Part shown: piece by piece, positions 1 to 64,000 of the stretch
Layout: each line of letters starts with the position of its first letter
Position numbering within the stretch: the first letter of the stretch is position 1
Notes under the pieces: model-generated
Seen by the model: the letters and a program-made list of their open reading frames with translations, nothing else
What the model was told of the DNA's origin: nothing
Database searches by the model: none
Program-made: the position numbers and the translations under genes
Assembly: GCF_013760955.1 (NCBI RefSeq)
Contig: NZ_JACDUL010000004.1
Coordinates: 62,001-126,000, forward strand
Length of the DNA stretch: 64,000 nucleotides
Origin: Methanococcus maripaludis
GTDB lineage: Archaea > AGJL01 > Methanococci > Methanococcales > Methanococcaceae
Direction: 5' to 3'

Positions 1-1
1 A

Positions 2-568
2 ATTATAATATTGTTGTTTGCATTTATGGTCAGCATTATTGAAAGTGTCGGAGATTACCACGCAATTTCAACAATTGCAAATTTAAAAATTGATGACAAT
101 AAAATAAACAGAGGTATCGCTTCAGAAGGGTTCTCCTGTACTCTTGCAGGTCTTTTTGGTGCATGCGGTACAACGAGTTACTCTGAAAACATCGGGCTTG
201 TTGCACTTACAAAAGTTTCAAGCGTTCAGGTAGTTCAAATCGGTGCTGGAATTTTAATACTTCTTTCGTTAATCCCAAAATTCTCAGGTATTTTGGCATC
301 AATCCCTGCTCCAGTACTCGGGGGGCTTACTACAGCACTCTACGGTATGATCAGCATTACAGGTCTTAAATTGATAAAAGACAAAGTTGAGTTAAACGAC
401 AGAAACACACTCATATTAGCAAGCGCACTTATACTCGGTCTTGGTGCACCGCAACTTCCAGCAGAATTCTTAAGCCTGTTTCCACAGATCGTTTCAAGCA
501 TTTTAGAATCAGGAATGGCAGTTGGTGCAATAACCGCAATATTAATGGACCAGTTATTAAAAAAATAA
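2..568 (+). CDS. NCS2 family uracil/xanthine permease, C-terminal part
   Basis: This is the C-terminal 188 residues of a nucleobase:cation symporter-2 permease; the 5' part lies outside the window. The reading frame is open from base 2. Hydrophobic helices alternate with short loops, and the late-family stretch around GLTTALYGMISITGLKLI is visible. Full NCS2 proteins are usually over 400 residues, so a little under half is present. The uracil phosphoribosyltransferase gene follows after 36 bases on the same strand. That pairing indicates uptake of uracil coupled to conversion to UMP, so the substrate is inferred to be uracil rather than xanthine. Confidence 0.9.
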   Translation: MIILLFAFMVSIIESVGDYHAISTIANLKIDDNKINRGIASEGFSCTLAGLFGACGTTSYSENIGLVALTKVSSVQVVQIGAGILILLSLIPKFSGILASIPAPVLGGLTTALYGMISITGLKLIKDKVELNDRNTLILASALILGLGAPQLPAEFLSLFPQIVSSILESGMAVGAITAILMDQLLKK

Positions 569-604
569 TTATTATGAAATAACTTAAGAAATCGAGGGTG
601 GATT

Positions 605-1300
605 ATGATAAAAGATGAAAGATGGGAAGGAGTTTACTCTTTTGAAGACTCGCCCTATTTGATGGAAACATTAACCGATTTAAGAAAGATTAGTACTGAA
701 AACATATCTTTTAGAAAAGGACTCGTCAGACTTGGAAGATACATGGGCTATGAATTGACAAAAACAATGGAATTTGAAAAAATGCCCATTCAAACACCGT
801 TAGAAAAAACAGAAGGCATTTTTTCAAAAGATAGGAAGAATGTAGTAATTATAACAATTTTAAGAGCTGCATTTCCACTTATGGAGGGGTTAATTAAAAA
901 TTTCGAGTCTGCTAAGGTAGGAATTGTTTCTGCTTCAAGAGGACATGCCCCAGACTTTAAAATAGAGATGAATTATATAAAAGTTCCACAGCTTAACAGT
1001 GAAGATACGGTTATTATCTCTGACCCAATGATTGCGACAGGTTCTACATTAATACGAGTATTAAATGAGTTTAAAGACTCAAAACCAAAACGAATGCTTA
1101 TAGTTGGAGTTCTTGCAGCACCTGAAGGCATAAATGCAGTAAAAGCAGAATTTCCAGACGTTGAAATATTCGTAACAAAAATCGATGAAAAACTAAATAA
1201 AGACGGATATATAGTTCCGGGCCTTGGAGATGCAGGGGATCGTGCATTTGGCGAACCATATAAAGTATCTATGCTCCCGCAGATGCATAACTTGGAATAA
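605..1300 (+). CDS. upp: Uracil phosphoribosyltransferase
   Basis: It converts uracil and PRPP to UMP in pyrimidine salvage, in the cytoplasm. The 231-residue protein has the PRPP-binding motif [11 protein letters not shown] near residues 138-148 and the C-terminal uracil-binding stretch [13 protein letters not shown] near 203-215, both diagnostic for Upp. The ATG is preceded by GAGGGTGGATT, a good ribosome binding site. It is probably cotranscribed with the upstream permease. Length is slightly above the usual 208 or so residues because of an N-terminal extension, as is common in archaea. Confidence 0.96.
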
Positions 1301-1335
1301 ACATAAAAAACTTTCTATTTCTCTTTTTTAAGTAA

Positions 1336-1344
1336 TTATATATA
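1336..1344 (+). promoter_or_regulatory. TATA element for the antiporter gene
   Basis: TTATATATA lies about 47 bases before the antiporter ATG. It is a good match to the archaeal TATA box, and the spacing leaves a leader of roughly 20 bases containing GGAGGT. No other TATA-like element is as strong in this 90-base gap. Confidence 0.55.
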
Positions 1345-1390
1345 GAATTTACACGTAATGTATTAAAATAGGCTTTTTGGAGGTATAATT

Positions 1391-2968
1391 ATGGATTTTG
1401 GCATATTATCGTTATTGCCGCCAGTTGTTGCAATTGGGCTAGCCTTGATCACAAGAAGAGTTTATATGTCTCTATTCTTGGGTATTTTGGCAGGATCCCT
1501 CCTTTACAACAATTGGAGTATCGTTGCGAGCGCGTCACATATTGTAAATACAATTATAGGCAGTGTTGAATTAACTTCTGTTACAGGCGTTTCTGCATTT
1601 ACTGGCGTTGGAAATCTCTGGAATTTGTTAATTTTGTTATTTTTAGTAATGCTTGGCATATTAATTGCATTGATCACAAGAGCAGGCGGAGCTCTTGCAT
1701 ACGGAAACTGGGCATCTACTAAAATTAAATCTAAAGAAAGTGCAAGCCTTTCAACTTCATTGCTTGGTATCTTATTATTTATTGATGATTATTTCAACTG
1801 TTTAACTGTCGGAACAGTAATGAAACCAATTACTGACAAATTTAAAATCTCAAGAGCAAAACTTGCATACATTATCGATTCGACAGCAGCACCTGTTTGT
1901 ATTTTAATGCCAGTTTCGAGCTGGTTTGCAGCAGTTGTTGGAAATTTGGGGGAATCTGGTGTTGGAAGCGGAGCTCTTTCAAGCATGAGTCCATCAAGTG
2001 TATTTTTTTCAGCGATACTCTACAATACTTACGCCCTTGTTGCATTATTCATGGTTGCAGTTATCATATCCATTAAAAAAATGGATTTTGGTCCAATGAA
2101 AGTTCATGAAAAAGTTGCAGATGAAACGGGTGACTTGTTCAACGGAGATGCGGAAACTGCCGCAATTCAGTCCGAAATTGAACCATTAAGTGGCGGGAAA
2201 ATTTCATACCTAGTATTACCATTAGTAGCCCTCATTTTAGCAATTATCTTTGCATTTATGATTTCTGGCGGTCTTTTCGCAGGTGCCGGAATTATAGAAT
2301 CATTTTTAGGCATGGATGCATCCTGGGGTCTTTTCTGGGGCGGTTTGGTAACTTTAGTATTTACTGCACTCTATTTCATAGTATCAAAAGCAATTCCTGC
2401 AAAAGAAATTGCACACCTCTTTGCAAAAGGTTCAAAATTAATGCTCCCTGCAATTACAATCCTTATTCTTGCATGGTCGCTTGGTTCAGTTATTGGTGAT
2501 CTTGGAACTGGAACGTACCTTTCAGGATTAATTCAAAACAACTTACCGGTTCAGATCTTGCCTGCAATAATCTTCCTTTTATCAGGATTTATGGCATTTT
2601 CAACAGGTACTTCATGGGGTACTTTTGGAATTATGCTTCCAATTGCGGTTCCTATGGCAGTTGGCCTTGGAATGCCCGAATTCGTTGTTCCATTCGTTGC
2701 AGCAGTTCTCGGTGGTGCAATATATGGTGACCACTCATCCCCAATTTCAGACACGACAATCATGAGTTCAACTGGAGCAGGCACAAAACACATTGACCAC
2801 GTTCAAACACAGCTTCCGTACACGACATTAATCGGAATTATGGCATTTTTCGGTTACTTGATCGTTGGATACACTGTAAACTTAGGTTACTGGGTAAGCG
2901 GACTCATTAATCTTGCATTTGTGGCTTCAGCAGTTTACGTTGCAGCAAACTTCCTTTCAAAAAAGTAA
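1391..2968 (+). CDS. NhaC-type Na+/H+ antiporter family protein
   Basis: A 525-residue polytopic membrane protein of the NhaC/ion transporter superfamily, expected to exchange Na+ (or an organic solute) against H+ or Na+. The family motif DDYFNCLTVG near residue 131 and the second-half GTSWGTFGIMLP near 400 are present, as expected for two inverted halves. The start is set by GGAGGTATAATT before the ATG. It has its own TATA box and a T-rich end, so it looks monocistronic. The sequence alone does not separate Na+/H+ from malate/lactate-type exchange. Confidence 0.88.
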   Translation: MDFGILSLLPPVVAIGLALITRRVYMSLFLGILAGSLLYNNWSIVASASHIVNTIIGSVELTSVTGVSAFTGVGNLWNLLILLFLVMLGILIALITRAGGALAYGNWASTKIKSKESASLSTSLLGILLFIDDYFNCLTVGTVMKPITDKFKISRAKLAYIIDSTAAPVCILMPVSSWFAAVVGNLGESGVGSGALSSMSPSSVFFSAILYNTYALVALFMVAVIISIKKMDFGPMKVHEKVADETGDLFNGDAETAAIQSEIEPLSGGKISYLVLPLVALILAIIFAFMISGGLFAGAGIIESFLGMDASWGLFWGGLVTLVFTALYFIVSKAIPAKEIAHLFAKGSKLMLPAITILILAWSLGSVIGDLGTGTYLSGLIQNNLPVQILPAIIFLLSGFMAFSTGTSWGTFGIMLPIAVPMAVGLGMPEFVVPFVAAVLGGAIYGDHSSPISDTTIMSSTGAGTKHIDHVQTQLPYTTLIGIMAFFGYLIVGYTVNLGYWVSGLINLAFVASAVYVAANFLSKK

Positions 2969-2981
2969 CTTGTAATAAAAA

Positions 2982-3005
2982 CTTTCTTTTTTAATTTTTT
3001 ATTTT
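2982..3005 (+). terminator. Poly-T terminator after the antiporter gene
   Basis: A T-rich run (CTTTCTTTTTTAATTTTTTA) begins about 13 bases after the stop codon. Archaeal transcription commonly stops at such oligo-T stretches without a hairpin. The next gene is convergent, so the tract may serve the plus-strand transcript only. Confidence 0.5.
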
Positions 3006-3070
3006 AAAATAAATTATAATTTAAAAATAGAATTATGCGTTAAAAAATTTAAAAAAAAGCATTTTTATAA

Positions 3071-4051
3071 TTATTTAGTTGATTTTTTCTTTTTTTCAAT
3101 AAATTCAAGTAAATCTACGGTATCGCCGATTTTTTCGAGTTCGGATATACTCATGCTTGTTATTTGTTTGTTTTCATTTGTTTTCTTTTCTAAAACGAGT
3201 AGTGAATGGCTGTTTAACATTTTAGAAATCTCATCTACAATCATTGCCTTTCTTCTTATCTCTTCATTCTCAGTTTCCTGAATATTCGTAAATATTATAT
3301 TTTGATTTTCAGCATCTTCACTTTTTGATTCTTCTGCTACCGCATCAAAAGGTGCTTTCGTAGTTTCAAGTAAATTAAAACCCATATCTCCTAAAATATC
3401 GATAACACGTATTTTGAAATCTTCCCCTTCTTTTAAAATCTTTTCAAAAGCTTCTTCACGACTTTTCTGAGATTTTAATCCTTCCATGTAATCAACTATA
3501 TTAATTCCCTTGATTAATGGAACGTCCAGATATTCTTCTATTTTTATCGCAACTTCTGCTGAAGGATTTGCTTCGTTCTGTTCATATTTATATATCGTTT
3601 TTCTTGAAACTCGGGAAATTTCTGCAAGTTCTCCAACTGAGATTTTTAATTTTTCACGGGTTTCCCTTAAAACTGCCCCATCAATGTTTACGAAAAATCC
3701 ACCCCTATTTGCGTAAACTACTGGAGGTTCTCCGGACAATTGATCCCTAAATGTATTGAACGTAACTGCTTTTATACCGTATCTTTCATATACTGCCCCT
3801 TCTTCCATTATGGAGTTTCTCGTACGAGTTCCAATGATTATCGGGACTGCCTGAAGCATTTTTGCGATATTTAACAATTCTTCAGACTGTTCAGTGCTTA
3901 AACTATCTATGTTTTTCAAAATCTTTATTAAAAATCTTAAATCCGCTTTTTTAGCAATTAAATCAAAGCATGACCTTCCAAAAGGCTTTGATATCACAAA
4001 ATGGGACTCATACAGCAGATCAATGCATTCAGAAAGTAAAACTTCTCTCAT
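3071..4051 (-). CDS. Archaeal HTH-type transcriptional regulator (XRE-like HTH)
   Basis: A 326-residue protein of the archaeal 'putative HTH-type transcriptional regulatory protein' family. An N-terminal conserved domain (about 1-120) precedes a Cro/CI-type helix-turn-helix at about 130-185, including the run GELAEISRVSRKTIYKYEQ. The C-terminal half contains charged segments of unknown role. It is transcribed away from the DUF2124 gene, with a 5-bp-arm inverted repeat in the shared promoter region that may be an operator. The target genes cannot be read from the sequence. Confidence 0.85.
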   Translation of the reverse strand: MREVLLSECIDLLYESHFVISKPFGRSCFDLIAKKADLRFLIKILKNIDSLSTEQSEELLNIAKMLQAVPIIIGTRTRNSIMEEGAVYERYGIKAVTFNTFRDQLSGEPPVVYANRGGFFVNIDGAVLRETREKLKISVGELAEISRVSRKTIYKYEQNEANPSAEVAIKIEEYLDVPLIKGINIVDYMEGLKSQKSREEAFEKILKEGEDFKIRVIDILGDMGFNLLETTKAPFDAVAEESKSEDAENQNIIFTNIQETENEEIRRKAMIVDEISKMLNSHSLLVLEKKTNENKQITSMSISELEKIGDTVDLLEFIEKKKKSTK

Positions 4052-4064
4052 AACGATATACCTG

Positions 4065-4081
4065 TGTGGCCATAAACCACA
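4065..4081. promoter_or_regulatory. Inverted repeat in divergent promoter region
   Basis: TGTGG and CCACA are separated by 7 bases and lie 14 bases upstream of the HTH regulator's ATG. Another CCACA occurs about 30 bases further on. The location suits an autoregulatory site, but the arms are short. Confidence 0.3.
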
Positions 4082-4174
4082 TATTTTTAATTCTAAATCT
4101 AATCCACAATGTATATATTTCTTGCGGAAAACGTATATAATATGTTCTAAATATTGACTAGTAATGGTGATAAC

Positions 4175-4651
4175 GTGAAAAAGATAGCAGAAGATAAAGG
4201 AATTTCCTCACAATTAAGACATTTTAAAGCCGTTGTTTCAGAGTACGGGTCTAAAAGCATATTATACAGTGGTTCAAAGGGAGTATGTCTTCCTTTCGCA
4301 CTATTAAATGCTTATGCAGTAAGAACTGTTGAAGAACAGTATTTTAGCCCCGATGCAAAGTTAGATGAACTTTCAAAACTTAATTCTGGAAGTTTGGGAT
4401 ACACATACAACAATTTTGAAAATAATTCAGAATTTAAACCAGACATGCTTGTTTTAATGGGTGGACTTGCGATGCCGCATTCTAAAGTGACCCTTTCTGA
4501 TGTTAACGATTTAATTGAAAAAATAACTCCAAAAAAAGTTGTCGGAATCTGCTTTTCAAGCATATTTCAAAAGGAAAAATGGGATAAAAACATCGACTTT
4601 GATTTAATAATTGATAGCCAGTTAGAACCCGTAACTGTTTATGGGAAATAA
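4175..4651 (+). CDS. DUF2124 family protein
   Basis: A 158-residue protein resembling the DUF2124 family of methanogens, whose function is unknown. The central part (DMLVLMGGLAMPHSKV) and the C-terminal GICFSSIFQKEKW look like an alpha/beta nucleotide- or cofactor-type fold, but no catalytic motif is evident. I place the start at the GTG preceded by GGTGATAAC rather than at the TTG 21 bases upstream, because the latter has no ribosome binding site. It is transcribed divergently from the HTH regulator. Confidence 0.75.
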   Translation: MKKIAEDKGISSQLRHFKAVVSEYGSKSILYSGSKGVCLPFALLNAYAVRTVEEQYFSPDAKLDELSKLNSGSLGYTYNNFENNSEFKPDMLVLMGGLAMPHSKVTLSDVNDLIEKITPKKVVGICFSSIFQKEKWDKNIDFDLIIDSQLEPVTVYGK

Positions 4652-4738
4652 TACTCTTTAAGATTTAATTGTAAATAAATTATAAATAAAATTAAAATAT
4701 GTCTTAAAATTAAATCCTTTTTAAAGCGGTGTAGTCTA

Positions 4739-6136
4739 ATGATAAACCCCCAAATATCATTATTAAACAGTCAAAACTCGGTAAAACTAAAATTTAAAAA
4801 GCTTTTAACTGACTTGAAACGGCTGATACTGTATAGAACTCTGCTTGATGACAAAATAATCGGTTATTTAATAAATATTATCAAAGAACTTGCAGAAGAT
4901 GAACCTAATGAATTAATTGTTGAGAAAAATTACTATGAATTAACTCGTGACTTAATTATAACTGCAGAAACGGAAAATTTTAGTGGAAATATTTTAAAAT
5001 CATATATTATGAATTCAATTTTAAAAGACGAAAATATCTTTGCAAGATCTTGTGAAAAACATAACCACGATCTTGAAAGCCTTTATGAACTTGCATTTAA
5101 AGATATAAGTGTTTTAAAAAGAGTTATGGATATTGATACTAAACATTTGCGAACAATTCTTGATTCAGATGATGAAACTATTGAAAATTATACTCCCACA
5201 CTCTACAAGGATGAAAAAACTATATTTTCGGAATATCGGGAAGAACTTTTAAATATCGATTCAGTTCCTGAACTTTTAGATTCGATAATTGAATATTACT
5301 ATAGAATCGGCTCTGGTGAACTTGTAGATCATGTTGCATTTAAATGGGATGGTAAAAAAGGGCTTTCCGGAATTAAATACTGCGATTTAGCGAGTATGGA
5401 AAGTATTGTTGGATATAATTACCAAAAAGAAATTCTTTTAAAAAATACCTCTGCCTTTATCGAAGGAAATCCTTCAAATAATATTTTACTTGTCGGATCC
5501 CGAGGAACTGGAAAATCGTCCCTTGTAAAATCTCTCGTAAAAGAATATTATCTTGATGGTTTAAGGATTATTGAACTTAAAAAAAGCCAATTGAAAGATT
5601 TTGAATTGATTATAGATCATTTAAGAAATAGAAATAAAAAATTCATAGTTTTCCTTGACGATTTATCATTTGAAGATAATGAAACAGAATACAAAGAATT
5701 GAAATCGATTCTTGAAGGAAGTTTAGAGAAAAAACCTGAAAATGTAATAATTTATGCAACTTCAAACAGGAGGAACCTGATAAAAGAGTCCTGGTCAGAG
5801 CGAGATTCAGATATTCATTCAAACGATTCGATAAATGAAAAAATGTCGCTTTCCGATAGATTTGGAATAACCTTAAGTTTTTATTCGCCAACCCAAGAAG
5901 AATACTTATCCATGGTAAAAAAACTTGCAACAGAAAATGGAATTAACCCATGCAACAAAGATGATGTTAAATTTTACTCAATGAACATTGGAAAATTGTC
6001 AGAGCAGACTGGAATGATTATGGCATGGGAAACACTTCGCGAAGATGCAATAAAATGGGGAATGTCCCAAAACGGTTTTTCTGGAAGAACTGCAAAACAA
6101 TTTATTGATTACATCATCGGAACTTACAAAAATTAA
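4739..6136 (+). CDS. DUF815 family AAA+ ATPase
   Basis: A 465-residue predicted AAA+ ATPase (DUF815/COG2607). Residues 1-200 are a helical N-terminal region. The ATPase core has Walker A GSRGTGKSS near 253-261 and Walker B FIVFLDDLSF near 302-311, followed by a sensor-type YATSNRRNL stretch near 339. The family has no assigned biochemical role that I know. It follows the DUF2124 gene after 87 bases, so cotranscription is possible. The next gene is 389 bases away. Confidence 0.85.
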   Translation: MINPQISLLNSQNSVKLKFKKLLTDLKRLILYRTLLDDKIIGYLINIIKELAEDEPNELIVEKNYYELTRDLIITAETENFSGNILKSYIMNSILKDENIFARSCEKHNHDLESLYELAFKDISVLKRVMDIDTKHLRTILDSDDETIENYTPTLYKDEKTIFSEYREELLNIDSVPELLDSIIEYYYRIGSGELVDHVAFKWDGKKGLSGIKYCDLASMESIVGYNYQKEILLKNTSAFIEGNPSNNILLVGSRGTGKSSLVKSLVKEYYLDGLRIIELKKSQLKDFELIIDHLRNRNKKFIVFLDDLSFEDNETEYKELKSILEGSLEKKPENVIIYATSNRRNLIKESWSERDSDIHSNDSINEKMSLSDRFGITLSFYSPTQEEYLSMVKKLATENGINPCNKDDVKFYSMNIGKLSEQTGMIMAWETLREDAIKWGMSQNGFSGRTAKQFIDYIIGTYKN

Positions 6137-6525
6137 TTCTTTTACATTTTTAGGTGATTTTTAAAGATTTTTTGGAAATATATCTTCAAATAACTATTAA
6201 TTAAAAATTTACTGTACATATAACATTTATTTTACCAATAAATATCATATTTGAATAATTTACGCCAAAAACGGATTAAATCAGTATTACTTTTTTTACA
6301 TATATTTTGTTTTGAAACAGAGGTTTATCCATTTAACCATTATTTTTTAAAAATAAGATTAATTGTATGGTATAAAATTAAATTACGAATTATTATAACT
6401 TTTTACTTAAAATTGACGATTATTATATGATAAATTTAATATTACTTGAAAAATAAAGATTAATTTGATAGTTGGGGGTAGAATAACCTATCTAATACTC
6501 ATCATTTATCACGGAGGGGGTGTAA
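6137..6525. other. Intergenic region before the TPR gene
   Basis: Very AT-rich, with no credible small gene seen. Near its 3' end (about 6468-6493) GATAG and CTATC flank a G-rich loop and could form a short leader hairpin. GGAGGGGGTG directly before the next ATG is an unusually strong ribosome binding site. TATA-like sequence is plentiful, so I do not assign one promoter. Confidence 0.5.
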
Positions 6526-7755
6526 ATGATAAAACTTGTAGTGGCTACTATGGTCATATTATCAATTTTTTTGCCATTGCCAGCAGATGAAAGTAATAGT
6601 TCATACGCTGAAAAGGGAGAACAATACTACCTTGAAAAAGACTATGAACATTCCATAGAATGTTTTGATAAAGCCTTGGAGCTAGATCCAAAAAACACTT
6701 GTTCGTTGGAATATCTAGGAAAATATTATATAAAAACGGGAAATTACAGTAATGCAGAACTTTATTTTACGAGATTACTTGAAATAGAACCTGAAAATGA
6801 AATTGCCCTAAAAAATTTGGGACAGATCTGCATTTTAAATGAAGACTACGAAAAAGCGCTTTATTATTTCAATACTTCGCTTGAAATTGATAATTCTGTT
6901 GGAAAAACGTGGTTTTACAAAGGAGTATGTTTAAAAATGCTTGGAAACTATGACGAATCAGTTGAAGCGTTTGATAAATCTACTGGAAACTATGAAGAAA
7001 TTGTTTTAATTTGGAATGAACTTGGATACATTTACTATCAAAATGAAAAATACGATAAAGCAATTGAATGTTTTGATAAAGCATTGGCATTAGATAGGAA
7101 CTTGAAATATTCTTTCAACGGCAAAGGACTCTGTTATGAAAAAAAAGAACAATATGATCTTGCCATTGAATGTTTTGATAAAGCATTACTTGAAGATGAA
7201 TTTTATTATGATGCCATATACAATAAAGGGATAATCCACTACAACTTAAAAAATTATTCCGTTGCGATCTCTTGCTTTGAAACTGCTCTTGAATTAAATA
7301 ATTCTAACCCATACTGCCATTTCTACAAAGCAGATTCATTAAAAGGCCTTGGAAAATATAATGAAGCAGTTTTAAGCTATAAAAACGCAGTTCAACTAGA
7401 TCCGAAAAATCCCATTTTTTGGAGTGGAATGGGACTTTCGTATAATTATTTGAATGAATACAACCTTTCAATTCAGGCTTATGAAAAAGCAGCTCAATTG
7501 AACCCAAAAGACGATGTTTCGTGGAGCAATCTTGGTTATATGCAATATAAAAATAAAAATTACAGCGAATCAATTTCTTGCTTTGAAACTGCTCTTGAAT
7601 TAAACCCTGAAAATAAATACGCTTGGAATGGACTTGGGAATTCGTACATATTAATTAAAAATTATGAAAAAGCATTGATGTGCTACGAAAAAGCAATTAA
7701 AATAGATCCATTATACGGTGAACCTAAAAAAAGTAAATCATTGATTTTAGCATAA
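6526..7755 (+). CDS. Secreted tetratricopeptide repeat protein
   Basis: A 409-residue protein with a signal-like hydrophobic N-terminus (about 1-20) followed by some eleven tandem 34-residue TPR units filling residues 27-405. The repeat signature is visible many times, for example YDKAIECFDKALALD and YSESISCFETALELNPEN. TPR arrays mediate protein-protein contacts, and the partner is unknown. If the N-terminus is cleaved or anchored, the repeats face outside the membrane. The ribosome binding site GGAGGGGGTG is strong. It is convergent with panE. Confidence 0.88.
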   Translation: MIKLVVATMVILSIFLPLPADESNSSYAEKGEQYYLEKDYEHSIECFDKALELDPKNTCSLEYLGKYYIKTGNYSNAELYFTRLLEIEPENEIALKNLGQICILNEDYEKALYYFNTSLEIDNSVGKTWFYKGVCLKMLGNYDESVEAFDKSTGNYEEIVLIWNELGYIYYQNEKYDKAIECFDKALALDRNLKYSFNGKGLCYEKKEQYDLAIECFDKALLEDEFYYDAIYNKGIIHYNLKNYSVAISCFETALELNNSNPYCHFYKADSLKGLGKYNEAVLSYKNAVQLDPKNPIFWSGMGLSYNYLNEYNLSIQAYEKAAQLNPKDDVSWSNLGYMQYKNKNYSESISCFETALELNPENKYAWNGLGNSYILIKNYEKALMCYEKAIKIDPLYGEPKKSKSLILA

Positions 7756-7763
7756 CTAAAAAA

Positions 7764-8684
7764 TTATTCCTTTTTTGATTTTAAATTTTCAAGGAATTTT
7801 ATCTGTTCAGTAATAAACTCGTTATATGGCGTTTTAATTCCAAATCCTTTTGCACCGGATACCACTGCACCGTTTAAAAAATCTATTTCTGTGATATTTC
7901 CTTTTGAGATATCCTGAAGCATTGAAGAGTGGTGTGCAGCAGTATTTGGAAGCTGAAACTCTTTTAAATATGTTAAATATTCTTCGGGAGTATTCCATGG
8001 GAGAATTACTCCTTTTTTTGAAGTTACTTCAAATATTTCCGATACAATATTTTTAATTATATTCCAAGAGTGTTCATTTGAAAGTTCACCGTAAGGTACA
8101 TTCATAACTGCTCCGAGAGGGTTTAATGCACAGTTGTAAATTGTTTTTGACCATATCGCACCTTGAATATTTTCTGTTTCATTTACAGGTATTCCAGAAC
8201 TTTTTATCAATTTTACAAAAGTTTTTACCGCATTATCAGTTCCATTTGGAAATCTTCCTAGAGTCATCGGCCCCCCCTCTACTGAAACATGGACTTTTGC
8301 ATTCCCCATCCATTCAAAACCCGTTATAATAGTTCCACCAATTATCTTATTGGTGTATCTCGAGATTATTTCTTCGTTTCCGACACCATTTTGGATGCTT
8401 ACAACATTTTTACCTTTTATAATGTCTTTAAACTGCTCGCAGATTGATTCTGTTGCAAGCCCTTTTGAAGATATAATAATATAATCAAAATCGCGTTTTG
8501 GAACACTTTCAGAAGCTTCAAAATTAAAGGTTCCTTCCCCCCATATTCCAGTCATTTTAAAACCAGATTCGCGTATGATTTTTGCATTTCTCTCTCTCGT
8601 TACTGCAAAAACGTCTGCTACTTTTGATAATTTAGCTGCCAAACATAATCCGACAGCACCTGCCCCGATAATCAAAACATTCAT
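7764..8684 (-). CDS. panE: 2-dehydropantoate 2-reductase (ketopantoate reductase)
   Basis: A 306-residue NADPH-dependent reductase that makes pantoate from ketopantoate in coenzyme A synthesis. The Rossmann motif GAGAVG occurs at residues 7-12. SSKGLATE near 72 and SIQNGVGNEE near 96-105 are family blocks, and KTIYNCALNPLGA near 185-197 contains the conserved catalytic Lys. The start ATG follows GAGGG. Only 8 bases separate it from the convergent TPR gene. Confidence 0.92.
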   Translation of the reverse strand: MNVLIIGAGAVGLCLAAKLSKVADVFAVTRERNAKIIRESGFKMTGIWGEGTFNFEASESVPKRDFDYIIISSKGLATESICEQFKDIIKGKNVVSIQNGVGNEEIISRYTNKIIGGTIITGFEWMGNAKVHVSVEGGPMTLGRFPNGTDNAVKTFVKLIKSSGIPVNETENIQGAIWSKTIYNCALNPLGAVMNVPYGELSNEHSWNIIKNIVSEIFEVTSKKGVILPWNTPEEYLTYLKEFQLPNTAAHHSSMLQDISKGNITEIDFLNGAVVSGAKGFGIKTPYNEFITEQIKFLENLKSKKE

Positions 8685-8784
8685 TTAAAAACCCTCGTTT
8701 TACGTAAACTAAATTTAATTTAAATATCTGTAAAAATAGTATTAAAAGATTTAGATAAATAGTTAAAAATAAAAAATGTTTTTC

Positions 8785-8979
8785 TTATTTTAAAATTTCC
8801 TGAACTCGCCCAACAGCCCCATCTTCAAGCCTTACCTTTATTCCGTGTGGGTGGTAGCTTGAATTTGTAAGAATGTCTTTTACAATTCCGGTAGTTAATT
8901 TACCAGTTTTTTGGTCTTTTTTAAGAACTATATTTACTTTTAATCCGGCCGTTATTTCAGACCTATTTTTTCCATTCAT
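8785..8979 (-). CDS. YwbE family protein
   Basis: A 64-residue protein of the YwbE family (DUF2196). GLKVNIVLKKDQKTGKLT and YHPHGIKVRLEDGAVGRVQE are characteristic and suggest a small KOW/SH3-like barrel; its function is unknown. I start at the ATG (MNGKNR, as in bacterial YwbE) rather than the GTG three codons earlier, since that GTGA serves as the ribosome binding site. It directly follows the DMT transporter gene and is probably cotranscribed with it. Confidence 0.82.
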   Translation of the reverse strand: MNGKNRSEITAGLKVNIVLKKDQKTGKLTTGIVKDILTNSSYHPHGIKVRLEDGAVGRVQEILK

Positions 8980-8989
8980 ATCTTTCACA

Positions 8990-9880
8990 TTAAAATTTTA
9001 TTTTTAATTTATCGCCTTTTTCAGAGATATAAACTCCAAACAATACCAAAATTGCACCAAATATCGCATAAAAATTTGGTATATTTTTTAAGATTATTGA
9101 ATCTGCAATCATTGCAACGATTGGGATAAAATAAATCCCGTTATTTGTAGTGCTTGCTCCTGCAAGTCTTATTGACCTATTCCAAAACAAATACGCTATT
9201 GCCGAACAAAAAATTGCAAGGTATAGTACCGCAAGAGTTAATGGCAGATTTAAAAATACCCCTAAATCTAAAGCGCCTTTTGAGCCAAACTCAATTAACA
9301 TGAATGGCACAGACAGTAATGCTCCAATTAACGTTATGTCCCTTGTAACTTTTAAGTTATCGTGTTTTTCAAGCTTTTGAATTACAAAGGTGTAGAGAAC
9401 CCATGAAAGAACTGCTCCAATCATTAACAAATCCCCGATAGGATTTAATTCCAATATCAACCTTCCATTCAATATCAAAACCGAAACTCCAAAAAGTCCG
9501 ATTAAACTTCCGAAGTATTGTATTTTACTTGGAATTCGCCTTTCAACTAAATCTGACACTATCATATAAAATAAGGGTACCGTTGCTGCAATCAATGCTG
9601 CATTAGTTGCAGTAGTGTATTCTAATGCCACGTTTTCAAATATAAAATAGGAAGTAATCCCTAAAAAACCTGCAAACACCAGATTTAAAAAATCTTTTTT
9701 CGAATAACTTGGAAAAGTTCTTATTAAAACAATTAAAATCAGTGCAGCAATTGCAAAACGTATAAATCCCAAGGTAATTGGCGGAATATATACTAAAATG
9801 ATTTTTGTCGCCACAAATGAAACTCCCCAAAAAATTACGGTTAAAAACATTAACAAAATACCTAATGATTTGTCATTCAT
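8990..9880 (-). CDS. EamA/DMT family transporter
   Basis: A 296-residue protein with ten predicted membrane segments arranged as two EamA repeats (about 5-138 and 150-285), typical of drug/metabolite exporters such as RhaT- or YdcZ-like permeases. FWGVSFVATKIIL near residue 18 and FWNRSIRLAGASTTNNGIYFIP near 225-246 are classic family stretches. The substrate is not predictable. It starts at an ATG preceded by GGTGGATTT, with ywbE immediately downstream. Confidence 0.9.
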   Translation of the reverse strand: MNDKSLGILLMFLTVIFWGVSFVATKIILVYIPPITLGFIRFAIAALILIVLIRTFPSYSKKDFLNLVFAGFLGITSYFIFENVALEYTTATNAALIAATVPLFYMIVSDLVERRIPSKIQYFGSLIGLFGVSVLILNGRLILELNPIGDLLMIGAVLSWVLYTFVIQKLEKHDNLKVTRDITLIGALLSVPFMLIEFGSKGALDLGVFLNLPLTLAVLYLAIFCSAIAYLFWNRSIRLAGASTTNNGIYFIPIVAMIADSIILKNIPNFYAIFGAILVLFGVYISEKGDKLKIKF

Positions 9881-9964
9881 AAATCCACCAGATAATAAAA
9901 GACTAAATAAAGTAATCTCTAAAAAAACAGAAAATTTAAGTAAAAGTTAAAAAATTAAAAAGAA

Positions 9965-10639
9965 TTATTCTTGTGTTTCAGCAGCTTCTTCTACAGGTGC
10001 TTCAACAGCAGCTTCTTCTACAGGTGCTTCAACAACTTTTCCAAATTCTAAAACTTCTGATTTGAAGATTTCTACTCTTTTTAATGGGAACATTTTTTTA
10101 CAGTCGCCGTAGATTTTTGAACCTAAGCCACCCATTAACATAGCGTGTACGAATTCAGCGAATGCTGTTTCTTTTGCCATGTCTTTGATGATTTGTTCCA
10201 TTTTAACTCTGATTTCTGTTTTGTGGTGGTCTCTTGCTCTTACAGCAGTTAAAACTAATGCTTTAACTCTTAATTTGAAACCATCTTTTGTTCTTACATC
10301 AACGATTGCGTTGATTTTGCTTCTTCTTCTTCTAACTTGTGATTTTAAGTATTCTCTTGTTGTGTCGTGACCTACAAACTGTGATGTAGCGTTGTTTCCA
10401 CTTACACCATCAACTTTGAAGTACATTCTTGTCATGTGTTTTGAATGTTCGTTTGTTAAGTCTCTTAAGCTGATTTCTGAAATCCTACCGATCAATGTTG
10501 CAGGGTCGTTTGCAGGGGTTTGTCCGATTACGTCTCCACCGAATGATTGTGGTGTGTAAATATCGTACCATACTTTGGATTTCCATGTATCTTTGGCCAC
10601 TCTTTTTCCTTTAGCGGACCTAGCTTTCATTCTTGCCAT
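9965..10639 (-). CDS. rps3Ae: 30S ribosomal protein S3Ae (eS1)
   Basis: A 224-residue archaeal/eukaryotic small-subunit ribosomal protein. The N-terminal basic region and VDVRTKDGFKLRVKALVLT near 109-127 match the family. The last 20 residues are a repeated Glu/Ala/Pro-rich tail (VEAPVEEAA twice), a low-complexity acidic end. It starts at an ATG after GAGGTGTAACA. It is the third gene of a minus-strand operon after the S2 gene and a zinc-finger gene, 12 bases after the latter. Confidence 0.96.
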   Translation of the reverse strand: MARMKARSAKGKRVAKDTWKSKVWYDIYTPQSFGGDVIGQTPANDPATLIGRISEISLRDLTNEHSKHMTRMYFKVDGVSGNNATSQFVGHDTTREYLKSQVRRRRSKINAIVDVRTKDGFKLRVKALVLTAVRARDHHKTEIRVKMEQIIKDMAKETAFAEFVHAMLMGGLGSKIYGDCKKMFPLKRVEIFKSEVLEFGKVVEAPVEEAAVEAPVEEAAETQE

Positions 10640-10651
10640 TGTTACACCTCA

Positions 10652-11260
10652 TTATAACATATATTCGGTTAAATCTGTGTAATCTCTAAGTGGTTTTACA
10701 GGTTCACCGTATATTCTTTTGATTTTACGGGCTAATTCCCTTGAAAAATTTCCTTTTTCAGTTTTTATTTGTTTAATTCTAAAGAAGTCTCGTCCTGCAC
10801 GGTAGATCTTCTTTTCTTCAAATACGAAATCTTGTGGAACAAGTATGTTGAAAGAATATGTACTTTCTCTCGAATTTATAGATATGCCAACTTTTTTAGG
10901 AACATCTACTGATTTTGCCCATATCATCTTTAAATCTTGTGCAGCGGATGAGGAAACCCTTCTTGAATCCTCAGTCTCTAATGCAGTTATTTCAACAGAT
11001 TCACCAAATGCAAGGATTGTATCCTCGATTTTTAAAACTTCATCTGTTGCGATTTGAATTACAGACTGTTCTGATTCGTCGTATCTGCTTATCACTATTT
11101 TAATGTCTTTTAATTTGAAATTTTTTTCTATATCGTGTACAGTTCCACATTCCTGACACTTTACAGTAAGTTTCAAATGTTTTTTTGTGTCCCTTTCTTT
11201 CAATACTTCATGAGGGGTTACTTCATCGCAACCAGGGCATTCGAGATATAGTTCTTCCAT
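10652..11260 (-). CDS. Archaeal zinc-finger protein (COG1326, HVO_0476-like)
   Basis: A 202-residue protein with an N-terminal zinc ribbon (CPGCDEVTPHEVL at 8-20 and CQECGTVHD at 35-43), followed by a beta-rich domain. It resembles the conserved archaeal COG1326 family, whose role is unknown. Its position between two ribosomal protein genes suggests translation or ribosome assembly, which is inference. The start ATG follows GTGATTTAA. Confidence 0.8.
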   Translation of the reverse strand: MEELYLECPGCDEVTPHEVLKERDTKKHLKLTVKCQECGTVHDIEKNFKLKDIKIVISRYDESEQSVIQIATDEVLKIEDTILAFGESVEITALETEDSRRVSSSAAQDLKMIWAKSVDVPKKVGISINSRESTYSFNILVPQDFVFEEKKIYRAGRDFFRIKQIKTEKGNFSRELARKIKRIYGEPVKPLRDYTDLTEYML

Positions 11261-11289
11261 TTAAATCACATAACTCTTTTTAAGAAGAA

Positions 11290-11955
11290 TTATCTTCTTG
11301 GTCTTCTTTGGAATCTGCCTCTTTGTCTAGGTGCAGAATTCATTTTTACTTTAACGTTCATTGCTTTTTCGAGGAAATCATCGTAAGTGAATGGAACTTC
11401 TTCGCCAATAAGTCCTCTGTTTTTCATATATTCTCTTGCAATAAGGTAGTACATTAAAGATACTGATTTTCTACCTTTGTTGTTTGTTGGGATAATGAAG
11501 TCAATGTGTGCTGTTAAGTGTTCTGTGTCGCACATACCGACAACAGGGATTCCGATTTCGATTGCTTCTTTTAATGCTTGTTTGTCAACTCTAGGGTCGC
11601 TCAAAAACAAAACTTCTGGTTCAGCAAACTTTTTAGCTGAAGGGTTTGTTAAGGTACCTGGAACGAACCTTCCTGCTACCGTGTTTATTCCTGTAACCTG
11701 TCCGAACTTTTTCAAAGGGCCTACTGAGTAAACTCTTCTTGTAACAGCCATGATGTCTTCAGGCTCGTAGTTTGATAAGAATTTAGCAGCGAGTCTTAAT
11801 CGTTCGTCAGTTTTTCTAACGTCTAAAACATATAATCCGTCAGCTCTTACTCTGTAGATAAATCTTCTCATATCTTCAGTTTTTTGCTGAGTACCGATGT
11901 GTATCCCAGACGCCAAATAGGTGTCTAAGGTCGTCAATAGATTTTCATCTGACAT
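11290..11955 (-). CDS. rpsB: 30S ribosomal protein S2
   Basis: A 221-residue S2 protein. The N-terminal [28 protein letters not shown] and the later [10 protein letters not shown] and [22 protein letters not shown] blocks are unmistakable for archaeal S2. A basic Arg-rich tail ([12 protein letters not shown]) ends the protein. GGAGGAAGAAAA precedes the ATG. It leads the operon that continues with the zinc-finger and S3Ae genes. Confidence 0.97.
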
Positions 11956-12326
11956 TTTTCTTCCTCCAAAAAAGTGGTTTCTTGACTTTGTTAAAATAAA
12001 GCCTTTTACGGTAATTTTTTTTATTCCAATTGTGTTTTAGTTTTTCAAATTCGAAAATTGACTATTAGAAAAATTTAAACAGTATATGAATATGTGATTT
12101 AATATATATAGTTTTCCTAAAAGCAGATTTTCTGGGCATAATAACCGATATTTGAACTTACTTTTTTATAATTTTTAAAAAAGCTTTAAATAAAGTTACT
12201 TCCTTAAGTGATAATTCGGATTAAACTATAAAGACTTTGATGTTCACATATTATGAATTATTTTATAATTATAAGGAATATAATATTGCATTATCTCGGA
12301 TATTACGGATAATATTGGTGGAACAA
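11956..12326. other. Divergent promoter region between rpsB and the phosphate symporter
   Basis: It holds both promoters. On the minus strand a GCTTTATTTTAAC stretch lies close to rpsB. On the plus strand several TATA-like elements (TTTAATATATATA near 12097 and TTTATAAT near 12253) precede the symporter. The frame upstream of the symporter ATG is open back to 12237, but it lacks a ribosome binding site and encodes an atypical extension, so I treat it as noncoding. Confidence 0.5.
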
Positions 12327-13952
12327 ATGGACTTCACGTTAATTGCAGGTGTCCTTGGAGGACTCGCATTATTCATTTATGGTATGAATTTAATGGGTAA
12401 TGGACTTCAAAAAGTTGCAGGAGATGGATTAAAGCGACTTATAGAGGTTTTGACCAAAAATAAATATCTTGGTGTTTTAGTTGGAACTGTTGTAACGATG
12501 TTGATTCAAAGCAGCAGTGCAACAACAGTCATGGTTGTTGGTTTTGTAAATGCATCGTTAATGAACCTCAGTCAGGCGATCGGGGTAATCATGGGTGCAA
12601 ATATCGGTACTACAGTTACTGCACAGCTTGTAGCATTTAAATTAACCGACATTGCGCCATTGATTGTTGCATTCGGGGTAATCATGCAACTTGCCTCAAA
12701 AAAACGAAAGCACTCAGACATTGCAGAGGTTCTGATTGGTTTTGGTATTTTATTTATCGGAATGCATACAATGTCAAGTGTACTAAAACCGCTTGCAGCA
12801 GAACCATTCTTTACAAATATATTAATGAACCTTGAAAACCCAGTTCTTGGATTGCTCGTTGGACTTGGAATGACACTTATGATCCAAAGCAGCAGTGCAA
12901 CAATTGGACTTTTGATTGCAGTGGCGTCAACAGGTGCATTGAGCCTTGCTGTTGCATTCCCAATATTATTTGGTGACAACATCGGAACCTGTGTTACCGC
13001 CCTTTTATCAAGTATCGGTGCAAACAGGACTGCAAAAAGAGCTGCTCTCATGCACTTACTCTTTAACGTTATGGGTGCAATGATATTCATGGTTTTAATC
13101 TACACAACGCCGTTAATTTCGTGGATCCAGAGTTTGAGTGCAGGAAGTATTGAAAGACAGATTGCAAACGCGCACACAATATTTAACGTTACAAACACGC
13201 TGATAATGCTCCCCTTTGCAGGATTTTTCGTCTATGCGGTTGAAAAATTAATTCCAATAAAAGATTATGAAAAAGAATTCATGCCGGTAAAACATCTTGA
13301 TTCAAGGATTATTGTTGAAATGCCATCGATTGCGATCGGACTTGGAATAAAAGAAGTTGTAGAGATGGGAAAGTTTGTACGTGAAAACTTAAGACTTGCA
13401 AAAGATGCATTTGTAAACAAAAACGTTCAAATTATCAAAGAAGTGCATGAAAAAGAAGGCATTATAGACACGATGGCCCATGAAATTACAAACCACCTAA
13501 TTGAACTTTCGAATCAGGAAATTTCAGACACTCAAAAATTAAAAATTACAAGTCTTATAAGTAATGTTACAAGTCTTGAAAGAATCGGAGATCTTGCAGA
13601 GGATATTGCAGATCATGCTGAAAACGTAATTGAAGATAACGTTGAATTTACAGGTACTGCAATTGAAGAAATAAACCTCATGTTTGAGAAGGTAATGACT
13701 GCCTTAGAAACTGCGATTGAAGCTTTTGAGAACGAAGACGAAGTATTAATTGAAAGAGTAACTTTCCTCGAAGATGAAGTTGACAATCTTGAAAAATCAT
13801 TTAGAAAACAGCATATACAGAGATTAAATGCTAAAGAATGTGCCCCAAAAGCAAGCATTATATTTTTAGATGTCATTGGATACCTTGAAAGAATATCTGA
13901 CCACGCTGTAAAAATTGCAACTGGCCTTGAAGAAGAAGAATTTGATGCATAA
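12327..13952 (+). CDS. Na/Pi cotransporter family protein with PhoU-like domain
   Basis: A 541-residue protein. Two NptA-type repeats carry the signature QSSSATT (about 63-69) and QSSSATI (about 189-195), which mark Na+/phosphate cotransport. The C-terminal 200 residues form a PhoU-like helical domain. The start is the ATG after GGTGGAACAA; an upstream in-frame TTG would add 30 atypical residues. No phosphate regulatory genes are adjacent. It is convergent with DUF2115. Confidence 0.93.
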   Translation: MDFTLIAGVLGGLALFIYGMNLMGNGLQKVAGDGLKRLIEVLTKNKYLGVLVGTVVTMLIQSSSATTVMVVGFVNASLMNLSQAIGVIMGANIGTTVTAQLVAFKLTDIAPLIVAFGVIMQLASKKRKHSDIAEVLIGFGILFIGMHTMSSVLKPLAAEPFFTNILMNLENPVLGLLVGLGMTLMIQSSSATIGLLIAVASTGALSLAVAFPILFGDNIGTCVTALLSSIGANRTAKRAALMHLLFNVMGAMIFMVLIYTTPLISWIQSLSAGSIERQIANAHTIFNVTNTLIMLPFAGFFVYAVEKLIPIKDYEKEFMPVKHLDSRIIVEMPSIAIGLGIKEVVEMGKFVRENLRLAKDAFVNKNVQIIKEVHEKEGIIDTMAHEITNHLIELSNQEISDTQKLKITSLISNVTSLERIGDLAEDIADHAENVIEDNVEFTGTAIEEINLMFEKVMTALETAIEAFENEDEVLIERVTFLEDEVDNLEKSFRKQHIQRLNAKECAPKASIIFLDVIGYLERISDHAVKIATGLEEEEFDA

Positions 13953-13954
13953 CT

Positions 13955-13975
13955 TACTTTTTTAATTTTTAAGTT
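13955..13975. terminator. T/A-rich bidirectional terminator
   Basis: CTTTTTTAATTTTTAAG follows the symporter stop codon, and the AT-rich gap to the convergent gene is under 50 bases. It could stop transcription from either side. Confidence 0.4.
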
Positions 13976-14000
13976 GAAATAAAGTAAAAATAACTTATAT

Positions 14001-14489
14001 TTATAGTTCATTTAAGTCCTTACAAATGCAAAATTCGCAAATAGAAAGTTCATTTGATTGTGCATTTTTTATTGGGCAGTAGTAATTTCCGTTTTTTTCA
14101 ATTATTTGCTTTCCGCCAGGAAATCTTGTCGTTAAAGCGTGAAGTGGCCTTTTATTTATAAAAATCAGATAATTTATAACTGTTTTTACAAGTTTTTCGT
14201 AAGAATTTCTGCCCATTTTCTTGGAACCCATACTACAGAGCCTTAAATCGACTTTTTTTATTTCTTCTTCATCGATTTCAAAATCTTCAATTTCTTCTTC
14301 GGTTTTATTCTTTATTTCCCTCAAAACTTCTGGAAAAAATGTAAAAAAATCTTCAAGATATCCTTTTTTATAATCTTCGGGTAAATAAGTCATATCTTTT
14401 TCTAAATAGACTTTTGCATTCATTAAATCAAAAATACTTACATCATAAGATTCTTCCTTAAGTTTAGAGAATAATTTTCGACTATTCAT
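14001..14489 (-). CDS. DUF2115 (UPF0305) family protein
   Basis: A 162-residue protein of a methanogen-specific family without known function. Residues 118-160 hold conserved LHALTTRFPGG followed by a Cys cluster (YCPIKN and CEFCIC), suggesting a metal or Fe-S site. The N-terminal half is acidic and helical. It lies downstream of a CCC1-like transporter gene on the same strand (47-base gap), hinting at metal physiology, but this is only context. Confidence 0.75.
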   Translation of the reverse strand: MNSRKLFSKLKEESYDVSIFDLMNAKVYLEKDMTYLPEDYKKGYLEDFFTFFPEVLREIKNKTEEEIEDFEIDEEEIKKVDLRLCSMGSKKMGRNSYEKLVKTVINYLIFINKRPLHALTTRFPGGKQIIEKNGNYYCPIKNAQSNELSICEFCICKDLNEL

Positions 14490-14536
14490 GAGTTTCCCAA
14501 AATATAAATTTATGAAATAATTTTTAATCTATCCAA

Positions 14537-15097
14537 TTATCCAAAGATTCTTTCGACACCAAAACATATCACTGCAACAATTACTCCCCCAAGAACCATC
14601 TTTAAACCAGATGTTATTAGATTGTTCCTTGAAAGCTTTCCAATGAATATTCCAAGACCCAAGAGTATCAATAACGTGAGTGCTATTGCCATTATTAAAG
14701 CAAAAGACGGATCAAATACAAAAAATGGAATTACCGGAATTATTGCCCCCAAACAGGTTGATAAACCATCGTAAGTTCCACTATACATTGTTTTGTTTAT
14801 TTTATACTGATATTCGTGAGTTCCTTTTAAATTCCCGTTACCGATTAAAAGGCTTTTTTCTTTTTTCTCCCGTTCTTCTTCGATCATTGCACGTTCTGCA
14901 GTTAGTGCTCCGAGTATATTTGATATACCGTTTGCAATTCCACCACCGATTCCTGCTGCAATGATTATAGAAGTTTCGCCACCACTTGCACCAATAACTA
15001 CACCGAGTGTCGAGAGCGAACCGTCGATTAAACCCCTCACAACATATCTTGTATCAAATTCTCTTTTGAAATTTTTTAAAACTTCCTTAATTTCCAC
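14537..15097 (-). CDS. VIT1/CCC1-type transporter family protein
   Basis: A 186-residue membrane protein related to the vacuolar iron transporter family (TIGR00267 type). The N-terminal GLIDGSLSTLGVVIGASGG near residues 22-40 and the repeated YDGLSTCLGAIIPVIP near 109-124 are the two inverted-repeat signatures. It is expected to move Fe2+ or Mn2+ across the membrane. It uses a GTG start after AAGGGGATTTTTA. It follows the SulP gene by 27 bases. Confidence 0.82.
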   Translation of the reverse strand: MEIKEVLKNFKREFDTRYVVRGLIDGSLSTLGVVIGASGGETSIIIAAGIGGGIANGISNILGALTAERAMIEEEREKKEKSLLIGNGNLKGTHEYQYKINKTMYSGTYDGLSTCLGAIIPVIPFFVFDPSFALIMAIALTLLILLGLGIFIGKLSRNNLITSGLKMVLGGVIVAVICFGVERIFG

Positions 15098-15124
15098 TAA
15101 AAATCCCCTTTTGATGTTTAAACA

Positions 15125-16744
15125 TTATTCTAACTTATCATCGGCAACATGCCATATCAAATTATCGAGAATGCTGACTTCTACAATGTTATCTGCTTTT
15201 TTAATTAACTTGTCACAATCCTTGCTCAAATTAAGGAGGTGAAGTTGTTTTCCATGTTGAGTATATTTCTCTGCAACACTATTTATTGCTTCGATTGCAG
15301 AATGGTCGTAAACCCTTGATTTGTTAAAGTCGATAACAACATCAATCGGGTCATTTTGATAATCAAACAGGCTCTTGAATTTCGATGTTGATGCAAAAAA
15401 CAAAGGGCCGTGAAGCATGTATACTTTTTTGTTCTTCATAGATTTTGTACTTGCCCATATATCTTTTCCACGATTCCATGCAAAAACGAGTGCTGCAAGA
15501 ATAATTCCCAAAAATACGGCTGTTGCAAGGTTAAATACAACCGTCATAATCGACACAACCGCAATAATTGCTGCATCAGAGCTCGGGATTTTTTTCAATA
15601 TTCTAAAGCTGGACCACTCAAAAGTGCCGATTACAACGATAAACATGACCCCGACAAGTGCTGCAAGCGGAATCATTTCAATTATTGGTGCACCCCATAC
15701 AATAAATACCAGTAACAATATCGCAGCGGAAATTCCTGAAAGCCTGCCACGTCCGCCACCCCGAATATTTATCATACTCTGGCCAATCATCGCACAGCCA
15801 CCCATTCCGCCAAAGAATCCATTTAATATGTTTGCAATACCCTGACCGATGCACTCCCTGTTACTCCTACCGCGAGTTTCAGTTAATTCATCAATTAGCC
15901 TTAATGTCATTAATGATTCAATTAATCCGACACATGCTGCTAAAAATGAATACGGGAGAACTGTTTTAACTGTATCCCAATTTAGAGGAACATTTGGCAA
16001 TGAAAATGAAGGAACCGAAACTGCAAGTGTTGTTCTTAATGGATCTATCGATTTTATAAAATCAAGCACCGTTAAAACGGTGTATCCTGCATTATTTAAG
16101 AAATACGAAATTATTGTTACAGTGATGATTGCTACAAGCGTTGCAGGAACTGCACGTGTGATTTTTGGCAGGAATATTGCAATAATCATTGTTATTGCAA
16201 TTAAAACAAGCATTATCGAAAGAATTGGCCATGGAAATAAATTTCCATCTGCACCATAAAACTGCCCGATCTGAGATAAAAATATTATTATCGCAAGCCC
16301 GTTTACAAATCCAAGCATTACTGGGTGCGGAATAAGCCTTACGAATTTACCTACCTTTGATATTCCAAAAAATACCTGAATAATTCCCATGAAAAGTACT
16401 GCGATGAAAAGATATCCGAGTGCAGATTCCATTCCAGCAGTTTGAACCTTTGAAATTACCAGTGGAGCAAAAATAACTGCAACAGCACCTGTGGCTCCGC
16501 TTATCATTCCTGGCCGTCCACCAATTAATGCAGTTACAATTCCCATGATAAATGCGGCATAAAGCCCGATTGTAGGGTCGATTCCAAGAATAAATGAAAA
16601 TGCAATTGCTTCTGGAACCAGCGCCAGTGCTACGGTTAATCCAGACAATACATCATTTTTTACACTTCCATTTTTTGGAATTACCAGGTCTACTATTTTA
16701 TTTTTTAAATCCTTAGTCTCATACGAGTTTATTTTTTCATTCAT
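15125..16744 (-). CDS. SulP family anion permease
   Basis: A 539-residue SulP/SLC26 transporter with ten or more membrane segments and a C-terminal STAS domain (about 430-535). VALALVPEAIAFSFILGIDP near 34-53 and ISGATGAVAVIFAP near 77-90 are diagnostic. The conserved STAS phosphorylatable region DFNKSRVYDHSAIEAI is near 484. The substrate is probably sulfate or bicarbonate and cannot be chosen from sequence. It is probably the first gene of a transcript continuing into the CCC1-like and DUF2115 genes. Confidence 0.92.
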   Translation of the reverse strand: MNEKINSYETKDLKNKIVDLVIPKNGSVKNDVLSGLTVALALVPEAIAFSFILGIDPTIGLYAAFIMGIVTALIGGRPGMISGATGAVAVIFAPLVISKVQTAGMESALGYLFIAVLFMGIIQVFFGISKVGKFVRLIPHPVMLGFVNGLAIIIFLSQIGQFYGADGNLFPWPILSIMLVLIAITMIIAIFLPKITRAVPATLVAIITVTIISYFLNNAGYTVLTVLDFIKSIDPLRTTLAVSVPSFSLPNVPLNWDTVKTVLPYSFLAACVGLIESLMTLRLIDELTETRGRSNRECIGQGIANILNGFFGGMGGCAMIGQSMINIRGGGRGRLSGISAAILLLVFIVWGAPIIEMIPLAALVGVMFIVVIGTFEWSSFRILKKIPSSDAAIIAVVSIMTVVFNLATAVFLGIILAALVFAWNRGKDIWASTKSMKNKKVYMLHGPLFFASTSKFKSLFDYQNDPIDVVIDFNKSRVYDHSAIEAINSVAEKYTQHGKQLHLLNLSKDCDKLIKKADNIVEVSILDNLIWHVADDKLE

Positions 16745-16792
16745 TTTTAAATACCTTATATTTTATTGATTAAACGATTATTTCTTTTTAAA

Positions 16793-17023
16793 TTATTTTT
16801 TAAGATTTACAATATTTTCTGCAAGTTCGTAATTTACAAAAAAGTCATCGAGTATGTTTTTTAAAGAACCGACTGAATTAGTTTTAATATTAACTTTAAT
16901 CTCATCATTATCAAATTTAGTATCGATAATAAGCCCATCATCTACATCGTCGACTTTTAAGCTGTTTACAATTTCCTTTTTTGAATTGTAAGTCATTTCA
17001 AAATCTATTTTCATAAAAATCAT
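16793..17023 (-). CDS. pcc1: KEOPS complex subunit Pcc1
   Basis: A 76-residue protein with the alpha/beta Pcc1/CTAG fold. The C-terminal pattern SVGSLKNILDDFFVNYELAE matches the conserved helix of Pcc1, the dimerising subunit of the tRNA t6A-forming KEOPS complex. The ATGA start overlaps the stop of the upstream PP-loop ATPase gene by 4 bases, so the two are translationally coupled. A second ATG three codons in is an alternative start. Confidence 0.82.
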   Translation of the reverse strand: MIFMKIDFEMTYNSKKEIVNSLKVDDVDDGLIIDTKFDNDEIKVNIKTNSVGSLKNILDDFFVNYELAENIVNLKK

Positions 17024-17895
17024 TCTTTTAAATTTTTAAAATCGAGCCCTCTTTTTTTAAGCTCTTCGTATATTTCATCAGAAACTTCCGGACACTTTAA
17101 CGCTTCTTCAGCCTCTTCACGAGTCATAAGGTCGTACCTAATCATTGCAGAAATTCTATCATATTCAAAACTAAATCCATGCTTTTTCTTAAATTCTACA
17201 AGTGCTGGAGCAAGTACCAGACAGTTTGTCGTGTATCCACCGAGATCGGGTTTTTCCCAAGGAATTTCTTTTAATATATTGTATCTATCTTCTTCTGTTA
17301 ACTTGTATGCAACAAGGAGCCTTAACATATTTATTCCTTTTTTCATCTCCCGTATTGCAGTTGTACCAAATGGAAGTTCGTGTCCCGTCACAATTGTGTC
17401 GATATTCGTCTGCCTTGCAAACTGCCATATTTCGTGCATGTTCATGTCAGAACATACCCTGCATGGAGATTCGCCTTTGGAAATAGTTTCTTTAAAGAAT
17501 TTCGTAAAATCCTTGTTTATTACAAGCCAGTCTACTCCAAAATGCTTTGCAACGTTTTTACAGTTTGTAAGTGCTTCTTCTGCTAAATAGCCGTTATCAA
17601 CAGTTACACATAATGGCCGGATTCTAAGCTCTTTTACGAGCAAATACAACGCAACAACACTATCTTTTCCGCCGGAAAAACCAAGAATACAGTTATATTT
17701 GTTATTCCTAATTCTGAGTTCGTCTAAATATTCCATTACTTCGTTTCTCATTTCTTCGAAGTTTCTTGGAAATTTTAGGGCGTTTAAGCATTCAATACAG
17801 ATGTTTTTTCCTTCGTGTTTGAACATCGGGCGTGTTTTGCTGTTGTGGAGGCAAATTTCGCAGTCTACCGTGTTTTTTCCTTTAATTTTTTCCAT
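17020..17895 (-). CDS. PP-loop ATP-pyrophosphatase with N-terminal zinc ribbon
   Basis: A 291-residue protein. Residues 13-36 form a CxxC...CxxC zinc ribbon. The PP-loop SGGKDSVVALYLL at about 76-88 marks an adenylating enzyme of the adenine nucleotide alpha-hydrolase superfamily. CRVCS near 145 and VTGHELPFGTTA near 169 resemble tRNA thiolases (TtuA/Ncs6) and sugar amidotransferases. I cannot decide the exact substrate. Overlap with pcc1, a tRNA modification subunit, favours a tRNA role. The start is the ATG after GGTTGAAGATC. Confidence 0.75.
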   Translation of the reverse strand: MEKIKGKNTVDCEICLHNSKTRPMFKHEGKNICIECLNALKFPRNFEEMRNEVMEYLDELRIRNNKYNCILGFSGGKDSVVALYLLVKELRIRPLCVTVDNGYLAEEALTNCKNVAKHFGVDWLVINKDFTKFFKETISKGESPCRVCSDMNMHEIWQFARQTNIDTIVTGHELPFGTTAIREMKKGINMLRLLVAYKLTEEDRYNILKEIPWEKPDLGGYTTNCLVLAPALVEFKKKHGFSFEYDRISAMIRYDLMTREEAEEALKCPEVSDEIYEELKKRGLDFKNLKE

Positions 17896-18008
17896 GATCT
17901 TCAACCAATACTAACTACTTGATTAAATTACTTAAATACATAACTCCAATAAAAATGAAGTTCACAAAAATTCGTTCTAAATTTAGAGCTTGATTTTCTT
18001 TTTTAAAT

Positions 18009-18039
18009 TATATGTCCATTATTGCAATAATAACATATA
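18009..18039. promoter_or_regulatory. 31-bp interrupted palindrome upstream of microprotein gene
   Basis: The perfect 14-bp palindrome ATTATTGCAATAAT (18018-18031) is flanked by TATATG on the left and CATATA on the right, with 3- and 2-base spacers. It lies between the divergent PP-loop gene and the microprotein gene, just ahead of TATA-like TTTAATATT (about 18056). This symmetry is unlikely to arise at random over 31 bases and suggests an operator for a dimeric regulator. Confidence 0.55.
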
Positions 18040-18100
18040 CTGCTTTTAAAAAAAGTTTAATATTGTCTAAAAAGCATACTTAATCCTAAAGGGGTGGAAA

Positions 18101-18181
18101 ATGGATATTCAAATGATTGCCATTATTGCCGTACTTGCGATTGGAGTTGGGTTTTTAAAAGGGGCGAAAATTAAATTATAA
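18101..18181 (+). CDS. 26-residue membrane microprotein
   Basis: A 26-codon gene starting at an ATG preceded by AAAGGGGTGGAAA, one of the best ribosome binding sites in the window. The product is one hydrophobic helix (residues 5-19, IAIIAVLAIGVGFL) followed by a basic tail KGAKIKL, as in a single-pass membrane peptide with its C-terminus inside. It has its own TATA-like element and a T-rich stretch after the stop. No homologue comes to mind. It could be a regulator of a transporter or energy-converting complex, which is speculation. Confidence 0.6.
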   Translation: MDIQMIAIIAVLAIGVGFLKGAKIKL

Positions 18182-18434
18182 AAAATATAATGACACTTCT
18201 TTTTTAAATTTTAAAGAAATCCCGCCAAATCTAATTATTTCAAATTTTAAAAAGAATATCTTTAATTTTTAAGTCTATTTTATAATTTCAACCAGTTTTA
18301 GAAAAATACTTTAATATAAAACGTGCAATATTATATACGTTTAAATAGTATTTTAAAAAAAGCCTAAAAATCTGTGCATTAACAAAATTATAAAAATTTC
18401 CCTTGTTTATTACGAGTTCGGCCCGGTGAATACA

Positions 18435-18953
18435 ATGGATTTAAGAAAAAAGATAAGAATCGTGGAAGATTTTCCAATAAAAGGAATAAGCTTTAAGGAT
18501 GTAACTCCAATTCTAAAAGACCCAAAGGCTATGAAACACACCACAAAAGAGATTACAAAATACCTCGAAGATAAAAATATCGATATTATAGTTGGCCCAG
18601 AAGCCCGCGGTTTTTTATTTGGTGTTCCAGTTGCCCATGAGCTTGATATCGGGTTTGTTCCAGTTCGAAAACCAGGAAAATTACCTTTCAAAACATTTTC
18701 AGTGGATTACGCACTTGAATATGGAACGGATAAACTTGAAATCCACAGCGATGGAATTGAAAAAGGCCAGAACGTTGCAATAGTTGACGACCTTCTTGCA
18801 ACAGGTGGAACCGTTTCAGGAGTTAGTAAACTCGTTGAAAAAATAGGCGGGCACGTTTCAGCGCTTAATTTTGTAATCGAACTCACAGAATTAAAGGGGA
18901 GGGATAAATTAAAAGGATACGACATACAGTCGCTTGTTAAATACGATTTATAA
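18435..18953 (+). CDS. apt: Adenine phosphoribosyltransferase
   Basis: A 172-residue purine salvage enzyme making AMP from adenine and PRPP. VGPEARGFLFGVPVAHEL near 54-71, the PVRKPGKLPF loop near 77-86, and the PRPP motif IVDDLLATGGTV near 116-127 are typical of Apt. I start at the ATG because the GTG nine bases earlier lies inside the ribosome binding site GGTGAA. A TATA element (TTATATAC) lies about 100 bases upstream. Confidence 0.92.
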   Translation: MDLRKKIRIVEDFPIKGISFKDVTPILKDPKAMKHTTKEITKYLEDKNIDIIVGPEARGFLFGVPVAHELDIGFVPVRKPGKLPFKTFSVDYALEYGTDKLEIHSDGIEKGQNVAIVDDLLATGGTVSGVSKLVEKIGGHVSALNFVIELTELKGRDKLKGYDIQSLVKYDL

Positions 18954-18995
18954 CGCTTTTTTTAAATACTAATTATTTTAATTTTGGTGAAGAAT

Positions 18996-20207
18996 ATGGT
19001 TGAATTATTGGCCCCTGCAAGAGATTTATCGGGCTTGATCACTGCATTCAATAACGGTGCAGATTCAGTATACTGCGGACTAAAAGAAATGAGTATGCGT
19101 GCAACTGCCAAAAATTTCGAGAGAAACGAGCTAATCGAAGGCATTAACTTCGCACACACCCAAAATAAAAAAGTATACCTCTGCACAAACACCGTAGTTT
19201 ACGAAGATGATATTTTAAATTTAAATGAAATACTCGAATTTGCTAAAACTGCGGAAGTTGATGCCGTAATTGTAAATGATATCGGTGCAATGAGCCTTGC
19301 AAAAGAATTAGGACTTGAAGTTCACGTGAGTGTTCAAAACAACATTACAAATTCAAAAACTGCTGAATTCTTTTCAAAATTTGCAAGTCGAGTTGTTTTG
19401 TCAAGAGAACTCACATTAACCCAGATTAAACAGATTAAAGAAAATTTAAAAATAAATAAAGTTGATTTAGAACTTGAAGGATTTATTCACGGAGCACTCT
19501 GCACTGCAATGAGTGGAAGGTGTTATTTGAGTTCATATTTATTTAATAGAAATGCAAATTGTGGGGATTGTTTGCAACCATGCAGAAGATCTTGGAAATT
19601 GGTAAATGAACATGCTGATGGAACTCATGAGCTAATTTGCGAAGGAAAATATCTTCTTTCACCAAAAGACCTCTGTATGATTGAACATATTCCTGAACTG
19701 ATTGAAGTTTTTGACTGCTTTAAAATTGAAGGAAGGGCTAAAAACGTAGATTACGTGATGCGTACAACAAAAACCTATCGAGAAGCTATTGATTCTATAA
19801 TTGATGGAACTTACGAAGAAAAACTCCCGACATTCAAAAAAGAACTCGATAAAATATATAACAGGGGATACGATACAGGATTTTATTTCAGAGATATTAC
19901 CTGCAATACCGATTTGCAGTACGAATTTGAAGGAAATATTTCCCCTTACAAAAAAATCGAAGTTGGAAGGGTTGTAAATTACTTTAAAAAAGTAGGCGTT
20001 GCAGAAATCACCCTTATTGATGATTTAAAAGTTGGAGATAGTGTTTTGATAACTGGGCCGACCACAGGATGCGTTGAAGAAAAAATTGAATCGATGCAGG
20101 TCGAAGGCGAAAACATTAACTCTGCTAAAAAAGGTCAGAATGTTGGAATCAAACTTGAAAATTTAGTAAGGGAAAATGACAAAATTTACATTCTAAAAGA
20201 CGAATAA
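18996..20207 (+). CDS. U32 family protein
   Basis: A 403-residue protein of the peptidase U32 family. VELLAPARDLSGLITAFNNGADSVY-type N-terminus, GFIHGALCTAMSGRC near 158-172, and a Cys set (NCGDCLQPCRRSW near 184-196) suggest an Fe-S cluster, as in RlhA and UbiU/V hydroxylases; the proteolytic label is historical. The substrate is unknown here. The start ATG follows GGTGAAGAAT. It lies 42 bases after apt and may be cotranscribed. Confidence 0.88.
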   Translation: MVELLAPARDLSGLITAFNNGADSVYCGLKEMSMRATAKNFERNELIEGINFAHTQNKKVYLCTNTVVYEDDILNLNEILEFAKTAEVDAVIVNDIGAMSLAKELGLEVHVSVQNNITNSKTAEFFSKFASRVVLSRELTLTQIKQIKENLKINKVDLELEGFIHGALCTAMSGRCYLSSYLFNRNANCGDCLQPCRRSWKLVNEHADGTHELICEGKYLLSPKDLCMIEHIPELIEVFDCFKIEGRAKNVDYVMRTTKTYREAIDSIIDGTYEEKLPTFKKELDKIYNRGYDTGFYFRDITCNTDLQYEFEGNISPYKKIEVGRVVNYFKKVGVAEITLIDDLKVGDSVLITGPTTGCVEEKIESMQVEGENINSAKKGQNVGIKLENLVRENDKIYILKDE

Positions 20208-20298
20208 TTTAGTTTTTAAATTAAAATTCCGAAATTAGTACAGCTAAATTTTTATATCTAGAAGTATGAATTATGAATATAAATCTTATGGTGATTAT

Positions 20299-21192
20299 AT
20301 GAAAGAAGACAAGATGTCCAAATTTGCACATATTACAAGCGTACACCCATGTTACAATGAAAAACTCCACCACAAAATCGGCAGGGTTCACTTGCCAGTT
20401 GCGCCAAAATGTAACATCGCATGCAGATTCTGTAAAAGATGTATTGGAAAAGAATCAGTCTGTGAAGATAGACCTGGAGTTTCACACCACATTATGAAAC
20501 CAGCAGAGGTAGAAAACTACCTAAACGGATTATTGGAAGAAAGTCCAAACATTAAAGTTGCAGGAATTGCTGGACCAGGAGACAGTTTATTCAATGAAGA
20601 AACTTTCGAAACTTTGGCAATAATACAGGAAAAATTCCCAGATTTAGTCAGATGTCTTTCAACAAACGGGCTTTTACTTCCAAAATATGCTGAAAGATTG
20701 GCAGACCTTGGGGTAAAAACAGTAACAGTAACTGTAAATGCGGTAGATCCAAAAATTCAGGCACAAATTGTTGACTGGGTATACTACGAAGGAAAAGTTT
20801 ACCGTGGAGAAGAAGGTGCTGAAATACTGATCAAAAACCAGATTGAAGGAGTTAAAAAACTAGCAGAATTGGGCGTTGCAGTTAAAATTAACACGGTATT
20901 GATTCCTGAAATAAACATGGATCATATTGTGGAAATTGCAAAAACTTTCGAAAAAGATGCGTTCATTCACAACGTAATTCCTTTAATTCCAATGTACAAA
21001 ATGGAAAACTTGAGAAAACCAACCTGCGATGAAATAAGCGGTGTAAGGGATAGTGCAGAAGAATACCTCCACCAATTCAGAGCATGCCAACAGTGCAGGG
21101 CTGATGCCGTAGGGCTTGTAACCGAGCACAAAACTATTGGAGAAAAAGGTAAGGAGTTAAATATTTACGACTTAAAACACTTCTCACACTAA
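20299..21192 (+). CDS. nifB: NifB, nitrogenase cofactor biosynthesis radical SAM protein
   Basis: A 297-residue radical SAM enzyme that builds the NifB-co (8Fe-9S-C) core of nitrogenase cofactors. The start region KFAHITSVHPCYNEKLHHK, the SAM motif CNIACRFC near 42-49, and the later Cys motif CQQCRADAVG near 266 are diagnostic. It is the short archaeal type lacking the NifX-like C-terminal domain. The start ATG follows GGTGATTAT. No other nif gene is nearby and no GGAA-N6-TTCC NrpR-type operator is visible upstream. Confidence 0.93.
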   Translation: MKEDKMSKFAHITSVHPCYNEKLHHKIGRVHLPVAPKCNIACRFCKRCIGKESVCEDRPGVSHHIMKPAEVENYLNGLLEESPNIKVAGIAGPGDSLFNEETFETLAIIQEKFPDLVRCLSTNGLLLPKYAERLADLGVKTVTVTVNAVDPKIQAQIVDWVYYEGKVYRGEEGAEILIKNQIEGVKKLAELGVAVKINTVLIPEINMDHIVEIAKTFEKDAFIHNVIPLIPMYKMENLRKPTCDEISGVRDSAEEYLHQFRACQQCRADAVGLVTEHKTIGEKGKELNIYDLKHFSH

Positions 21193-21292
21193 ACTTCTTT
21201 TTTTAAATTCTATTTTTTAACCACAAGGTATAAATGATACTTTTTAAAGATAAAGGCTAAGATAAGAAACATGATTTTTAAAGGTGTTATTT

Positions 21293-21565
21293 ATGGAAAA
21301 TGTAGTAATTACCGTCGTTGGTGTTGATAAACCCGGTATCGTTGCAGCAGTTACAAAAGTTCTCGCAGAAAACAGTGCAAATATCGTAGATATCAGGCAG
21401 ACAATCATGGAAGACTTGTTCACAATGATTATGCTTGTAGATATCTCCAAAATAAGTTCAGACTTTTCAGAATTAAATGCGGCTCTTGATAAACTTGGAT
21501 CAGAAATCGGAGTTAAAATAAATGTGCAACACGAAAACATATTTAAATACATGCACAGAATTTAA
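21293..21565 (+). CDS. ACT domain protein (UPF0237)
   Basis: A 90-residue stand-alone ACT domain. The sequence runs VVITVVGVDKPGIVAAVTKVLAE (about 4-26), with the ligand-site DKPGIVA loop, then a beta-alpha-beta-beta repeat. Such domains sense amino acids or other small ligands and act through protein partners. The gene stands alone between nifB and a convergent gene. The start ATG follows AAAGGTGTTATTT. Confidence 0.88.
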   Translation: MENVVITVVGVDKPGIVAAVTKVLAENSANIVDIRQTIMEDLFTMIMLVDISKISSDFSELNAALDKLGSEIGVKINVQHENIFKYMHRI

Positions 21566-21631
21566 TTTTTTAAAAAATACTTTTTTTAAACTTTAAACTA
21601 AAAATTAAAAAAGAATTAATATTTGAAGTAA

Positions 21632-22183
21632 TTATTTGAAGTTTTTGAGTTCTTCCTGAAGTTTTATTGCCTCATTCATCCATTCTTCTTCGATTGGCTT
21701 TTCTGATGCAACCATAACTACAGTTTTATCCCGAATTGTTTTTCTAACCCTCATTCCTTCAGGAAAAACACGGTTCATAAAATCAAGGACTCTATCGACA
21801 AAATCATCCTTTGCATCGTGAATTACCATGTTTAAATCAACCTCAGAATCCGTAACAATCTCAAATCTTGAAGGCTGGTCCATAACATTTATTTTTGATA
21901 AAAGTTCAGTTGCGTAAGTTTCATCGTCAATTATTAATTTAGTTATTTTTTTTCCGTTCGATTCCTTTGCTTCATCTATTGTTGCAATATCCCTCAATCT
22001 TATCAATTTTGAAGTTGATTTTGGCAGAATTCCAATTATAAAATATGGAACATCTTGCTTACAGATCATTTTTGTCTTTATGATAGATTTTCCCAAAACG
22101 AGGTCTTCGAGAGATGTTTGAATAATTCTTTCGTAAATTGCTTTTCCAGCTTCGTCATTGCATTCGACATCGATATAAGCCAT
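21632..22183 (-). CDS. Putative methanogenesis marker protein 17
   Basis: A 183-residue protein resembling methanogenesis marker 17, a family confined to methanogens and of unknown function. The recognised parts are the N-terminal ECNDEAGKAIYERIIQTSLEDL, the middle FIIGILPKSTSKLIRLRDIA (about 49-68), and a C-terminal charged helix. The start ATG follows AGGGGTAAT. The assignment is from memory of family patterns and should be confirmed by a profile search. Confidence 0.65.
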   Translation of the reverse strand: MAYIDVECNDEAGKAIYERIIQTSLEDLVLGKSIIKTKMICKQDVPYFIIGILPKSTSKLIRLRDIATIDEAKESNGKKITKLIIDDETYATELLSKINVMDQPSRFEIVTDSEVDLNMVIHDAKDDFVDRVLDFMNRVFPEGMRVRKTIRDKTVVMVASEKPIEEEWMNEAIKLQEELKNFK

Positions 22184-22259
22184 ATTACCCCTGAATCTTA
22201 AAAATGGATGATTATTTTCTTAAAGTAATATATTGCAAAAATAGTATATAAATAAAGTC

Positions 22260-22454
22260 TTAGCCACCAGATACAATTGGAACCAGTCTTAAAGTATCGT
22301 TTTCAGAAAGAGTATCTGTTTCAGAAAGAATTTCGCCATTTCTAACAACAAGATTGTCTTTTATTTTCATTTTTTCGATGAAATCTCTTAACTTTGCATT
22401 TTCTGGCAGTTCAATTTCGGACATTTCTCCTGCATTCTTTATAAAAATTTTCAA
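22260..22454 (-). CDS. MoaD/ThiS-type ubiquitin-like beta-grasp protein
   Basis: A 64-residue small beta-grasp protein ending in SGG, the C-terminal di-glycine used for adenylation and thiocarboxylate formation or for conjugation (SAMP). The body, with the KIKDNLVVRNGEIL and DTLSENDTLRLVPIVSGG stretches, fits ThiS/MoaD. The start is a TTG after AGGTGGTTCT; the GTG just upstream is part of the ribosome binding site. No E1-like partner is adjacent, so sulfur carrier and protein modifier roles remain open. Confidence 0.85.
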   Translation of the reverse strand: MKIFIKNAGEMSEIELPENAKLRDFIEKMKIKDNLVVRNGEILSETDTLSENDTLRLVPIVSGG

Positions 22455-22511
22455 AAGAACCACCTGAATTTTAAAATAATAAAAAATAGTTAAAAATGAA
22501 AAATAAATAAA

Positions 22512-23504
22512 TTATTCTTCTTTTTCAAGACCGCACATTTTTCTTAATTTTGCACCGACTTCTTCGATTTGTAATTCTCCTTCGAGTCTTCTCATTGCTT
22601 TTAAATGTGCGTGGTTTACTTGTTTTTCAAGAACGAATTCTTTTGTGAATCTTCCGTCTTGGATTTCTTTTAAGATTTCTTTCATTGCAGCTTTTGAATC
22701 AGCAGTTACAATTCTGCTTCTTCTTGTAAGTCCACCGTATTCTGCAGTGTTACTTACGTCGTTCCACATGTTTTTGAATCCTTTTTGGTAGATTAAGTCA
22801 ACGATTAATTTCAATTCGTGGCATGTTTCAAAGTATGCCATTTCTGGTGCGTATCCTGCTTCTACGAGTGTTTCAAATCCTGCTTTGATTAATTCGGTAA
22901 CTCCACCGCATAAAACAGCTTGTTCACCGAAAAGGTCAGTTTCTGTTTCTTCTTTAAATGTTGTCTGGATAACTCCAGCTCTTGATAAACCGATTCCTTT
23001 TGCCATTGCTGAAACAATGTCAAATGCGTTGTTTGTTGCATCTATTTCGATACAGATTAAACCTGGAACACCGAAACCTTCTTCGTATGTTCTTCTAACC
23101 ATTTTTCCAGGTGATTTTGGAGCAACTAAAACCACGTTAACTCCTTTTGGTGGAACAATGAATCCATAGTGGATGTTAAAACCATGTGAGAAACTGAGTG
23201 TTTTTCCTTCTTTGAGGTATGGTTTTATTTGAGCATCGTAAACTTCTGCCTGTAATTCGTCAGGGATTAAGATGTGGATGATGTCAGCTTTTTCAGCAGC
23301 TTCTTCGATAGTCATTACATTGTGACCGTCTGCTTTAGCGTTTTCCCACGAAGCTCCATTTTTCCTTAAACCAACAACAACGTTTAATCCACTGTCTTTC
23401 ATGTTTAAGGACTGTGCTCTTCCTTGACTTCCGTAACCGATTACTGCAATTGTTTTTTCTTTTAAAGCATCTAATTTAAAATCTGAGTCATAGAATACCT
23501 TCAT
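22512..23504 (-). CDS. ilvC: Ketol-acid reductoisomerase
   Basis: A 330-residue class I enzyme of branched-chain amino acid synthesis, converting acetolactate to dihydroxyisovalerate with NADPH and Mg2+. The Rossmann motif [17 protein letters not shown] is near 23-39, PKSPG near 130, and the C-terminal helical domain has EQAVLCGG near 191 and the metal-binding Glu residues. The start ATG follows GAGGTGAAGACA. The TATA box on the minus strand is at about 23545-23553. Its partners ilvB/ilvN are 5 kb away. Confidence 0.97.
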
Positions 23505-24053
23505 TGTCTTCACCTCTAATCTCACAAACTCTTATATTATAATCCTATATAATGTTAACATCGAATACTGATTTGTATCCGCAAATATATTAATTTAGTA
23601 TAATTAACAGTTAAAATCATGATATTTATAATTTCCCCATTTAACAAACAAAGAACGTAGAACGCTTATTTTTTTAGTAGATATTTAAACATATAAGATG
23701 ACGATTTTTAAGTGTTATATGAAAAACGATTAACTTATCGTTATTCATTTTGTCGAGATTTTAAGTTTCGAATGAATTTTCCATAACTCCCCAAATGGCA
23801 TTATTATTTCTGATTGATAGCTTTGAAAGTTGTGCTAGTTTATCTAAAAAAGTAAGTTTTCATACAGTACGTGCTTTTAACTTATGATTTAAGCTTGAAT
23901 CAGAAAAAACAGTACATTCATTAAATTAATTATTATTTAATAACCACATTAAACTTCTTTTTGATATTTAAACAATAAATTGGAAATTAAACCTTTAAAC
24001 TATTTATAATATCTTTAATAGAAATATAACCATTGATTTAGATCGGGTGGAAT
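23505..24053. other. Long intergenic region between ilvC and the LRR gene
   Basis: About 550 bases without a credible gene. It contains the ilvC promoter near 23545. A perfect 6-bp-arm inverted repeat lies at 23725-23742 (AACGAT and ATCGTT, 6-base spacer), and several TATA-like stretches precede the LRR gene (TTTATAATATC near 24003). Only very short open frames without ribosome binding sites are present. Confidence 0.5.
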
Positions 24054-25823
24054 ATGGCAGATTCTATGGGCACTCATAAAGATAATTACGACATATTTGG
24101 AGATTTTGAGATCGAATCTCTGCCTAATGGTTGTAAAATAGTGGGATATCATGGCAATTTTGGAGATTTAGATATACCTACTGAATATTACGGTAAACCA
24201 ATAATACATATCGAAGATAATGTTTTTAAATTTAAAAATTTGACGAGTGTGGTTATTCCTAACTCGGTAACCAGTATTGGAGAAGGGGCTTTTTCACATA
24301 ATCAGTTGAAGAGTTTGGTTATTCCAGATTCTGTGACTAATATTGGGAGAGGTGCTTTCGCATACAACCAGTTGAAGAGTTTGGTTATTCCTAACTCGGT
24401 AACCAGTATTGGAGAAGGGGCTTTTTTATACAACGTGTTATCAAATGTGGTTATTCCAGATTCCGTAATTAACATACGTGACGGAAGTTTTTCGAACAAC
24501 CAGTTGAAGAGTTTGGTTATTCCTAACTCGGTAACTAGTATTGGGAGAGGTGCTTTTTCAAATAATCAGTTGAAGAGTTTGGTTATTCCAGATTCTGTGA
24601 CTAATATTGGGAGAGGTGCTTTCTCGAACAACCAGTTGAAGAGTTTGGTTATTCCTAACTCGGTAACCAGTATTTTGGAAGGTGCTTTTTCACATAATCA
24701 GCTAAAAAACGTAGTTATTCCAGATTCTGTGACTAATATTGGGAGAGGTGCATTTTTATATAACTGGTTATCAGATGTGGTTATTCCAGATTCTGTGACT
24801 AATATTGGGAGATGTACCTTTTCACATAACGTTTTTGAAAACGAATCAGATATAAAACTAGGAAATGGATTTAAACGGTATATTATTTTTGACGAAAAGA
24901 ATGGAACCATCAATGGAACCATTAGTAATATTGTTAAAAATTTAAATATTCCATCAAATATCGAAGGGATACCTGTAACCGCTATCGGGGAAGGGGCTTT
25001 TTCAGATGATCATCTGACAAGCGTGATTATTCCAGATTCCGTAAAAATTATCGGGGAAGGTGCTTTTTCACATAACCGGCTTACGAATTTGATTATTCCA
25101 GATTCTGTGACTAGTATTGGGAGAGGCGCCTTTTCGTACAATCAATTGGAGAGTGTGGTTATTCCTAACTCGGTAACCCGTATTGGAGTTTTGGCTTTCC
25201 ATAATAACGAATTGTCAGACATAATTCTTCCAGAGTCCATAACATCCATAGAAAATATGACGTTTTCAGATAATCCCATAAAAACTGTGGTTATTCCAAA
25301 GTCCGTAATTAACATTGAAGATGGGGCTTTTACGACCATGCCGATGAGTTCTGAAAACTCCATTAAATTTGAAATTAAATCTATGCCTTATACTTACGCT
25401 GAGACGTATGCGAGGATAAATTGTATGCCCTACACAGGAATAACCCCATTAGAAGAATTACAAATTTATGAATCAAATCTTAAAAATTGTGAAAAGTACG
25501 TTTCATACCAGTTTGCAGAGAAAACAGATTATGACACTGCTTTAGAATGGTACAATTTAGCACGAAATGAACAAGATTATTCTAAAAAATACGAATATTG
25601 CAAAGAAGCACTCATCATATATCTAGAACTTTTGAATTCGAACCCATCAGATATCGATGTCCTTTATAATGCCGGGGTAGTGTATTATGCCCTACAAGAG
25701 TATGCCAAATGTAGGGCTATTTTATTAAAGTTACTTAAAATTAACAACACCCATGAAAAAGCTCTACAGCTTAGATTATTGTGTGAACAGGCAATTGAGC
25801 TTTTTAAAGTTGAACATAAGTAA
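24054..25823 (+). CDS. BspA-type leucine-rich repeat protein with C-terminal TPR-like region
   Basis: A 589-residue protein with fourteen 22-residue LRR_5 (Treponema pallidum/BspA type) units of the form LKSLVIPNSVTSIGEGAFSNNQ, in two blocks of nine and five. A connecting segment (about 261-320) repeats the pre-LRR layout seen at the N-terminus. Residues 465-589 look like TPR helices (YNAGVVYYALQEYAKCRA). There is no signal peptide, unlike most surface BspA proteins. The start is an ATG after GGGTGGAAT. A role in binding is likely but the partner is unknown. Confidence 0.85.
   Translation: MADSMGTHKDNYDIFGDFEIESLPNGCKIVGYHGNFGDLDIPTEYYGKPIIHIEDNVFKFKNLTSVVIPNSVTSIGEGAFSHNQLKSLVIPDSVTNIGRGAFAYNQLKSLVIPNSVTSIGEGAFLYNVLSNVVIPDSVINIRDGSFSNNQLKSLVIPNSVTSIGRGAFSNNQLKSLVIPDSVTNIGRGAFSNNQLKSLVIPNSVTSILEGAFSHNQLKNVVIPDSVTNIGRGAFLYNWLSDVVIPDSVTNIGRCTFSHNVFENESDIKLGNGFKRYIIFDEKNGTINGTISNIVKNLNIPSNIEGIPVTAIGEGAFSDDHLTSVIIPDSVKIIGEGAFSHNRLTNLIIPDSVTSIGRGAFSYNQLESVVIPNSVTRIGVLAFHNNELSDIILPESITSIENMTFSDNPIKTVVIPKSVINIEDGAFTTMPMSSENSIKFEIKSMPYTYAETYARINCMPYTGITPLEELQIYESNLKNCEKYVSYQFAEKTDYDTALEWYNLARNEQDYSKKYEYCKEALIIYLELLNSNPSDIDVLYNAGVVYYALQEYAKCRAILLKLLKINNTHEKALQLRLLCEQAIELFKVEHK
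24240..24833 (+). repeat. Nine tandem 66-bp coding repeats
   Basis: Nine in-frame 66-bp units encode the first LRR block. Identity at DNA level is high: two stretches of about 55 bases starting at 24303 and 24567 (four units apart) are identical, and shorter blocks such as CAGTTGAAGAGTTTGGTTAT recur repeatedly. DNA-level identity beyond protein constraint points to recent duplication or gene conversion. Confidence 0.85.
25014..25343 (+). repeat. Five further 66-bp LRR-coding repeats
   Basis: Five units of the same 22-residue repeat follow the linker. They are more diverged from one another than the first block, with the last two the most degenerate, as expected for capping repeats. Confidence 0.75.
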
Positions 25824-25937
25824 TTAAAAAAGTTATTTTTCAATAACTTCCAAAAACTCCCTCTTTGTATACATTTTATTATTTTTTGATTCTTTAAACT
25901 TAACATCCAACATTAAAAACGATTATACGAATAAAAG

Positions 25938-25951
25938 CCATCAATTGATGG
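25938..25951. promoter_or_regulatory. Perfect 14-bp palindrome next to TATA box
   Basis: CCATCAATTGATGG is a perfect palindrome immediately followed by ATATATAG, a likely TATA element, about 100 bases ahead of the BASS transporter start. It is a good candidate operator for that gene. Confidence 0.45.
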
Positions 25952-26049
25952 ATATATAGAAATAAAATAAACCCTTAATGGCATCTAGACTTGGTCATGA
26001 TATCGAATAAATTACGATGAAAAGCGCAATTAATGTTACGGTGATTACA

Positions 26050-27015
26050 ATGAATACGGGGTCGGTTTGGCTAAAAAAGACTCTTTGGAAACTTACAAAA
26101 TTTTCAGAGGATTATTTCGCAATGCTTGTTATTTTAGGATCAATTATCGGTTTTTTAAATCCTGATTTATTTGGATGGTCACTGCCCCATATTTCACTTA
26201 TTCTTGGAATTATCATGTTTGGAATGGGAATGACACTAAATAAAGATGACTTTAAAACAGTTTTGAAAAGACCTTTTGACGTAGTTTTTGGAACAGCTTT
26301 ACAGTTTATTTTAATGCCGTTACTTGCTTTTTTTGTAGTTACGCTACTTAATTTACCAGGGGAACTTGCAATAGGCGTAATTTTGCTTGGTGCATGCCCC
26401 GGAGGAACTGCATCAAACGTGATAACTTATCTTGCAAAAGGAGACGTCGCACTCTCGGTTGCAATCACAACATTCTCAACACTTATTGCACCGTTAATGA
26501 CACCCATACTTGTACTCGGGTTTGCAGGATCGTGGATAGATGTTTCAGCATACTCGATGTTTCTTTCAATTTTAAAAATTGTATTGATCCCAGTAATTCT
26601 TGGAGTTATTATCAACAATTTATTTGGAAAAAAAATAGATTCAATACGACAGATTTTGCCATTAATCTCTGTTGCTGCAATAGTTTTAATCGTTAGTGCG
26701 ATAATAGGAGTTAATTCAGAAAAAATAATATCTTCAGGAGTTTTTGCTTTACTTGCAGTAATTTTACATAATGCATTTGGTCTTTTATTTGGATATATCG
26801 GATCAAAACTCGTTGGAATGGATGAAAAAAAATCAAGAGCAATTACAATAGAAGTTGGGGTTCAAAATTCAGGACTTGCGGTAGCACTTGCAACAATTTA
26901 CTTCAACCCGCTTGCAGCAGTTCCCGGAGCAATTTTTAGTGTTTGGCATAATATTACCGGGCCAATATTAGCAAATTACTGGTCTAAAAAAGATAAAAAT
27001 AAGCTTTTGGCATAA
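26050..27015 (+). CDS. Bile acid:sodium symporter (BASS) family protein
   Basis: A 321-residue protein with nine to ten membrane segments. ILLGACPGGTASNVITYLAKGD-type sequence near 109-130 and VEVGVQNSGLAVALA-type sequence near 273 mark the BASS/SBF family, which imports organic anions (pantoate, pyruvate or bile-acid-like acids) with Na+. The substrate is not known here. I start at the ATG preceded by GGTGATTACA. It has its own promoter with a 14-bp palindrome upstream. Confidence 0.9.
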   Translation: MNTGSVWLKKTLWKLTKFSEDYFAMLVILGSIIGFLNPDLFGWSLPHISLILGIIMFGMGMTLNKDDFKTVLKRPFDVVFGTALQFILMPLLAFFVVTLLNLPGELAIGVILLGACPGGTASNVITYLAKGDVALSVAITTFSTLIAPLMTPILVLGFAGSWIDVSAYSMFLSILKIVLIPVILGVIINNLFGKKIDSIRQILPLISVAAIVLIVSAIIGVNSEKIISSGVFALLAVILHNAFGLLFGYIGSKLVGMDEKKSRAITIEVGVQNSGLAVALATIYFNPLAAVPGAIFSVWHNITGPILANYWSKKDKNKLLA

Positions 27016-27023
27016 TTTTCAGA

Positions 27024-27332
27024 TTATAAATTATCTATAAATTTTTTTAAATCTAAAAAATTCTCTGGTTTTACATATATTCTAAACCAGTCATCCTCGA
27101 AACCCCAAAATATCGAAGGTATTTTCTTTTCATTTAATAATAAATAACCATAAAAAAGTCTCGATAATTTATCCAAAATATCAATTTCTCTAAATTCAGA
27201 TATTAATTCAATTTTATCGTTTCCATAAGGTGCCCTAACTCCAAATATCCCCAATTTCTCAGAATGTACATCTTGAAACACCAAAGTATCGTAATTGCAT
27301 AATTTTAAAAAGTATGCATTTAGTGTATTCAT
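27024..27332 (-). CDS. Hypothetical protein, 102 residues
   Basis: I do not recognise this protein. It is 102 residues, mixed alpha/beta in composition and rich in aromatic residues (IFWGFEDDWFRIYV near 73-86). There is no signal peptide or membrane segment. Its ATGA start overlaps the stop of the 48-residue gene upstream by 4 bases, so the two form a coupled pair. Only 8 bases separate it from the convergent BASS gene. A two-gene module such as toxin-antitoxin is possible but unsupported by motifs. Confidence 0.65.
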   Translation of the reverse strand: MNTLNAYFLKLCNYDTLVFQDVHSEKLGIFGVRAPYGNDKIELISEFREIDILDKLSRLFYGYLLLNEKKIPSIFWGFEDDWFRIYVKPENFLDLKKFIDNL

Positions 27333-27475
27333 TGAAATATCATTCCTTCACACATCCACTCTTCATAAACACATACCTCTTTAAAAGGATGATTTCTCGA
27401 TACGATATTTTCCCAAATCTGATTTAAGGGCGCTTTTAAATAATAAGTTCTGGTTTTTATATCCTCACCATTCAT
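27329..27475 (-). CDS. Hypothetical small protein, 48 residues
   Basis: A 48-codon gene starting at an ATG preceded by AGGTGGAACTC, a good ribosome binding site. The product is soluble, with IKTRTYYLKAPLNQIWENI at the N-terminus and an acidic/aromatic VCVYEEWMCEGM end. It overlaps the following 102-residue gene by 4 bases. I know no homologue. The strong start signal and the coupled overlap are the reasons to accept it despite its size. Confidence 0.6.
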   Translation of the reverse strand: MNGEDIKTRTYYLKAPLNQIWENIVSRNHPFKEVCVYEEWMCEGMIFQ

Positions 27476-27686
27476 GAGTTCCACCTAAAAAGATCCCCTA
27501 ACATAATTAAAACTAAAAGAATCGAATAGTTCAAAAGTTTAAACGCAATAATATATCCGACATCCTTGAATATATATTATTTGGGTAATCTAATCTTTAA
27601 AATTAATTTATACGATTAATTGGAGTTAATACGAAAAAAGAGAAAAAAATAATAGTAAAGTGCCATAAAATTAGTTTGGTATCGTC

Positions 27687-27952
27687 TTAATAAATCATAT
27701 CCCACAATGGTTTTGGAATGCCGTAAACGAGTATTTCTTTTATTATGGATTCTTTTAAGCTCGATTCTACACGTTTTTCACAAGTGTTATGAACCTGTAA
27801 TTTTTTTGGCACCCCTCCTGAATTATTCGATATAACACATCAGCACATTTATTTTCCCCAACTATTGATTTTGCAGTTAAGAGCGTGTTTTCATCAAGAC
27901 CCTGAATTTTTTTTTCTATTTCATCGTCCTGATATCTGATATCATATTGCAT
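27687..27952 (-). pseudogene. Small gene interrupted by a one-base frameshift
   Basis: From the ATG at 27952 (after GGGGGAGAAT) a frame runs to a stop at 27767 (about 61 residues). In the +1-shifted frame a coding-like sequence continues to TAA at 27687, ending IPKPLWDMIY. Adding one base in the A7 run (27801-27807) or the G4 run (27812-27815) would give one 88-residue protein. The total is 266 bases, one short of 88 codons plus stop. It may be a broken gene, a slippage-expressed gene or a sequencing indel. The family is not recognised. Confidence 0.5.
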
Positions 27953-28329
27953 ATTCTCCCCCGTAATACCCGCCAAATTAATAGATTATTTTGAAATTTC
28001 TTACCGATTCATTATTTTTTAATGTTGTTGTGAACATTTAAAAATTTCTTTAATGGGTAATATATAATTATCGAAAAAGCATGCTTAATTATTTAAATTT
28101 TAAAAATCATAAATAATATTAGGTCATGATCTTCGATTTTATCCAAATTTCCGTTTTTTATGGTTATTGGTGATCTGAAGATTATTTCCTGTGACACTCT
28201 CTATTTCAGCTAAATTAGCTCGATGAGATAAAGTATTGTTTTTGGAGCCCCCCTTCAAAAATACTCAATTCCATATTTTTATTTTTTTGAAAAAAGGTTT
28301 AGTTAATTATAAAGTTTAAAAAAGAAAAT
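27953..28329. other. Intergenic region downstream of ilvN
   Basis: About 375 bases with no gene I can support. A minus-strand open frame of about 40 codons (roughly 28139-28260) has no ATG or ribosome binding site. CATGCTTAATTATTTAA near 28080 resembles the feo operator with one base missing. Nothing else stands out. Confidence 0.45.
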
Positions 28330-28839
28330 TTATGCTTTATTTGATTTTAAGATTTTAGAACCCCTCATGAGTGCGGTGAGTCCAGTTCTTGCGATTTCTT
28401 TGATACCCATTGGCCTTACAAGGTCTAAAAATGCGTTTACTTTCTGTTCGTCACCTGTAATTTCAACGGTTAGTGTTTCAGTGCTTAAATCGATGATTTT
28501 TCCCCTAAATATGTTTGCATACTGGATTACCTGAGATTTACTATCCTCAGTTGGAGCATAAACTTTTACAAGACATAATTCTCGTTGTACTGACTTTTTA
28601 CTATTTAAATCAGTTACTTTTATAACTTCGACGAGTTTATTCAACTGTTTTACAACCTGTTCGAGTACAGTGTCGTCCCCCTGAACAACAATAGTCATTC
28701 TTGCTACATCTGGGTTTTCAGTACTTCCAACAGTCATGCTTGAAATGTTAAACCATCTTCTGGTAAATAAACCTGAAATTCTCTGGAGTACACCTGGCTT
28801 GTGTAAAACCAGAACTGAAATGATGTGTTTGTGTTCCAT
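28330..28839 (-). CDS. ilvN: Acetolactate synthase small (regulatory) subunit
   Basis: A 169-residue regulatory subunit with an N-terminal ACT domain ([21 protein letters not shown], about 4-24) and the C-terminal extension domain with [16 protein letters not shown] near 130. It confers valine feedback control and stabilises the catalytic subunit. The ATG follows GGGTGATTATC; the GTG three codons earlier is part of that site. It follows ilvB by 13 bases, in one operon. Confidence 0.95.
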
Positions 28840-28852
28840 GATAATCACCCGA

Positions 28853-30616
28853 TTAGACCTTAGGATTAAGTATTTTTTTCATTTCGCTAAAGCATTGAGC
28901 TTTTGGAGTTGGTTCCTGTCTTTCCGGGAATAATATATTTGTCATGTTTCCTCCAGGGGGTACCATGTGTAGTGCTTCTGCCGGGTCGATTATAATATCA
29001 ATTAAATATGGTTTTCCACTGTTTAATGCAGTTTTAAAGGCTTCGTTTATATCTTCAGGTTTTTCAACCCTCGAAGCATCGATCCCATAACTTTCTGCAA
29101 GTTTTATGAAGTCAGGTGTTTCTCCAAGGTGCACTGCACACTGGCGCTTTCCATAATAAAGATTCTGCCACTGGTAAACCATTCCAAGTGTCCTGTTATC
29201 AAATATTACAACAATAACGGGTATTTCATATTCTGCAATTGTAGCAAGTTCCTGTGAATTCATTAAAAATCCACCATCCCCCGTTACTGCAATTACGTTT
29301 GCATCGGGCCTTGCAAATTTAGCACCAATTGCTGCAGGGAATCCGAATCCCATTGTACCTTGCCCCCCTGATGAAATGAATGATTTTGGAGCGCTTGTTT
29401 GGAAGTAGTGTGCCATCCACATCTGATTTTGACCTACATCTGTTGTAAGAACTGTGTTTGTCAAACTTGGATCGACTTCTCGAATTGCGTTCATCATTTC
29501 TTTGATAACTTTCTGAGGCTTTATTGGGGTGTTGTCAAACTCCATTATCGGAAGTGACTTTTTCTGAAGTTTTTTAACATTTTCCATCCATTCTGTCTTA
29601 TTAGCAATTTCTTTTTTCATTAAATAAATCAATATATCTTTTAAAATTGCTTTTGCATCCCCAACGATTGGAATATCTACCCTAACGTTCTTTCCAATTT
29701 CTGCGGGGTCTATATCAATATGAATAATCTTTGCATTGGGTGCAAATGTAGAAATGTCTCCAGTAATCCGATCTGAAAACCTGCATCCAATTGCAATTAA
29801 AACATCACTTTCGTAAACTGAGTAGTTAGAAGCTTGTGTTCCGTGCATTCCAACTAAACCGAGTGCAAGAGAGTGCTCTTCAGGGAAAACTCCCTTACCC
29901 ATTAAAGTAGTGCATGCAGGGATTTGAGCGTATTCTGATAATTTTATAAGTTCTGGTGTTGCATTTGCAATTTGAACGCCACCGCCTGCAATAATAACAG
30001 GTCTTTGTGCGATTTTCATCAATTCCACTGCTTTTTTAATCTGTAATGGGTGTCCAAACTTGGTTGGTTTGTAGCCTTGAAGATTAATTTCTGCAGGAAT
30101 TGGATATTTTTCTAAGTCTAATTCGTTATCCTGAACATCTTTTGGTAGATCGACATGAACTGCACCAGGTCTTCCGGTTTTTGCAATTTCAAATGCTTTT
30201 CTAAATATTTTTGGAATTTCGCTTGTTTTTTGAATCTGGAAATTGTGTTTTGTAATCTGCATGAAAATTCCAAGTGCATCAATTTCCTGAAATGCATCAT
30301 TTCCGATTAATTTTGTTGGAACCTGTCCAGTTAATGCAACTACGGGAGAAGAATCTGCATGTGCGGTTGCAACTCCTGTAACAAGATTTGTAGCTCCTGG
30401 TCCAGACGTAGCAACACAAACTCCAACATTCCCACTTGCTCTTGCGTATCCGTCTGCCGCGTGTGCTGCAGCCTGTTCATGCCTTGTTAAAATGTGTACA
30501 AGGTCACTGTGGTACAGTGCATCGTAAAAGGGAAGTAATTGGCCCCCAGGGTATCCAAAGAGGACCTTCACATTTTCCGCTTCTAGGGCCTTCATCATAG
30601 CCTCTGCTCCTTTCAT
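28853..30616 (-). CDS. ilvB: Acetolactate synthase large subunit
   Basis: A 587-residue thiamine diphosphate enzyme that condenses two pyruvates (or pyruvate and 2-oxobutyrate) as the first common step of valine, leucine and isoleucine synthesis. It shows [15 protein letters not shown] with the catalytic Glu region [18 protein letters not shown] (about 45-62), the FAD-type middle domain, and the ThDP motif GDGGFLMN near 447 followed by the NN-like FDNRTLG. The TATA box lies about 60 bases upstream on the minus strand. Length matches the family. Confidence 0.97.
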
Positions 30617-30778
30617 GAGATCACCAAGTAATAAAAACGTAATGGATTTGAAATTAATTCGTTTCTAGTTTATTAACTCAAAATCTTATATAAATATTAT
30701 GAAAACATAAAATGGTTTAAAATCTGTCTGTTCGAATTATTTCTCATCCGCCATATATTAAATTAATCAAGTGAAATT

Positions 30779-32314
30779 ATGATTTTAGGTATTTGCGATG
30801 GCCACAATTCAAGTGCATCATTGATCGATGAAAAAGAAATCATTTACGCAGCAAGCGAAGAAAGATTTACAAGAAAAAAGAATTTTAGAGGATATCCTGC
30901 AAATTCCATCGATTACGGAATTAATTCTTTTGTAAGTGAAAAGGATGAATTGTCAGCAATTACTGTTGGCGGGCAGTTTAGAAAGGGAGAAAGACTGAAA
31001 AAACTCAAAATACTTCAAGAAAATTTAGAAATTCCAATGTACTACTTTAACCATCATTTATGCCATGCTGCAAGCTATAAGCTATCAGATTTTAAAGAAT
31101 GTTTGATTTTAACAATGGATGGTGGAGGGGATGGACTTTCTTCAACAGTATCTATTGGAAACGGTTCAAAAATAGAAACTATTGCTCAAAGTGATTTAAT
31201 TGATTCCGTAGGAGATTTTTACGCATCAATTACCGAATTACTTGGATTTAAACCAATGGAAGACGAAGGAAAAGTAATGAGTCTTTCGAGTTTTGAATCG
31301 GATGATTCCAAAATTAATCTCGATATTATTGATTATAATGAAAAAACTAAATCTTTTAAGAATTATCTCGGAGTAATCGGTTCTGAATCAACAAAAGCAT
31401 TGAAAAGAATTTTAGATTATTCAACCCCAAATAAGTCATATGATATTCAAATTTCAAAGTTTGTCCAAAGTAAATTAGAAGAAGTTGTTTTAAAACTTTT
31501 AAAGCAGTTTGTGGAAGAAACTGGAATTAAAAATATTGTATTTAGTGGAGGGGTTGCACAAAACGTTAAACTAAATAAACAAATAATCGAACAGGACTTT
31601 GTAGATAACTTGTACGTCCCCCCATTTACAGGAGATGAAGGATTATCCATTGGATCGTCGATTTTGTGCTCAAAACACGATTTTGATTTAAAAAATACAT
31701 ATTTAGGTTATGAAATTGATAATTGTAATGTTGAAAAAATTGTGGATTTGGAAAAAAATTTTAAAGTTCAGTATATTGAAGAAAATGATATTTCTGAGAG
31801 CGTTGGGAAATTAATTTCAGAAAATAAACTTGTCTGCGTTTCGAGAGAAAAAATGGAATTTGGACCGCGTGCTCTTGGAAATAGGAGCATTTTAGGACTT
31901 CCGACAAATGAAAATGCGAAAAAACTTGCAAAAACTCTAAAAAGAAATTCATTCATGCCCTATGCCCCAACAATTCTAGATGAATACTCTGAAAGTTATT
32001 TAAAAAACAAAAAATACAGTCCGTACATGACCATGCTCTTTGATTGCTTTGAATCTAAAAAAAGTGAAATTGAAGGAACCGTTCATGTTGATGGAACTAC
32101 ACGGGCGCAAACATTGAAAAAAGAATTCAATGGAACTTTTTATAACACCATTAATTTTTTAAACGATGCAACACAAATTCCTGCAGTTTTGAACACCAGT
32201 TTTAATTTACACGGTGAACCTATTGTTTGCAATGAAATTGATGCCATAAATTCGTTTAAAAAAGTGGGAGATTATTTACTACTTGGAAATTATTTAATCG
32301 AAAAACTTGATTAG
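30779..32314 (+). CDS. NodU/CmcH-type carbamoyltransferase
   Basis: A 511-residue member of the carbamoyltransferase family. The N-terminal ASKHA/Kae1-like domain shows ILGICDGHNSSASLI (2-16), EERFTRKKNFRGYP, the metal-binding HHLCHAAS (about 97-104) and TMDGGGDG. The C-terminal domain has GPRALGNRSIL near 361-371, typical of NodU. It transfers carbamoyl from carbamoyl phosphate to a hydroxyl or amino acceptor that cannot be named. It opens an apparent operon with rtcA (10-base gap) and archease. Confidence 0.9.
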   Translation: MILGICDGHNSSASLIDEKEIIYAASEERFTRKKNFRGYPANSIDYGINSFVSEKDELSAITVGGQFRKGERLKKLKILQENLEIPMYYFNHHLCHAASYKLSDFKECLILTMDGGGDGLSSTVSIGNGSKIETIAQSDLIDSVGDFYASITELLGFKPMEDEGKVMSLSSFESDDSKINLDIIDYNEKTKSFKNYLGVIGSESTKALKRILDYSTPNKSYDIQISKFVQSKLEEVVLKLLKQFVEETGIKNIVFSGGVAQNVKLNKQIIEQDFVDNLYVPPFTGDEGLSIGSSILCSKHDFDLKNTYLGYEIDNCNVEKIVDLEKNFKVQYIEENDISESVGKLISENKLVCVSREKMEFGPRALGNRSILGLPTNENAKKLAKTLKRNSFMPYAPTILDEYSESYLKNKKYSPYMTMLFDCFESKKSEIEGTVHVDGTTRAQTLKKEFNGTFYNTINFLNDATQIPAVLNTSFNLHGEPIVCNEIDAINSFKKVGDYLLLGNYLIEKLD

Positions 32315-32324
32315 GAGAATATTT

Positions 32325-33338
32325 ATGATTACAATTGATGGAAGTTATCTCGAAGGTGGGGGGCAAATTGTAAGAACCGCAGTTTCTCTTTCTGCAATAA
32401 CTAAAAAGCCAGTTAAAATCATAAATATTCGAAAAAATAGGAAAAATTCAGGGTTGTCAAACCAGCATATTGCATGTGTAAATGCAATTTCAAAAATCTG
32501 TAATGCAAAAGTCGAAGGGCTTTTAAAAAGCTCTGAAACCTTGGTTTTTTATCCTGGAGACATTATTTCTGAAAATTTCGAAATAGATATTAAAACTGCT
32601 GGAAGCATTTCTCTTGTTATTCAGTCATTACTACCGATTGCTCTTGCAATAGACAAAAATATTGAAATTACACTGATTGGAGGAACAAATGTTGAATTTT
32701 CACCACCAATTGATTATATTAAAAATGTAACGTTGAAATTTTTAGAAAATATTGGAATTAATTCTGAAATAAATATTATTGAACGTGGATTTTTCCCTGA
32801 AGGTGGCGGAACTGTTAAAATAACAATAAAACCTTCAAAAATCATTCCATTTGAATTAATTGAAAATAAAAGTATAGAGCTTAAAGGAATTATTTTTAAC
32901 CAGAACCTCGATGAAAATATTTCAAAACGAATAAGAAAATCTGCAAGCGATATTTTATTAAATAAAGGATTTTGTCCAGAAATTAAGCTTGAAAAAACAA
33001 ATGGTAAAAGTACAGGTGTAGGAATATTCTTGTTTACTAATTATATCGGTTCAGACTGTCTTGGAAAAAGAGGGATTCCATCGGAAAAAGTTGGAAAAAT
33101 TGCATCTGAAAATTTAATTGAGGAGTTAGATACAAAAATGGCGATAGATTCGCATTTGGCCGATCAAATAATTCCATTCATGCCATTTTCAGATATTAAA
33201 GTTGGTGTTTCAAAAATTACAAATCATACTTCGACCAATATTTACGTGGTTGAAAAATTCTTTGATGTTAAATTTAATATCGATGAATATTCGAAGGATA
33301 ATGCAAAAGGATACGTAATATCGACTAAAGGTGTTTAA
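32325..33338 (+). CDS. rtcA: RNA 3'-terminal phosphate cyclase
   Basis: A 337-residue enzyme that converts RNA 3'-phosphate ends to 2',3'-cyclic phosphates through an AMP intermediate. DGSYLEGGGQIVRTAVSLSA (4-23), GLSNQH near 46, the FFPEGGGTVKI block near 161-171, and the catalytic-His region HLADQIIPFMP near 282 are all present. I start at the ATG after TAGGAGAATATTT. Three bases separate its stop from the archease gene. Confidence 0.95.
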   Translation: MITIDGSYLEGGGQIVRTAVSLSAITKKPVKIINIRKNRKNSGLSNQHIACVNAISKICNAKVEGLLKSSETLVFYPGDIISENFEIDIKTAGSISLVIQSLLPIALAIDKNIEITLIGGTNVEFSPPIDYIKNVTLKFLENIGINSEINIIERGFFPEGGGTVKITIKPSKIIPFELIENKSIELKGIIFNQNLDENISKRIRKSASDILLNKGFCPEIKLEKTNGKSTGVGIFLFTNYIGSDCLGKRGIPSEKVGKIASENLIEELDTKMAIDSHLADQIIPFMPFSDIKVGVSKITNHTSTNIYVVEKFFDVKFNIDEYSKDNAKGYVISTKGV

Positions 33339-33341
33339 ATT

Positions 33342-33758
33342 ATGTATAATTACTTTGAAACTACTGCAGATATTGGGATAATCGCATTTGGAAAAACTCT
33401 TGAAGAATCTTTTGAAAATTCTGCGAGAGGCCTATCAAATATTATGGTTGATATCGAAAAAATAGAAAAAATAGAAAAGCATTCGTTTAAGGTTATTTCA
33501 GAAGACCTTTTCGGACTTTTATACGACTTCTTAACAGAACTTTTGATACTTCATGATTCTGAGTTGTTAATATTTTCAGAGTTTGATGTAAAAATCGAGA
33601 AAAAAGAATGCTATGAATTAAGCTGTACTGCTTTTGGGGATAAGTATTCAAAAGACAAATACGAACCAAAAGAAGAAGTAAAAGCGATTACGTACCACAA
33701 AATGGAAATAATAAATGATGAAAACTGCTGGAAAACGCAGTTTATTGTAGATCTGTAA
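33342..33758 (+). CDS. Archease
   Basis: A 138-residue archease. Archease is known as the activator of the RNA ligase RtcB. FETTADIGIIAFGKTLEESFENSARGL at the N-terminus includes the conserved metal-binding Asp, and LYDFLTELLILHDSE near 62-76 is the second family block. EVKAITYHKMEI near 112 gives the conserved KA-T-H motif. Its location 3 bases after rtcA links it to RNA-end processing. rtcB is not in the window. Confidence 0.92.
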   Translation: MYNYFETTADIGIIAFGKTLEESFENSARGLSNIMVDIEKIEKIEKHSFKVISEDLFGLLYDFLTELLILHDSELLIFSEFDVKIEKKECYELSCTAFGDKYSKDKYEPKEEVKAITYHKMEIINDENCWKTQFIVDL

Positions 33759-33760
33759 AA

Positions 33761-33961
33761 TTAACACTTCATGGACATATCATAAGCTGTATCTGCCCAT
33801 GAATCCATAGTAAATCTTGCGTTTCTTCTTCCCGATTTTTTAATTGCCATTTTTCTTAAAGTAAGTAGCGTCTCATCGAACTCTTCTTTTGACATCAAAG
33901 GAGCTTTCAATAACATTTCAACTGCTAGCTTATCCATTTTCTGATCATTTTCAAAATCCAT
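33761..33961 (-). CDS. Hypothetical protein, about 66 residues
   Basis: I do not recognise this small protein. It is charged, with acidic N-terminal and basic central parts (MAIKKSGRRNARF), and ends in DTAYDMSMKC. There is no membrane segment or metal motif. I choose the ATG at 33961, preceded by AGGGATGATTTT; an upstream in-frame ATG at 33988 would add nine residues but lacks a ribosome binding site. It is convergent with archease at 2 bases distance and divergent from mdh. Confidence 0.6.
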   Translation of the reverse strand: MDFENDQKMDKLAVEMLLKAPLMSKEEFDETLLTLRKMAIKKSGRRNARFTMDSWADTAYDMSMKC

Positions 33962-34173
33962 AAAATCATCCCTAAAGTCGTCTATCATAATTAATTATAT
34001 TTTTGTAATATTAATTTTGATAAATTATGCTTTCAATAATACTAATTTTAAATATATTATTATCATATATATAAATTTCCATGAAAAATAGTATTGATGA
34101 ATCCCTACATTCGGTTAGATATATATGTATAGAAGACGATATAGGAATTGTTTTTAACAGCAAGGGTGAAACT

Positions 34174-35118
34174 ATGGAAGTATCAATTATTGGGGCATCC
34201 GGCAAAATCGGGAGTGTTTTATCATTGCTTTTAGCAAAGGAAAGCTATATAAAAAATATTAATTTAATTGCCAGGAATGGTTCCATAAATAAGTTAAAAG
34301 GACTTAAAATGGACCTTTATGATGCCATGGCGGCAGCAGGTCAAGATACCAATATCCAGATATGTAGTGATGATGATTTATCCTGCACAGGAACCTCGGA
34401 TATTACAATAGTTACGGCAGGTATGGCAAGAACGGGAGACATGTCTAGAATCGATTTAATGCGTGAAAATGCAAAGATTATAAAAAATTATGCAAAAAAA
34501 ATCGCAAATGCAGGAGATACAAAAATATTCATGATTTCAAATCCTGTTGACATGATGACTTATAAAGCATTTATTGAAAGTGGCTACGAAAAAAATCAAG
34601 TTTTCGGGCTTGGAACACACCTTGACTCAATGAGATTTAAAGTTGCAGTTGCAAAATATTTTGAAGTTCATATTGATGATGTAAGAACAAGGATCGTCGG
34701 AGAGCATGGGGACAGCATGGTTCCATTAATCAGCGCAACCGCAGTTGGGGGAATTCCAATTGTAAGGTTACCCAAATACGAAAATTTCCCTTATGACAGA
34801 ATTCTTGAAAAAATCAAAGGTTACGGAAAAGAAATCATAGATTTAAAAAACGGTTCAGAGTACGGGCCAGCATCTGCAATTGTAAATATTGTAAGGTGTA
34901 TTGCACATGATGAAAAACGACTTTTAACCCTTTCTGCATACATTGAAGATGAAATTGAAGGTATTAAAGGCGGTTCGTGTATCGGAGTTCCTGTAAAGGT
35001 AGGCAAGAACGGAATTGAAGAAGTAATCCATATGAAAATGAATGATGATGAAATTGAAGGATTTAAAAAATCTTTTGACCTCGTAAAAGGATATTGTAAA
35101 GAGATCGAATCGATTTAA
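34174..35118 (+). CDS. mdh: Malate/lactate dehydrogenase family, NAD(P)-dependent malate dehydrogenase
   Basis: A 314-residue 2-hydroxyacid dehydrogenase. It shows the Rossmann motif GASGKIGS (7-14), TAGMARTGDMSR with the substrate-loop Arg residues near 80-92, SNPVDMMTYKA near 120, and the catalytic RIVGEHGDSMVP near 171-182. The methanogen enzyme supplies malate/oxaloacetate in the incomplete reductive TCA branch. The ATG follows GGGTGAAACT. An in-frame extension from 34081 is open but has no ribosome binding site. Confidence 0.92.
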   Translation: MEVSIIGASGKIGSVLSLLLAKESYIKNINLIARNGSINKLKGLKMDLYDAMAAAGQDTNIQICSDDDLSCTGTSDITIVTAGMARTGDMSRIDLMRENAKIIKNYAKKIANAGDTKIFMISNPVDMMTYKAFIESGYEKNQVFGLGTHLDSMRFKVAVAKYFEVHIDDVRTRIVGEHGDSMVPLISATAVGGIPIVRLPKYENFPYDRILEKIKGYGKEIIDLKNGSEYGPASAIVNIVRCIAHDEKRLLTLSAYIEDEIEGIKGGSCIGVPVKVGKNGIEEVIHMKMNDDEIEGFKKSFDLVKGYCKEIESI

Positions 35119-35134
35119 TACCTGAGAAGATATT

Positions 35135-36010
35135 GTGGAAGTTTCTGAAAGAATAAGCATTGGAAATAAAATTTCCAAAATCACGATTGTTGCAAACATT
35201 GGATTGTCTATCTTGAAAATACTTGCCGGAGTATTTGGAAGAAGCAGCGCTTTGATTGCAGATGGAATGCATTCATTTTCCGATATTTTAAGCACTTTTA
35301 TAGTGATGCTTGGATTAAAACTTTCAGAAAAACCTGCAGATGAATCCCACCCGTATGGCCACGAACGAATAGAACCTGCTCTGACAAAGCTTTTAGCAGT
35401 AATTTTATTTGGAACTGCCTTAATGATTTTTTACTGCGGATTAACTACCATTCTTAGGGGAAATTACCAAATTCCTGAAAACATAACGATAGTTGCGGCA
35501 GTAATTTCTATTTTTACAAAAGAATGGATGTATAGATACACCAAAAAAGGTGCTGAACAGATTGAAAGTTCAGCACTCATTGCTGATGCCTGCCACCACA
35601 GATCTGATGCATTTTCATCGATTGGAACTTTAATTGGTGTTTTTGGGGCACGACTTGGATATCCAATACTTGATCCCCTTGCGTCCATATTTATTTCATT
35701 ATTTATTGCTAAAATGGCCTTTGAAATATACTTTGAAGCATTAAATCAACTTCTCGATAGGGCCGCAGATCCAAAAACTATTGAAGAAATCAGAAAAATA
35801 ATTCTTTCAATTGACGGTGTTTTGGGAATAGATGTATTAAAAACAAGAATTCATTCAAACAAAATCTATGTCGATGTTGAAATTTCAGTTAATAAAGATT
35901 TATCATTGATTGAAGCACATAACATTTCTGAAAACGTCCATTCAAAAATTGAACGCAAATTAAAAAGAGTAAAACACTGTATGGTTCATGTGAACCCGTA
36001 TTTGAAATAA
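35135..36010 (+). CDS. Cation diffusion facilitator family transporter
   Basis: A 291-residue CDF metal exporter with six membrane helices and a C-terminal cytoplasmic ferredoxin-like domain (about 205-291). The metal sites are visible as DGMHSFSD (about 43-50), SHPYGHERIEP (about 70-80) and DACHHRSDAFSS (about 149-160). It exports Zn2+, Fe2+, Mn2+ or Co2+, and the metal is not predictable. It uses a GTG start with only a weak ribosome binding site (GAGAAG), 16 bases after mdh, so it is probably cotranscribed. Confidence 0.92.
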   Translation: MEVSERISIGNKISKITIVANIGLSILKILAGVFGRSSALIADGMHSFSDILSTFIVMLGLKLSEKPADESHPYGHERIEPALTKLLAVILFGTALMIFYCGLTTILRGNYQIPENITIVAAVISIFTKEWMYRYTKKGAEQIESSALIADACHHRSDAFSSIGTLIGVFGARLGYPILDPLASIFISLFIAKMAFEIYFEALNQLLDRAADPKTIEEIRKIILSIDGVLGIDVLKTRIHSNKIYVDVEISVNKDLSLIEAHNISENVHSKIERKLKRVKHCMVHVNPYLK

Positions 36011-36014
36011 TAAT

Positions 36015-37028
36015 TTAGCTTAAACTTTCAGCAACTTTTTCAAACATTAACTCAGTTGGGTCTTCCAAAGTTATTCCATTATTTCTTTTTCCGATATTAT
36101 CCATTACGTGATTTACAATTTCATCTAAATCTCTTGTGTGGATCATTCTTTCTTTGTCAATCAAGTAGTTATCAACACCCAAAAGCTTTTCTGGATAGCA
36201 GGAAATTGTTGGAACGCCAAGAACTGCTGCTTCACGGTTCATTGTTCCGCCAGCACCAATCATTGCATCGGAATAATAAAGTAAAGATATTGCATCAATT
36301 GTTTTTGGAACCGTTACGCCCATTGATACGTATTTTTCCCTTTGGTCTTCGTCTCTTGGAAATGCAACAATATTGCAGTCCATCTGACTTTTTAATTTTT
36401 CAATAATCATTGGAATTATGTCTTTTTTTCCGTTACAGTACGAAGAATTGGGTCTTGGTCTCATTATTGCCAAAGGCAGTGATTCATCGATATTTAATTT
36501 TTCCTTTATCGATTCATCAATTGAAAATGAAGAATTTAACCTCGAATTAACATTAGAAACTTCACAAGTTCCTGCAAAAGAATCAATGTATTTTCCAAAT
36601 GAACTTCCGTTTAAAACTAACTTTGTACCTTCCGGACATATTACGTCGTCCACAAGAGGAACCGTTAATCTGTTCTGTGCACTTGCGTGTTCATTGTCTA
36701 AAACAAATATTGAATGGATATTCATTCCAAATGATACTCTTGGAAGTTCCACAGAGTGTTTTGCAATTGCAATTTTTGGGTCCAATTTTTTTGCAATTTT
36801 TGTGAGTTCAATTACCCTTTTTGAAGAATTTATAAGCTTTTCTTCTAGCGAATCCGCATGATTTCCCACAGAAATATAATCATAACCATAAATGTCGATT
36901 AAATCTTCTAAACTCTGGAATTTTCTTGCAGTAATGTAGTATTCAATTCCTTCCCGATTGAATTTGTCAATCAATTGCGAAAAGTAATGAATATGAGGGG
37001 AATTTGTTAAATCGATCCATACATCCAT
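36015..37028 (-). CDS. DUF354 family protein (glycosyltransferase-like)
   Basis: A 337-residue protein of DUF354, related to GT-B glycosyltransferases of the UDP-GlcNAc 2-epimerase/MurG type. WIDLTNSPHIHYF at 4-16 is the family start, RPRPNSSYCNGKKD lies near 195, and the C-terminal GAGGTMNREAAVLGVPTISCYP near 262-283 looks like a nucleotide-sugar site. Its substrate is unknown. The ATG follows GGTGATTTT. It is convergent with the CDF gene by 4 bases. Confidence 0.85.
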   Translation of the reverse strand: MDVWIDLTNSPHIHYFSQLIDKFNREGIEYYITARKFQSLEDLIDIYGYDYISVGNHADSLEEKLINSSKRVIELTKIAKKLDPKIAIAKHSVELPRVSFGMNIHSIFVLDNEHASAQNRLTVPLVDDVICPEGTKLVLNGSSFGKYIDSFAGTCEVSNVNSRLNSSFSIDESIKEKLNIDESLPLAIMRPRPNSSYCNGKKDIIPMIIEKLKSQMDCNIVAFPRDEDQREKYVSMGVTVPKTIDAISLLYYSDAMIGAGGTMNREAAVLGVPTISCYPEKLLGVDNYLIDKERMIHTRDLDEIVNHVMDNIGKRNNGITLEDPTELMFEKVAESLS

Positions 37029-37117
37029 AAAATCACCAATATATCTCTACTGGATCACTAAAATAATTCTATTTAGTAATGAGGTTAAATCAAAAAGTTC
37101 TTAATAAAGTAGTACTG

Positions 37118-37127
37118 TTTTATATAT
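37118..37127 (+). promoter_or_regulatory. TATA element for the marker 12 gene
   Basis: TTTATATATA lies 44-53 bases upstream of the ATG and is a near-ideal archaeal TATA box. It gives a leader of about 20 bases containing GGGAGATT. Confidence 0.55.
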
Positions 37128-37170
37128 AACTATTGGTATTTGAAATTTATTATCTTTTGTATGGGAGATT

Positions 37171-38148
37171 ATGATTGTTGTAGGGATTGATCACGGCACA
37201 TCCGGAATTACCGCATGTGTGATGGAAAACAAAACTGTAAAATCTATTTTTAAGATGAAAAGAACTGAAATTAACGAAAATTCTTTTTTAAAAGAACTTG
37301 AAAAACATGTGAATTTAAATGACATCGATTTGATGGGCGTATGCTACTCGATGGGTGACGGAATAGATAAAATAACAGATATAAAAAAAGTTGAAAATAG
37401 GGGAGTAATAAACCTCGAAGGGATTGGAAAAAAGGTTGGTGGCGGAACGAAAGTTTATGATGAAATAAAATCATCAAATATTCCCGCAGTTGTCATTCCT
37501 GGACTTCATAAGGGCGTAAAAAGTATGGATGAAAGATTTAACGCCCTTTTTTCGCATATTGCATCTCCAGAAAAAATATCCATCTGCTACAATGCATACA
37601 AAACATTTGGCTTTGAAAATTTCATTCTTTCAGACATTTCTTCAAATACGGTTACGCTTTTGATAAAAAATGGTAAAATATTTGGCGGATTTGATGCATG
37701 CGTTGGTGCTGTTGGAATATTACATGGACCAATTGATTTAGAATTAATTAGAAATATCGATTCGAAAAAAATTACTGCAAATGAGGCTTTTTCAAAAGCG
37801 GGAGTTGTTAAAATTACAGATTCATACAAAGGCGTTGAAGATACGAAATTTGAAATTATGAGTAACTACAAAAAAGATAAAAAATGCACCTTAGCAGTTG
37901 ATTCACTTGTTTTAAGCGTTTCTATGGAAATAAATTCTTTAATGTTTTTAAATCACGACAAAAATGTAGTTCTTGCAGGTTCCATTGGAACTTGGAAAAA
38001 TCCAAATATTTCCGAAATGATAAAAGAAAATATCGATGGAAATGTTCTTGTTTTAGATGGGGACAGTGGTGCAGTCGGCAGTGCAATGATTGCAGAGGAT
38101 ATATTAAATGGTAAAAGGGAAATTCTAGGAATATCAGTTGATTTTTAA
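37171..38148 (+). CDS. Putative methanogenesis marker protein 12 (UPF0285)
   Basis: A 325-residue ASKHA-fold protein. The phosphate-1 type motif GIDHGTSGITACV (5-17) and later VLAGSIGTWKNP near 269 fit a sugar-kinase/Hsp70-like ATPase. It resembles the UPF0285 family, listed as methanogenesis marker 12, which is restricted to methanogens and has unknown function. It has its own strong TATA box. DUF1464, another ASKHA family of archaea, is the alternative. Confidence 0.78.
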   Translation: MIVVGIDHGTSGITACVMENKTVKSIFKMKRTEINENSFLKELEKHVNLNDIDLMGVCYSMGDGIDKITDIKKVENRGVINLEGIGKKVGGGTKVYDEIKSSNIPAVVIPGLHKGVKSMDERFNALFSHIASPEKISICYNAYKTFGFENFILSDISSNTVTLLIKNGKIFGGFDACVGAVGILHGPIDLELIRNIDSKKITANEAFSKAGVVKITDSYKGVEDTKFEIMSNYKKDKKCTLAVDSLVLSVSMEINSLMFLNHDKNVVLAGSIGTWKNPNISEMIKENIDGNVLVLDGDSGAVGSAMIAEDILNGKREILGISVDF

Positions 38149-38181
38149 ATTTTCTAAATTTTTAGACTTCATACCATAACT

Positions 38182-38294
38182 ATTATATACCACTTTTCGA
38201 TATATGGTAGTTGCCGCTCTTTTAAAACCATGATGATATGAGTGGGCGCCATCCGGATAAAAAAATTTTTTTAAGTGATGAAGGAGGTCATAAT
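38182..38294 (+). promoter_or_regulatory. Promoter and candidate autoregulatory leader of L7Ae
   Basis: The TATA element ATTATATA (38182-38189) implies a leader starting near 38210. The leader carries two exact box C motifs (RUGAUGA): ATGATGA at 38230-38236 and GTGATGA at 38275-38281, the second one base before GGAGGT. L7Ae binds kink-turns built on such motifs and represses its own mRNA in other archaea. No CUGA partner strand is obvious, so the element is tentative. Confidence 0.4.
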
Positions 38295-38648
38295 ATGGCT
38301 GTATATGTTAAATTTGAAATATCACAAGAACTCGAAGAAAAAACTGCAGAAGTAGTTGCTAACGCTGAAAAAATCAAAAAAGGCGCTAACGAAGTTACAA
38401 AAGCAGTAGAAAAAGGAATTGCAAAATTAGTTGTAATCGCACAAGATGTACAACCTGAAGAAATCGTTGCACACATTCCAGTAATCTGCGACGAAAAAGG
38501 AATTGCATACTCATACAGTTCAACAAAAGAAGCTTTAGGAAAAGCTGCTGGTTTAGAAGTACCTACATCAGCTATTGCAGTTGTTGCTGAAGGAAGCGCT
38601 GACGAATTAAAAGATTTAGTTGAAAAATTAAATGGATTAAAAGCATAA
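38295..38648 (+). CDS. rpl7ae: 50S ribosomal protein L7Ae
   Basis: A 117-residue kink-turn-binding protein of the large subunit, and also the core protein of C/D and H/ACA guide RNPs and RNase P in archaea. [35 protein letters not shown] (about 28-62) is the classic L7Ae/L30e RNA-binding block. The start ATG follows GGAGGTCATAAT. It heads the operon with S28e and L24e. Confidence 0.97.
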
Positions 38649-38686
38649 TTTTAGCAGCTAACAATAAATAAAATCAGGTGATTTAA

Positions 38687-38917
38687 ATGGCTGATGATAT
38701 GGTATACCAGGAAGCAGTGGCTGCTGAAGTTATCCAAATCAACGGAAGAACAGGAGTTACTGGTGAAATTTTCCAAGTAAGATGCAAAATCTTAGGTGGA
38801 AAAGACACAGGAAGGATCTTAACAAGAAACGTGAAAGGACCTGTTAAATTAGGCGACTTCATCATGTTAAGAGAAACCGAAAGAGAAGCAAAACAACTCG
38901 GTAAAAGAAGAAAATAA
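38687..38917 (+). CDS. rps28e: 30S ribosomal protein S28e
   Basis: A 76-residue protein with the S28e fold. [20 protein letters not shown] and the end [16 protein letters not shown] are family hallmarks. The ATG follows AGGTGATTTA, a textbook Methanococcus ribosome binding site. It lies 38 bases after L7Ae in the same operon. Confidence 0.96.
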
Positions 38918-38936
38918 TTCCCGCTAGGTGATTACA

Positions 38937-39125
38937 ATGGAATGGAAAACATGTAGCTTTTGTGAAGGCACAATTGAACCTGGATGCGGAAAAAAATACG
39001 TTAAAAAAGACGGTTCAGTTATGCACTTCTGTTCATCAAAGTGTGAAAAGAACTTCAAACTCGGAAGAGTTGGAAGGAAAGTAAAATGGACTAACACTTT
39101 CAAAAGAATTAACAGAGGACAATAA
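38937..39125 (+). CDS. rpl24e: 50S ribosomal protein L24e
   Basis: A 62-residue zinc-ribbon ribosomal protein. CSFCEGTIEPGCGKKYVKKDG and FCSSKCEKNF give the four Cys zinc ligands (CxxC...CxxxC), and KWTNTFKR ends the conserved core. The start is the ATG after GGTGATTACA; the GTG nine bases earlier belongs to that site. It ends the L7Ae-S28e-L24e operon. Confidence 0.96.
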   Translation: MEWKTCSFCEGTIEPGCGKKYVKKDGSVMHFCSSKCEKNFKLGRVGRKVKWTNTFKRINRGQ

Positions 39126-39128
39126 ATC

Positions 39129-39150
39129 CTCCAAATCTTTTTTAATATTT
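39129..39150 (+). terminator. T-rich end of the L7Ae operon
   Basis: CTTTTTTAATATTTG-type sequence follows within about 15 bases of the L24e stop codon. It is a plausible oligo-T termination site before the convergent propeller gene. Confidence 0.4.
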
Positions 39151-39218
39151 GTTTTAAATTAAAACTGGCTTTTTTGGAAAATATTTTAAAAATTTAAAAA
39201 AAGAAATGAAATTTTTAG

Positions 39219-41459
39219 TTATTCTATTGTTATTTTATAGATTTTAGTGTTTGTTGAGCTTTCACGTCCTTCCCATGAACGGTAGTAATCAAATGTTATT
39301 TCAACTTCTCCAGATTCTGTTGCATTAAAAGTCCACTCGTGAACTCCGCCTGCACCAACTACGCCTTCTTCTACGTTGTTTTGAATGTACTCATCAGACA
39401 ACAATTCTATTTTACTATCGTCATTTATTGTATAATTCCACGTGTAGCCTGTTGTCGGGTTTTCATCAAGTTTTATAGTCATATTTTCCCCCAAAACCAT
39501 CTTTTCTTCAGTAGTTTCTACTTCAACATCTGAAGTATCTTCTACTGATTCAATGTAAGGTTCATAATAAGGATATTCATATTTTGGCAAATTAATTGTT
39601 TTTACGGTTTCCCAAGTATTTTCATCAATTACGTGTATTTCGTAATTTGAAAACGTGTAGAGATAGACTCCAATATACAAAGACCTTAAAACACTGTAGT
39701 CTTTGAAAACGTCATCTTTAACCATTTTAATTCCATTTTCATTAACTTCGAAAGCGTATGCGTGGCTTCCTGCCGGAAGTACGAGTATTTCTTTTTCAGA
39801 ATCCCACAAAAATGCGTGGTGTTCGTATAGTGCAGTTGACCAGTACTCGTTTAATGAATATTTCGAAAGTTCCATTGGGTTTTCAAAGTCAGATATGTCA
39901 AATAATGAAATTTTTACCATATTTGAATCATCTTTTCCAATTCCAATTAATTTATTGTTCCCAATTGGATGTAAATAAGTAGAATATCCCGGAATTTTTA
40001 GTTCACCGAGTACTTCCGGATTTTTTGGATCTTCTAAATCAATTACAAGTAAAGGATCAGTTTCTTTATAAGTTACAATGTAGGCTTTATCCCCGATAAA
40101 CCTTGCAGAGTATATCCGTTCCCCTTTTTCAAGTTCGGTCACTTTTCCAACGATTTCCATGTTTTCGTCAAATACATAAATGTTATTTGTTTGAATATCC
40201 CTGTATCTCCAGTCGTTTCCGATTGTTGTTGCAATTCTTAAATTTCCATTGTATTCATCCATTGAAAAGCTGTTTAAAATGGTTCCAGGAACTTTTCCGC
40301 TTGTTAATTCAAAACTTTCGAGGTTTATTTTTACAATGCCTGTTCCCTCAAGTTCTTCCCAGTTTTCATTTAAATATAATTCATAATCATTTTCAATTTC
40401 ATTTTCCAGATTATTCATTTCTTCTGAAGATAATGTTTTTAAATAATCTTCAAGAGTTTCCGTCATCTGTAAGTATTTTGCACTGTCTCCAAAGTCAGTG
40501 TTTGAAAATATTCGATCAAGTTTGTCAGATACTTCTTTTGGGAAATATTTATCGCTATTTTTCCATATGAAATCCATCATTAGTTTATCTTCATTGTAAT
40601 CCAGTTCATAAGCAAAATAAATGTTTTTTTCTGAAACATAGACCGTATTACTGTATGAACCAACTAAAGCTACCGTGTTTTCAATATCTCCGCTTTCAAT
40701 GTCCATTGATGAAATAATATAGGTTGATTCAAACCTAGGGTAGATAATATCTGGAATTACTGGAATGTATATATCATCATAGCCAATTTTAACGTTATTC
40801 CAGATTATCGGCCCATTTATTCCGTATTCCTGAACTATTAAATATAATTCTCCGTCAATTAATCTTGAATCAACATAAGATTCGTTTAAATATTTTGCCC
40901 ATATTAATTCAGGCGTTCTTGGATTTGAAATATCGTAATTTTTAATTCCATCATAAGTAATTACAATTAAATTATCCCCATCAAGGTAGAGATTTCCACC
41001 TTCCGAGATATTTCCAATTATTTGAGCTGTTTCTGCAGGCAATGCATCGATTACATAGGTACTCTGGCCCCAGTATGAACTTGACCATACTGGAGCTTGG
41101 GTTGTATAAAATATAAAGTCCCCATTGGTTTTTACAATGTCAGCTTCATCAACACCAATTACCTGAACATTTGTTTGAGAATATCTCTCTTCAGAATAAC
41201 CCTGCACTCCTGAATCGGTATCGTAAGCAATTTCAGATGTTACAGCATATTCTTTCACTGCAATATTACCACTGCCATAATAATATCCAGAATCTGACAT
41301 TTGTTTTAAAAAATTATTAAAATTTTCTTCTGAATTTGCGGGAACTACCTTAAAATCTCCAGTATAACTTATTGCAGAATTATCTTCTGGATTATACGTT
41401 AAAAAAACTGCAGAAGTTACTAAAAGTAGCCCTAAAATAATAATTATGTTGCGATTCAT
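39219..41459 (-). CDS. Secreted beta-propeller domain protein with C-terminal chagasin-like domain
   Basis: A 746-residue exported protein. Residues 1-20 are a signal/anchor (IIIILGLLLVTSAVFL). Residues 75-620 match the archaeal secreted beta-propeller family (VIGVDEADIVKTNGDFIFY). Residues 640-746 show the three loops of I42/chagasin cysteine protease inhibitors: NPTTGYTW, GAGGVHEW and YYRSWEG. Function is not established; the tail suggests protection against cysteine proteases outside the cell. The start ATG follows GGTGATTTTC. It ends a minus-strand envelope cluster. Confidence 0.85.
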   Translation of the reverse strand: MNRNIIIILGLLLVTSAVFLTYNPEDNSAISYTGDFKVVPANSEENFNNFLKQMSDSGYYYGSGNIAVKEYAVTSEIAYDTDSGVQGYSEERYSQTNVQVIGVDEADIVKTNGDFIFYTTQAPVWSSSYWGQSTYVIDALPAETAQIIGNISEGGNLYLDGDNLIVITYDGIKNYDISNPRTPELIWAKYLNESYVDSRLIDGELYLIVQEYGINGPIIWNNVKIGYDDIYIPVIPDIIYPRFESTYIISSMDIESGDIENTVALVGSYSNTVYVSEKNIYFAYELDYNEDKLMMDFIWKNSDKYFPKEVSDKLDRIFSNTDFGDSAKYLQMTETLEDYLKTLSSEEMNNLENEIENDYELYLNENWEELEGTGIVKINLESFELTSGKVPGTILNSFSMDEYNGNLRIATTIGNDWRYRDIQTNNIYVFDENMEIVGKVTELEKGERIYSARFIGDKAYIVTYKETDPLLVIDLEDPKNPEVLGELKIPGYSTYLHPIGNNKLIGIGKDDSNMVKISLFDISDFENPMELSKYSLNEYWSTALYEHHAFLWDSEKEILVLPAGSHAYAFEVNENGIKMVKDDVFKDYSVLRSLYIGVYLYTFSNYEIHVIDENTWETVKTINLPKYEYPYYEPYIESVEDTSDVEVETTEEKMVLGENMTIKLDENPTTGYTWNYTINDDSKIELLSDEYIQNNVEEGVVGAGGVHEWTFNATESGEVEITFDYYRSWEGRESSTNTKIYKITIE

Positions 41460-41569
41460 GAAAATCACCATTTTATCTTCATAATAAATATGTGTGGTAA
41501 ATACTTAAAAATAGTTTTTAAATCGTTCGGTGAGTTCCGAACAGTTTTTAATTGAAAATAAAAAAATGA

Positions 41570-42115
41570 TTAGTTGGATTTGTACGTTATTTTTGAAATT
41601 ACGTGATATGCGATAAGTAAACTTATTAAAATCAATCCAGTACCAATTAACAGATTTAAATCAGAATTAACAACAGTTACAGATTCTGAAACCCCTGAAG
41701 CTGCTACATCAAACTCAGAAACTTTTAAAGCTTCACTCGTAGCTTGAAAAGCTGAATCCGTTAAAAGCAGATTTTTTCCAATTTTAAGAAACAATATACT
41801 GTATAAACCGCTTAAAAATACAATTACCGACATCGGGAACAATATTATCATTTTTTCAAGATCATTTCTGATTAAATACTGTCCTTTTTCCGTTAATCCA
41901 TAGTATACCCATTTTCTACCATCTTCATTCTTTTTTACAAGTTCCCCGTCAACCAATACTGATAAATGTTCGTGAACTGTTGATTTTGATAGTTTCAGAC
42001 TTTTTGAAAGCTCAGTTACAGTGTAATTTTTATTTCCGAGTGCTTTTAAAATGGATATTCTTGAACGCGAGGATAGTGCTTTTAAAAATTTTTTGTTAAC
42101 TTCAAATCCCGTCAT
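41570..42115 (-). CDS. Membrane-anchored winged-helix transcriptional regulator (ArsR-like)
   Basis: A 181-residue protein. Residues 10-85 are an ArsR-type winged helix (SRSRISILKALGN, VTELSKSLKLSKSTVHEHLSVL). Two hydrophobic helices follow at about 88-110 and 153-174, with an external loop of some 40 residues between them. This layout suggests that an external or membrane signal is passed directly to DNA. It lies between the S-layer-like gene (39 bases upstream) and the propeller gene. The ATG follows AGTGGTTTAAC. Confidence 0.82.
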   Translation of the reverse strand: MTGFEVNKKFLKALSSRSRISILKALGNKNYTVTELSKSLKLSKSTVHEHLSVLVDGELVKKNEDGRKWVYYGLTEKGQYLIRNDLEKMIILFPMSVIVFLSGLYSILFLKIGKNLLLTDSAFQATSEALKVSEFDVAASGVSESVTVVNSDLNLLIGTGLILISLLIAYHVISKITYKSN

Positions 42116-42154
42116 GTTAAACCACTTAATAAAATTTAAGAAAAAAATAATTTA

Positions 42155-43387
42155 TTATTCTTCTTCAGAGTCTTTTCTCTTTTTCCATCTCCTATATAAA
42201 ATGTATGCTACAACTGCTAAAACAATAATTATTCCTATAAATGAATAATTAGTTCCGTCCTGATTTACCTGGCTGTTAGCTGGATCGAGTTCGAATTCCT
42301 GTGTAATTGTGAATTCTTCGTGGTATTCATTAAAGTACGTCAGTGTTGCAGTAATATTTGTTTTTGAATCCCCAAATATTTCTAATTCGTATATTCCTGA
42401 ATCAGAATCATCCTCTTCTAAATCTCCGATATATCGAATATAGTTGTCATTTAATTCAACTGCTCCATCAACTTCAAGTACACAGTGCTTCAATTTTGAA
42501 GTTCCCCTGTTTGCAAGTGCAATTGTTACTTCTTGACCCCCAGAAATTGATTGCACACCATCGAGGTATAAAAACGGCTGGTTGTCAAAAATTATACTTT
42601 TTACTTTCAAATTTATCGGAATTGACGAAGTATATTCCGCCCCATCTTCCCCAACCCATTCAATATTTGCATTTATTGAATAAATTCCATCCTCCGTTGT
42701 TGGAATTGCATATGCATCAACAGTTATCAATTTCTGAGTTTGTGGACTTAATGATTCTAAATAAAACGTTGTTGGCCCTACAATGTTTAGATCGCTTGTT
42801 CCAACCAAATTTAAAGTTAAATATTTTGCAGTTCCAGTTCCCTGATTTTTAATATATATTTCAAGTTCTTCAGATTCTGAAGGGTTTATTGGATTGTTAT
42901 CTTCTAAATTAATTTCAAATTTAGCAATTCCATATATCGGAACGTAATATATTTTTGTTAGGGATCTCTGCTTTTCATTTGCATCTCCATCGGAGTCATA
43001 TTCCGTTGCAGTTACTGTAACATCAATTCTGTACTCGTCAGAAGGAGCATTCTCGCTTACGTGTATCTTAAAGTATGCAGTATCGCTTTCACCCTCGTTA
43101 AGATGTGAAATTTCAGCTAAACCAGTTTCTGGATTTACCTGTTTTATTTCAAAGGGATAGTGTGGACTTATTTCAACTTTGATATCTTTTAACTGTTTAT
43201 CGTAGTTGTCGTTAACTATTTTTATCCAGATGTTTACATCATCACCCGGATGTATCACATTTGGATTTGTTTCTCCAAACTCCGAATTATCTACAACATA
43301 CTGCGGATCGTCCACAGATAATGCATAGGTACTCGTTAGTAATGCAAGTACAAGTAATAATAGCCCAGATTTAACTGAAAGCTTCAT
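42155..43387 (-). CDS. S-layer-like protein (COG1361) with C-terminal membrane anchor
   Basis: A 410-residue surface protein. A signal peptide (about 1-23, ending STYALS) is followed by CARDB/NEW3-type Ig-like domains (DVNIWIKIVNDNYDKQL, ISHLNEGESDTAYFKI, GTGTAKYLTLNLVG). A C-terminal transmembrane helix at about 383-400 precedes a basic/acidic tail YRRWKKRKDSEEE. COG1361 genes often sit beside MacB-like ABC transporters, as here. The start ATG follows AGTGATATA. A structural or transporter-accessory role is likely. Confidence 0.83.
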   Translation of the reverse strand: MKLSVKSGLLLLVLALLTSTYALSVDDPQYVVDNSEFGETNPNVIHPGDDVNIWIKIVNDNYDKQLKDIKVEISPHYPFEIKQVNPETGLAEISHLNEGESDTAYFKIHVSENAPSDEYRIDVTVTATEYDSDGDANEKQRSLTKIYYVPIYGIAKFEINLEDNNPINPSESEELEIYIKNQGTGTAKYLTLNLVGTSDLNIVGPTTFYLESLSPQTQKLITVDAYAIPTTEDGIYSINANIEWVGEDGAEYTSSIPINLKVKSIIFDNQPFLYLDGVQSISGGQEVTIALANRGTSKLKHCVLEVDGAVELNDNYIRYIGDLEEDDSDSGIYELEIFGDSKTNITATLTYFNEYHEEFTITQEFELDPANSQVNQDGTNYSFIGIIIVLAVVAYILYRRWKKRKDSEEE

Positions 43388-43623
43388 TATATCACTCTTT
43401 TTAATTTTTAGGTTGGTTATCATTTAACAAAATCATTTTTGTACATATTATCTAATTGAAATTAACATTACATTTTTCCCACCAACCAATTTACCTTTAA
43501 ACATTCATTCTCAGTATTTTTTAAAAAATCTCAGAATTTCTTACCCAATTATTTCATAAACCCAATCTAATTGAATTCTTCAATTTGAAAGTTTTGAATC
43601 TTTTTCAGAACAATTTTATCAAA

Positions 43624-44349
43624 TTATGCCGCTTTTTTGATAACTTCGGTTTCGACGACTTTGCCATCTTTAACTTGATCAATTTCAAGGATTTCCCCAT
43701 CTTTCATTCGAATGACCCTTGTAGCATATTTTATCATGTAATTATCGTGAGTAACCATAATAATCGTCATTCCTTCGGAATGTAACTTTTCAAGTATATC
43801 CATTACCTGTTTACCACTTTTACTGTCAAGATTTCCTGTGGGTTCATCTGCAAACAGTAATTTTGGATTGTTTGAAAGAGATCTTGCAATTGCTACTCTT
43901 TGCTGCTGCCCCCCTGAAAGTTGGGATGGTTTATAATTTTCTCTTTCACTAAGGCCAACAATATTAAGTAAGTCTCTGGCTCGCTTTTTCCTGAAAGTTT
44001 CATCTTTTCCATCTAACGTCATTGGGAGTTCAACATTTCCTAACGCAGTTAATGTTCCAATTAAATGAAATTGCTGGAATATAAATCCACTAATTTTTCG
44101 TCTGAATACTGCACGTTCATTTTCATCCATTTTAGTGGTTTTTTTACTCTTTATGTATATGTCTCCTTTCGAAGGAACGTCTAAAAGACCCAAAATATTC
44201 ATTAAAGTGGATTTTCCACAACCACTTGGACCCATTATTATTACAAATTCCCCTTCTTCAATTTTTAAATTAATGCCCTTCAATACAGTTGATTTAGCTT
44301 CGCCAATACCATACGTCTTGATTACATTTTTCGCTTCAATTAACGCCAT
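43624..44349 (-). CDS. ABC transporter ATP-binding protein, MacB/LolD type
   Basis: A 241-residue ATPase with Walker [10 protein letters not shown] (about 40-48), Q-loop [19 protein letters not shown] (about 90-108), signature LSGGQQQR (about 143-150), Walker [10 protein letters not shown] (about 163-171) and H-loop VTHD near 200. It is the motor partner of the FtsX-like permease encoded immediately upstream (1-base gap). Such transporters drive lipoprotein release or export of peptides or antibiotics. The specific substrate is unknown. Confidence 0.93.
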
Positions 44350-44350
44350 A

Positions 44351-45544
44351 TTATTCCCCTCTCAAAGTATCAACAGGGTTTAATTTTGCACCACTTCTTG
44401 CAGGGAAATATCCACTTAAAATTCCAACTACAAAGGAGAATAGCAACACTCCAGCAATTAATTCCCATGAAATCCATGCCCTAATTAAGCCATAACCTGA
44501 AATTTCTGCAATGTATTCGATACCCTTTGCAATCAAAATTCCAAGGATTGTCCCAATAATTCCACCAAATAAACCTAAAAATCCGGCTTCAACTACAAAT
44601 ATTGAAAGAATCGTGTTATTTTCTGCACCGAGTGCCTTTAAAATCCCAATATCTTTTCTTCGTTCTAAAATACTCATGTGCATCGTGTTTGAGATTCCAA
44701 CAGCACCGACAAGCAAGGAAATTCCTGCAACACCAACTAAAAATATAGTTAAAACACTGAAAATACTGTTAATTGATTCTGCAAGCTGTTCTGAAGTTAA
44801 AACTGAAAAGTTTTCGTCGCCCCTCGAATCTTCGAGTTCGCTTTTAATATCTTCTGAAACTTTAACAACGTCTTCTCCGTCCCGTACCTTAACCATGAAC
44901 ATATTATATTCATCAGTAACATCAAAAACTTCTGAAGCTGCTTCATAAGGAATTACAATAGAGTTATCATCGTCAGGGTTTCCAATCTGATCTAAAATAC
45001 CTACAACCTTGTATTTTTTATCGTTAATTTCAATTTTATCCCCTATACCAATTTCTCTATCAAATGTTTCATGGGCAAGACTATTTCCTATCACGCAAGT
45101 GTATGTATCACTATCTTTCATCCACCTGCCCTGTTCGAGCTCATATCCATATGCTTCAGTAAAAAATATCTGATATGTTGACGATTTTGTTGCAAAAACA
45201 CTTGAATAATAGTCTTGATCATTATAAGTTACAAGAGTTCCACCAAACCAACCGTACAATACAACATCAACACCCCTAACGCCTTCTACAGCCTTTAAGT
45301 CCCTATCGTTAAAATTTTTAGACATTGCAATACTTGTAAGCTGTTGCGAAGGGTATACGGTAATAACACTGGCTCCCGCTTTAGATATTTCCTCAGTAAT
45401 ATAGTTTTGAACACCATATCCAAGAGAAATAAGGCTAACAATTGCCAGAATACCTATAACAATACCAATTATCGTTAAAAGACTCTGTGTCTTTTTTTGA
45501 GTTATGTTTCTTCCCGCAAAAGAAACTATATCATTTAGTTTCAT
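44351..45544 (-). CDS. ABC transporter permease, MacB/FtsX type
   Basis: A 397-residue permease. It has an N-terminal transmembrane helix (about 20-42), a MacB_PCD periplasmic-type domain (about 45-235) and three C-terminal helices of the FtsX domain (GAVGISNTMHMSILERRKDIGILKALGA near 280-307). ARSGAKLNPVDTLRGE closes the protein as in MacB. The start ATG follows GGTGAAAATCA. It leads the cluster of ATPase, S-layer-like, wHTH and propeller genes on the minus strand. Confidence 0.93.
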   Translation of the reverse strand: MKLNDIVSFAGRNITQKKTQSLLTIIGIVIGILAIVSLISLGYGVQNYITEEISKAGASVITVYPSQQLTSIAMSKNFNDRDLKAVEGVRGVDVVLYGWFGGTLVTYNDQDYYSSVFATKSSTYQIFFTEAYGYELEQGRWMKDSDTYTCVIGNSLAHETFDREIGIGDKIEINDKKYKVVGILDQIGNPDDDNSIVIPYEAASEVFDVTDEYNMFMVKVRDGEDVVKVSEDIKSELEDSRGDENFSVLTSEQLAESINSIFSVLTIFLVGVAGISLLVGAVGISNTMHMSILERRKDIGILKALGAENNTILSIFVVEAGFLGLFGGIIGTILGILIAKGIEYIAEISGYGLIRAWISWELIAGVLLFSFVVGILSGYFPARSGAKLNPVDTLRGE

Positions 45545-45684
45545 TGATTTTCACCGGAGATACCGATTGAAAGTTGATAAAAATAGATTATTTACTTTAG
45601 TTCTTAATAAACTAGGGAATATCGTGATTTATATTCTTTTTGGAATTAATTTAAAAAAATATCTTAAAAAAATTAAAAAAAAAG

Positions 45685-46269
45685 TTAATAGTCTTCACAT
45701 TGCTTTTCAAAGTATGCTGTTGGGTGTCCACATGAAGGGCATTCAGCTGGCGCGTCCTTGTCTTTTACCAGATATCCACACTTCCTACAGGTCCAGTAGA
45801 TCTCTTCAGCTTTTTTAAACATTGAATCTTTTTCAATTTGTTCTATTAATTTTTTGTACCTTTGTTCGTGGTGCTTTTCAGCTTCGGCAATCGCAAGAAG
45901 CCTATCTGAAATTTCAGCCAGTCCTTCTTCTTTTGCTATTTTTGCAAATTCTGGATACATTTGAGTATGTTCGTAATTTTCCCCAGATGCTGCTTCTTTT
46001 AAATTTTCTATCGTTGTTCCGTATGCTGTTGGAACTGCTGCTCCATCGATTATGATTTCAGCAGGGTTGCCGTTATCTTTTTTGAGCGAATCAATTAATC
46101 TAAATAACCATTTAGCATGTTCTCGCTCTTGTTCGGCCGTCATTGTAAATATTTCAGCTATTTTTTCGTAGCCTTCTTTTTGAGCTATCTTTGCATATAT
46201 TGTGTACCTATTTCTAGCTTGACTCTCCCCAATAAATGCTTTTGAAAGATTTTCGATTGTTTTCTGCAA
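45685..46269 (-). CDS. rbr: Rubrerythrin
   Basis: A 194-residue non-heme diiron peroxidase that detoxifies H2O2 in anaerobes. The N-terminal ferritin-like domain has ESQARNRY and [19 protein letters not shown] ligand sets. The C-terminal rubredoxin-like domain has CRKCGY and [11 protein letters not shown]. The best start is a TTG after GAGGTGAGTGC, giving the usual N-terminus [17 protein letters not shown]. An upstream in-frame ATG would add 14 atypical residues. It is next to the iron-uptake region. Confidence 0.93.
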
Positions 46270-46376
46270 AGCACTCACCTCTTTTGCGATGCAGTAATTT
46301 ATAAAATTCATTTTATATATTATTTATACATTTGAATCGTTAAAACAGGAATCAAAGCGTTATTTAAAAATAGAAA

Positions 46377-47552
46377 TTAAAAAAGTGAGAGTATTCCTTT
46401 AATAATACTCGTATTTGCTATTTCAATGCTTGAAGCCATTGCTATGTCTTTAAATTTTTCTCTTAAACAGGGTTCTGCAGATACTGCTTCTTTTAGTAAC
46501 CCCCTAGTTTCTGCCAAATCTGTTGAATCCACGTTTTTTGAAAGGATGTAAACAGCAGATATTGCAGCAACAGATTTATTTTCATCCCGAAGCTCTTCTG
46601 AAAGTTTTAATAATGCAGTTTCTAAATTATCCATGCTATAACTATTTTTAGAGAGTTTTCTGCTTACCGCATCTCCGTCAATTACTTCCGAAGGGTATAT
46701 TACAACTTTAGTATCCTTTTCAAATTTTTCAATTCTTCTTTTTGAAGTAACTGAATCTGAATCAATTACCTCAATTTTAGAAATTTTTGGCGATTCTTCC
46801 CGTTTGATAACTTCCTTCTCAGTTTTTTCTTCTTTTTCATCTTTTTCAGGGGCACTTTCAACTTTGCTCATTAATTTTTTGAGCCTTATGTCAATTCCTT
46901 TTACAAAATGTAAAAAAATGCTCTGATTAAATTTATTAATCGTTTTTTCAGTTTTTCCAGAAATTTTATAGGCCGATTTGACAAATTCTGAAATTTTAAT
47001 CTTTCCCGAATTAATTTCATTTAAAAATTTGTAAATTATTGAAATTTTTTCATCGTCATCTAAAGGAAGTGTATGTGCGTGCAATTTCGAATTTAAGAAA
47101 TTATCATACCATTTTTCAAAATCTCGTTCTATTAAATTAAATTTAAATATCACAAACTCCAAAACTTCGTTATTTTTGCAGTAGTTTAAAAATGCAGCCA
47201 GTGATTTTGTATAAGTATCGTAAGATGCGTTCGTTACTTCTTCAGCGTAAATTTTAAATGTTTTATACGCTTTTTCTATTTCTTCCCTTGTAAATTTTGG
47301 ATTTTCGAAAGTATCCATTCCTTTTTCGGATAATTTTATAGAATATCCTGTTAATCCAGGATTGTTCCCCATATCAATAAATCCTTTTTGCTTCAATATA
47401 TCTATATTTCGATACAGATCTGCCCGTTCTAGAGAAAATTCTTCCTTAAAAATTTCGCAAGACAAAAATGCATCGTTATCCCTGCTGTTTATTTTGTAGA
47501 GATGCTTTAAAATGTTTTGTTGAATTTCTTCATCAGTAATATTTCCGACCAT
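46377..47552 (-). CDS. Hypothetical protein with N-terminal winged-helix-like region
   Basis: A 391-residue protein I cannot assign. Residues 5-70 look like a winged helix (FSLERADLYRNIDILKQKGFID). A helical middle follows, then a highly charged Lys/Glu linker (about 240-260) and a C-terminal helical repeat-like region (about 300-391) reminiscent of HEAT/ARM. There is no membrane segment. The start is the ATG after AAGGTGCAGCTT. It could be a regulator or a scaffold; neither is shown. Confidence 0.65.
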   Translation of the reverse strand: MVGNITDEEIQQNILKHLYKINSRDNDAFLSCEIFKEEFSLERADLYRNIDILKQKGFIDMGNNPGLTGYSIKLSEKGMDTFENPKFTREEIEKAYKTFKIYAEEVTNASYDTYTKSLAAFLNYCKNNEVLEFVIFKFNLIERDFEKWYDNFLNSKLHAHTLPLDDDEKISIIYKFLNEINSGKIKISEFVKSAYKISGKTEKTINKFNQSIFLHFVKGIDIRLKKLMSKVESAPEKDEKEEKTEKEVIKREESPKISKIEVIDSDSVTSKRRIEKFEKDTKVVIYPSEVIDGDAVSRKLSKNSYSMDNLETALLKLSEELRDENKSVAAISAVYILSKNVDSTDLAETRGLLKEAVSAEPCLREKFKDIAMASSIEIANTSIIKGILSLF

Positions 47553-47717
47553 AAGCTGCACCTTCGGATTAAGATTAACATTAAAATAAAAATCAGAACA
47601 AGTATCTATGAGATATATTGCTAAAAAATATTTAACCGTTATGATTTAGTTTTTTTAGAAATTTAATCTTAAAAAAGTCTAAATTATAAATAATATTTAA
47701 AAAAGTTTAACTTTTAA

Positions 47718-48122
47718 TTACTTTAAATTTATTTTGTAGCCATGTGGACACTTTTCGGGGCGATCTATAAATTCATATAACTTTTCGATTGTTTTGTCAG
47801 ACACAGCATGCTCTATTTTACATGCCTCCTCTTGTGCAAATTCCAAATCAAGACCTAAAATTTCAGTTAAAAAACACTCGATAATCCTGTGCTTTCGAAT
47901 GGTTTCTTTTGCAATTTTTTCGCCAGATTCTTTGAGATTTATTCCAATGTACGGCTGGTAATCTATCAATCCGTCACCGTGCAACTTTTTAGCCATACTT
48001 GTTACTGCGGCAGGCTGAACATTCATTAATTTTGCAAGTTCAGTTGTTTTTATCGGCCTTTTATTTTCTCTTATGAATAAAAATATATTTTCAAGATAAT
48101 CTTCGATGTTTTGGGATACCAA
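47718..48122 (-). CDS. DtxR/MntR-family metal-dependent transcriptional repressor
   Basis: A 134-residue regulator. The winged helix (RPIKTTELAKLMNVQPAAVTSMAKKLH) is followed by the dimerisation/metal-binding segment with IRKHRIIECFLTEILGLD and EEACKIEHAVSD, which hold the usual His/Glu/Cys ligands. There is no SH3-like third domain. The start is a TTG after GGTGGTTAGT; the in-frame upstream ATG would put TATA-like sequence into the coding part. It is divergent from feoA, and a palindrome lies between them, so it probably represses feo and perhaps itself. Confidence 0.88.
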   Translation of the reverse strand: MVSQNIEDYLENIFLFIRENKRPIKTTELAKLMNVQPAAVTSMAKKLHGDGLIDYQPYIGINLKESGEKIAKETIRKHRIIECFLTEILGLDLEFAQEEACKIEHAVSDKTIEKLYEFIDRPEKCPHGYKINLK

Positions 48123-48171
48123 ACTAACCACCCAATGGAAAAATATATATAGTTTCAAAATATTATAGAAT

Positions 48172-48204
48172 TTAAGTTAAGTTAAATTATTTAATCTATC
48201 TTAA
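48172..48204. promoter_or_regulatory. Candidate metal-repressor operator between dtxR-like gene and feoA
   Basis: A 33-bp imperfect palindrome centred at 48188, with arms TTAAG...CTTAA and core TTAAATTATTTAA (48182-48194). The arms match at all but a few positions. It lies in the divergent promoter region. The same 13-base core occurs again at 48503-48515. Confidence 0.6.
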
Positions 48205-48234
48205 TTAATTTATATATATAATTTTGGTGGTCAT

Positions 48235-48441
48235 ATGGAAAATCTTTTGCACAAAGACCCTGGTTCATACATAGTAGTTAAGGTTGAAGGACACTGTAGA
48301 AGATTTTATGAACTTGGAATTCTTCCAGGTTGTAAAATAACCTTGATATCCAAAACTGACCGGGGCCCAGTACTTATAAGAGTTGGAAACTCGAAAGTAG
48401 CTCTTGGAAGAGGCATGGCCGAATCTATTTTTGTAGAATAA
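48235..48441 (+). CDS. feoA: FeoA family protein
   Basis: A 68-residue SH3-like protein needed for FeoB-dependent ferrous iron uptake. GHCRRFYELGILPGCKITLISK and GPVLIRVGNSKVALGRGMAESIFV match FeoA closely. The start ATG follows GGTGGTCAT. Between its stop codon and the Cys-rich peptide gene there is a 109-base gap with its own palindrome, so feoB may also be transcribed separately. Confidence 0.92.
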   Translation: MENLLHKDPGSYIVVKVEGHCRRFYELGILPGCKITLISKTDRGPVLIRVGNSKVALGRGMAESIFVE

Positions 48442-48500
48442 TTTAAAAAAATTTATTTAGAAAAAATCATAACCTAATTTACGAAAAAATATTTAACCAT

Positions 48501-48517
48501 GCTTAAATTATTTAAGC
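48501..48517. promoter_or_regulatory. Perfect 17-bp palindrome before the Cys-rich peptide and feoB
   Basis: GCTTAAATTATTTAAGC has perfect 8-base arms around a central T, and symmetry continues imperfectly out to about 37 bp (TTTAACC... and ...GGTAAAA). It follows a TATA-like AAAATATTTAA (48486-48496) at the spacing where transcription should start. The core equals that of the feoA/dtxR site. Confidence 0.65.
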
Positions 48518-48550
48518 TAGGTAAAATATGAATGGCCTGTGTGATTCAAT

Positions 48551-48688
48551 ATGGAAACTTTAAAAAAAGAGAAAAAGGAGAATCTTATTGAAAAAATTCT
48601 CGTTAAAATTTCAAAAAATATTGTGAAAGCCAGCTGTTCATGCTGCAGCGAGAAAAAAAACTGCAAAGGAAAATGTAATACTGAATAA
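48551..48688 (+). CDS. Feo-associated Cys-rich small protein, 45 residues
   Basis: A 45-codon gene between feoA and feoB, starting at an ATG after GTGTGATTCAAT. The N-terminal two thirds are a basic amphipathic helix (KKEKKENLIEKILVKISKNI). The last part is Cys-rich: CSCCSEKKNCKGKC, five Cys in 14 residues, suggesting Fe-S or metal binding. FeoC and the FeoB-associated Cys-rich proteins of bacteria are analogous by position and Cys content, but sequence similarity is not evident. The feoB start is 15 bases downstream. Confidence 0.72.
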   Translation: METLKKEKKENLIEKILVKISKNIVKASCSCCSEKKNCKGKCNTE

Positions 48689-48702
48689 AACTGGTGAATA
48701 GA

Positions 48703-50646
48703 ATGGATGAAAAAAATATTGTTGCACTACTCGGTCAGCCCAATGTTGGAAAAACTACCCTTTTTAACCACCTAACTGGAATGAAACAGAGAATTGGAAA
48801 CTGGCCCGGCGTTACTGTTGAAAAAAAAGAAGGTTTTTTTAAAAAAAATAATGAAAACTATATTGTAGTCGATTTACCCGGAATATACTCATTAATGTCT
48901 GATTCGATCGATCAGAAAATTGCAAGAGATTATATTGTTGAAAATAGCGAAATTACTGTAATTGATGTAATTGACACCCCAAATATAAACAGGAACCTTT
49001 ATTTAACCATACAACTTTTAGAACTTGGAATAAGTCCAATTTTATGTTTAAATTTAATCGATGAAGCGGAAAAATTTGGAATTTATGTAAATGACCAGAA
49101 ATTAAGTGAAAAATTAGGCGTTCCCGTAATAAGAACATCAGGAAGGCTTAAAATAGGTATTGATAACTTAAAAGAATCACTCCATCAATACAAGCCTGTA
49201 GAAGCTGTAAAAATTAGCTATTCTTCATTACTAGAAGAAAATATCGAAAAAATAGTCGATAAATTAGAAGATGGTTCATATAAACTATCTGAAATTTATG
49301 AAAGACTTCCTAAAAGATGGATTGCAATATCCCTTCTCGAAAAAGACCCTGATGTCGTAAATGAGTTTTCAAAATATCCCGAATTTATAAAATTTGTAAA
49401 AGACCTGAAAATTGAAATTGAGAACGAAATAAAACACGATGTCGAAAGCTACGTTGTAGAACAGAGATACAAAAAATGCGATGAAATTTTAGCAGGCGTC
49501 ATGGTAAATAGTGAATTGTACGAAGATATTGACACTATTGTGATTCATCCAGTTTACGGGAGTTTGATATTTGGAGTAATATTATACACGATGTATAATT
49601 TCGTATTCGGGTTAGGGGACATATTTTCAGGATTTATCGGATCATTCTTTGAAATCCTTGGAAATTACTTAATGAATATCCTTCCAGAATCAATTTCTGG
49701 AGTAATTGTAGATGGATTACTTGCAGGAGTTGGTGGAGTTCTTGAATTCTTCCCACTAGTATTCTTAATAATGTTTTCACTTTCAACCCTTGAAGATACA
49801 GGTTACTTATCAAGAGTCACAGCTTTAACGCACTCGATCATGTCCAAAATGGGATTAAGTGGAAAATCATTTATTCCAATGATTACTGGTTTTGGATGCA
49901 GTGTTCCGGCATTAATGGGCACAAGGTTTATTTCAAGCCATAAAGAAAGGTTAATTACGCTTTTAGTAACGCCACTTGTTCCCTGCTCTGCAAGATTCGT
50001 CATTATCGGATTTTTTGCATCATTTTTCTTTGTAGAACATGCTGCACTCTTTACATTGGGCATTCTTGCAATTACATTTGCAATGCTCTTCATGGTGTCC
50101 TATTTATTAAGTAAATTCATAAAAGGAGAATCTGAAGAATATATATTTGAATTACCGCCATATCGAACTCCTGATTGGGACAATATCATTAAAATGACCT
50201 GGGAAAAAAGCAAAGAATTTCTAAAAAAAGCAGGAACTGTTATTGCTGCAGGCTCCCTTTTATTCTATGGCCTTATAAATTATCCATCTCCTGATGCAAA
50301 TTACGCCGCGGTTGTTGGAAAAATTCTTGAGCATGTAACATTGTATATGGGACTCGACTGGAGGGCTGCAATATCACTTATATTTGGAATATTTGCAAAA
50401 GAACTGGTTGTTTCAAGTTTTAGCATATTGTATCCTGAAAATATTGCAACAGCATTCAGTCCATTAAAAGCTTTCGTATTAACGCTTGTTTCAGTACTCT
50501 ATATGCCGTGCCTTGCAACACTTGCAACACTTTACCTTGAAACACGAAGTTTGAAATGGACCGCGTTTGGGATAGGCTATAATTTAGTACTCGCAACAGT
50601 TGTTGGAATAATAACATACAATTTAGGAACAATGCTTGGCTTTTAA
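48703..50646 (+). CDS. feoB: Ferrous iron transport protein B
   Basis: A 647-residue Fe2+ transporter. The N-terminal G domain has G1 GQPNVGKTT (9-17), G3 DLPGIYSL (about 54-61) and G4 NLID (about 118-121), followed by a GDI helical domain. The C-terminal membrane part has two Gate repeats (GFGCSVPALMGTRF near 402-415 and MPCLATLATLYLE near 604-616). I start at the ATG after GGTGAATAGA. It is transcribed with the Cys-rich peptide and probably controlled by the palindrome at 48501. Confidence 0.96.
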   Translation: MDEKNIVALLGQPNVGKTTLFNHLTGMKQRIGNWPGVTVEKKEGFFKKNNENYIVVDLPGIYSLMSDSIDQKIARDYIVENSEITVIDVIDTPNINRNLYLTIQLLELGISPILCLNLIDEAEKFGIYVNDQKLSEKLGVPVIRTSGRLKIGIDNLKESLHQYKPVEAVKISYSSLLEENIEKIVDKLEDGSYKLSEIYERLPKRWIAISLLEKDPDVVNEFSKYPEFIKFVKDLKIEIENEIKHDVESYVVEQRYKKCDEILAGVMVNSELYEDIDTIVIHPVYGSLIFGVILYTMYNFVFGLGDIFSGFIGSFFEILGNYLMNILPESISGVIVDGLLAGVGGVLEFFPLVFLIMFSLSTLEDTGYLSRVTALTHSIMSKMGLSGKSFIPMITGFGCSVPALMGTRFISSHKERLITLLVTPLVPCSARFVIIGFFASFFFVEHAALFTLGILAITFAMLFMVSYLLSKFIKGESEEYIFELPPYRTPDWDNIIKMTWEKSKEFLKKAGTVIAAGSLLFYGLINYPSPDANYAAVVGKILEHVTLYMGLDWRAAISLIFGIFAKELVVSSFSILYPENIATAFSPLKAFVLTLVSVLYMPCLATLATLYLETRSLKWTAFGIGYNLVLATVVGIITYNLGTMLGF

Positions 50647-50848
50647 TCCAAATTACTATTTTTTTAATTTTAAGGCCGCTTTGAAATTAACGATTTTTAA
50701 AAAATAGATTCTGTATAAAAACATATTAGGTACAGTTACTTAAAATAAAATTTCTGTAATAGCATAATAATTTAAATATATTAATGCATTTATAAAAATT
50801 AATATTCTTAAAGTTATAAAATAAATTAAAAATAAATGGAAAAGGAAA

Positions 50849-51247
50849 TTAGTTGGATTCTATTTTAATGGCTACTTTTAATGTAGTTTCAATGTGTTTA
50901 CCACTGACTTTTTCATCAATAGATGCCAAGTCATTTAATTTTTCTTTTATTGATTCTGAAATCAATTTTACTATTTCAACAGGATCTATTGCTGAATAAA
51001 GGTAAGGCTTTTTACCAAGGCCGTCTCTATCCATTTTTTTCCTGATAACATATTCTTCGTTGTACATTTCAAATATTGATTCCCTTATAGTTGAAGGGTA
51101 AATTCCAGTACCTTTTGCTATTTCATCCACCGTACTTTCTGGGTACATTCTTAAGAATATGTATATTTTAGCCCTAACTTCACTTGACAAAAGCGAAGAT
51201 ACGTTGGCTATTAATGTTTTTTCGACACTCTCTATAGTTTTACTCAT
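50849..51247 (-). CDS. Winged-helix transcriptional regulator, TrmB-like
   Basis: A 132-residue protein. Residues 15-70 form a winged helix (LSSEVRAKIYIFLRMYPESTVDEIAKGTGIYPSTIRESIF), followed by a wing with KKPYLYSAIDP and a C-terminal coiled helix for dimerisation. It resembles small TrmB/ArsR-type archaeal regulators. No ligand domain is present. The ATG follows CGGTGTCAAT. It lies next to the Mop-type gene on the same strand, with a 167-base gap. Targets are unknown. Confidence 0.72.
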   Translation of the reverse strand: MSKTIESVEKTLIANVSSLLSSEVRAKIYIFLRMYPESTVDEIAKGTGIYPSTIRESIFEMYNEEYVIRKKMDRDGLGKKPYLYSAIDPVEIVKLISESIKEKLNDLASIDEKVSGKHIETTLKVAIKIESN

Positions 51248-51414
51248 ATTGACACCGTATTTATTTCGTTGGATTATTGTCTTTTGGATTTGGATTAATA
51301 GTTATATAAAAATAGTGGCCTCGTAAGTATATTATATTTTAAAATATATAAAGAGGTATTCGATTATTCATTAGTACCCCTTAATAAAAAAGTTATTTTG
51401 AGTTAATAGATTCT

Positions 51415-51621
51415 TTATTTTTCAATCATTACTGAAGTTGATTTAACTAGTACAGTTACCTCATCCCCAACTTTCAAACCAAGATCTTTTTCTGCATCAA
51501 GAGTAATTACAGACACTATATTGTTTCCCCCGCCAATATCCACCTTAATTTTTGCAACCACTTGTCCCTCTACAATTTCAAGTATTTTTCCCTTGAACTG
51601 GTTCCTAATACTCATTTTCAT
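51415..51621 (-). CDS. Molbindin (Mop/TOBE domain protein)
   Basis: A 68-residue single Mop domain. MSIRNQFKGKILEIVEGQVVAKI-type N-terminus and GLKVGDEVTVLVKSTSVMI at the end are typical of molybdate/tungstate-binding molbindins, which store oxyanion or act in homeostasis. Methanogens need Mo or W for formylmethanofuran dehydrogenase and Mo for nitrogenase. The start follows GGGGATATGCC; the ATG two codons later is an alternative. Confidence 0.88.
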   Translation of the reverse strand: MKMSIRNQFKGKILEIVEGQVVAKIKVDIGGGNNIVSVITLDAEKDLGLKVGDEVTVLVKSTSVMIEK

Positions 51622-51945
51622 GGCATATCCCCTTTTAAGATTGTTTATCCATAGTAAAATTTTGAATTTAATAATTTATAAACTTTCCAGTATCGAGATA
51701 ACCTTTTTATATTTGGTAACGATAGTTATGATGTTATGGTACGGCCATAATTTGGAGAATTCTCTAAATTTTGTTTTCCCTGCGATTTTTTTAAAAATTA
51801 AACCTGCAGTGATTGCTGTTTTTTTTGAATTAAATTCTTTAAAATGGCGCAAAAATGGTTAATATAAGAAATACCCTGAAATGTACCTAAACTTTATATA
51901 CTTTTAAATAAAATAGATTTTGGAAAACCATTTGGAGGTTATACT
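51622..51945. other. Divergent intergenic region with rpl34e promoter
   Basis: About 320 bases. TTTATATA at 51893-51900 is a good TATA box for the L34e operon. A 44-codon frame from 51729 has no ribosome binding site and I do not accept it. No other structure stands out. Confidence 0.5.
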
Positions 51946-52215
51946 ATGCCTGCCCCAAGATATAAGTCAGGTTCATCTAAAAAAGTGTACAGAAAAGCAC
52001 CTGGAAACAGTTCAATCGTGCACTATAGAAGAAAAAAACAATCAAAAGCAGTTTGTGGAGCTTGCGGTGCTTTATTAAATGGAGTACCTAGAGGAAGAGC
52101 AGTAGAAATCACAAAATTAGCTAAAACACAAAAAAGACCAGAAAGAGCATTCGGTGGCAACTTGTGCCCAAAATGTGTTAAAAAAATGATGGTCATTAAA
52201 GCTAGAAACTTCTAA
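51946..52215 (+). CDS. rpl34e: 50S ribosomal protein L34e
   Basis: An 89-residue ribosomal protein. MPAPRYKSGSSKKVYRKAPG at the start and the zinc-ribbon CGACGALLNGVPR and CPKCVKKM identify archaeal L34e. GGAGGTTATACT precedes the ATG. It opens an operon with cytidylate kinase (9-base gap) and L14e, a gene order conserved in archaea. Confidence 0.96.
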   Translation: MPAPRYKSGSSKKVYRKAPGNSSIVHYRRKKQSKAVCGACGALLNGVPRGRAVEITKLAKTQKRPERAFGGNLCPKCVKKMMVIKARNF

Positions 52216-52224
52216 GGTGCCAGT

Positions 52225-52761
52225 ATGATTATTACCATTGGAGGATTACCGGGTACAGGGACTACAACGACTTCCAAGTTAATTTCAGAAAAGTACGGGT
52301 TAAACCATGTCTGTGCAGGATTTATCTTCAGAGACATGGCAAAAGAAAGGAACATGACCCTTCAGGAATTCAGCAGTTACGCAGAAACAAACACTGAAGT
52401 TGACAACGAAATTGACAGAAGACAGGTTGAGGCAGCTCAATCCGGGGATTTAATCCTTGAAGGTAGACTTGCAGGATGGATCCTCAAAAAAAGTGACATA
52501 AAACCGGATTTAAGCATTTGGCTTAAAGCAGACCCGATGGTAAGATGCATTAGGATCAGCGAACGAGAAAACGAGAACGTTGATCTGGCACTTGAAAAAA
52601 TGATTTCAAGGGAAGCTAGCGAAAAGAAAAGATACAAAGAAATATATAATATCGAAATTGATGATTTATCGATATACGATATTGTAATCGAGTCCTCGAA
52701 ATGGGACGCCAATGGGGTATTTAATATCATCGAAAAAGCCATTGAAAACTTGAAAGCTTAG
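52225..52761 (+). CDS. cmk: Cytidylate kinase, archaeal type
   Basis: A 178-residue enzyme phosphorylating CMP/dCMP with ATP. The P-loop reads [10 protein letters not shown] (7-16), where the usual Walker A Lys is replaced by Thr. [15 protein letters not shown] near 31-45 and [10 protein letters not shown] near 74-83 are the NMP-binding parts. The start ATG follows AGGTGCCAGT. It sits between L34e and L14e, as in many archaea. Confidence 0.93.
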
Positions 52762-52843
52762 ATGGTAGTAAATCTCTCTGTTTGAAGTATGACATGTGAT
52801 TGGCGACATTCACATTAACAAAAAATAAGACGAGGTAATAATT

Positions 52844-53077
52844 ATGGCAGCAATTGAAGTAGGAAGAGTTTGCATCAAAACATTAGGAAGAGAAGCAGGA
52901 AACACCTGTGTTATCGTTGAAGTATTAGACAAAAACTTTGTAGTTATCGACGGTGGCGTTAAAAGAAGAAGATGCAACTTAAAACACGTTGAACCAACTG
53001 ACAAAAAAGTTGACTTAGAAAAAGCAGCTTCAACCGAAGAAGTTAAGTTAGCTTTAGATGCAGCAGGCTTATTATAA
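52844..53077 (+). CDS. rpl14e: 50S ribosomal protein L14e
   Basis: A 77-residue KOW-fold ribosomal protein. IEVGRVCIKTLGREAGNTCVIVE and FVVIDGGVKRRRCNLKHVEP are diagnostic. The start ATG follows GAGGTAATAATT. It is separated from cmk by 82 bases, so it may have an extra promoter, but cotranscription is normal for this cluster. Confidence 0.96.
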   Translation: MAAIEVGRVCIKTLGREAGNTCVIVEVLDKNFVVIDGGVKRRRCNLKHVEPTDKKVDLEKAASTEEVKLALDAAGLL

Positions 53078-53189
53078 CTCCAAATCAGTGCTAAAATCGC
53101 ACTCTAATTTCTTTTTTTAGAATATTTAAAAAAATTTAAAACTGTTTTAAACTTAAACTAAATTTAAAAAAAAATTTATATTTAAAAAT

Positions 53190-53591
53190 TTAATCATCTG
53201 TTTCAATTAATTTTCCAGCGTCTTCTCCAGGTTTTACGCTGTAAATGCTTGTAATTGTAATAACAATTGCTCCTTTTGGAGTTAAACCAGGAATTTTTGC
53301 TTTGTTTAATTCTTTTGCTTTTTCATAGTATTCTCCATCAGTTACAATCTCAGCTTTTCCCTTGTACTGGAATGGGTGTGCCCTACAGTCTGCGACATTT
53401 ATTGCAACAACCGGATTTTCTTTGATATTATTGAGAGTTTTGTTCATGAAATTATCTGAAATTACGAGTTTATCCCCAACAAACTGGTTTGCACCCATTG
53501 GAGCAACGTTTGGAACCCCATCTTTTGAAGATGTTGCTAAAAATAAAAGACCTGTTATATCAGTTTTCATTTCTTCTGTTAACTTAACCAT
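53190..53591 (-). CDS. Pyridoxamine 5'-phosphate oxidase family flavin-binding protein
   Basis: A 133-residue split-barrel protein. LLFLATSSKDGVPNVAPMGANQFVGDKLVISD (about 15-46) is the FMN-binding strand set of PNPOx-like proteins. RAHPFQYKGKAEIVTDG follows near 70-86. These proteins bind FMN or F420 and act as small oxidoreductases or scavengers; the reaction here is unknown. The start follows GGGGATATAA. It is downstream of the AIM24 gene on the same strand (63-base gap). Confidence 0.85.
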   Translation of the reverse strand: MVKLTEEMKTDITGLLFLATSSKDGVPNVAPMGANQFVGDKLVISDNFMNKTLNNIKENPVVAINVADCRAHPFQYKGKAEIVTDGEYYEKAKELNKAKIPGLTPKGAIVITITSIYSVKPGEDAGKLIETDD

Positions 53592-53654
53592 TTATATCCC
53601 CTTTTCTGTTTTTATTTTCAGTTTATTTTTTGATTTGTCATTATTTAAACTTAA

Positions 53655-54323
53655 TTATCCTTGTTTTGGTGTTGGAAGGTACGGAGTTATGAAATCAATG
53701 AAACTTTCGATATTTCTGGTCTGAATATAAACTTTACCCGTTCCGCTGAAATTGTAGACTAAACCTTCGCCACCAAGAAGTGTTGATTTTAAACCGCCCA
53801 CTTTTCCAAGATTATATTTTAAATCACCGGTAAATGCAACTAAATTTCCATTATCGACCATTATTGATTCATTGTCTAATTCTATTTCTTCGATTGCACC
53901 GTATGATGATAAAAATACATCTCCTGAACCTTCAATTTTCATTAAAAAAAGTCCTTTTCCACCGAAAAATGTTTTTCCACCACCAAATTTCGTATCAATT
54001 GATAAATCTGGTGAAGATGCTAAGTACGCACCGCTACTTGCATATAAGGTTCCATTGAGTTCATGGTGAATTATATCTCCAGAAAATCCCGGTGCAAGTG
54101 CAAGTTTTCCAGAACCACTTAATTTATTCATAAATATGCTTTCTCCAACAACTGCCCTTTTTAAAACACCTAAAACTCCGCCTTTAGCAGATGTTTCGAT
54201 ATTTACCCCAACATCTTTATAAACCATTGAACCTGTTTCTGTCATTATTTCCTGATTGTTTAAGTTTATTTTTAAAAGGGAGTATGAAGGTCTGCTCGTT
54301 ATTTCAAAATCGTAGTCTGCCAT
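53655..54323 (-). CDS. AIM24 family protein (TIGR00266)
   Basis: A 222-residue protein of the AIM24/TRAP-like beta-barrel family. It shows the usual run MVYKDVGVNIETSA, RAVVGESIFMNKLSGSGKLAL near 53-73 and VFLSSYGAIEEIEL near 134-147, with repeated Gly-rich turns. Its biochemical role is unknown; bacterial homologues have been linked to membrane integrity. The ATG follows GGTGAAAAC. Confidence 0.9.
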   Translation of the reverse strand: MADYDFEITSRPSYSLLKINLNNQEIMTETGSMVYKDVGVNIETSAKGGVLGVLKRAVVGESIFMNKLSGSGKLALAPGFSGDIIHHELNGTLYASSGAYLASSPDLSIDTKFGGGKTFFGGKGLFLMKIEGSGDVFLSSYGAIEEIELDNESIMVDNGNLVAFTGDLKYNLGKVGGLKSTLLGGEGLVYNFSGTGKVYIQTRNIESFIDFITPYLPTPKQG

Positions 54324-54386
54324 GTTTTCACCAACCTAGTTCTTTATATTAATATCAAAACTGTATTTTATATATCTTCGCTTTAA

Positions 54387-55295
54387 TTATTTTTTAAATC
54401 TTAATTTATAGAGTTTTTTAGATAAATCCAATAATAAATCCCTATTTTGAAGGTTTGATATCCAATTTTCAGGAATATTTGATATTCCATAATATGCCCC
54501 TGCAATTGCCCCGTACATACTTCCCATGCTGTCAGTATCCCCTCCCGCATTTACACAAGAAATCATTCCATCTTTAAAGTTATCAGTTCTTAAAAACGTT
54601 GCAATTGCTGAAGGAACACATTCAATTGCAGGAAGCCCAGTATTAAATAACTCATAAGCTTCTTCAGCTGAATTTAACTCATTTATAAGGAGTATTTTCT
54701 CAGAAAAGTCGTAAGAAACTTCTTCAATAAATTTTGCACATTTTTTAATGGATTTTTCAGATTTGACATTATTTACTGACTCTGCAACAAAAAATGCGAT
54801 TGAAAGAGCACCGGCAATTGCTTCATCGTTGTTATGGGTTAATTTTGTAGCACTGATTGTTATTTCCTTTAATTTTTCGTATTCTCCAAAATAAAAAAGT
54901 CCTAGTGGCCCAACCCTCATTGAAGAGCCGCATGTTCTAGAATCACAACCCGTTTTATCCCCTTCAATTAATTTTTCGATCGCTTTTGTACTCGTTGGCC
55001 CCATTCCAACCGGATCATTGTTGTACCACTTTATTAATTCCTCGATAAAAATATCATTATTAAAACCTTTTTCATCAAAAGAATTCAGTATTGCAATTGT
55101 TTGATCCGTATCGTCAGTATACTGTCCTGCTTTTAAAATTCCATTAAATTTATTCAGCGGATCTACAAAATTATCGATTATTCCGTATTTTTCTGCAATT
55201 TCTTCTTTTGTAAACCATTCTGTTGGCATACCGAGTGCGTCCCCGATAGAAAGCCCCAAAATGCTTCCCTCAAACTTTTCAAGCATTTTGTCCAT
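54387..55295 (-). CDS. ADP-ribosylglycohydrolase (DraG-like) family protein
   Basis: A 302-residue hydrolase of the DraG/ARH family. The metal-binding motifs are visible: GLSIGDALGMPTEW (about 14-27), QYTDDTDQTIA (about 58-68) and NAGGDTDSMGSMYGAIAGA (about 253-271). It would remove ADP-ribose from protein or hydrolyse a related nucleotide. The link to nitrogenase control (dinitrogenase reductase-activating DraG) is not supported locally, as no draT is present. The start ATG follows TTGAGGGATATT; an in-frame TTG upstream is part of that site. Confidence 0.9.
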   Translation of the reverse strand: MDKMLEKFEGSILGLSIGDALGMPTEWFTKEEIAEKYGIIDNFVDPLNKFNGILKAGQYTDDTDQTIAILNSFDEKGFNNDIFIEELIKWYNNDPVGMGPTSTKAIEKLIEGDKTGCDSRTCGSSMRVGPLGLFYFGEYEKLKEITISATKLTHNNDEAIAGALSIAFFVAESVNNVKSEKSIKKCAKFIEEVSYDFSEKILLINELNSAEEAYELFNTGLPAIECVPSAIATFLRTDNFKDGMISCVNAGGDTDSMGSMYGAIAGAYYGISNIPENWISNLQNRDLLLDLSKKLYKLRFKK

Positions 55296-55341
55296 AATAT
55301 CCCTCAAAACATTTATAATTCAAAATAACAATATTTAAATC

Positions 55342-56151
55342 ATGGTAAAAATAGGTTGCTCATCACTGTTTTTCTGGGAATATACTATTGAAGAGATTGT
55401 AGATATCTTTTTAGAACTCGGCTTAAAAAATATGGAATTTTTCCCGGAAAATCCAGAATTTTGGAAAAAAAGAAATGATTTAGATTATATTAATAGCATT
55501 AAGTCTGAAATATCAAAAATAGATATAACAATCCACGCACCCTATATCGAATTAAATCCTTCATCCACCAATGAAAATATACGGTGCGTTACACTGATGG
55601 AAACATTTTGGGCAATGGATCTCTCGAAAAAATTCAATGCAAAACTTATTACAATTCATGCTGGAAAAAGACCAACCAATAGGATACCCACAGCTGAGGA
55701 ATACACTAATTTTGATGATTATCTAGAAAAATCGATAAATTATGCATTAAAAAATGAAATAACCCTTTGTCTTGAAAATTCCCCTAAAAAAATAAATAAT
55801 ATCTGTTACAGCGTTGAATCGATGAAAAAAACCCTTGATAACTTTAAAAGTTTGTATATGACTCTCGATATTGCACATGCACGTGAAAACTCACTTGAAT
55901 TTATCAAAAATCTCCATGAAAAAATTAAAAATATGCATATATCCGGAGTAAATTCAAAAGACCACTATCCATTAAGCGAATCTAAAATAAATTTTGATGA
56001 AACACTAAATCTACTTGTAAATAACTACAACTATAATGGAGCCCTAAATTTTGAATTCAACGATTTAATATACGAAAAAACGCTTTCTAAACATGAAAAA
56101 ATGGATATTTTAGCCAATGAAATTAATTATCTCGAAAAAATAATAGAATAA
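55342..56151 (+). CDS. Sugar phosphate isomerase/epimerase-like TIM-barrel protein (AP endonuclease 2 family)
   Basis: A 269-residue TIM-barrel protein. Metal-binding residues appear in LGLKNMEFFPENPEFW (about 27-42), DITIHAPYIELNP (about 68-80), LITIHAGKRP (about 107-116), LCLENSP (about 145-151) and MTLDIAHARE (about 175-184), the pattern of xylose-isomerase-like/endonuclease IV barrels. The specific reaction is unknown. No ribosome binding site precedes the ATG. The divergent DraG-like gene starts only 46 bases away, so the mRNA may be leaderless. Confidence 0.82.
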   Translation: MVKIGCSSLFFWEYTIEEIVDIFLELGLKNMEFFPENPEFWKKRNDLDYINSIKSEISKIDITIHAPYIELNPSSTNENIRCVTLMETFWAMDLSKKFNAKLITIHAGKRPTNRIPTAEEYTNFDDYLEKSINYALKNEITLCLENSPKKINNICYSVESMKKTLDNFKSLYMTLDIAHARENSLEFIKNLHEKIKNMHISGVNSKDHYPLSESKINFDETLNLLVNNYNYNGALNFEFNDLIYEKTLSKHEKMDILANEINYLEKIIE

Positions 56152-56171
56152 ATTAAAAACCAAAAAATAAT

Positions 56172-57767
56172 TTAATGGCCTATCATTTCGTCTTTTTCTT
56201 CTTCTGACAATATTTTTACAATTTCGTCAGGTTTTCCGATTTTAATTATTTTTCCGCCTCTAGCAAGGGCAGCTCTGTCACATACGTTTAATACAAAGTC
56301 CATATCGTGGGATACAATGACATATGTTTGATCGAGGTCACTTCTTGACTTTTGAATGGATTCTGCAACCTGATTTCTGGTTATTGGGTCCATAGTTCCA
56401 GTAGGCTCGTCCAAAAGAATCAGGTGTGGTTCACGAATTAAAACTTGCGCAAGTGCAACTCTGTGCTTTTCACCGACACTGAGTTCTGAAGGATATTTAT
56501 CAAGCATTTTTTCAGCTTCTTCTTCAGTAAATCCAACAGAAACTAATGTGTGTTCTGCTTTCATTTTCGCAAATTCACCAGGCATTTCAAGTCCGATTGA
56601 TTCTGTCAGGTTATAGAGAATTGTTCTGTGAGGGTAAAGGCTGTATTCCTGGAATAACATTCCGATGTATCTTTTTGCACGTCCCCTAAATAATGGACCT
56701 ACTTTAGTCATGTCTATCCATTCATCAGCGAGTCTGAACTCATATTTTCCTTTTGAAGGAGGAATTACTGCTGCAATTATTTTTGAAAGTGTGGTTTTAC
56801 CTGCCCCACTTACACCAACAAGCCCGAAAATTTCTTTTTCATTTATTGAAAGGTTTACTCCATCAACAGCTTTTACAATACCCCTATCAACTGAAACATA
56901 CCGTTTTTCAACGTTTTCAATAGTTATAAGTTCATCTTTTACTTCAACTTTTTCAAATTCTTTCATTGAAGTAACAGTTTTCATAAATTCTTTTACAACG
57001 GATTTACTGTCCCCTGAAAGTTTCATGTCTCCTTTGTCGAGCCATATTGCTTTTTGACAGAGTTCTTCGATTACTTCTGGCCAGTGCGAAGTAATAACCA
57101 TTGCAATATTGTGTTTTATAACTGCCTCAATAAGGGCAGTGTGAACGAATTTTGCAGTTCTAGGATCGAGTGTTCCTGTTGGTTCATCCGCAAGGAATAT
57201 AACAGGATTTTTTGCAATCTGCCTTGCAAGAACAACCCTCTGTTTTTCACCACCACTTAAATCCCTTGAAATGTGTGCAATCCTGTGTTCTAACTTTACC
57301 ATTTTGATAAGATTTAATGCCCAGTCTGTTGCATCTTTTCCTTCGTATCCTGCGGCAGTTAGTGCTTCCATGATGTTTTCTGCAACGGTTTTCTCACCAT
57401 AAAGTGCAAAAGTTCTCTGAAGCATTATCGCAATTTTTTTCTTTAGAGAATATGTGATTTCATTTTGGTTCCAGAAATCAACGGATTTTGCGACGTATTC
57501 TTTTCCGCAGTCGCATTTTTTTCCGACATATGATGGAACTTCAACATTTTCACATCTTGGGCAGTAAGCAACGTGATATATAACCTGTCCAGATGTAGGG
57601 TCGTACCCTTCCATGCCCCTCAACATGTGCAAAAGTACTGATTTTCCAGAGCCACTCCTACCTAAAACTCCAATAACTTCCCCTTCATCTAATTCAAAAC
57701 TTACGTTTTTTAGTACTTCCACATCCCCATAACTCTTTGAAACATTTTTTACTTCCAACAATAACAT
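56172..57767 (-). CDS. atwA: Methyl-coenzyme M reductase system component A2 (double ABC ATPase)
   Basis: A 531-residue ATPase needed for ATP-dependent reductive activation of methyl-CoM reductase. It has two ABC domains: Walker A GRSGSGKS (about 34-41) and GVSGAGKT (about 318-325), signatures LSGGEKQR near 168 and LSVGEKHR near 433, and Walker B LADEPTG and LLDEPTG. A Cys-rich insert (CPRC...CDC, about 66-85) lies in the first domain. The start ATG follows GGTGATATCA. It is third in an operon with a PII-like gene and a UPF0251 gene. Confidence 0.93.
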   Translation of the reverse strand: MLLLEVKNVSKSYGDVEVLKNVSFELDEGEVIGVLGRSGSGKSVLLHMLRGMEGYDPTSGQVIYHVAYCPRCENVEVPSYVGKKCDCGKEYVAKSVDFWNQNEITYSLKKKIAIMLQRTFALYGEKTVAENIMEALTAAGYEGKDATDWALNLIKMVKLEHRIAHISRDLSGGEKQRVVLARQIAKNPVIFLADEPTGTLDPRTAKFVHTALIEAVIKHNIAMVITSHWPEVIEELCQKAIWLDKGDMKLSGDSKSVVKEFMKTVTSMKEFEKVEVKDELITIENVEKRYVSVDRGIVKAVDGVNLSINEKEIFGLVGVSGAGKTTLSKIIAAVIPPSKGKYEFRLADEWIDMTKVGPLFRGRAKRYIGMLFQEYSLYPHRTILYNLTESIGLEMPGEFAKMKAEHTLVSVGFTEEEAEKMLDKYPSELSVGEKHRVALAQVLIREPHLILLDEPTGTMDPITRNQVAESIQKSRSDLDQTYVIVSHDMDFVLNVCDRAALARGGKIIKIGKPDEIVKILSEEEKDEMIGH

Positions 57768-57789
57768 TGATATCACCTAATCGATGCAA

Positions 57790-58182
57790 TCACTCACTAT
57801 CCTTTTTTAATGTTAGACAATTTGATACTCCGTATCTACAATTTCTACCCCGTTGACATTCGTCTTCGTAATTACATTCCCTTATTTTGTAGTATCCACC
57901 ACCAATATCAATCATTTTTCCATTTATAAGGGCATCTGCAACTTTTTTTCTTGCAGATTTTAAAATATTCCAAAATACTCGCCTTGATATACCCATTGCA
58001 TCCGCAGCTTCTTCATGTGGCTGATTTAAATAATCTACAAGTCTGAGGGACTCCAATTCTTCGAAAGTCAGAACTTCGGATTCAAGTTCTGTTCCTGGCG
58101 TTCCAGCAGGCTTGAATAATTTAAATTGGGGTTCTTCAGAAATTAAACGAGGTATTTTTGGCCTTCCTTTTCTAAATTTCAT
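57790..58182 (-). CDS. UPF0251 (DUF134) DNA-binding protein
   Basis: A 130-residue protein with a sigma-70 region 4-like helix-turn-helix (LTFEELESLRLVDYL and HEEAADAMGISRRVFWNILKSARKKVADAL, about 38-90). The N-terminus has RPKIPRLI and the C-terminus a Cys cluster (CNYEDECQRGRNCRYGVSNC) that probably binds metal or Fe-S. It is encoded between the PII-like gene and atwA. A perfect palindrome sits at the operon promoter, which makes autoregulation by this protein attractive. Confidence 0.88.
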   Translation of the reverse strand: MKFRKGRPKIPRLISEEPQFKLFKPAGTPGTELESEVLTFEELESLRLVDYLNQPHEEAADAMGISRRVFWNILKSARKKVADALINGKMIDIGGGYYKIRECNYEDECQRGRNCRYGVSNCLTLKKDSE

Positions 58183-58191
58183 TTACAATCA

Positions 58192-58521
58192 CTATTCTGG
58201 TGAATTAACTACTATTCCCAAAACAGGAAGTTCGACTAATGTATATTTTTCATTTTCAAGTCTTTCCTTAACCTGTTCTTTTATTTTCCCAAGACATTCG
58301 ATATTTACTATAGAATTTATAACAACAGTGTCTTGTGATAATTCATTTACGAGTTTTACAGCCATTTCAGGTTCTTCAGAAATTAAAAAACCTTTCCAAT
58401 CTCCTGGGGACATTCCCTGGTATTCTTTTAAATAAAATCCAGAAATTCCTCCTTCAGATAATGCATTTATTGCCTTTCCAAGGTTTTGGCTTTCAACAAA
58501 CAGTTTTAAGAGTATTCTCAT
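58192..58521 (-). CDS. PII-like protein of the MJ1244 family
   Basis: A 109-residue protein resembling the archaeal COG4075/MJ1244 family, described as homologous to nitrogen regulatory PII. ILLKLFVESQNLGKAINALSEGGISGFYLKEYQG (about 3-36) fits the beta-alpha-beta start of a PII fold, followed by a long loop region and a C-terminal helix with VELPVLGIVVNSPE. The ligand is unknown. It leads the three-gene operon ending with atwA. The start ATG follows AAGGGGGGAATCGT. Confidence 0.72.
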   Translation of the reverse strand: MRILLKLFVESQNLGKAINALSEGGISGFYLKEYQGMSPGDWKGFLISEEPEMAVKLVNELSQDTVVINSIVNIECLGKIKEQVKERLENEKYTLVELPVLGIVVNSPE

Positions 58522-58550
58522 ACGATTCCCCCCTTATAAAATGACTACTT

Positions 58551-58562
58551 ACACATATGTGT
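58551..58562. promoter_or_regulatory. Perfect 12-bp palindrome at the atwA operon promoter
   Basis: ACACATATGTGT is a perfect palindrome about 30 bases upstream of the PII-like gene's ATG. It is just downstream (on the minus strand) of CTATATATAG (58571-58580), a likely TATA element, so it overlaps the expected transcription start, a classic repressor position. Confidence 0.55.
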
Positions 58563-58629
58563 GAAACATTCTATATATAGTTTTTTTATAAAGCACAGGT
58601 TTAAATTAATATAATAAAAAAAAAGTGTA

Positions 58630-59277
58630 TTAATAGGACTTATTTATTATTTCAAGGCCATTTTGAAGTATTCTAAATCTTAAATTTTCCCCTTCTTTAG
58701 CGTGCCTGTGTTTTTCCAATGTGAGTTTTCTAACAGATTCAGCTTTTTCGAGTTTTATTATCGATTTGCTCCAATACTCTAAAAGCCTCCCTCCAGCAGG
58801 TTCAATGCCGTTTGCAGAATCTTTTACCTGATTGGTAATTAAAATTCCAGAATTTTTCTTTCTGGCAACTTTTAAAAGATTTGAAATCTGTTTTCCAAGC
58901 ATTCTGTTTAGTTTAGTATTTTCATTGATGTTGTCACAGAGTTCAAGCCTGTAAAGTGAAACAATGCCATCAATAATTATAAGTCCAATATTTTCAAGAA
59001 GAAATATCTTTTCTAAAGCTTCTGATTGTTCTTCAAATGTTGAAGGCTCATAAATTATAATATTTTTAAGCAACTCCTCACAATTTTTTCCAGAAAGCTG
59101 TTTTATTCTTTCGATTGATAAACTACCCTCAGTATCGATATAAACAACACTTTTACCGTTTTCAATTGCATTTAACATTGAAAGGATGCATATGTTTGTT
59201 TTTCCAACACCAGGAGGTCCGTAAATTTGAGTTATCGTCTTTTTTTCGATATTTCCGTTTAAAAGTTCTTCAAGCAT
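58630..59277 (-). CDS. radB: DNA repair and recombination protein RadB
   Basis: A 215-residue RadA paralogue lacking the N-terminal DNA-binding domain. Walker A GPPGVGKTN (20-28), Walker B LIIIDGIVSLYR (about 98-109) and the later LITNQVKDSANG near 145-156 match RadB. It assists RadA in homologous recombination. The start ATG follows GTGATTTT. It lies 27 bases downstream of tiaS on the same strand, probably cotranscribed. Confidence 0.93.
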   Translation of the reverse strand: MLEELLNGNIEKKTITQIYGPPGVGKTNICILSMLNAIENGKSVVYIDTEGSLSIERIKQLSGKNCEELLKNIIIYEPSTFEEQSEALEKIFLLENIGLIIIDGIVSLYRLELCDNINENTKLNRMLGKQISNLLKVARKKNSGILITNQVKDSANGIEPAGGRLLEYWSKSIIKLEKAESVRKLTLEKHRHAKEGENLRFRILQNGLEIINKSY

Positions 59278-59304
59278 AAAATCACATTAGATATAATAAT
59301 AAAT

Positions 59305-60579
59305 TTAATTTATATTTTCAAGGTTAAAATCATATAGCACAAGGGGTTTACTTAAGTGTCTTCTCGCAGAAGGTGGAACTTCGTAAAATCCTTCTTTTAA
59401 ATCCCTTTTTAATTCATTCAATTCGATTTCATCATAATTAAGCTTTTTACCACAAATATTACATTTATAACCACTTTTTAATCCTTTAGCTTTCAGGGTT
59501 CCGCCACAAACACAGGATTTGTTCTTTTCATATATTTTTTGAAGTGTTACTATTTTTAATTTCTCGATGTTTATTTCGAAAGGCTCTTCTCGAACTGTTC
59601 CGTAAACTCCAACAAGATCGCCACATATGAGTTTTCTTACAATATTTCTAAATTCTTTAGTTGGTTCATAAGCAATACAGTCTATTTCGCCAGTAATATC
59701 TTTTATTTTAAATACGACGTGTCCACCAGTTATTTCTTTTGGATTTTCAACAATTTTACCATAAGAAATAACTCCAGTATCTGAATAAATATCTTTTATT
59801 TCAGAAAATCTCAAATGAACGTCAGTTCCCTGATTTGTAATAAAAATCTGGCATTTATCAACTTCACCGGAATTTACAATATTTTTTGCTTTTTCTAAAA
59901 TTTCCCTTGAAATTCCCCTTATTCCATAAAGAACCGGACATGGCGTGTGCGGAGTAATTATCGATTTTTTTCTATCAATATTATTAAAAGTAAATGGAAA
60001 TGTTTCTAAATCCATTTTTATTATGGACTCGGCATCGATTTCTCGCTCAGTTCCCCATTTTTCGCTTTTTCGGTATGATAGAAGTTCATATGTAAAAGGC
60101 GGTTTTGAAGCAATTGCACCAAGAGATCCGATTATCCCGTGTCCTTTTTTGTATTTTATGTATTCTGCACCGATTTCATTTAAAACCTTTTCAGAATCGT
60201 CCACTTTTAAAATATCGTATAAAACTGAAGTATAATAACTTTCAAGCGTTTTTTTATTTTTTTGATAGTTTTCTTCGCTTAAAAAAACAATTCCAGGATT
60301 TGTATTTTCACAGTCAAAATCGCTGAATTTTTCAACTGTTTCAATTACCAGTTTTTTAATGGATTCAATTTCGGATTCACTTAATTTTTTTTCATCTTCA
60401 ATAATCCGTAAACAAACCCCGCCATTTCCCCGGGTTTTATATTTAACCATTGGATTCATCCTGATTAACTTTGGGGCATCCATTTCATAGTTTTTTTCAA
60501 GTTCTTCCTGAAGGAGGGTTCCAACATAGGTCGTGCAGTAGTGTTCCCTACTATCTGTGTCGTCAATTCCAATATACAT
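59305..60579 (-). CDS. tiaS: tRNA(Ile2) 2-agmatinylcytidine synthetase
   Basis: A 424-residue enzyme that attaches agmatine to C34 of tRNA-Ile2 so that it reads AUA. YIGIDDTDS (2-10) holds the ATP/Mg-binding Asp residues, GNGGVCLRI lies near 52-60, and GIIGSLGAIASKPPFTYELLSYR near 146 is the family core. An OB-fold (about 268-345) and a C-terminal zinc ribbon (CVCGG...CNICGK) complete the enzyme. The start ATG follows GAGTGGTAATT; the GTG three codons earlier belongs to that site. Confidence 0.94.
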   Translation of the reverse strand: MYIGIDDTDSREHYCTTYVGTLLQEELEKNYEMDAPKLIRMNPMVKYKTRGNGGVCLRIIEDEKKLSESEIESIKKLVIETVEKFSDFDCENTNPGIVFLSEENYQKNKKTLESYYTSVLYDILKVDDSEKVLNEIGAEYIKYKKGHGIIGSLGAIASKPPFTYELLSYRKSEKWGTEREIDAESIIKMDLETFPFTFNNIDRKKSIITPHTPCPVLYGIRGISREILEKAKNIVNSGEVDKCQIFITNQGTDVHLRFSEIKDIYSDTGVISYGKIVENPKEITGGHVVFKIKDITGEIDCIAYEPTKEFRNIVRKLICGDLVGVYGTVREEPFEINIEKLKIVTLQKIYEKNKSCVCGGTLKAKGLKSGYKCNICGKKLNYDEIELNELKRDLKEGFYEVPPSARRHLSKPLVLYDFNLENIN

Positions 60580-60705
60580 AATTACCACTCAAAATCGGTA
60601 AAATTTAAATTAAATTTAATTTAGAAATTTTTCTTCCCTTAAAAACATATTTATGTAAACATCACTATCAAATTATATAAAACTAATTTTTAAATGGAGA
60701 TTATC

Positions 60706-61998
60706 ATGAAAACCCTTTTCATTCAAAATGCGAGAAAAAAAGAAAGTAACGATATAATTAACCAGTTTAGGAAAGAAAAACAGTTTAAATTTAGAAATAA
60801 TAAAATAAGGCAGAAATTAAGCGAACTGCCGATAAATATTAACAAATTTATTTTAGATATGGAAAGATTTGACGGAACACTTAAAAAATACCCGGAAGAT
60901 TTCATTGTTGAAGAGATAACTTCTGAGGAAACGGTTTTAGAAGTTGGAAAAGAAATTGGTTTTAAAGATGTTGAAACGTGGCACGGTTCATTTATCCATT
61001 TTACAGTTGAAAAAACGAACTGGAACACGATGGATGCACTAAAACAGATTGTAAAAGCAACAAAAACAAAAAGGAAGAATTTTGGATTTGCAGGAACCAA
61101 AGATAAATTTGCTGTAACTACACAGAGATTTGGATGTTTTGGCATTAAAAAAGAACAGCTTGAAAATATCAAAATTAAAGATATTGTAATTCGCGATGTT
61201 CAAAAATCGAACAAAAAATTAAGAATGGGCGACCTCTGGGGAAACAAATTCACGATAAAAATTAGAGACCTTGATCTTTCAAAAAAAGAAATTGAGAGAA
61301 TTTCTAATTTAAAATTGGATTACGTATTAAATTACTACGGAATACAGAGATTTGGGCTTGTTAGACCGATTACCCATATTGTTGGAAAATTTATCTACGA
61401 AAGAGATTTTGAAAGCGCGTTTTACACTTACTGCGGAACCCCAATAAACGAAACCGGCGATTCCCTTGAAGCTAGACAGCTTGTTGATATGGGCGAATTT
61501 AAAAAAGCTTTGAAATTATTTAATAGAAACCATGACTATGAAAAAAGGTTGATTCAGCAGTATTTAAAATATAAAGACTTTAAAATGGCTTTTACTGCAT
61601 TACCCCCGCAGTTAAACAGCATGTTTGTAAATGCGTATCAGGCATACTTATTCAATGAAATGATAAACAAAAGATTTGATTACGGGTTTGATGTAAAAGA
61701 AGGAGATATTTTAGAAGATAACACTCCAACAGGAACCCTAATTGGATACGATACCAAATTTAGCGGTGGAATTCAAGGCGAAATTGAAAGAGAAATTTTT
61801 GAACGGGAAAATCTTGATTTAAAAAAATTCAAAATTGAAGACTTTGGAAATTTCTACGGAACAAGAAGAAAACTGGTAACTCCAATTTATGACTTTAAAA
61901 GCAGCTTTGATGACAATATTTTTGAATTAAGCTTTAAACTCGAACGCGGAAATTACGCTACAATCGTTACAAGGGAGTTTACCGGAAATTTGAGTTAA
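60706..61998 (+). CDS. truD: tRNA pseudouridine synthase D
   Basis: A 430-residue archaeal TruD, making pseudouridine-13 in tRNA (Pus7 family). The catalytic-Asp motif FGFAGTKDKFAVTTQRF (about 126-142), the earlier YPEDFIVEEI near 66, NYYGIQRFG near 209-217 and FVNAYQAYLFNEM near 308 are present. The start ATG follows GGAGATTATC; the ATG four codons upstream overlaps that site. It is followed by a promoter-like element and a candidate noncoding RNA. Confidence 0.95.
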   Translation: MKTLFIQNARKKESNDIINQFRKEKQFKFRNNKIRQKLSELPININKFILDMERFDGTLKKYPEDFIVEEITSEETVLEVGKEIGFKDVETWHGSFIHFTVEKTNWNTMDALKQIVKATKTKRKNFGFAGTKDKFAVTTQRFGCFGIKKEQLENIKIKDIVIRDVQKSNKKLRMGDLWGNKFTIKIRDLDLSKKEIERISNLKLDYVLNYYGIQRFGLVRPITHIVGKFIYERDFESAFYTYCGTPINETGDSLEARQLVDMGEFKKALKLFNRNHDYEKRLIQQYLKYKDFKMAFTALPPQLNSMFVNAYQAYLFNEMINKRFDYGFDVKEGDILEDNTPTGTLIGYDTKFSGGIQGEIEREIFERENLDLKKFKIEDFGNFYGTRRKLVTPIYDFKSSFDDNIFELSFKLERGNYATIVTREFTGNLS

Positions 61999-62003
61999 AT
62001 CAA

Positions 62004-62015
62004 GTATATATAATA
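62004..62015 (+). promoter_or_regulatory. TATA element of the candidate guide RNA gene
   Basis: GTATATATAATA lies directly after the truD stop codon and about 25-28 bases ahead of the GC-richer block that begins near 62032. It is a strong TATA box with no protein-coding gene on the same strand downstream to explain it. Confidence 0.6.
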
Positions 62016-62031
62016 AAAAATATAACATTAC

Positions 62032-62155
62032 TTGGCAGTTGATTTCGTGATACTGTCACTAGCAGTTCTACCTACAAGGCGGCCATCTTGAGTATCTGTT
62101 GAGAGTCAATGAAAACATGGTTTTCCAAAGGTAGATACATTAATCCTGCTTTTTT
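62032..62155 (+). ncRNA. Candidate H/ACA-type guide RNA
   Basis: A GC-elevated block flanked by a TATA box and a T6 run. CTACCT (62068-62073) pairs with AGGTAG (62129-62134), and ACA follows two bases later (62137-62139). An upper stem GGCCAT (62081-62086) pairs with ATGGTT (62117-62122), leaving a two-sided pocket. The top of the pocket is 14 bases from ACA, the spacing expected of H/ACA guides. Tandem GA bases (62090-62091 and 62111-62112) above the stem can form an L7Ae K-turn/K-loop. A 5' hairpin (GTGA/TCAC) precedes it. The ends are estimates. Confidence 0.6.
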
Positions 62156-62211
62156 GAAAAATTTAAAAAAAGATTTAGACGATTTTAAAGATTATTTTAT
62201 ATTTATTTGTA

Positions 62212-62787
62212 TTATTCGTTGATTTTTTTTAAAAGCCACGCCATATTTTGGCCAAGTAGTTCCATTGTATGCAGTCCTTCAGCATCTTTTTGAACGTCTC
62301 CAATATCGAGCCCCATTCCCAAATTCCAGTAGTCTGAACCAACAGTTACCATCTGGTTTATTGAAAAGAAGTGGTTTAATGTATCAAAAACATGCGTTCC
62401 ACCAGCTCTCCTTACAGACACAACTGCGGCCCCCACCTTTCTTTTTAAAATATCATCGTTTGCTTTTGCCACAAAGCCTACCCGATCGATTAATGCTTTC
62501 ATTTCAGCAGTAACGTCTGTAAAATATGTGGGCGACCCTAAAATTATTCCATCAGCTTCAACCATCTTTTCTATGCAGTTATTTATAATATCGCACTCGA
62601 TTATGCATTTATTGTTCAGTTTTTCAAAACACTTGTAGCATGCGGTACACCCCCGAAGCTTTCCACCGGCAATATGCATGTGTTCCGTAGAAATTCCTTC
62701 GTTTTTTAGCTCTTTTAACACCCTATCTATCAAAATAGACGTATTTCCATCCCTTCTCGGACTTCCGTTAAATGCAACTACCTTCAA
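62212..62787 (-). CDS. Iron-sulfur flavoprotein (NADPH-dependent FMN reductase family)
   Basis: A 191-residue flavodoxin-fold protein. FNGSPRRDGNTSILIDRVLKEL-type sequence at the N-terminus binds FMN phosphate. CTACYKCFEKLNNKC (about 47-61) gives the compact CX2CX2CX7C cluster motif of archaeal iron-sulfur flavoproteins. GSPTYFTDVTAEMKALIDR near 79-97 is the flavin-binding loop. It probably reduces O2/H2O2 or transfers electrons from ferredoxin. It uses a TTG start after GAGGGTGGGATA. Confidence 0.9.
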   Translation of the reverse strand: MKVVAFNGSPRRDGNTSILIDRVLKELKNEGISTEHMHIAGGKLRGCTACYKCFEKLNNKCIIECDIINNCIEKMVEADGIILGSPTYFTDVTAEMKALIDRVGFVAKANDDILKRKVGAAVVSVRRAGGTHVFDTLNHFFSINQMVTVGSDYWNLGMGLDIGDVQKDAEGLHTMELLGQNMAWLLKKINE

Positions 62788-62883
62788 TATCCCACCCTCA
62801 AAAATAATCCATGTTTGATTTTATGGGTTTGAGAAATGATATATTTTTGCATTAATTTAATAAAAAAAGGTTTAAAAAAAGAT

Positions 62884-63684
62884 TTATTGTTTTTCTACGA
62901 TTTTTAGGTCATTTTCAAGATCATCTGAAAATTCCATGCTATAAAATTCTCCAGAAGTTGGAAGAACCATATAAAATTCTGGCGTTGTATCAAATGAAGC
63001 TTCAACAGACTCTATTTCAAAATCAAGAATGTGTCCTCCAGCCAATTTATCATCAGTTATGAAATGTAAGTGGTATAAAGGAACATTTAACCCAGACATA
63101 AATTCAGGAACCCAAAACCCAACAACAGTTCCAGAAACATTTTCAAATTCAAATACTGACTGATTTTTCACAACATCTACAAGTTTTTCATAAGGTTTTT
63201 CTTGGGATGGAACACTTCTCGTTTTCATTTTTGAGAAATTTCCTGTCAATTTTACTGCATAAACCATGTTTTTCGACGGGAATTTCGATTCAAAATAGGA
63301 TTCAAATTCAGAAATATTCATATCATTTAAAAAATACGTTTCATCGCATTCAAATGAAGTAACCGTTGCAAACGGAGTAGTTACATTTTCAACCACATAT
63401 GCAACACCATCTGCTTTAACCTGATAGCATATTCCATCCAAAACAACCATTTCCCCATCGAGTTTGTCAAAAGTACCTATTCCAAAATCCCCGTGAGTTA
63501 CAAGTTCATCCACAGGAATAAATCCATCATATATGCTTTCCATCAATGCATTTATCGTAGATACTTGATATAAAACATCTGAAATCTGTTCTGACTTGAT
63601 TTCGGAATTAGAACCATCATTCGTAGAGATGCAACCGGAAAATAACACCATCATGATTACCAATAATTTTACAAATACATTCAT
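62884..63684 (-). CDS. budA: Alpha-acetolactate decarboxylase, predicted lipoprotein
   Basis: A 266-residue enzyme converting acetolactate to acetoin. An N-terminal signal with lipobox LFSGC (Cys about 18) implies export and membrane anchoring. The enzyme core shows LVTHGDFGIGTFDKLDGEMVVLDG (about 61-84), FPSKNMVYAVKLTG near 136 and the zinc-binding YHLHFITDDKLAGGHILDF near 206-224. Acetolactate is made by IlvB/IlvN inside the cell, so the external location is puzzling. The start ATG follows GGTGAATAAT. Confidence 0.88.
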   Translation of the reverse strand: MNVFVKLLVIMMVLFSGCISTNDGSNSEIKSEQISDVLYQVSTINALMESIYDGFIPVDELVTHGDFGIGTFDKLDGEMVVLDGICYQVKADGVAYVVENVTTPFATVTSFECDETYFLNDMNISEFESYFESKFPSKNMVYAVKLTGNFSKMKTRSVPSQEKPYEKLVDVVKNQSVFEFENVSGTVVGFWVPEFMSGLNVPLYHLHFITDDKLAGGHILDFEIESVEASFDTTPEFYMVLPTSGEFYSMEFSDDLENDLKIVEKQ

Positions 63685-63763
63685 ATTATTCACCTGTTTT
63701 AAATGAAAATACTTATAATTAAAAGGTTATAAATAATAAATGATTTGGTTTTAGGTGTAATTT

Positions 63764-63910
63764 ATGAAATGGCTTGAAGAATTGATAGATTTACTGGAGT
63801 GTCCGAATTGTAAGGGCGATTTAGAACTTTTGGGCAACAAAGTATGCTGTAAAAATTGTAAAAAAATTTATTCTATTAAAGATAAAATCCCAGTACTTCT
63901 TGATGAATAG
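63764..63910 (+). CDS. Trm112-like small zinc-binding protein
   Basis: A 48-residue gene starting at an ATG after AGGTGTAATTT. ECPNCKGDLELL and CCKNCKKIYSIKDKIPVLL form a zinc ribbon followed by the hydrophobic Trm112 tail (family Trm112p/UPF0434). Trm112 activates methyltransferases that modify tRNA, rRNA or release factor. It ends 8 bases before the ThpR start, suggesting an RNA-processing operon. Confidence 0.85.
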   Translation: MKWLEELIDLLECPNCKGDLELLGNKVCCKNCKKIYSIKDKIPVLLDE

Positions 63911-63918
63911 GTGATTTT

Positions 63919-64000
63919 ATGAGATGTTTCCTTGCAATTGAATTAAAATCTGAATTAAAGGACATTTTGGAAAATTTAAAAAAACAATTTAATTTAAAAG
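63919..64000 (+). CDS. thpR: RNA 2',3'-cyclic phosphodiesterase (ThpR/LigT), N-terminal part
   Basis: The first 27 residues are visible before the window ends. MRCFLAIELKSELKDILENL is the typical start of the LigT/ThpR 2H phosphoesterase family, which hydrolyses 2',3'-cyclic phosphate or ligates tRNA halves. The two HxTx motifs lie outside the window. The ATG follows AGGTGATTTT, overlapping the region just after the Trm112-like stop. Confidence 0.8.
   Translation, partial: MRCFLAIELKSELKDILENLKKQFNLK

Follow-up and report, generated by a model that had tools for sequence, protein, structure and literature searches.

A small cysteine-rich gene of Methanococcaceae feo loci and its possible part in Fe(II) uptake

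Between the genes for FeoA and FeoB of Methanococcus maripaludis lies a frame of only 45 codons, here called X, which raises two questions: whether it is a protein-coding gene, and what its product might do for the Feo Fe(II) importer. The window was the whole stretch of DNA analysed, 64,000 nucleotides long, and its features at the feo locus are as follows.

47718-48158, minus strand: gene for a DtxR-family iron-dependent repressor, divergent from feoA (PF01325 and PF02742 above cut-off)
48182-48194, plus strand: operator-like palindrome TTAAATTATTTAA upstream of feoA (exact match)
48235-48441, plus strand: feoA, 68 aa (PF04023, E = 9.9e-15)
48482-48496, plus strand: BRE/TATA-like element CGAAAAAATATTTAA, putative promoter of X-feoB, read from the sequence and kept for the most part in the two nearest species
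48501-48517, plus strand: perfect palindrome GCTTAAATTATTTAAGC in the gap from feoA to X, containing TTAAATTATTTAA
48541-48545, plus strand: GTGAT, ribosome-binding-like site of X, 5 nt before the ATG
48551-48688, plus strand: X, a 45-aa protein with a basic helix and a C-x2-C-x5-C(-x3-C) motif (ORF, conservation, AlphaFold2 model)
48703-50646, plus strand: feoB, 647 aa (TIGR00437, E = 6.4e-160; PF02421, E = 1.2e-60)

Reading frame and selection on X

The frame starts with ATG and its translation is METLKKEKKENLIEKILVKISKNIVKASCSCCSEKKNCKGKCNTE*, with five cysteines (C29, C31, C32, C38 and C42). The GTGAT pointed out in an earlier note on this DNA was present five bases ahead of the start codon, and GTGAT or GTGGT stood at a roughly equal position before X in the nearest two species. 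A gene for a rubrerythrin-like protein, also read from the sequence, lies near the feo operon (window 45685-46311, minus strand).

The cysteine motif gave little information on coding. The pattern C-x2-C-x3-5-C occurred in 6 of the 397 small ORFs of the window, compared with 1.3 on average after dinucleotide shuffling, so the motif by itself is weak evidence for a gene, and it is conservation that settles the matter. Amino acid identity of X was 89% and 84% to the two nearest species, with the changes mostly at third positions, and the dN/dS ratios (NG86) were 0.054/0.485 and 0.039/0.436, that is 0.11 and 0.09, respectively. X is under purifying selection, with dN/dS of about 0.1 against these species. 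The pair G004-G005 gave 0.06, while G004-G006 gave a less strict 0.36. The DNA alignment of three species ran through X without internal indels until the last codons, while the gap upstream of it held several; in one species a one-base shift in the last codons altered only the end of the tail. The small Cys-rich gene proposed earlier between feoA and feoB is therefore real, as shown by the ORF at 48551-48688 (plus strand), the purifying selection and the orthologs in feo loci.

Protein anatomy and distribution of the X family

The amphipathic basic helix described in the earlier note was borne out, with a best 14-residue moment of 0.69 (shuffle p = 0.009) and a helix over residues 2-28 in a single-sequence AlphaFold2 model, followed by a short helical turn at 30-33 and a Cys tail in loose coil. 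Mean pLDDT was 84-94 over residues 1-20. The moment was above shuffles in most members of the family, not in all. X has no transmembrane span, the maximum 19-residue Kyte-Doolittle mean being 0.70 (0.28-1.16 across the family). Feo linkage, a helix and an invariant C-x2-C-x(3-9)-C were common to the family.

The frame is kept in related genomes, and in an alignment of 15 sequences, one of them a relic, only C29, C32 and C38 were invariant, with C31 and C42 variable. The five-Cys tail proposed earlier thus holds for X of the window but is a species detail. Spacing was mostly C-x2-C-x5-C. Some members carry no more than three Cys, so that a [4Fe-4S] cluster would have to keep one site open or borrow a ligand. 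The MAFFT columns shift the motif in G004 to G006, where by eye the last three Cys also fit C-x2-C-x5-C.

Scans of X against Pfam and NCBIfam returned no family over cut-off, and a PDB profile search gave no match. A weak Pfam match to the SWIM zinc finger (16.3 bits, cut-off 19.6), together with the basic, Cys-rich composition, is what would favour a role of X in regulating iron genes as a small zinc-ribbon-like or DNA-binding protein. This is very unlikely, given that X has no conserved His, only three invariant Cys and no DNA-binding fold in the AlphaFold2 model, that the SWIM match recurred in none of the five relatives scanned, and that the feo locus already has its DtxR repressor.

Across 36 genomes of the order Methanococcales (the "phylum" set consisted of the same 36 genomes), profile searches combined with a reading of the feo neighbourhoods yielded 15 intact copies of X and one relic. 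The intact copies belonged to 13 Methanococcaceae genomes: G000 (two), G001 to G006, G022, G023 (two), G029, G033, G034 and G035. Orthologs were present at feo loci in all seven genomes of the genus. All intact copies were found in feo loci, of two FeoB types, or beside a gene for a FeoA-FeoA protein, and the majority sat between feoA and feoB. The window genome has the complete feoA-X-feoB unit in two copies; the second operon (L077, G000:C4, about 53000-55300) lies outside the window and its X reads MKKSENLFENLIVKLSKLTIKASCSNCSNKSCICSKSAFKR. The relic, in G003, has no standard start codon and lies near the same tpi-like gene that borders the window genome's second feo operon. A 68-aa protein is encoded downstream of feoB in that operon (L077:1263-1469, minus strand), and a similar one beside the relic (L084:2739-2945, minus strand), where feoA and feoB are both gone.

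X was not found in one Methanococcaceae clade, and in the 14 Methanocaldococcus-type genomes no profile match was convincing, although very divergent copies could escape profile and motif. Five feo loci read through in Methanocaldococcus-type genomes held no X-like ORF, a profile search of genome contigs with the small X alignment returned no relative, and FeoB had no X nearby in G021, G026, G028, G030 and G032. The range of X outside Methanococcales was judged from 80 FeoB loci only. The conservation across Methanococcales feo loci that the earlier note had looked to was thus seen in many Methanococcaceae, whereas the Methanocaldococcus-type genomes and the one Methanococcaceae clade did not show it. 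On the FeoB tree, the presence of X required 4 changes compared with 8.9 in shuffles, a clustering to which close relatives add. The pattern fits an early presence of X in the type-I FeoB clade followed by a few losses.

Two further proteins were seen at these and other feo loci. In Methanocaldococcus-type and other genomes, a hydrophobic protein of about 140-156 aa is encoded shortly after the second FeoB type (L104:4340-4768, L105:4170-4610, L109:3616-4041 and L110:4553-5023), and in L114 and in Methanocalculus (L122) a protein of comparable size comes after FeoB. A divergent FeoB-like protein of 576-609 aa with the motif GPPN.GKSVIFN is encoded near FeoA-like genes (L076:3323-5152, in G003, and L122:193-1923) and is possibly a separate FeoB subtype.

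The order of the genes bears on a partnership with FeoA, in which X would act mainly with FeoA or the FeoA-FeoA protein and bridge it to FeoB. X follows feoA in most loci, and in G023, G029 and G034 one copy comes directly after a gene whose product has two FeoA domains (L108, L109 and L110). In G035, however, X stands directly before feoB and feoA lies elsewhere, and such a partnership was considered improbable as the main role of X.

Upstream elements and the Methanococcus voltae counterpart

The window genome carries nine exact copies of TTAAATTATTTAA, and three of these lie at feo genes. With up to one mismatch, 9 matches were counted in the window compared with 3.0 in shuffles, and 1 of 100 shuffles reached 9. 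Both feo palindrome sites are kept in the two nearest species, and the 13-base core also precedes X-feoB in G035, away from feoA. The palindrome at 48501-48517 is probably an operator, with the DtxR-type regulator as the predicted binder. Its position before X, with the TATA-like element just upstream, suggests that X and feoB can also be transcribed separately. Sigma-70 and terminator scans gave nothing, the RNA hairpin at the palindrome was unremarkable (z = -1.48), and an Rfam scan placed no element at X.

A published proteomic study of Methanococcus voltae A3 describes Mvol_0976, a CX2CX2C protein encoded between FeoB (Mvol_0975) and FeoA (Mvol_0977) (PMC9431491). During growth on FeS2 (pyrite) it was 69-fold up, while FeoB was 14-fold and FeoA 211-fold up (PMC9431491). 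Mvol_0976 shares its gene arrangement and its CX2CX2C motif with X of G004 to G006. M. voltae also has two feoA genes, one of them beside dtxR as the numbering Mvol_0619 / Mvol_0620 implies, and the same holds for G004 and G005. Mvol_0976 very probably belongs to the X family, the match being made by gene order and Cys motif. The study, which detected Mvol_0976 as a protein, called it on the basis of BLAST "unique to M. voltae" (PMC9431491), whereas relatives were found here in 13 genomes; if the match holds, Mvol_0976 is not unique to M. voltae and that statement is corrected. The probable counterpart of X in M. voltae also responds to the iron source.

Detection of this protein also bears on the idea that X is a regulatory leader peptide or uORF through which feoB translation is tuned, with an amino acid sequence that hardly matters. 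X is indeed short and directly upstream of feoB, and in G002 its frame runs into the start of feoB. Purifying selection on the amino acid sequence, the three genomes with X after FeoA-FeoA genes and away from feoB, the detected M. voltae protein and the empty Rfam scan make this idea hardly credible.

Conservation, paralogy, the shared operator-like palindrome and the proteomic data published for its probable M. voltae counterpart speak for a role of X in iron uptake. One form of this role would be an iron acceptor or chaperone, with X receiving the Fe(II) or iron-sulfide species that emerges from FeoB and passing it to Fe-S assembly or storage, with no regulation of FeoB. The thiolate tail, the feo linkage and the strong pyrite induction in M. 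voltae, in which FeoA, X and FeoB all rose (PMC9431491), agree with iron delivery. No iron-transfer partner was recognised in the X loci, however, genomes without X manage, and the sequence does not separate delivery from a FeoC-like accessory role. Iron delivery was taken as rather unlikely; together with the FeoA partnership it is the main rival to the FeoC-like accessory role.

Proposed function and comparison with FeoC and PF12669 proteins

The reading put forward, at a confidence just short of an even chance, is that X is a FeoC-like accessory of the Feo Fe(II) importer, docked by its helix, binding Fe(II) or an Fe-S cluster and adjusting FeoB. The short amphipathic basic helix would anchor X at the cytosolic face of FeoB or at the adjacent membrane, and the thiolates of the C-x2-C-x5-C motif would bind Fe(II) or the cluster. 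The metal-bound or empty state of X could then move FeoB activity or stability up or down with cell iron. In favour of a FeoC-like accessory were counted the feo linkage, the doubled operon, the dN/dS ratios, the three invariant Cys, the amphipathic helix, the palindrome and the induction of Mvol_0976. Counted against it were that the likeness to FeoC consists in Cys spacing only, and that several genomes run FeoB without X.

A narrower proposal makes X a dedicated Feo part for growth on iron sulfide or pyrite, where it would bind an Fe-S cluster or iron-sulfide species at the FeoB exit. It is doubtful and was given a low probability; if true, Methanococcaceae would take mineral iron by a route not known in bacteria. 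Being small, conserved and invariant at three Cys, and present in tractable Methanococcus species, X makes FeoB control in archaea directly testable.

Two known families were considered and set aside. X does not qualify as a FeoB-associated membrane protein of PF12669, as it lacks a transmembrane helix and scores below cut-off, nor as FeoC (PF09012), since the model shows a helix over 2-28 and a tail in place of a winged helix and there is no Pfam match. The window X had no match to PF12669, the best relative reached 13.7 bits against a cut-off of 27, and PF12669 searches of the order and phylum sets (36 genomes) found none over cut-off, although one of the runs also lacked a match in any control genome and is uninformative alone. 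Two bacterial feoB-linked proteins do pass this cut-off. Matches to PF09012 in Methanococcales lay elsewhere in those genomes and none at the listed feoA or feoB places. In an earlier survey of FeoAB in methanogens, the main text makes no mention of FeoC (PMC8351635).

The Cys core of X nevertheless resembles that of both families. PF12669 proteins are mainly from Firmicutes and Bacteroidetes, and their translation and their kinship with FeoC have been posed as questions (PMC8749426). Like X, they are small and encoded next to feoB, with a helix followed by a Cys-rich tail and, in several members, a C-x2-C-x5-C core; unlike them, X has no transmembrane helix and mostly precedes feoB, and hhalign gave 40% over ten motif columns only. 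FeoC carries an Fe-S cluster and shields FeoB from FtsH (review, PMC10710835). It is likewise small and feo-linked, and a C-x2-C-x5-C loop was present in most FeoC-like proteins seen here, including one of Thermococcus (L112) just below the Pfam cut-off, whereas X differs in fold and gave 4% in the hhalign profile comparison. The earlier suggestion of an archaeal functional counterpart of FeoC or of FeoB-associated Cys-rich proteins remains plausible in view of the feo operon and the thiolate motif, a potential site for iron or an Fe-S cluster, while membership of either family by sequence does not hold. X may descend from FeoC or PF12669 or may have converged on the Cys cassette, and it plausibly works like the proteins of these two families.
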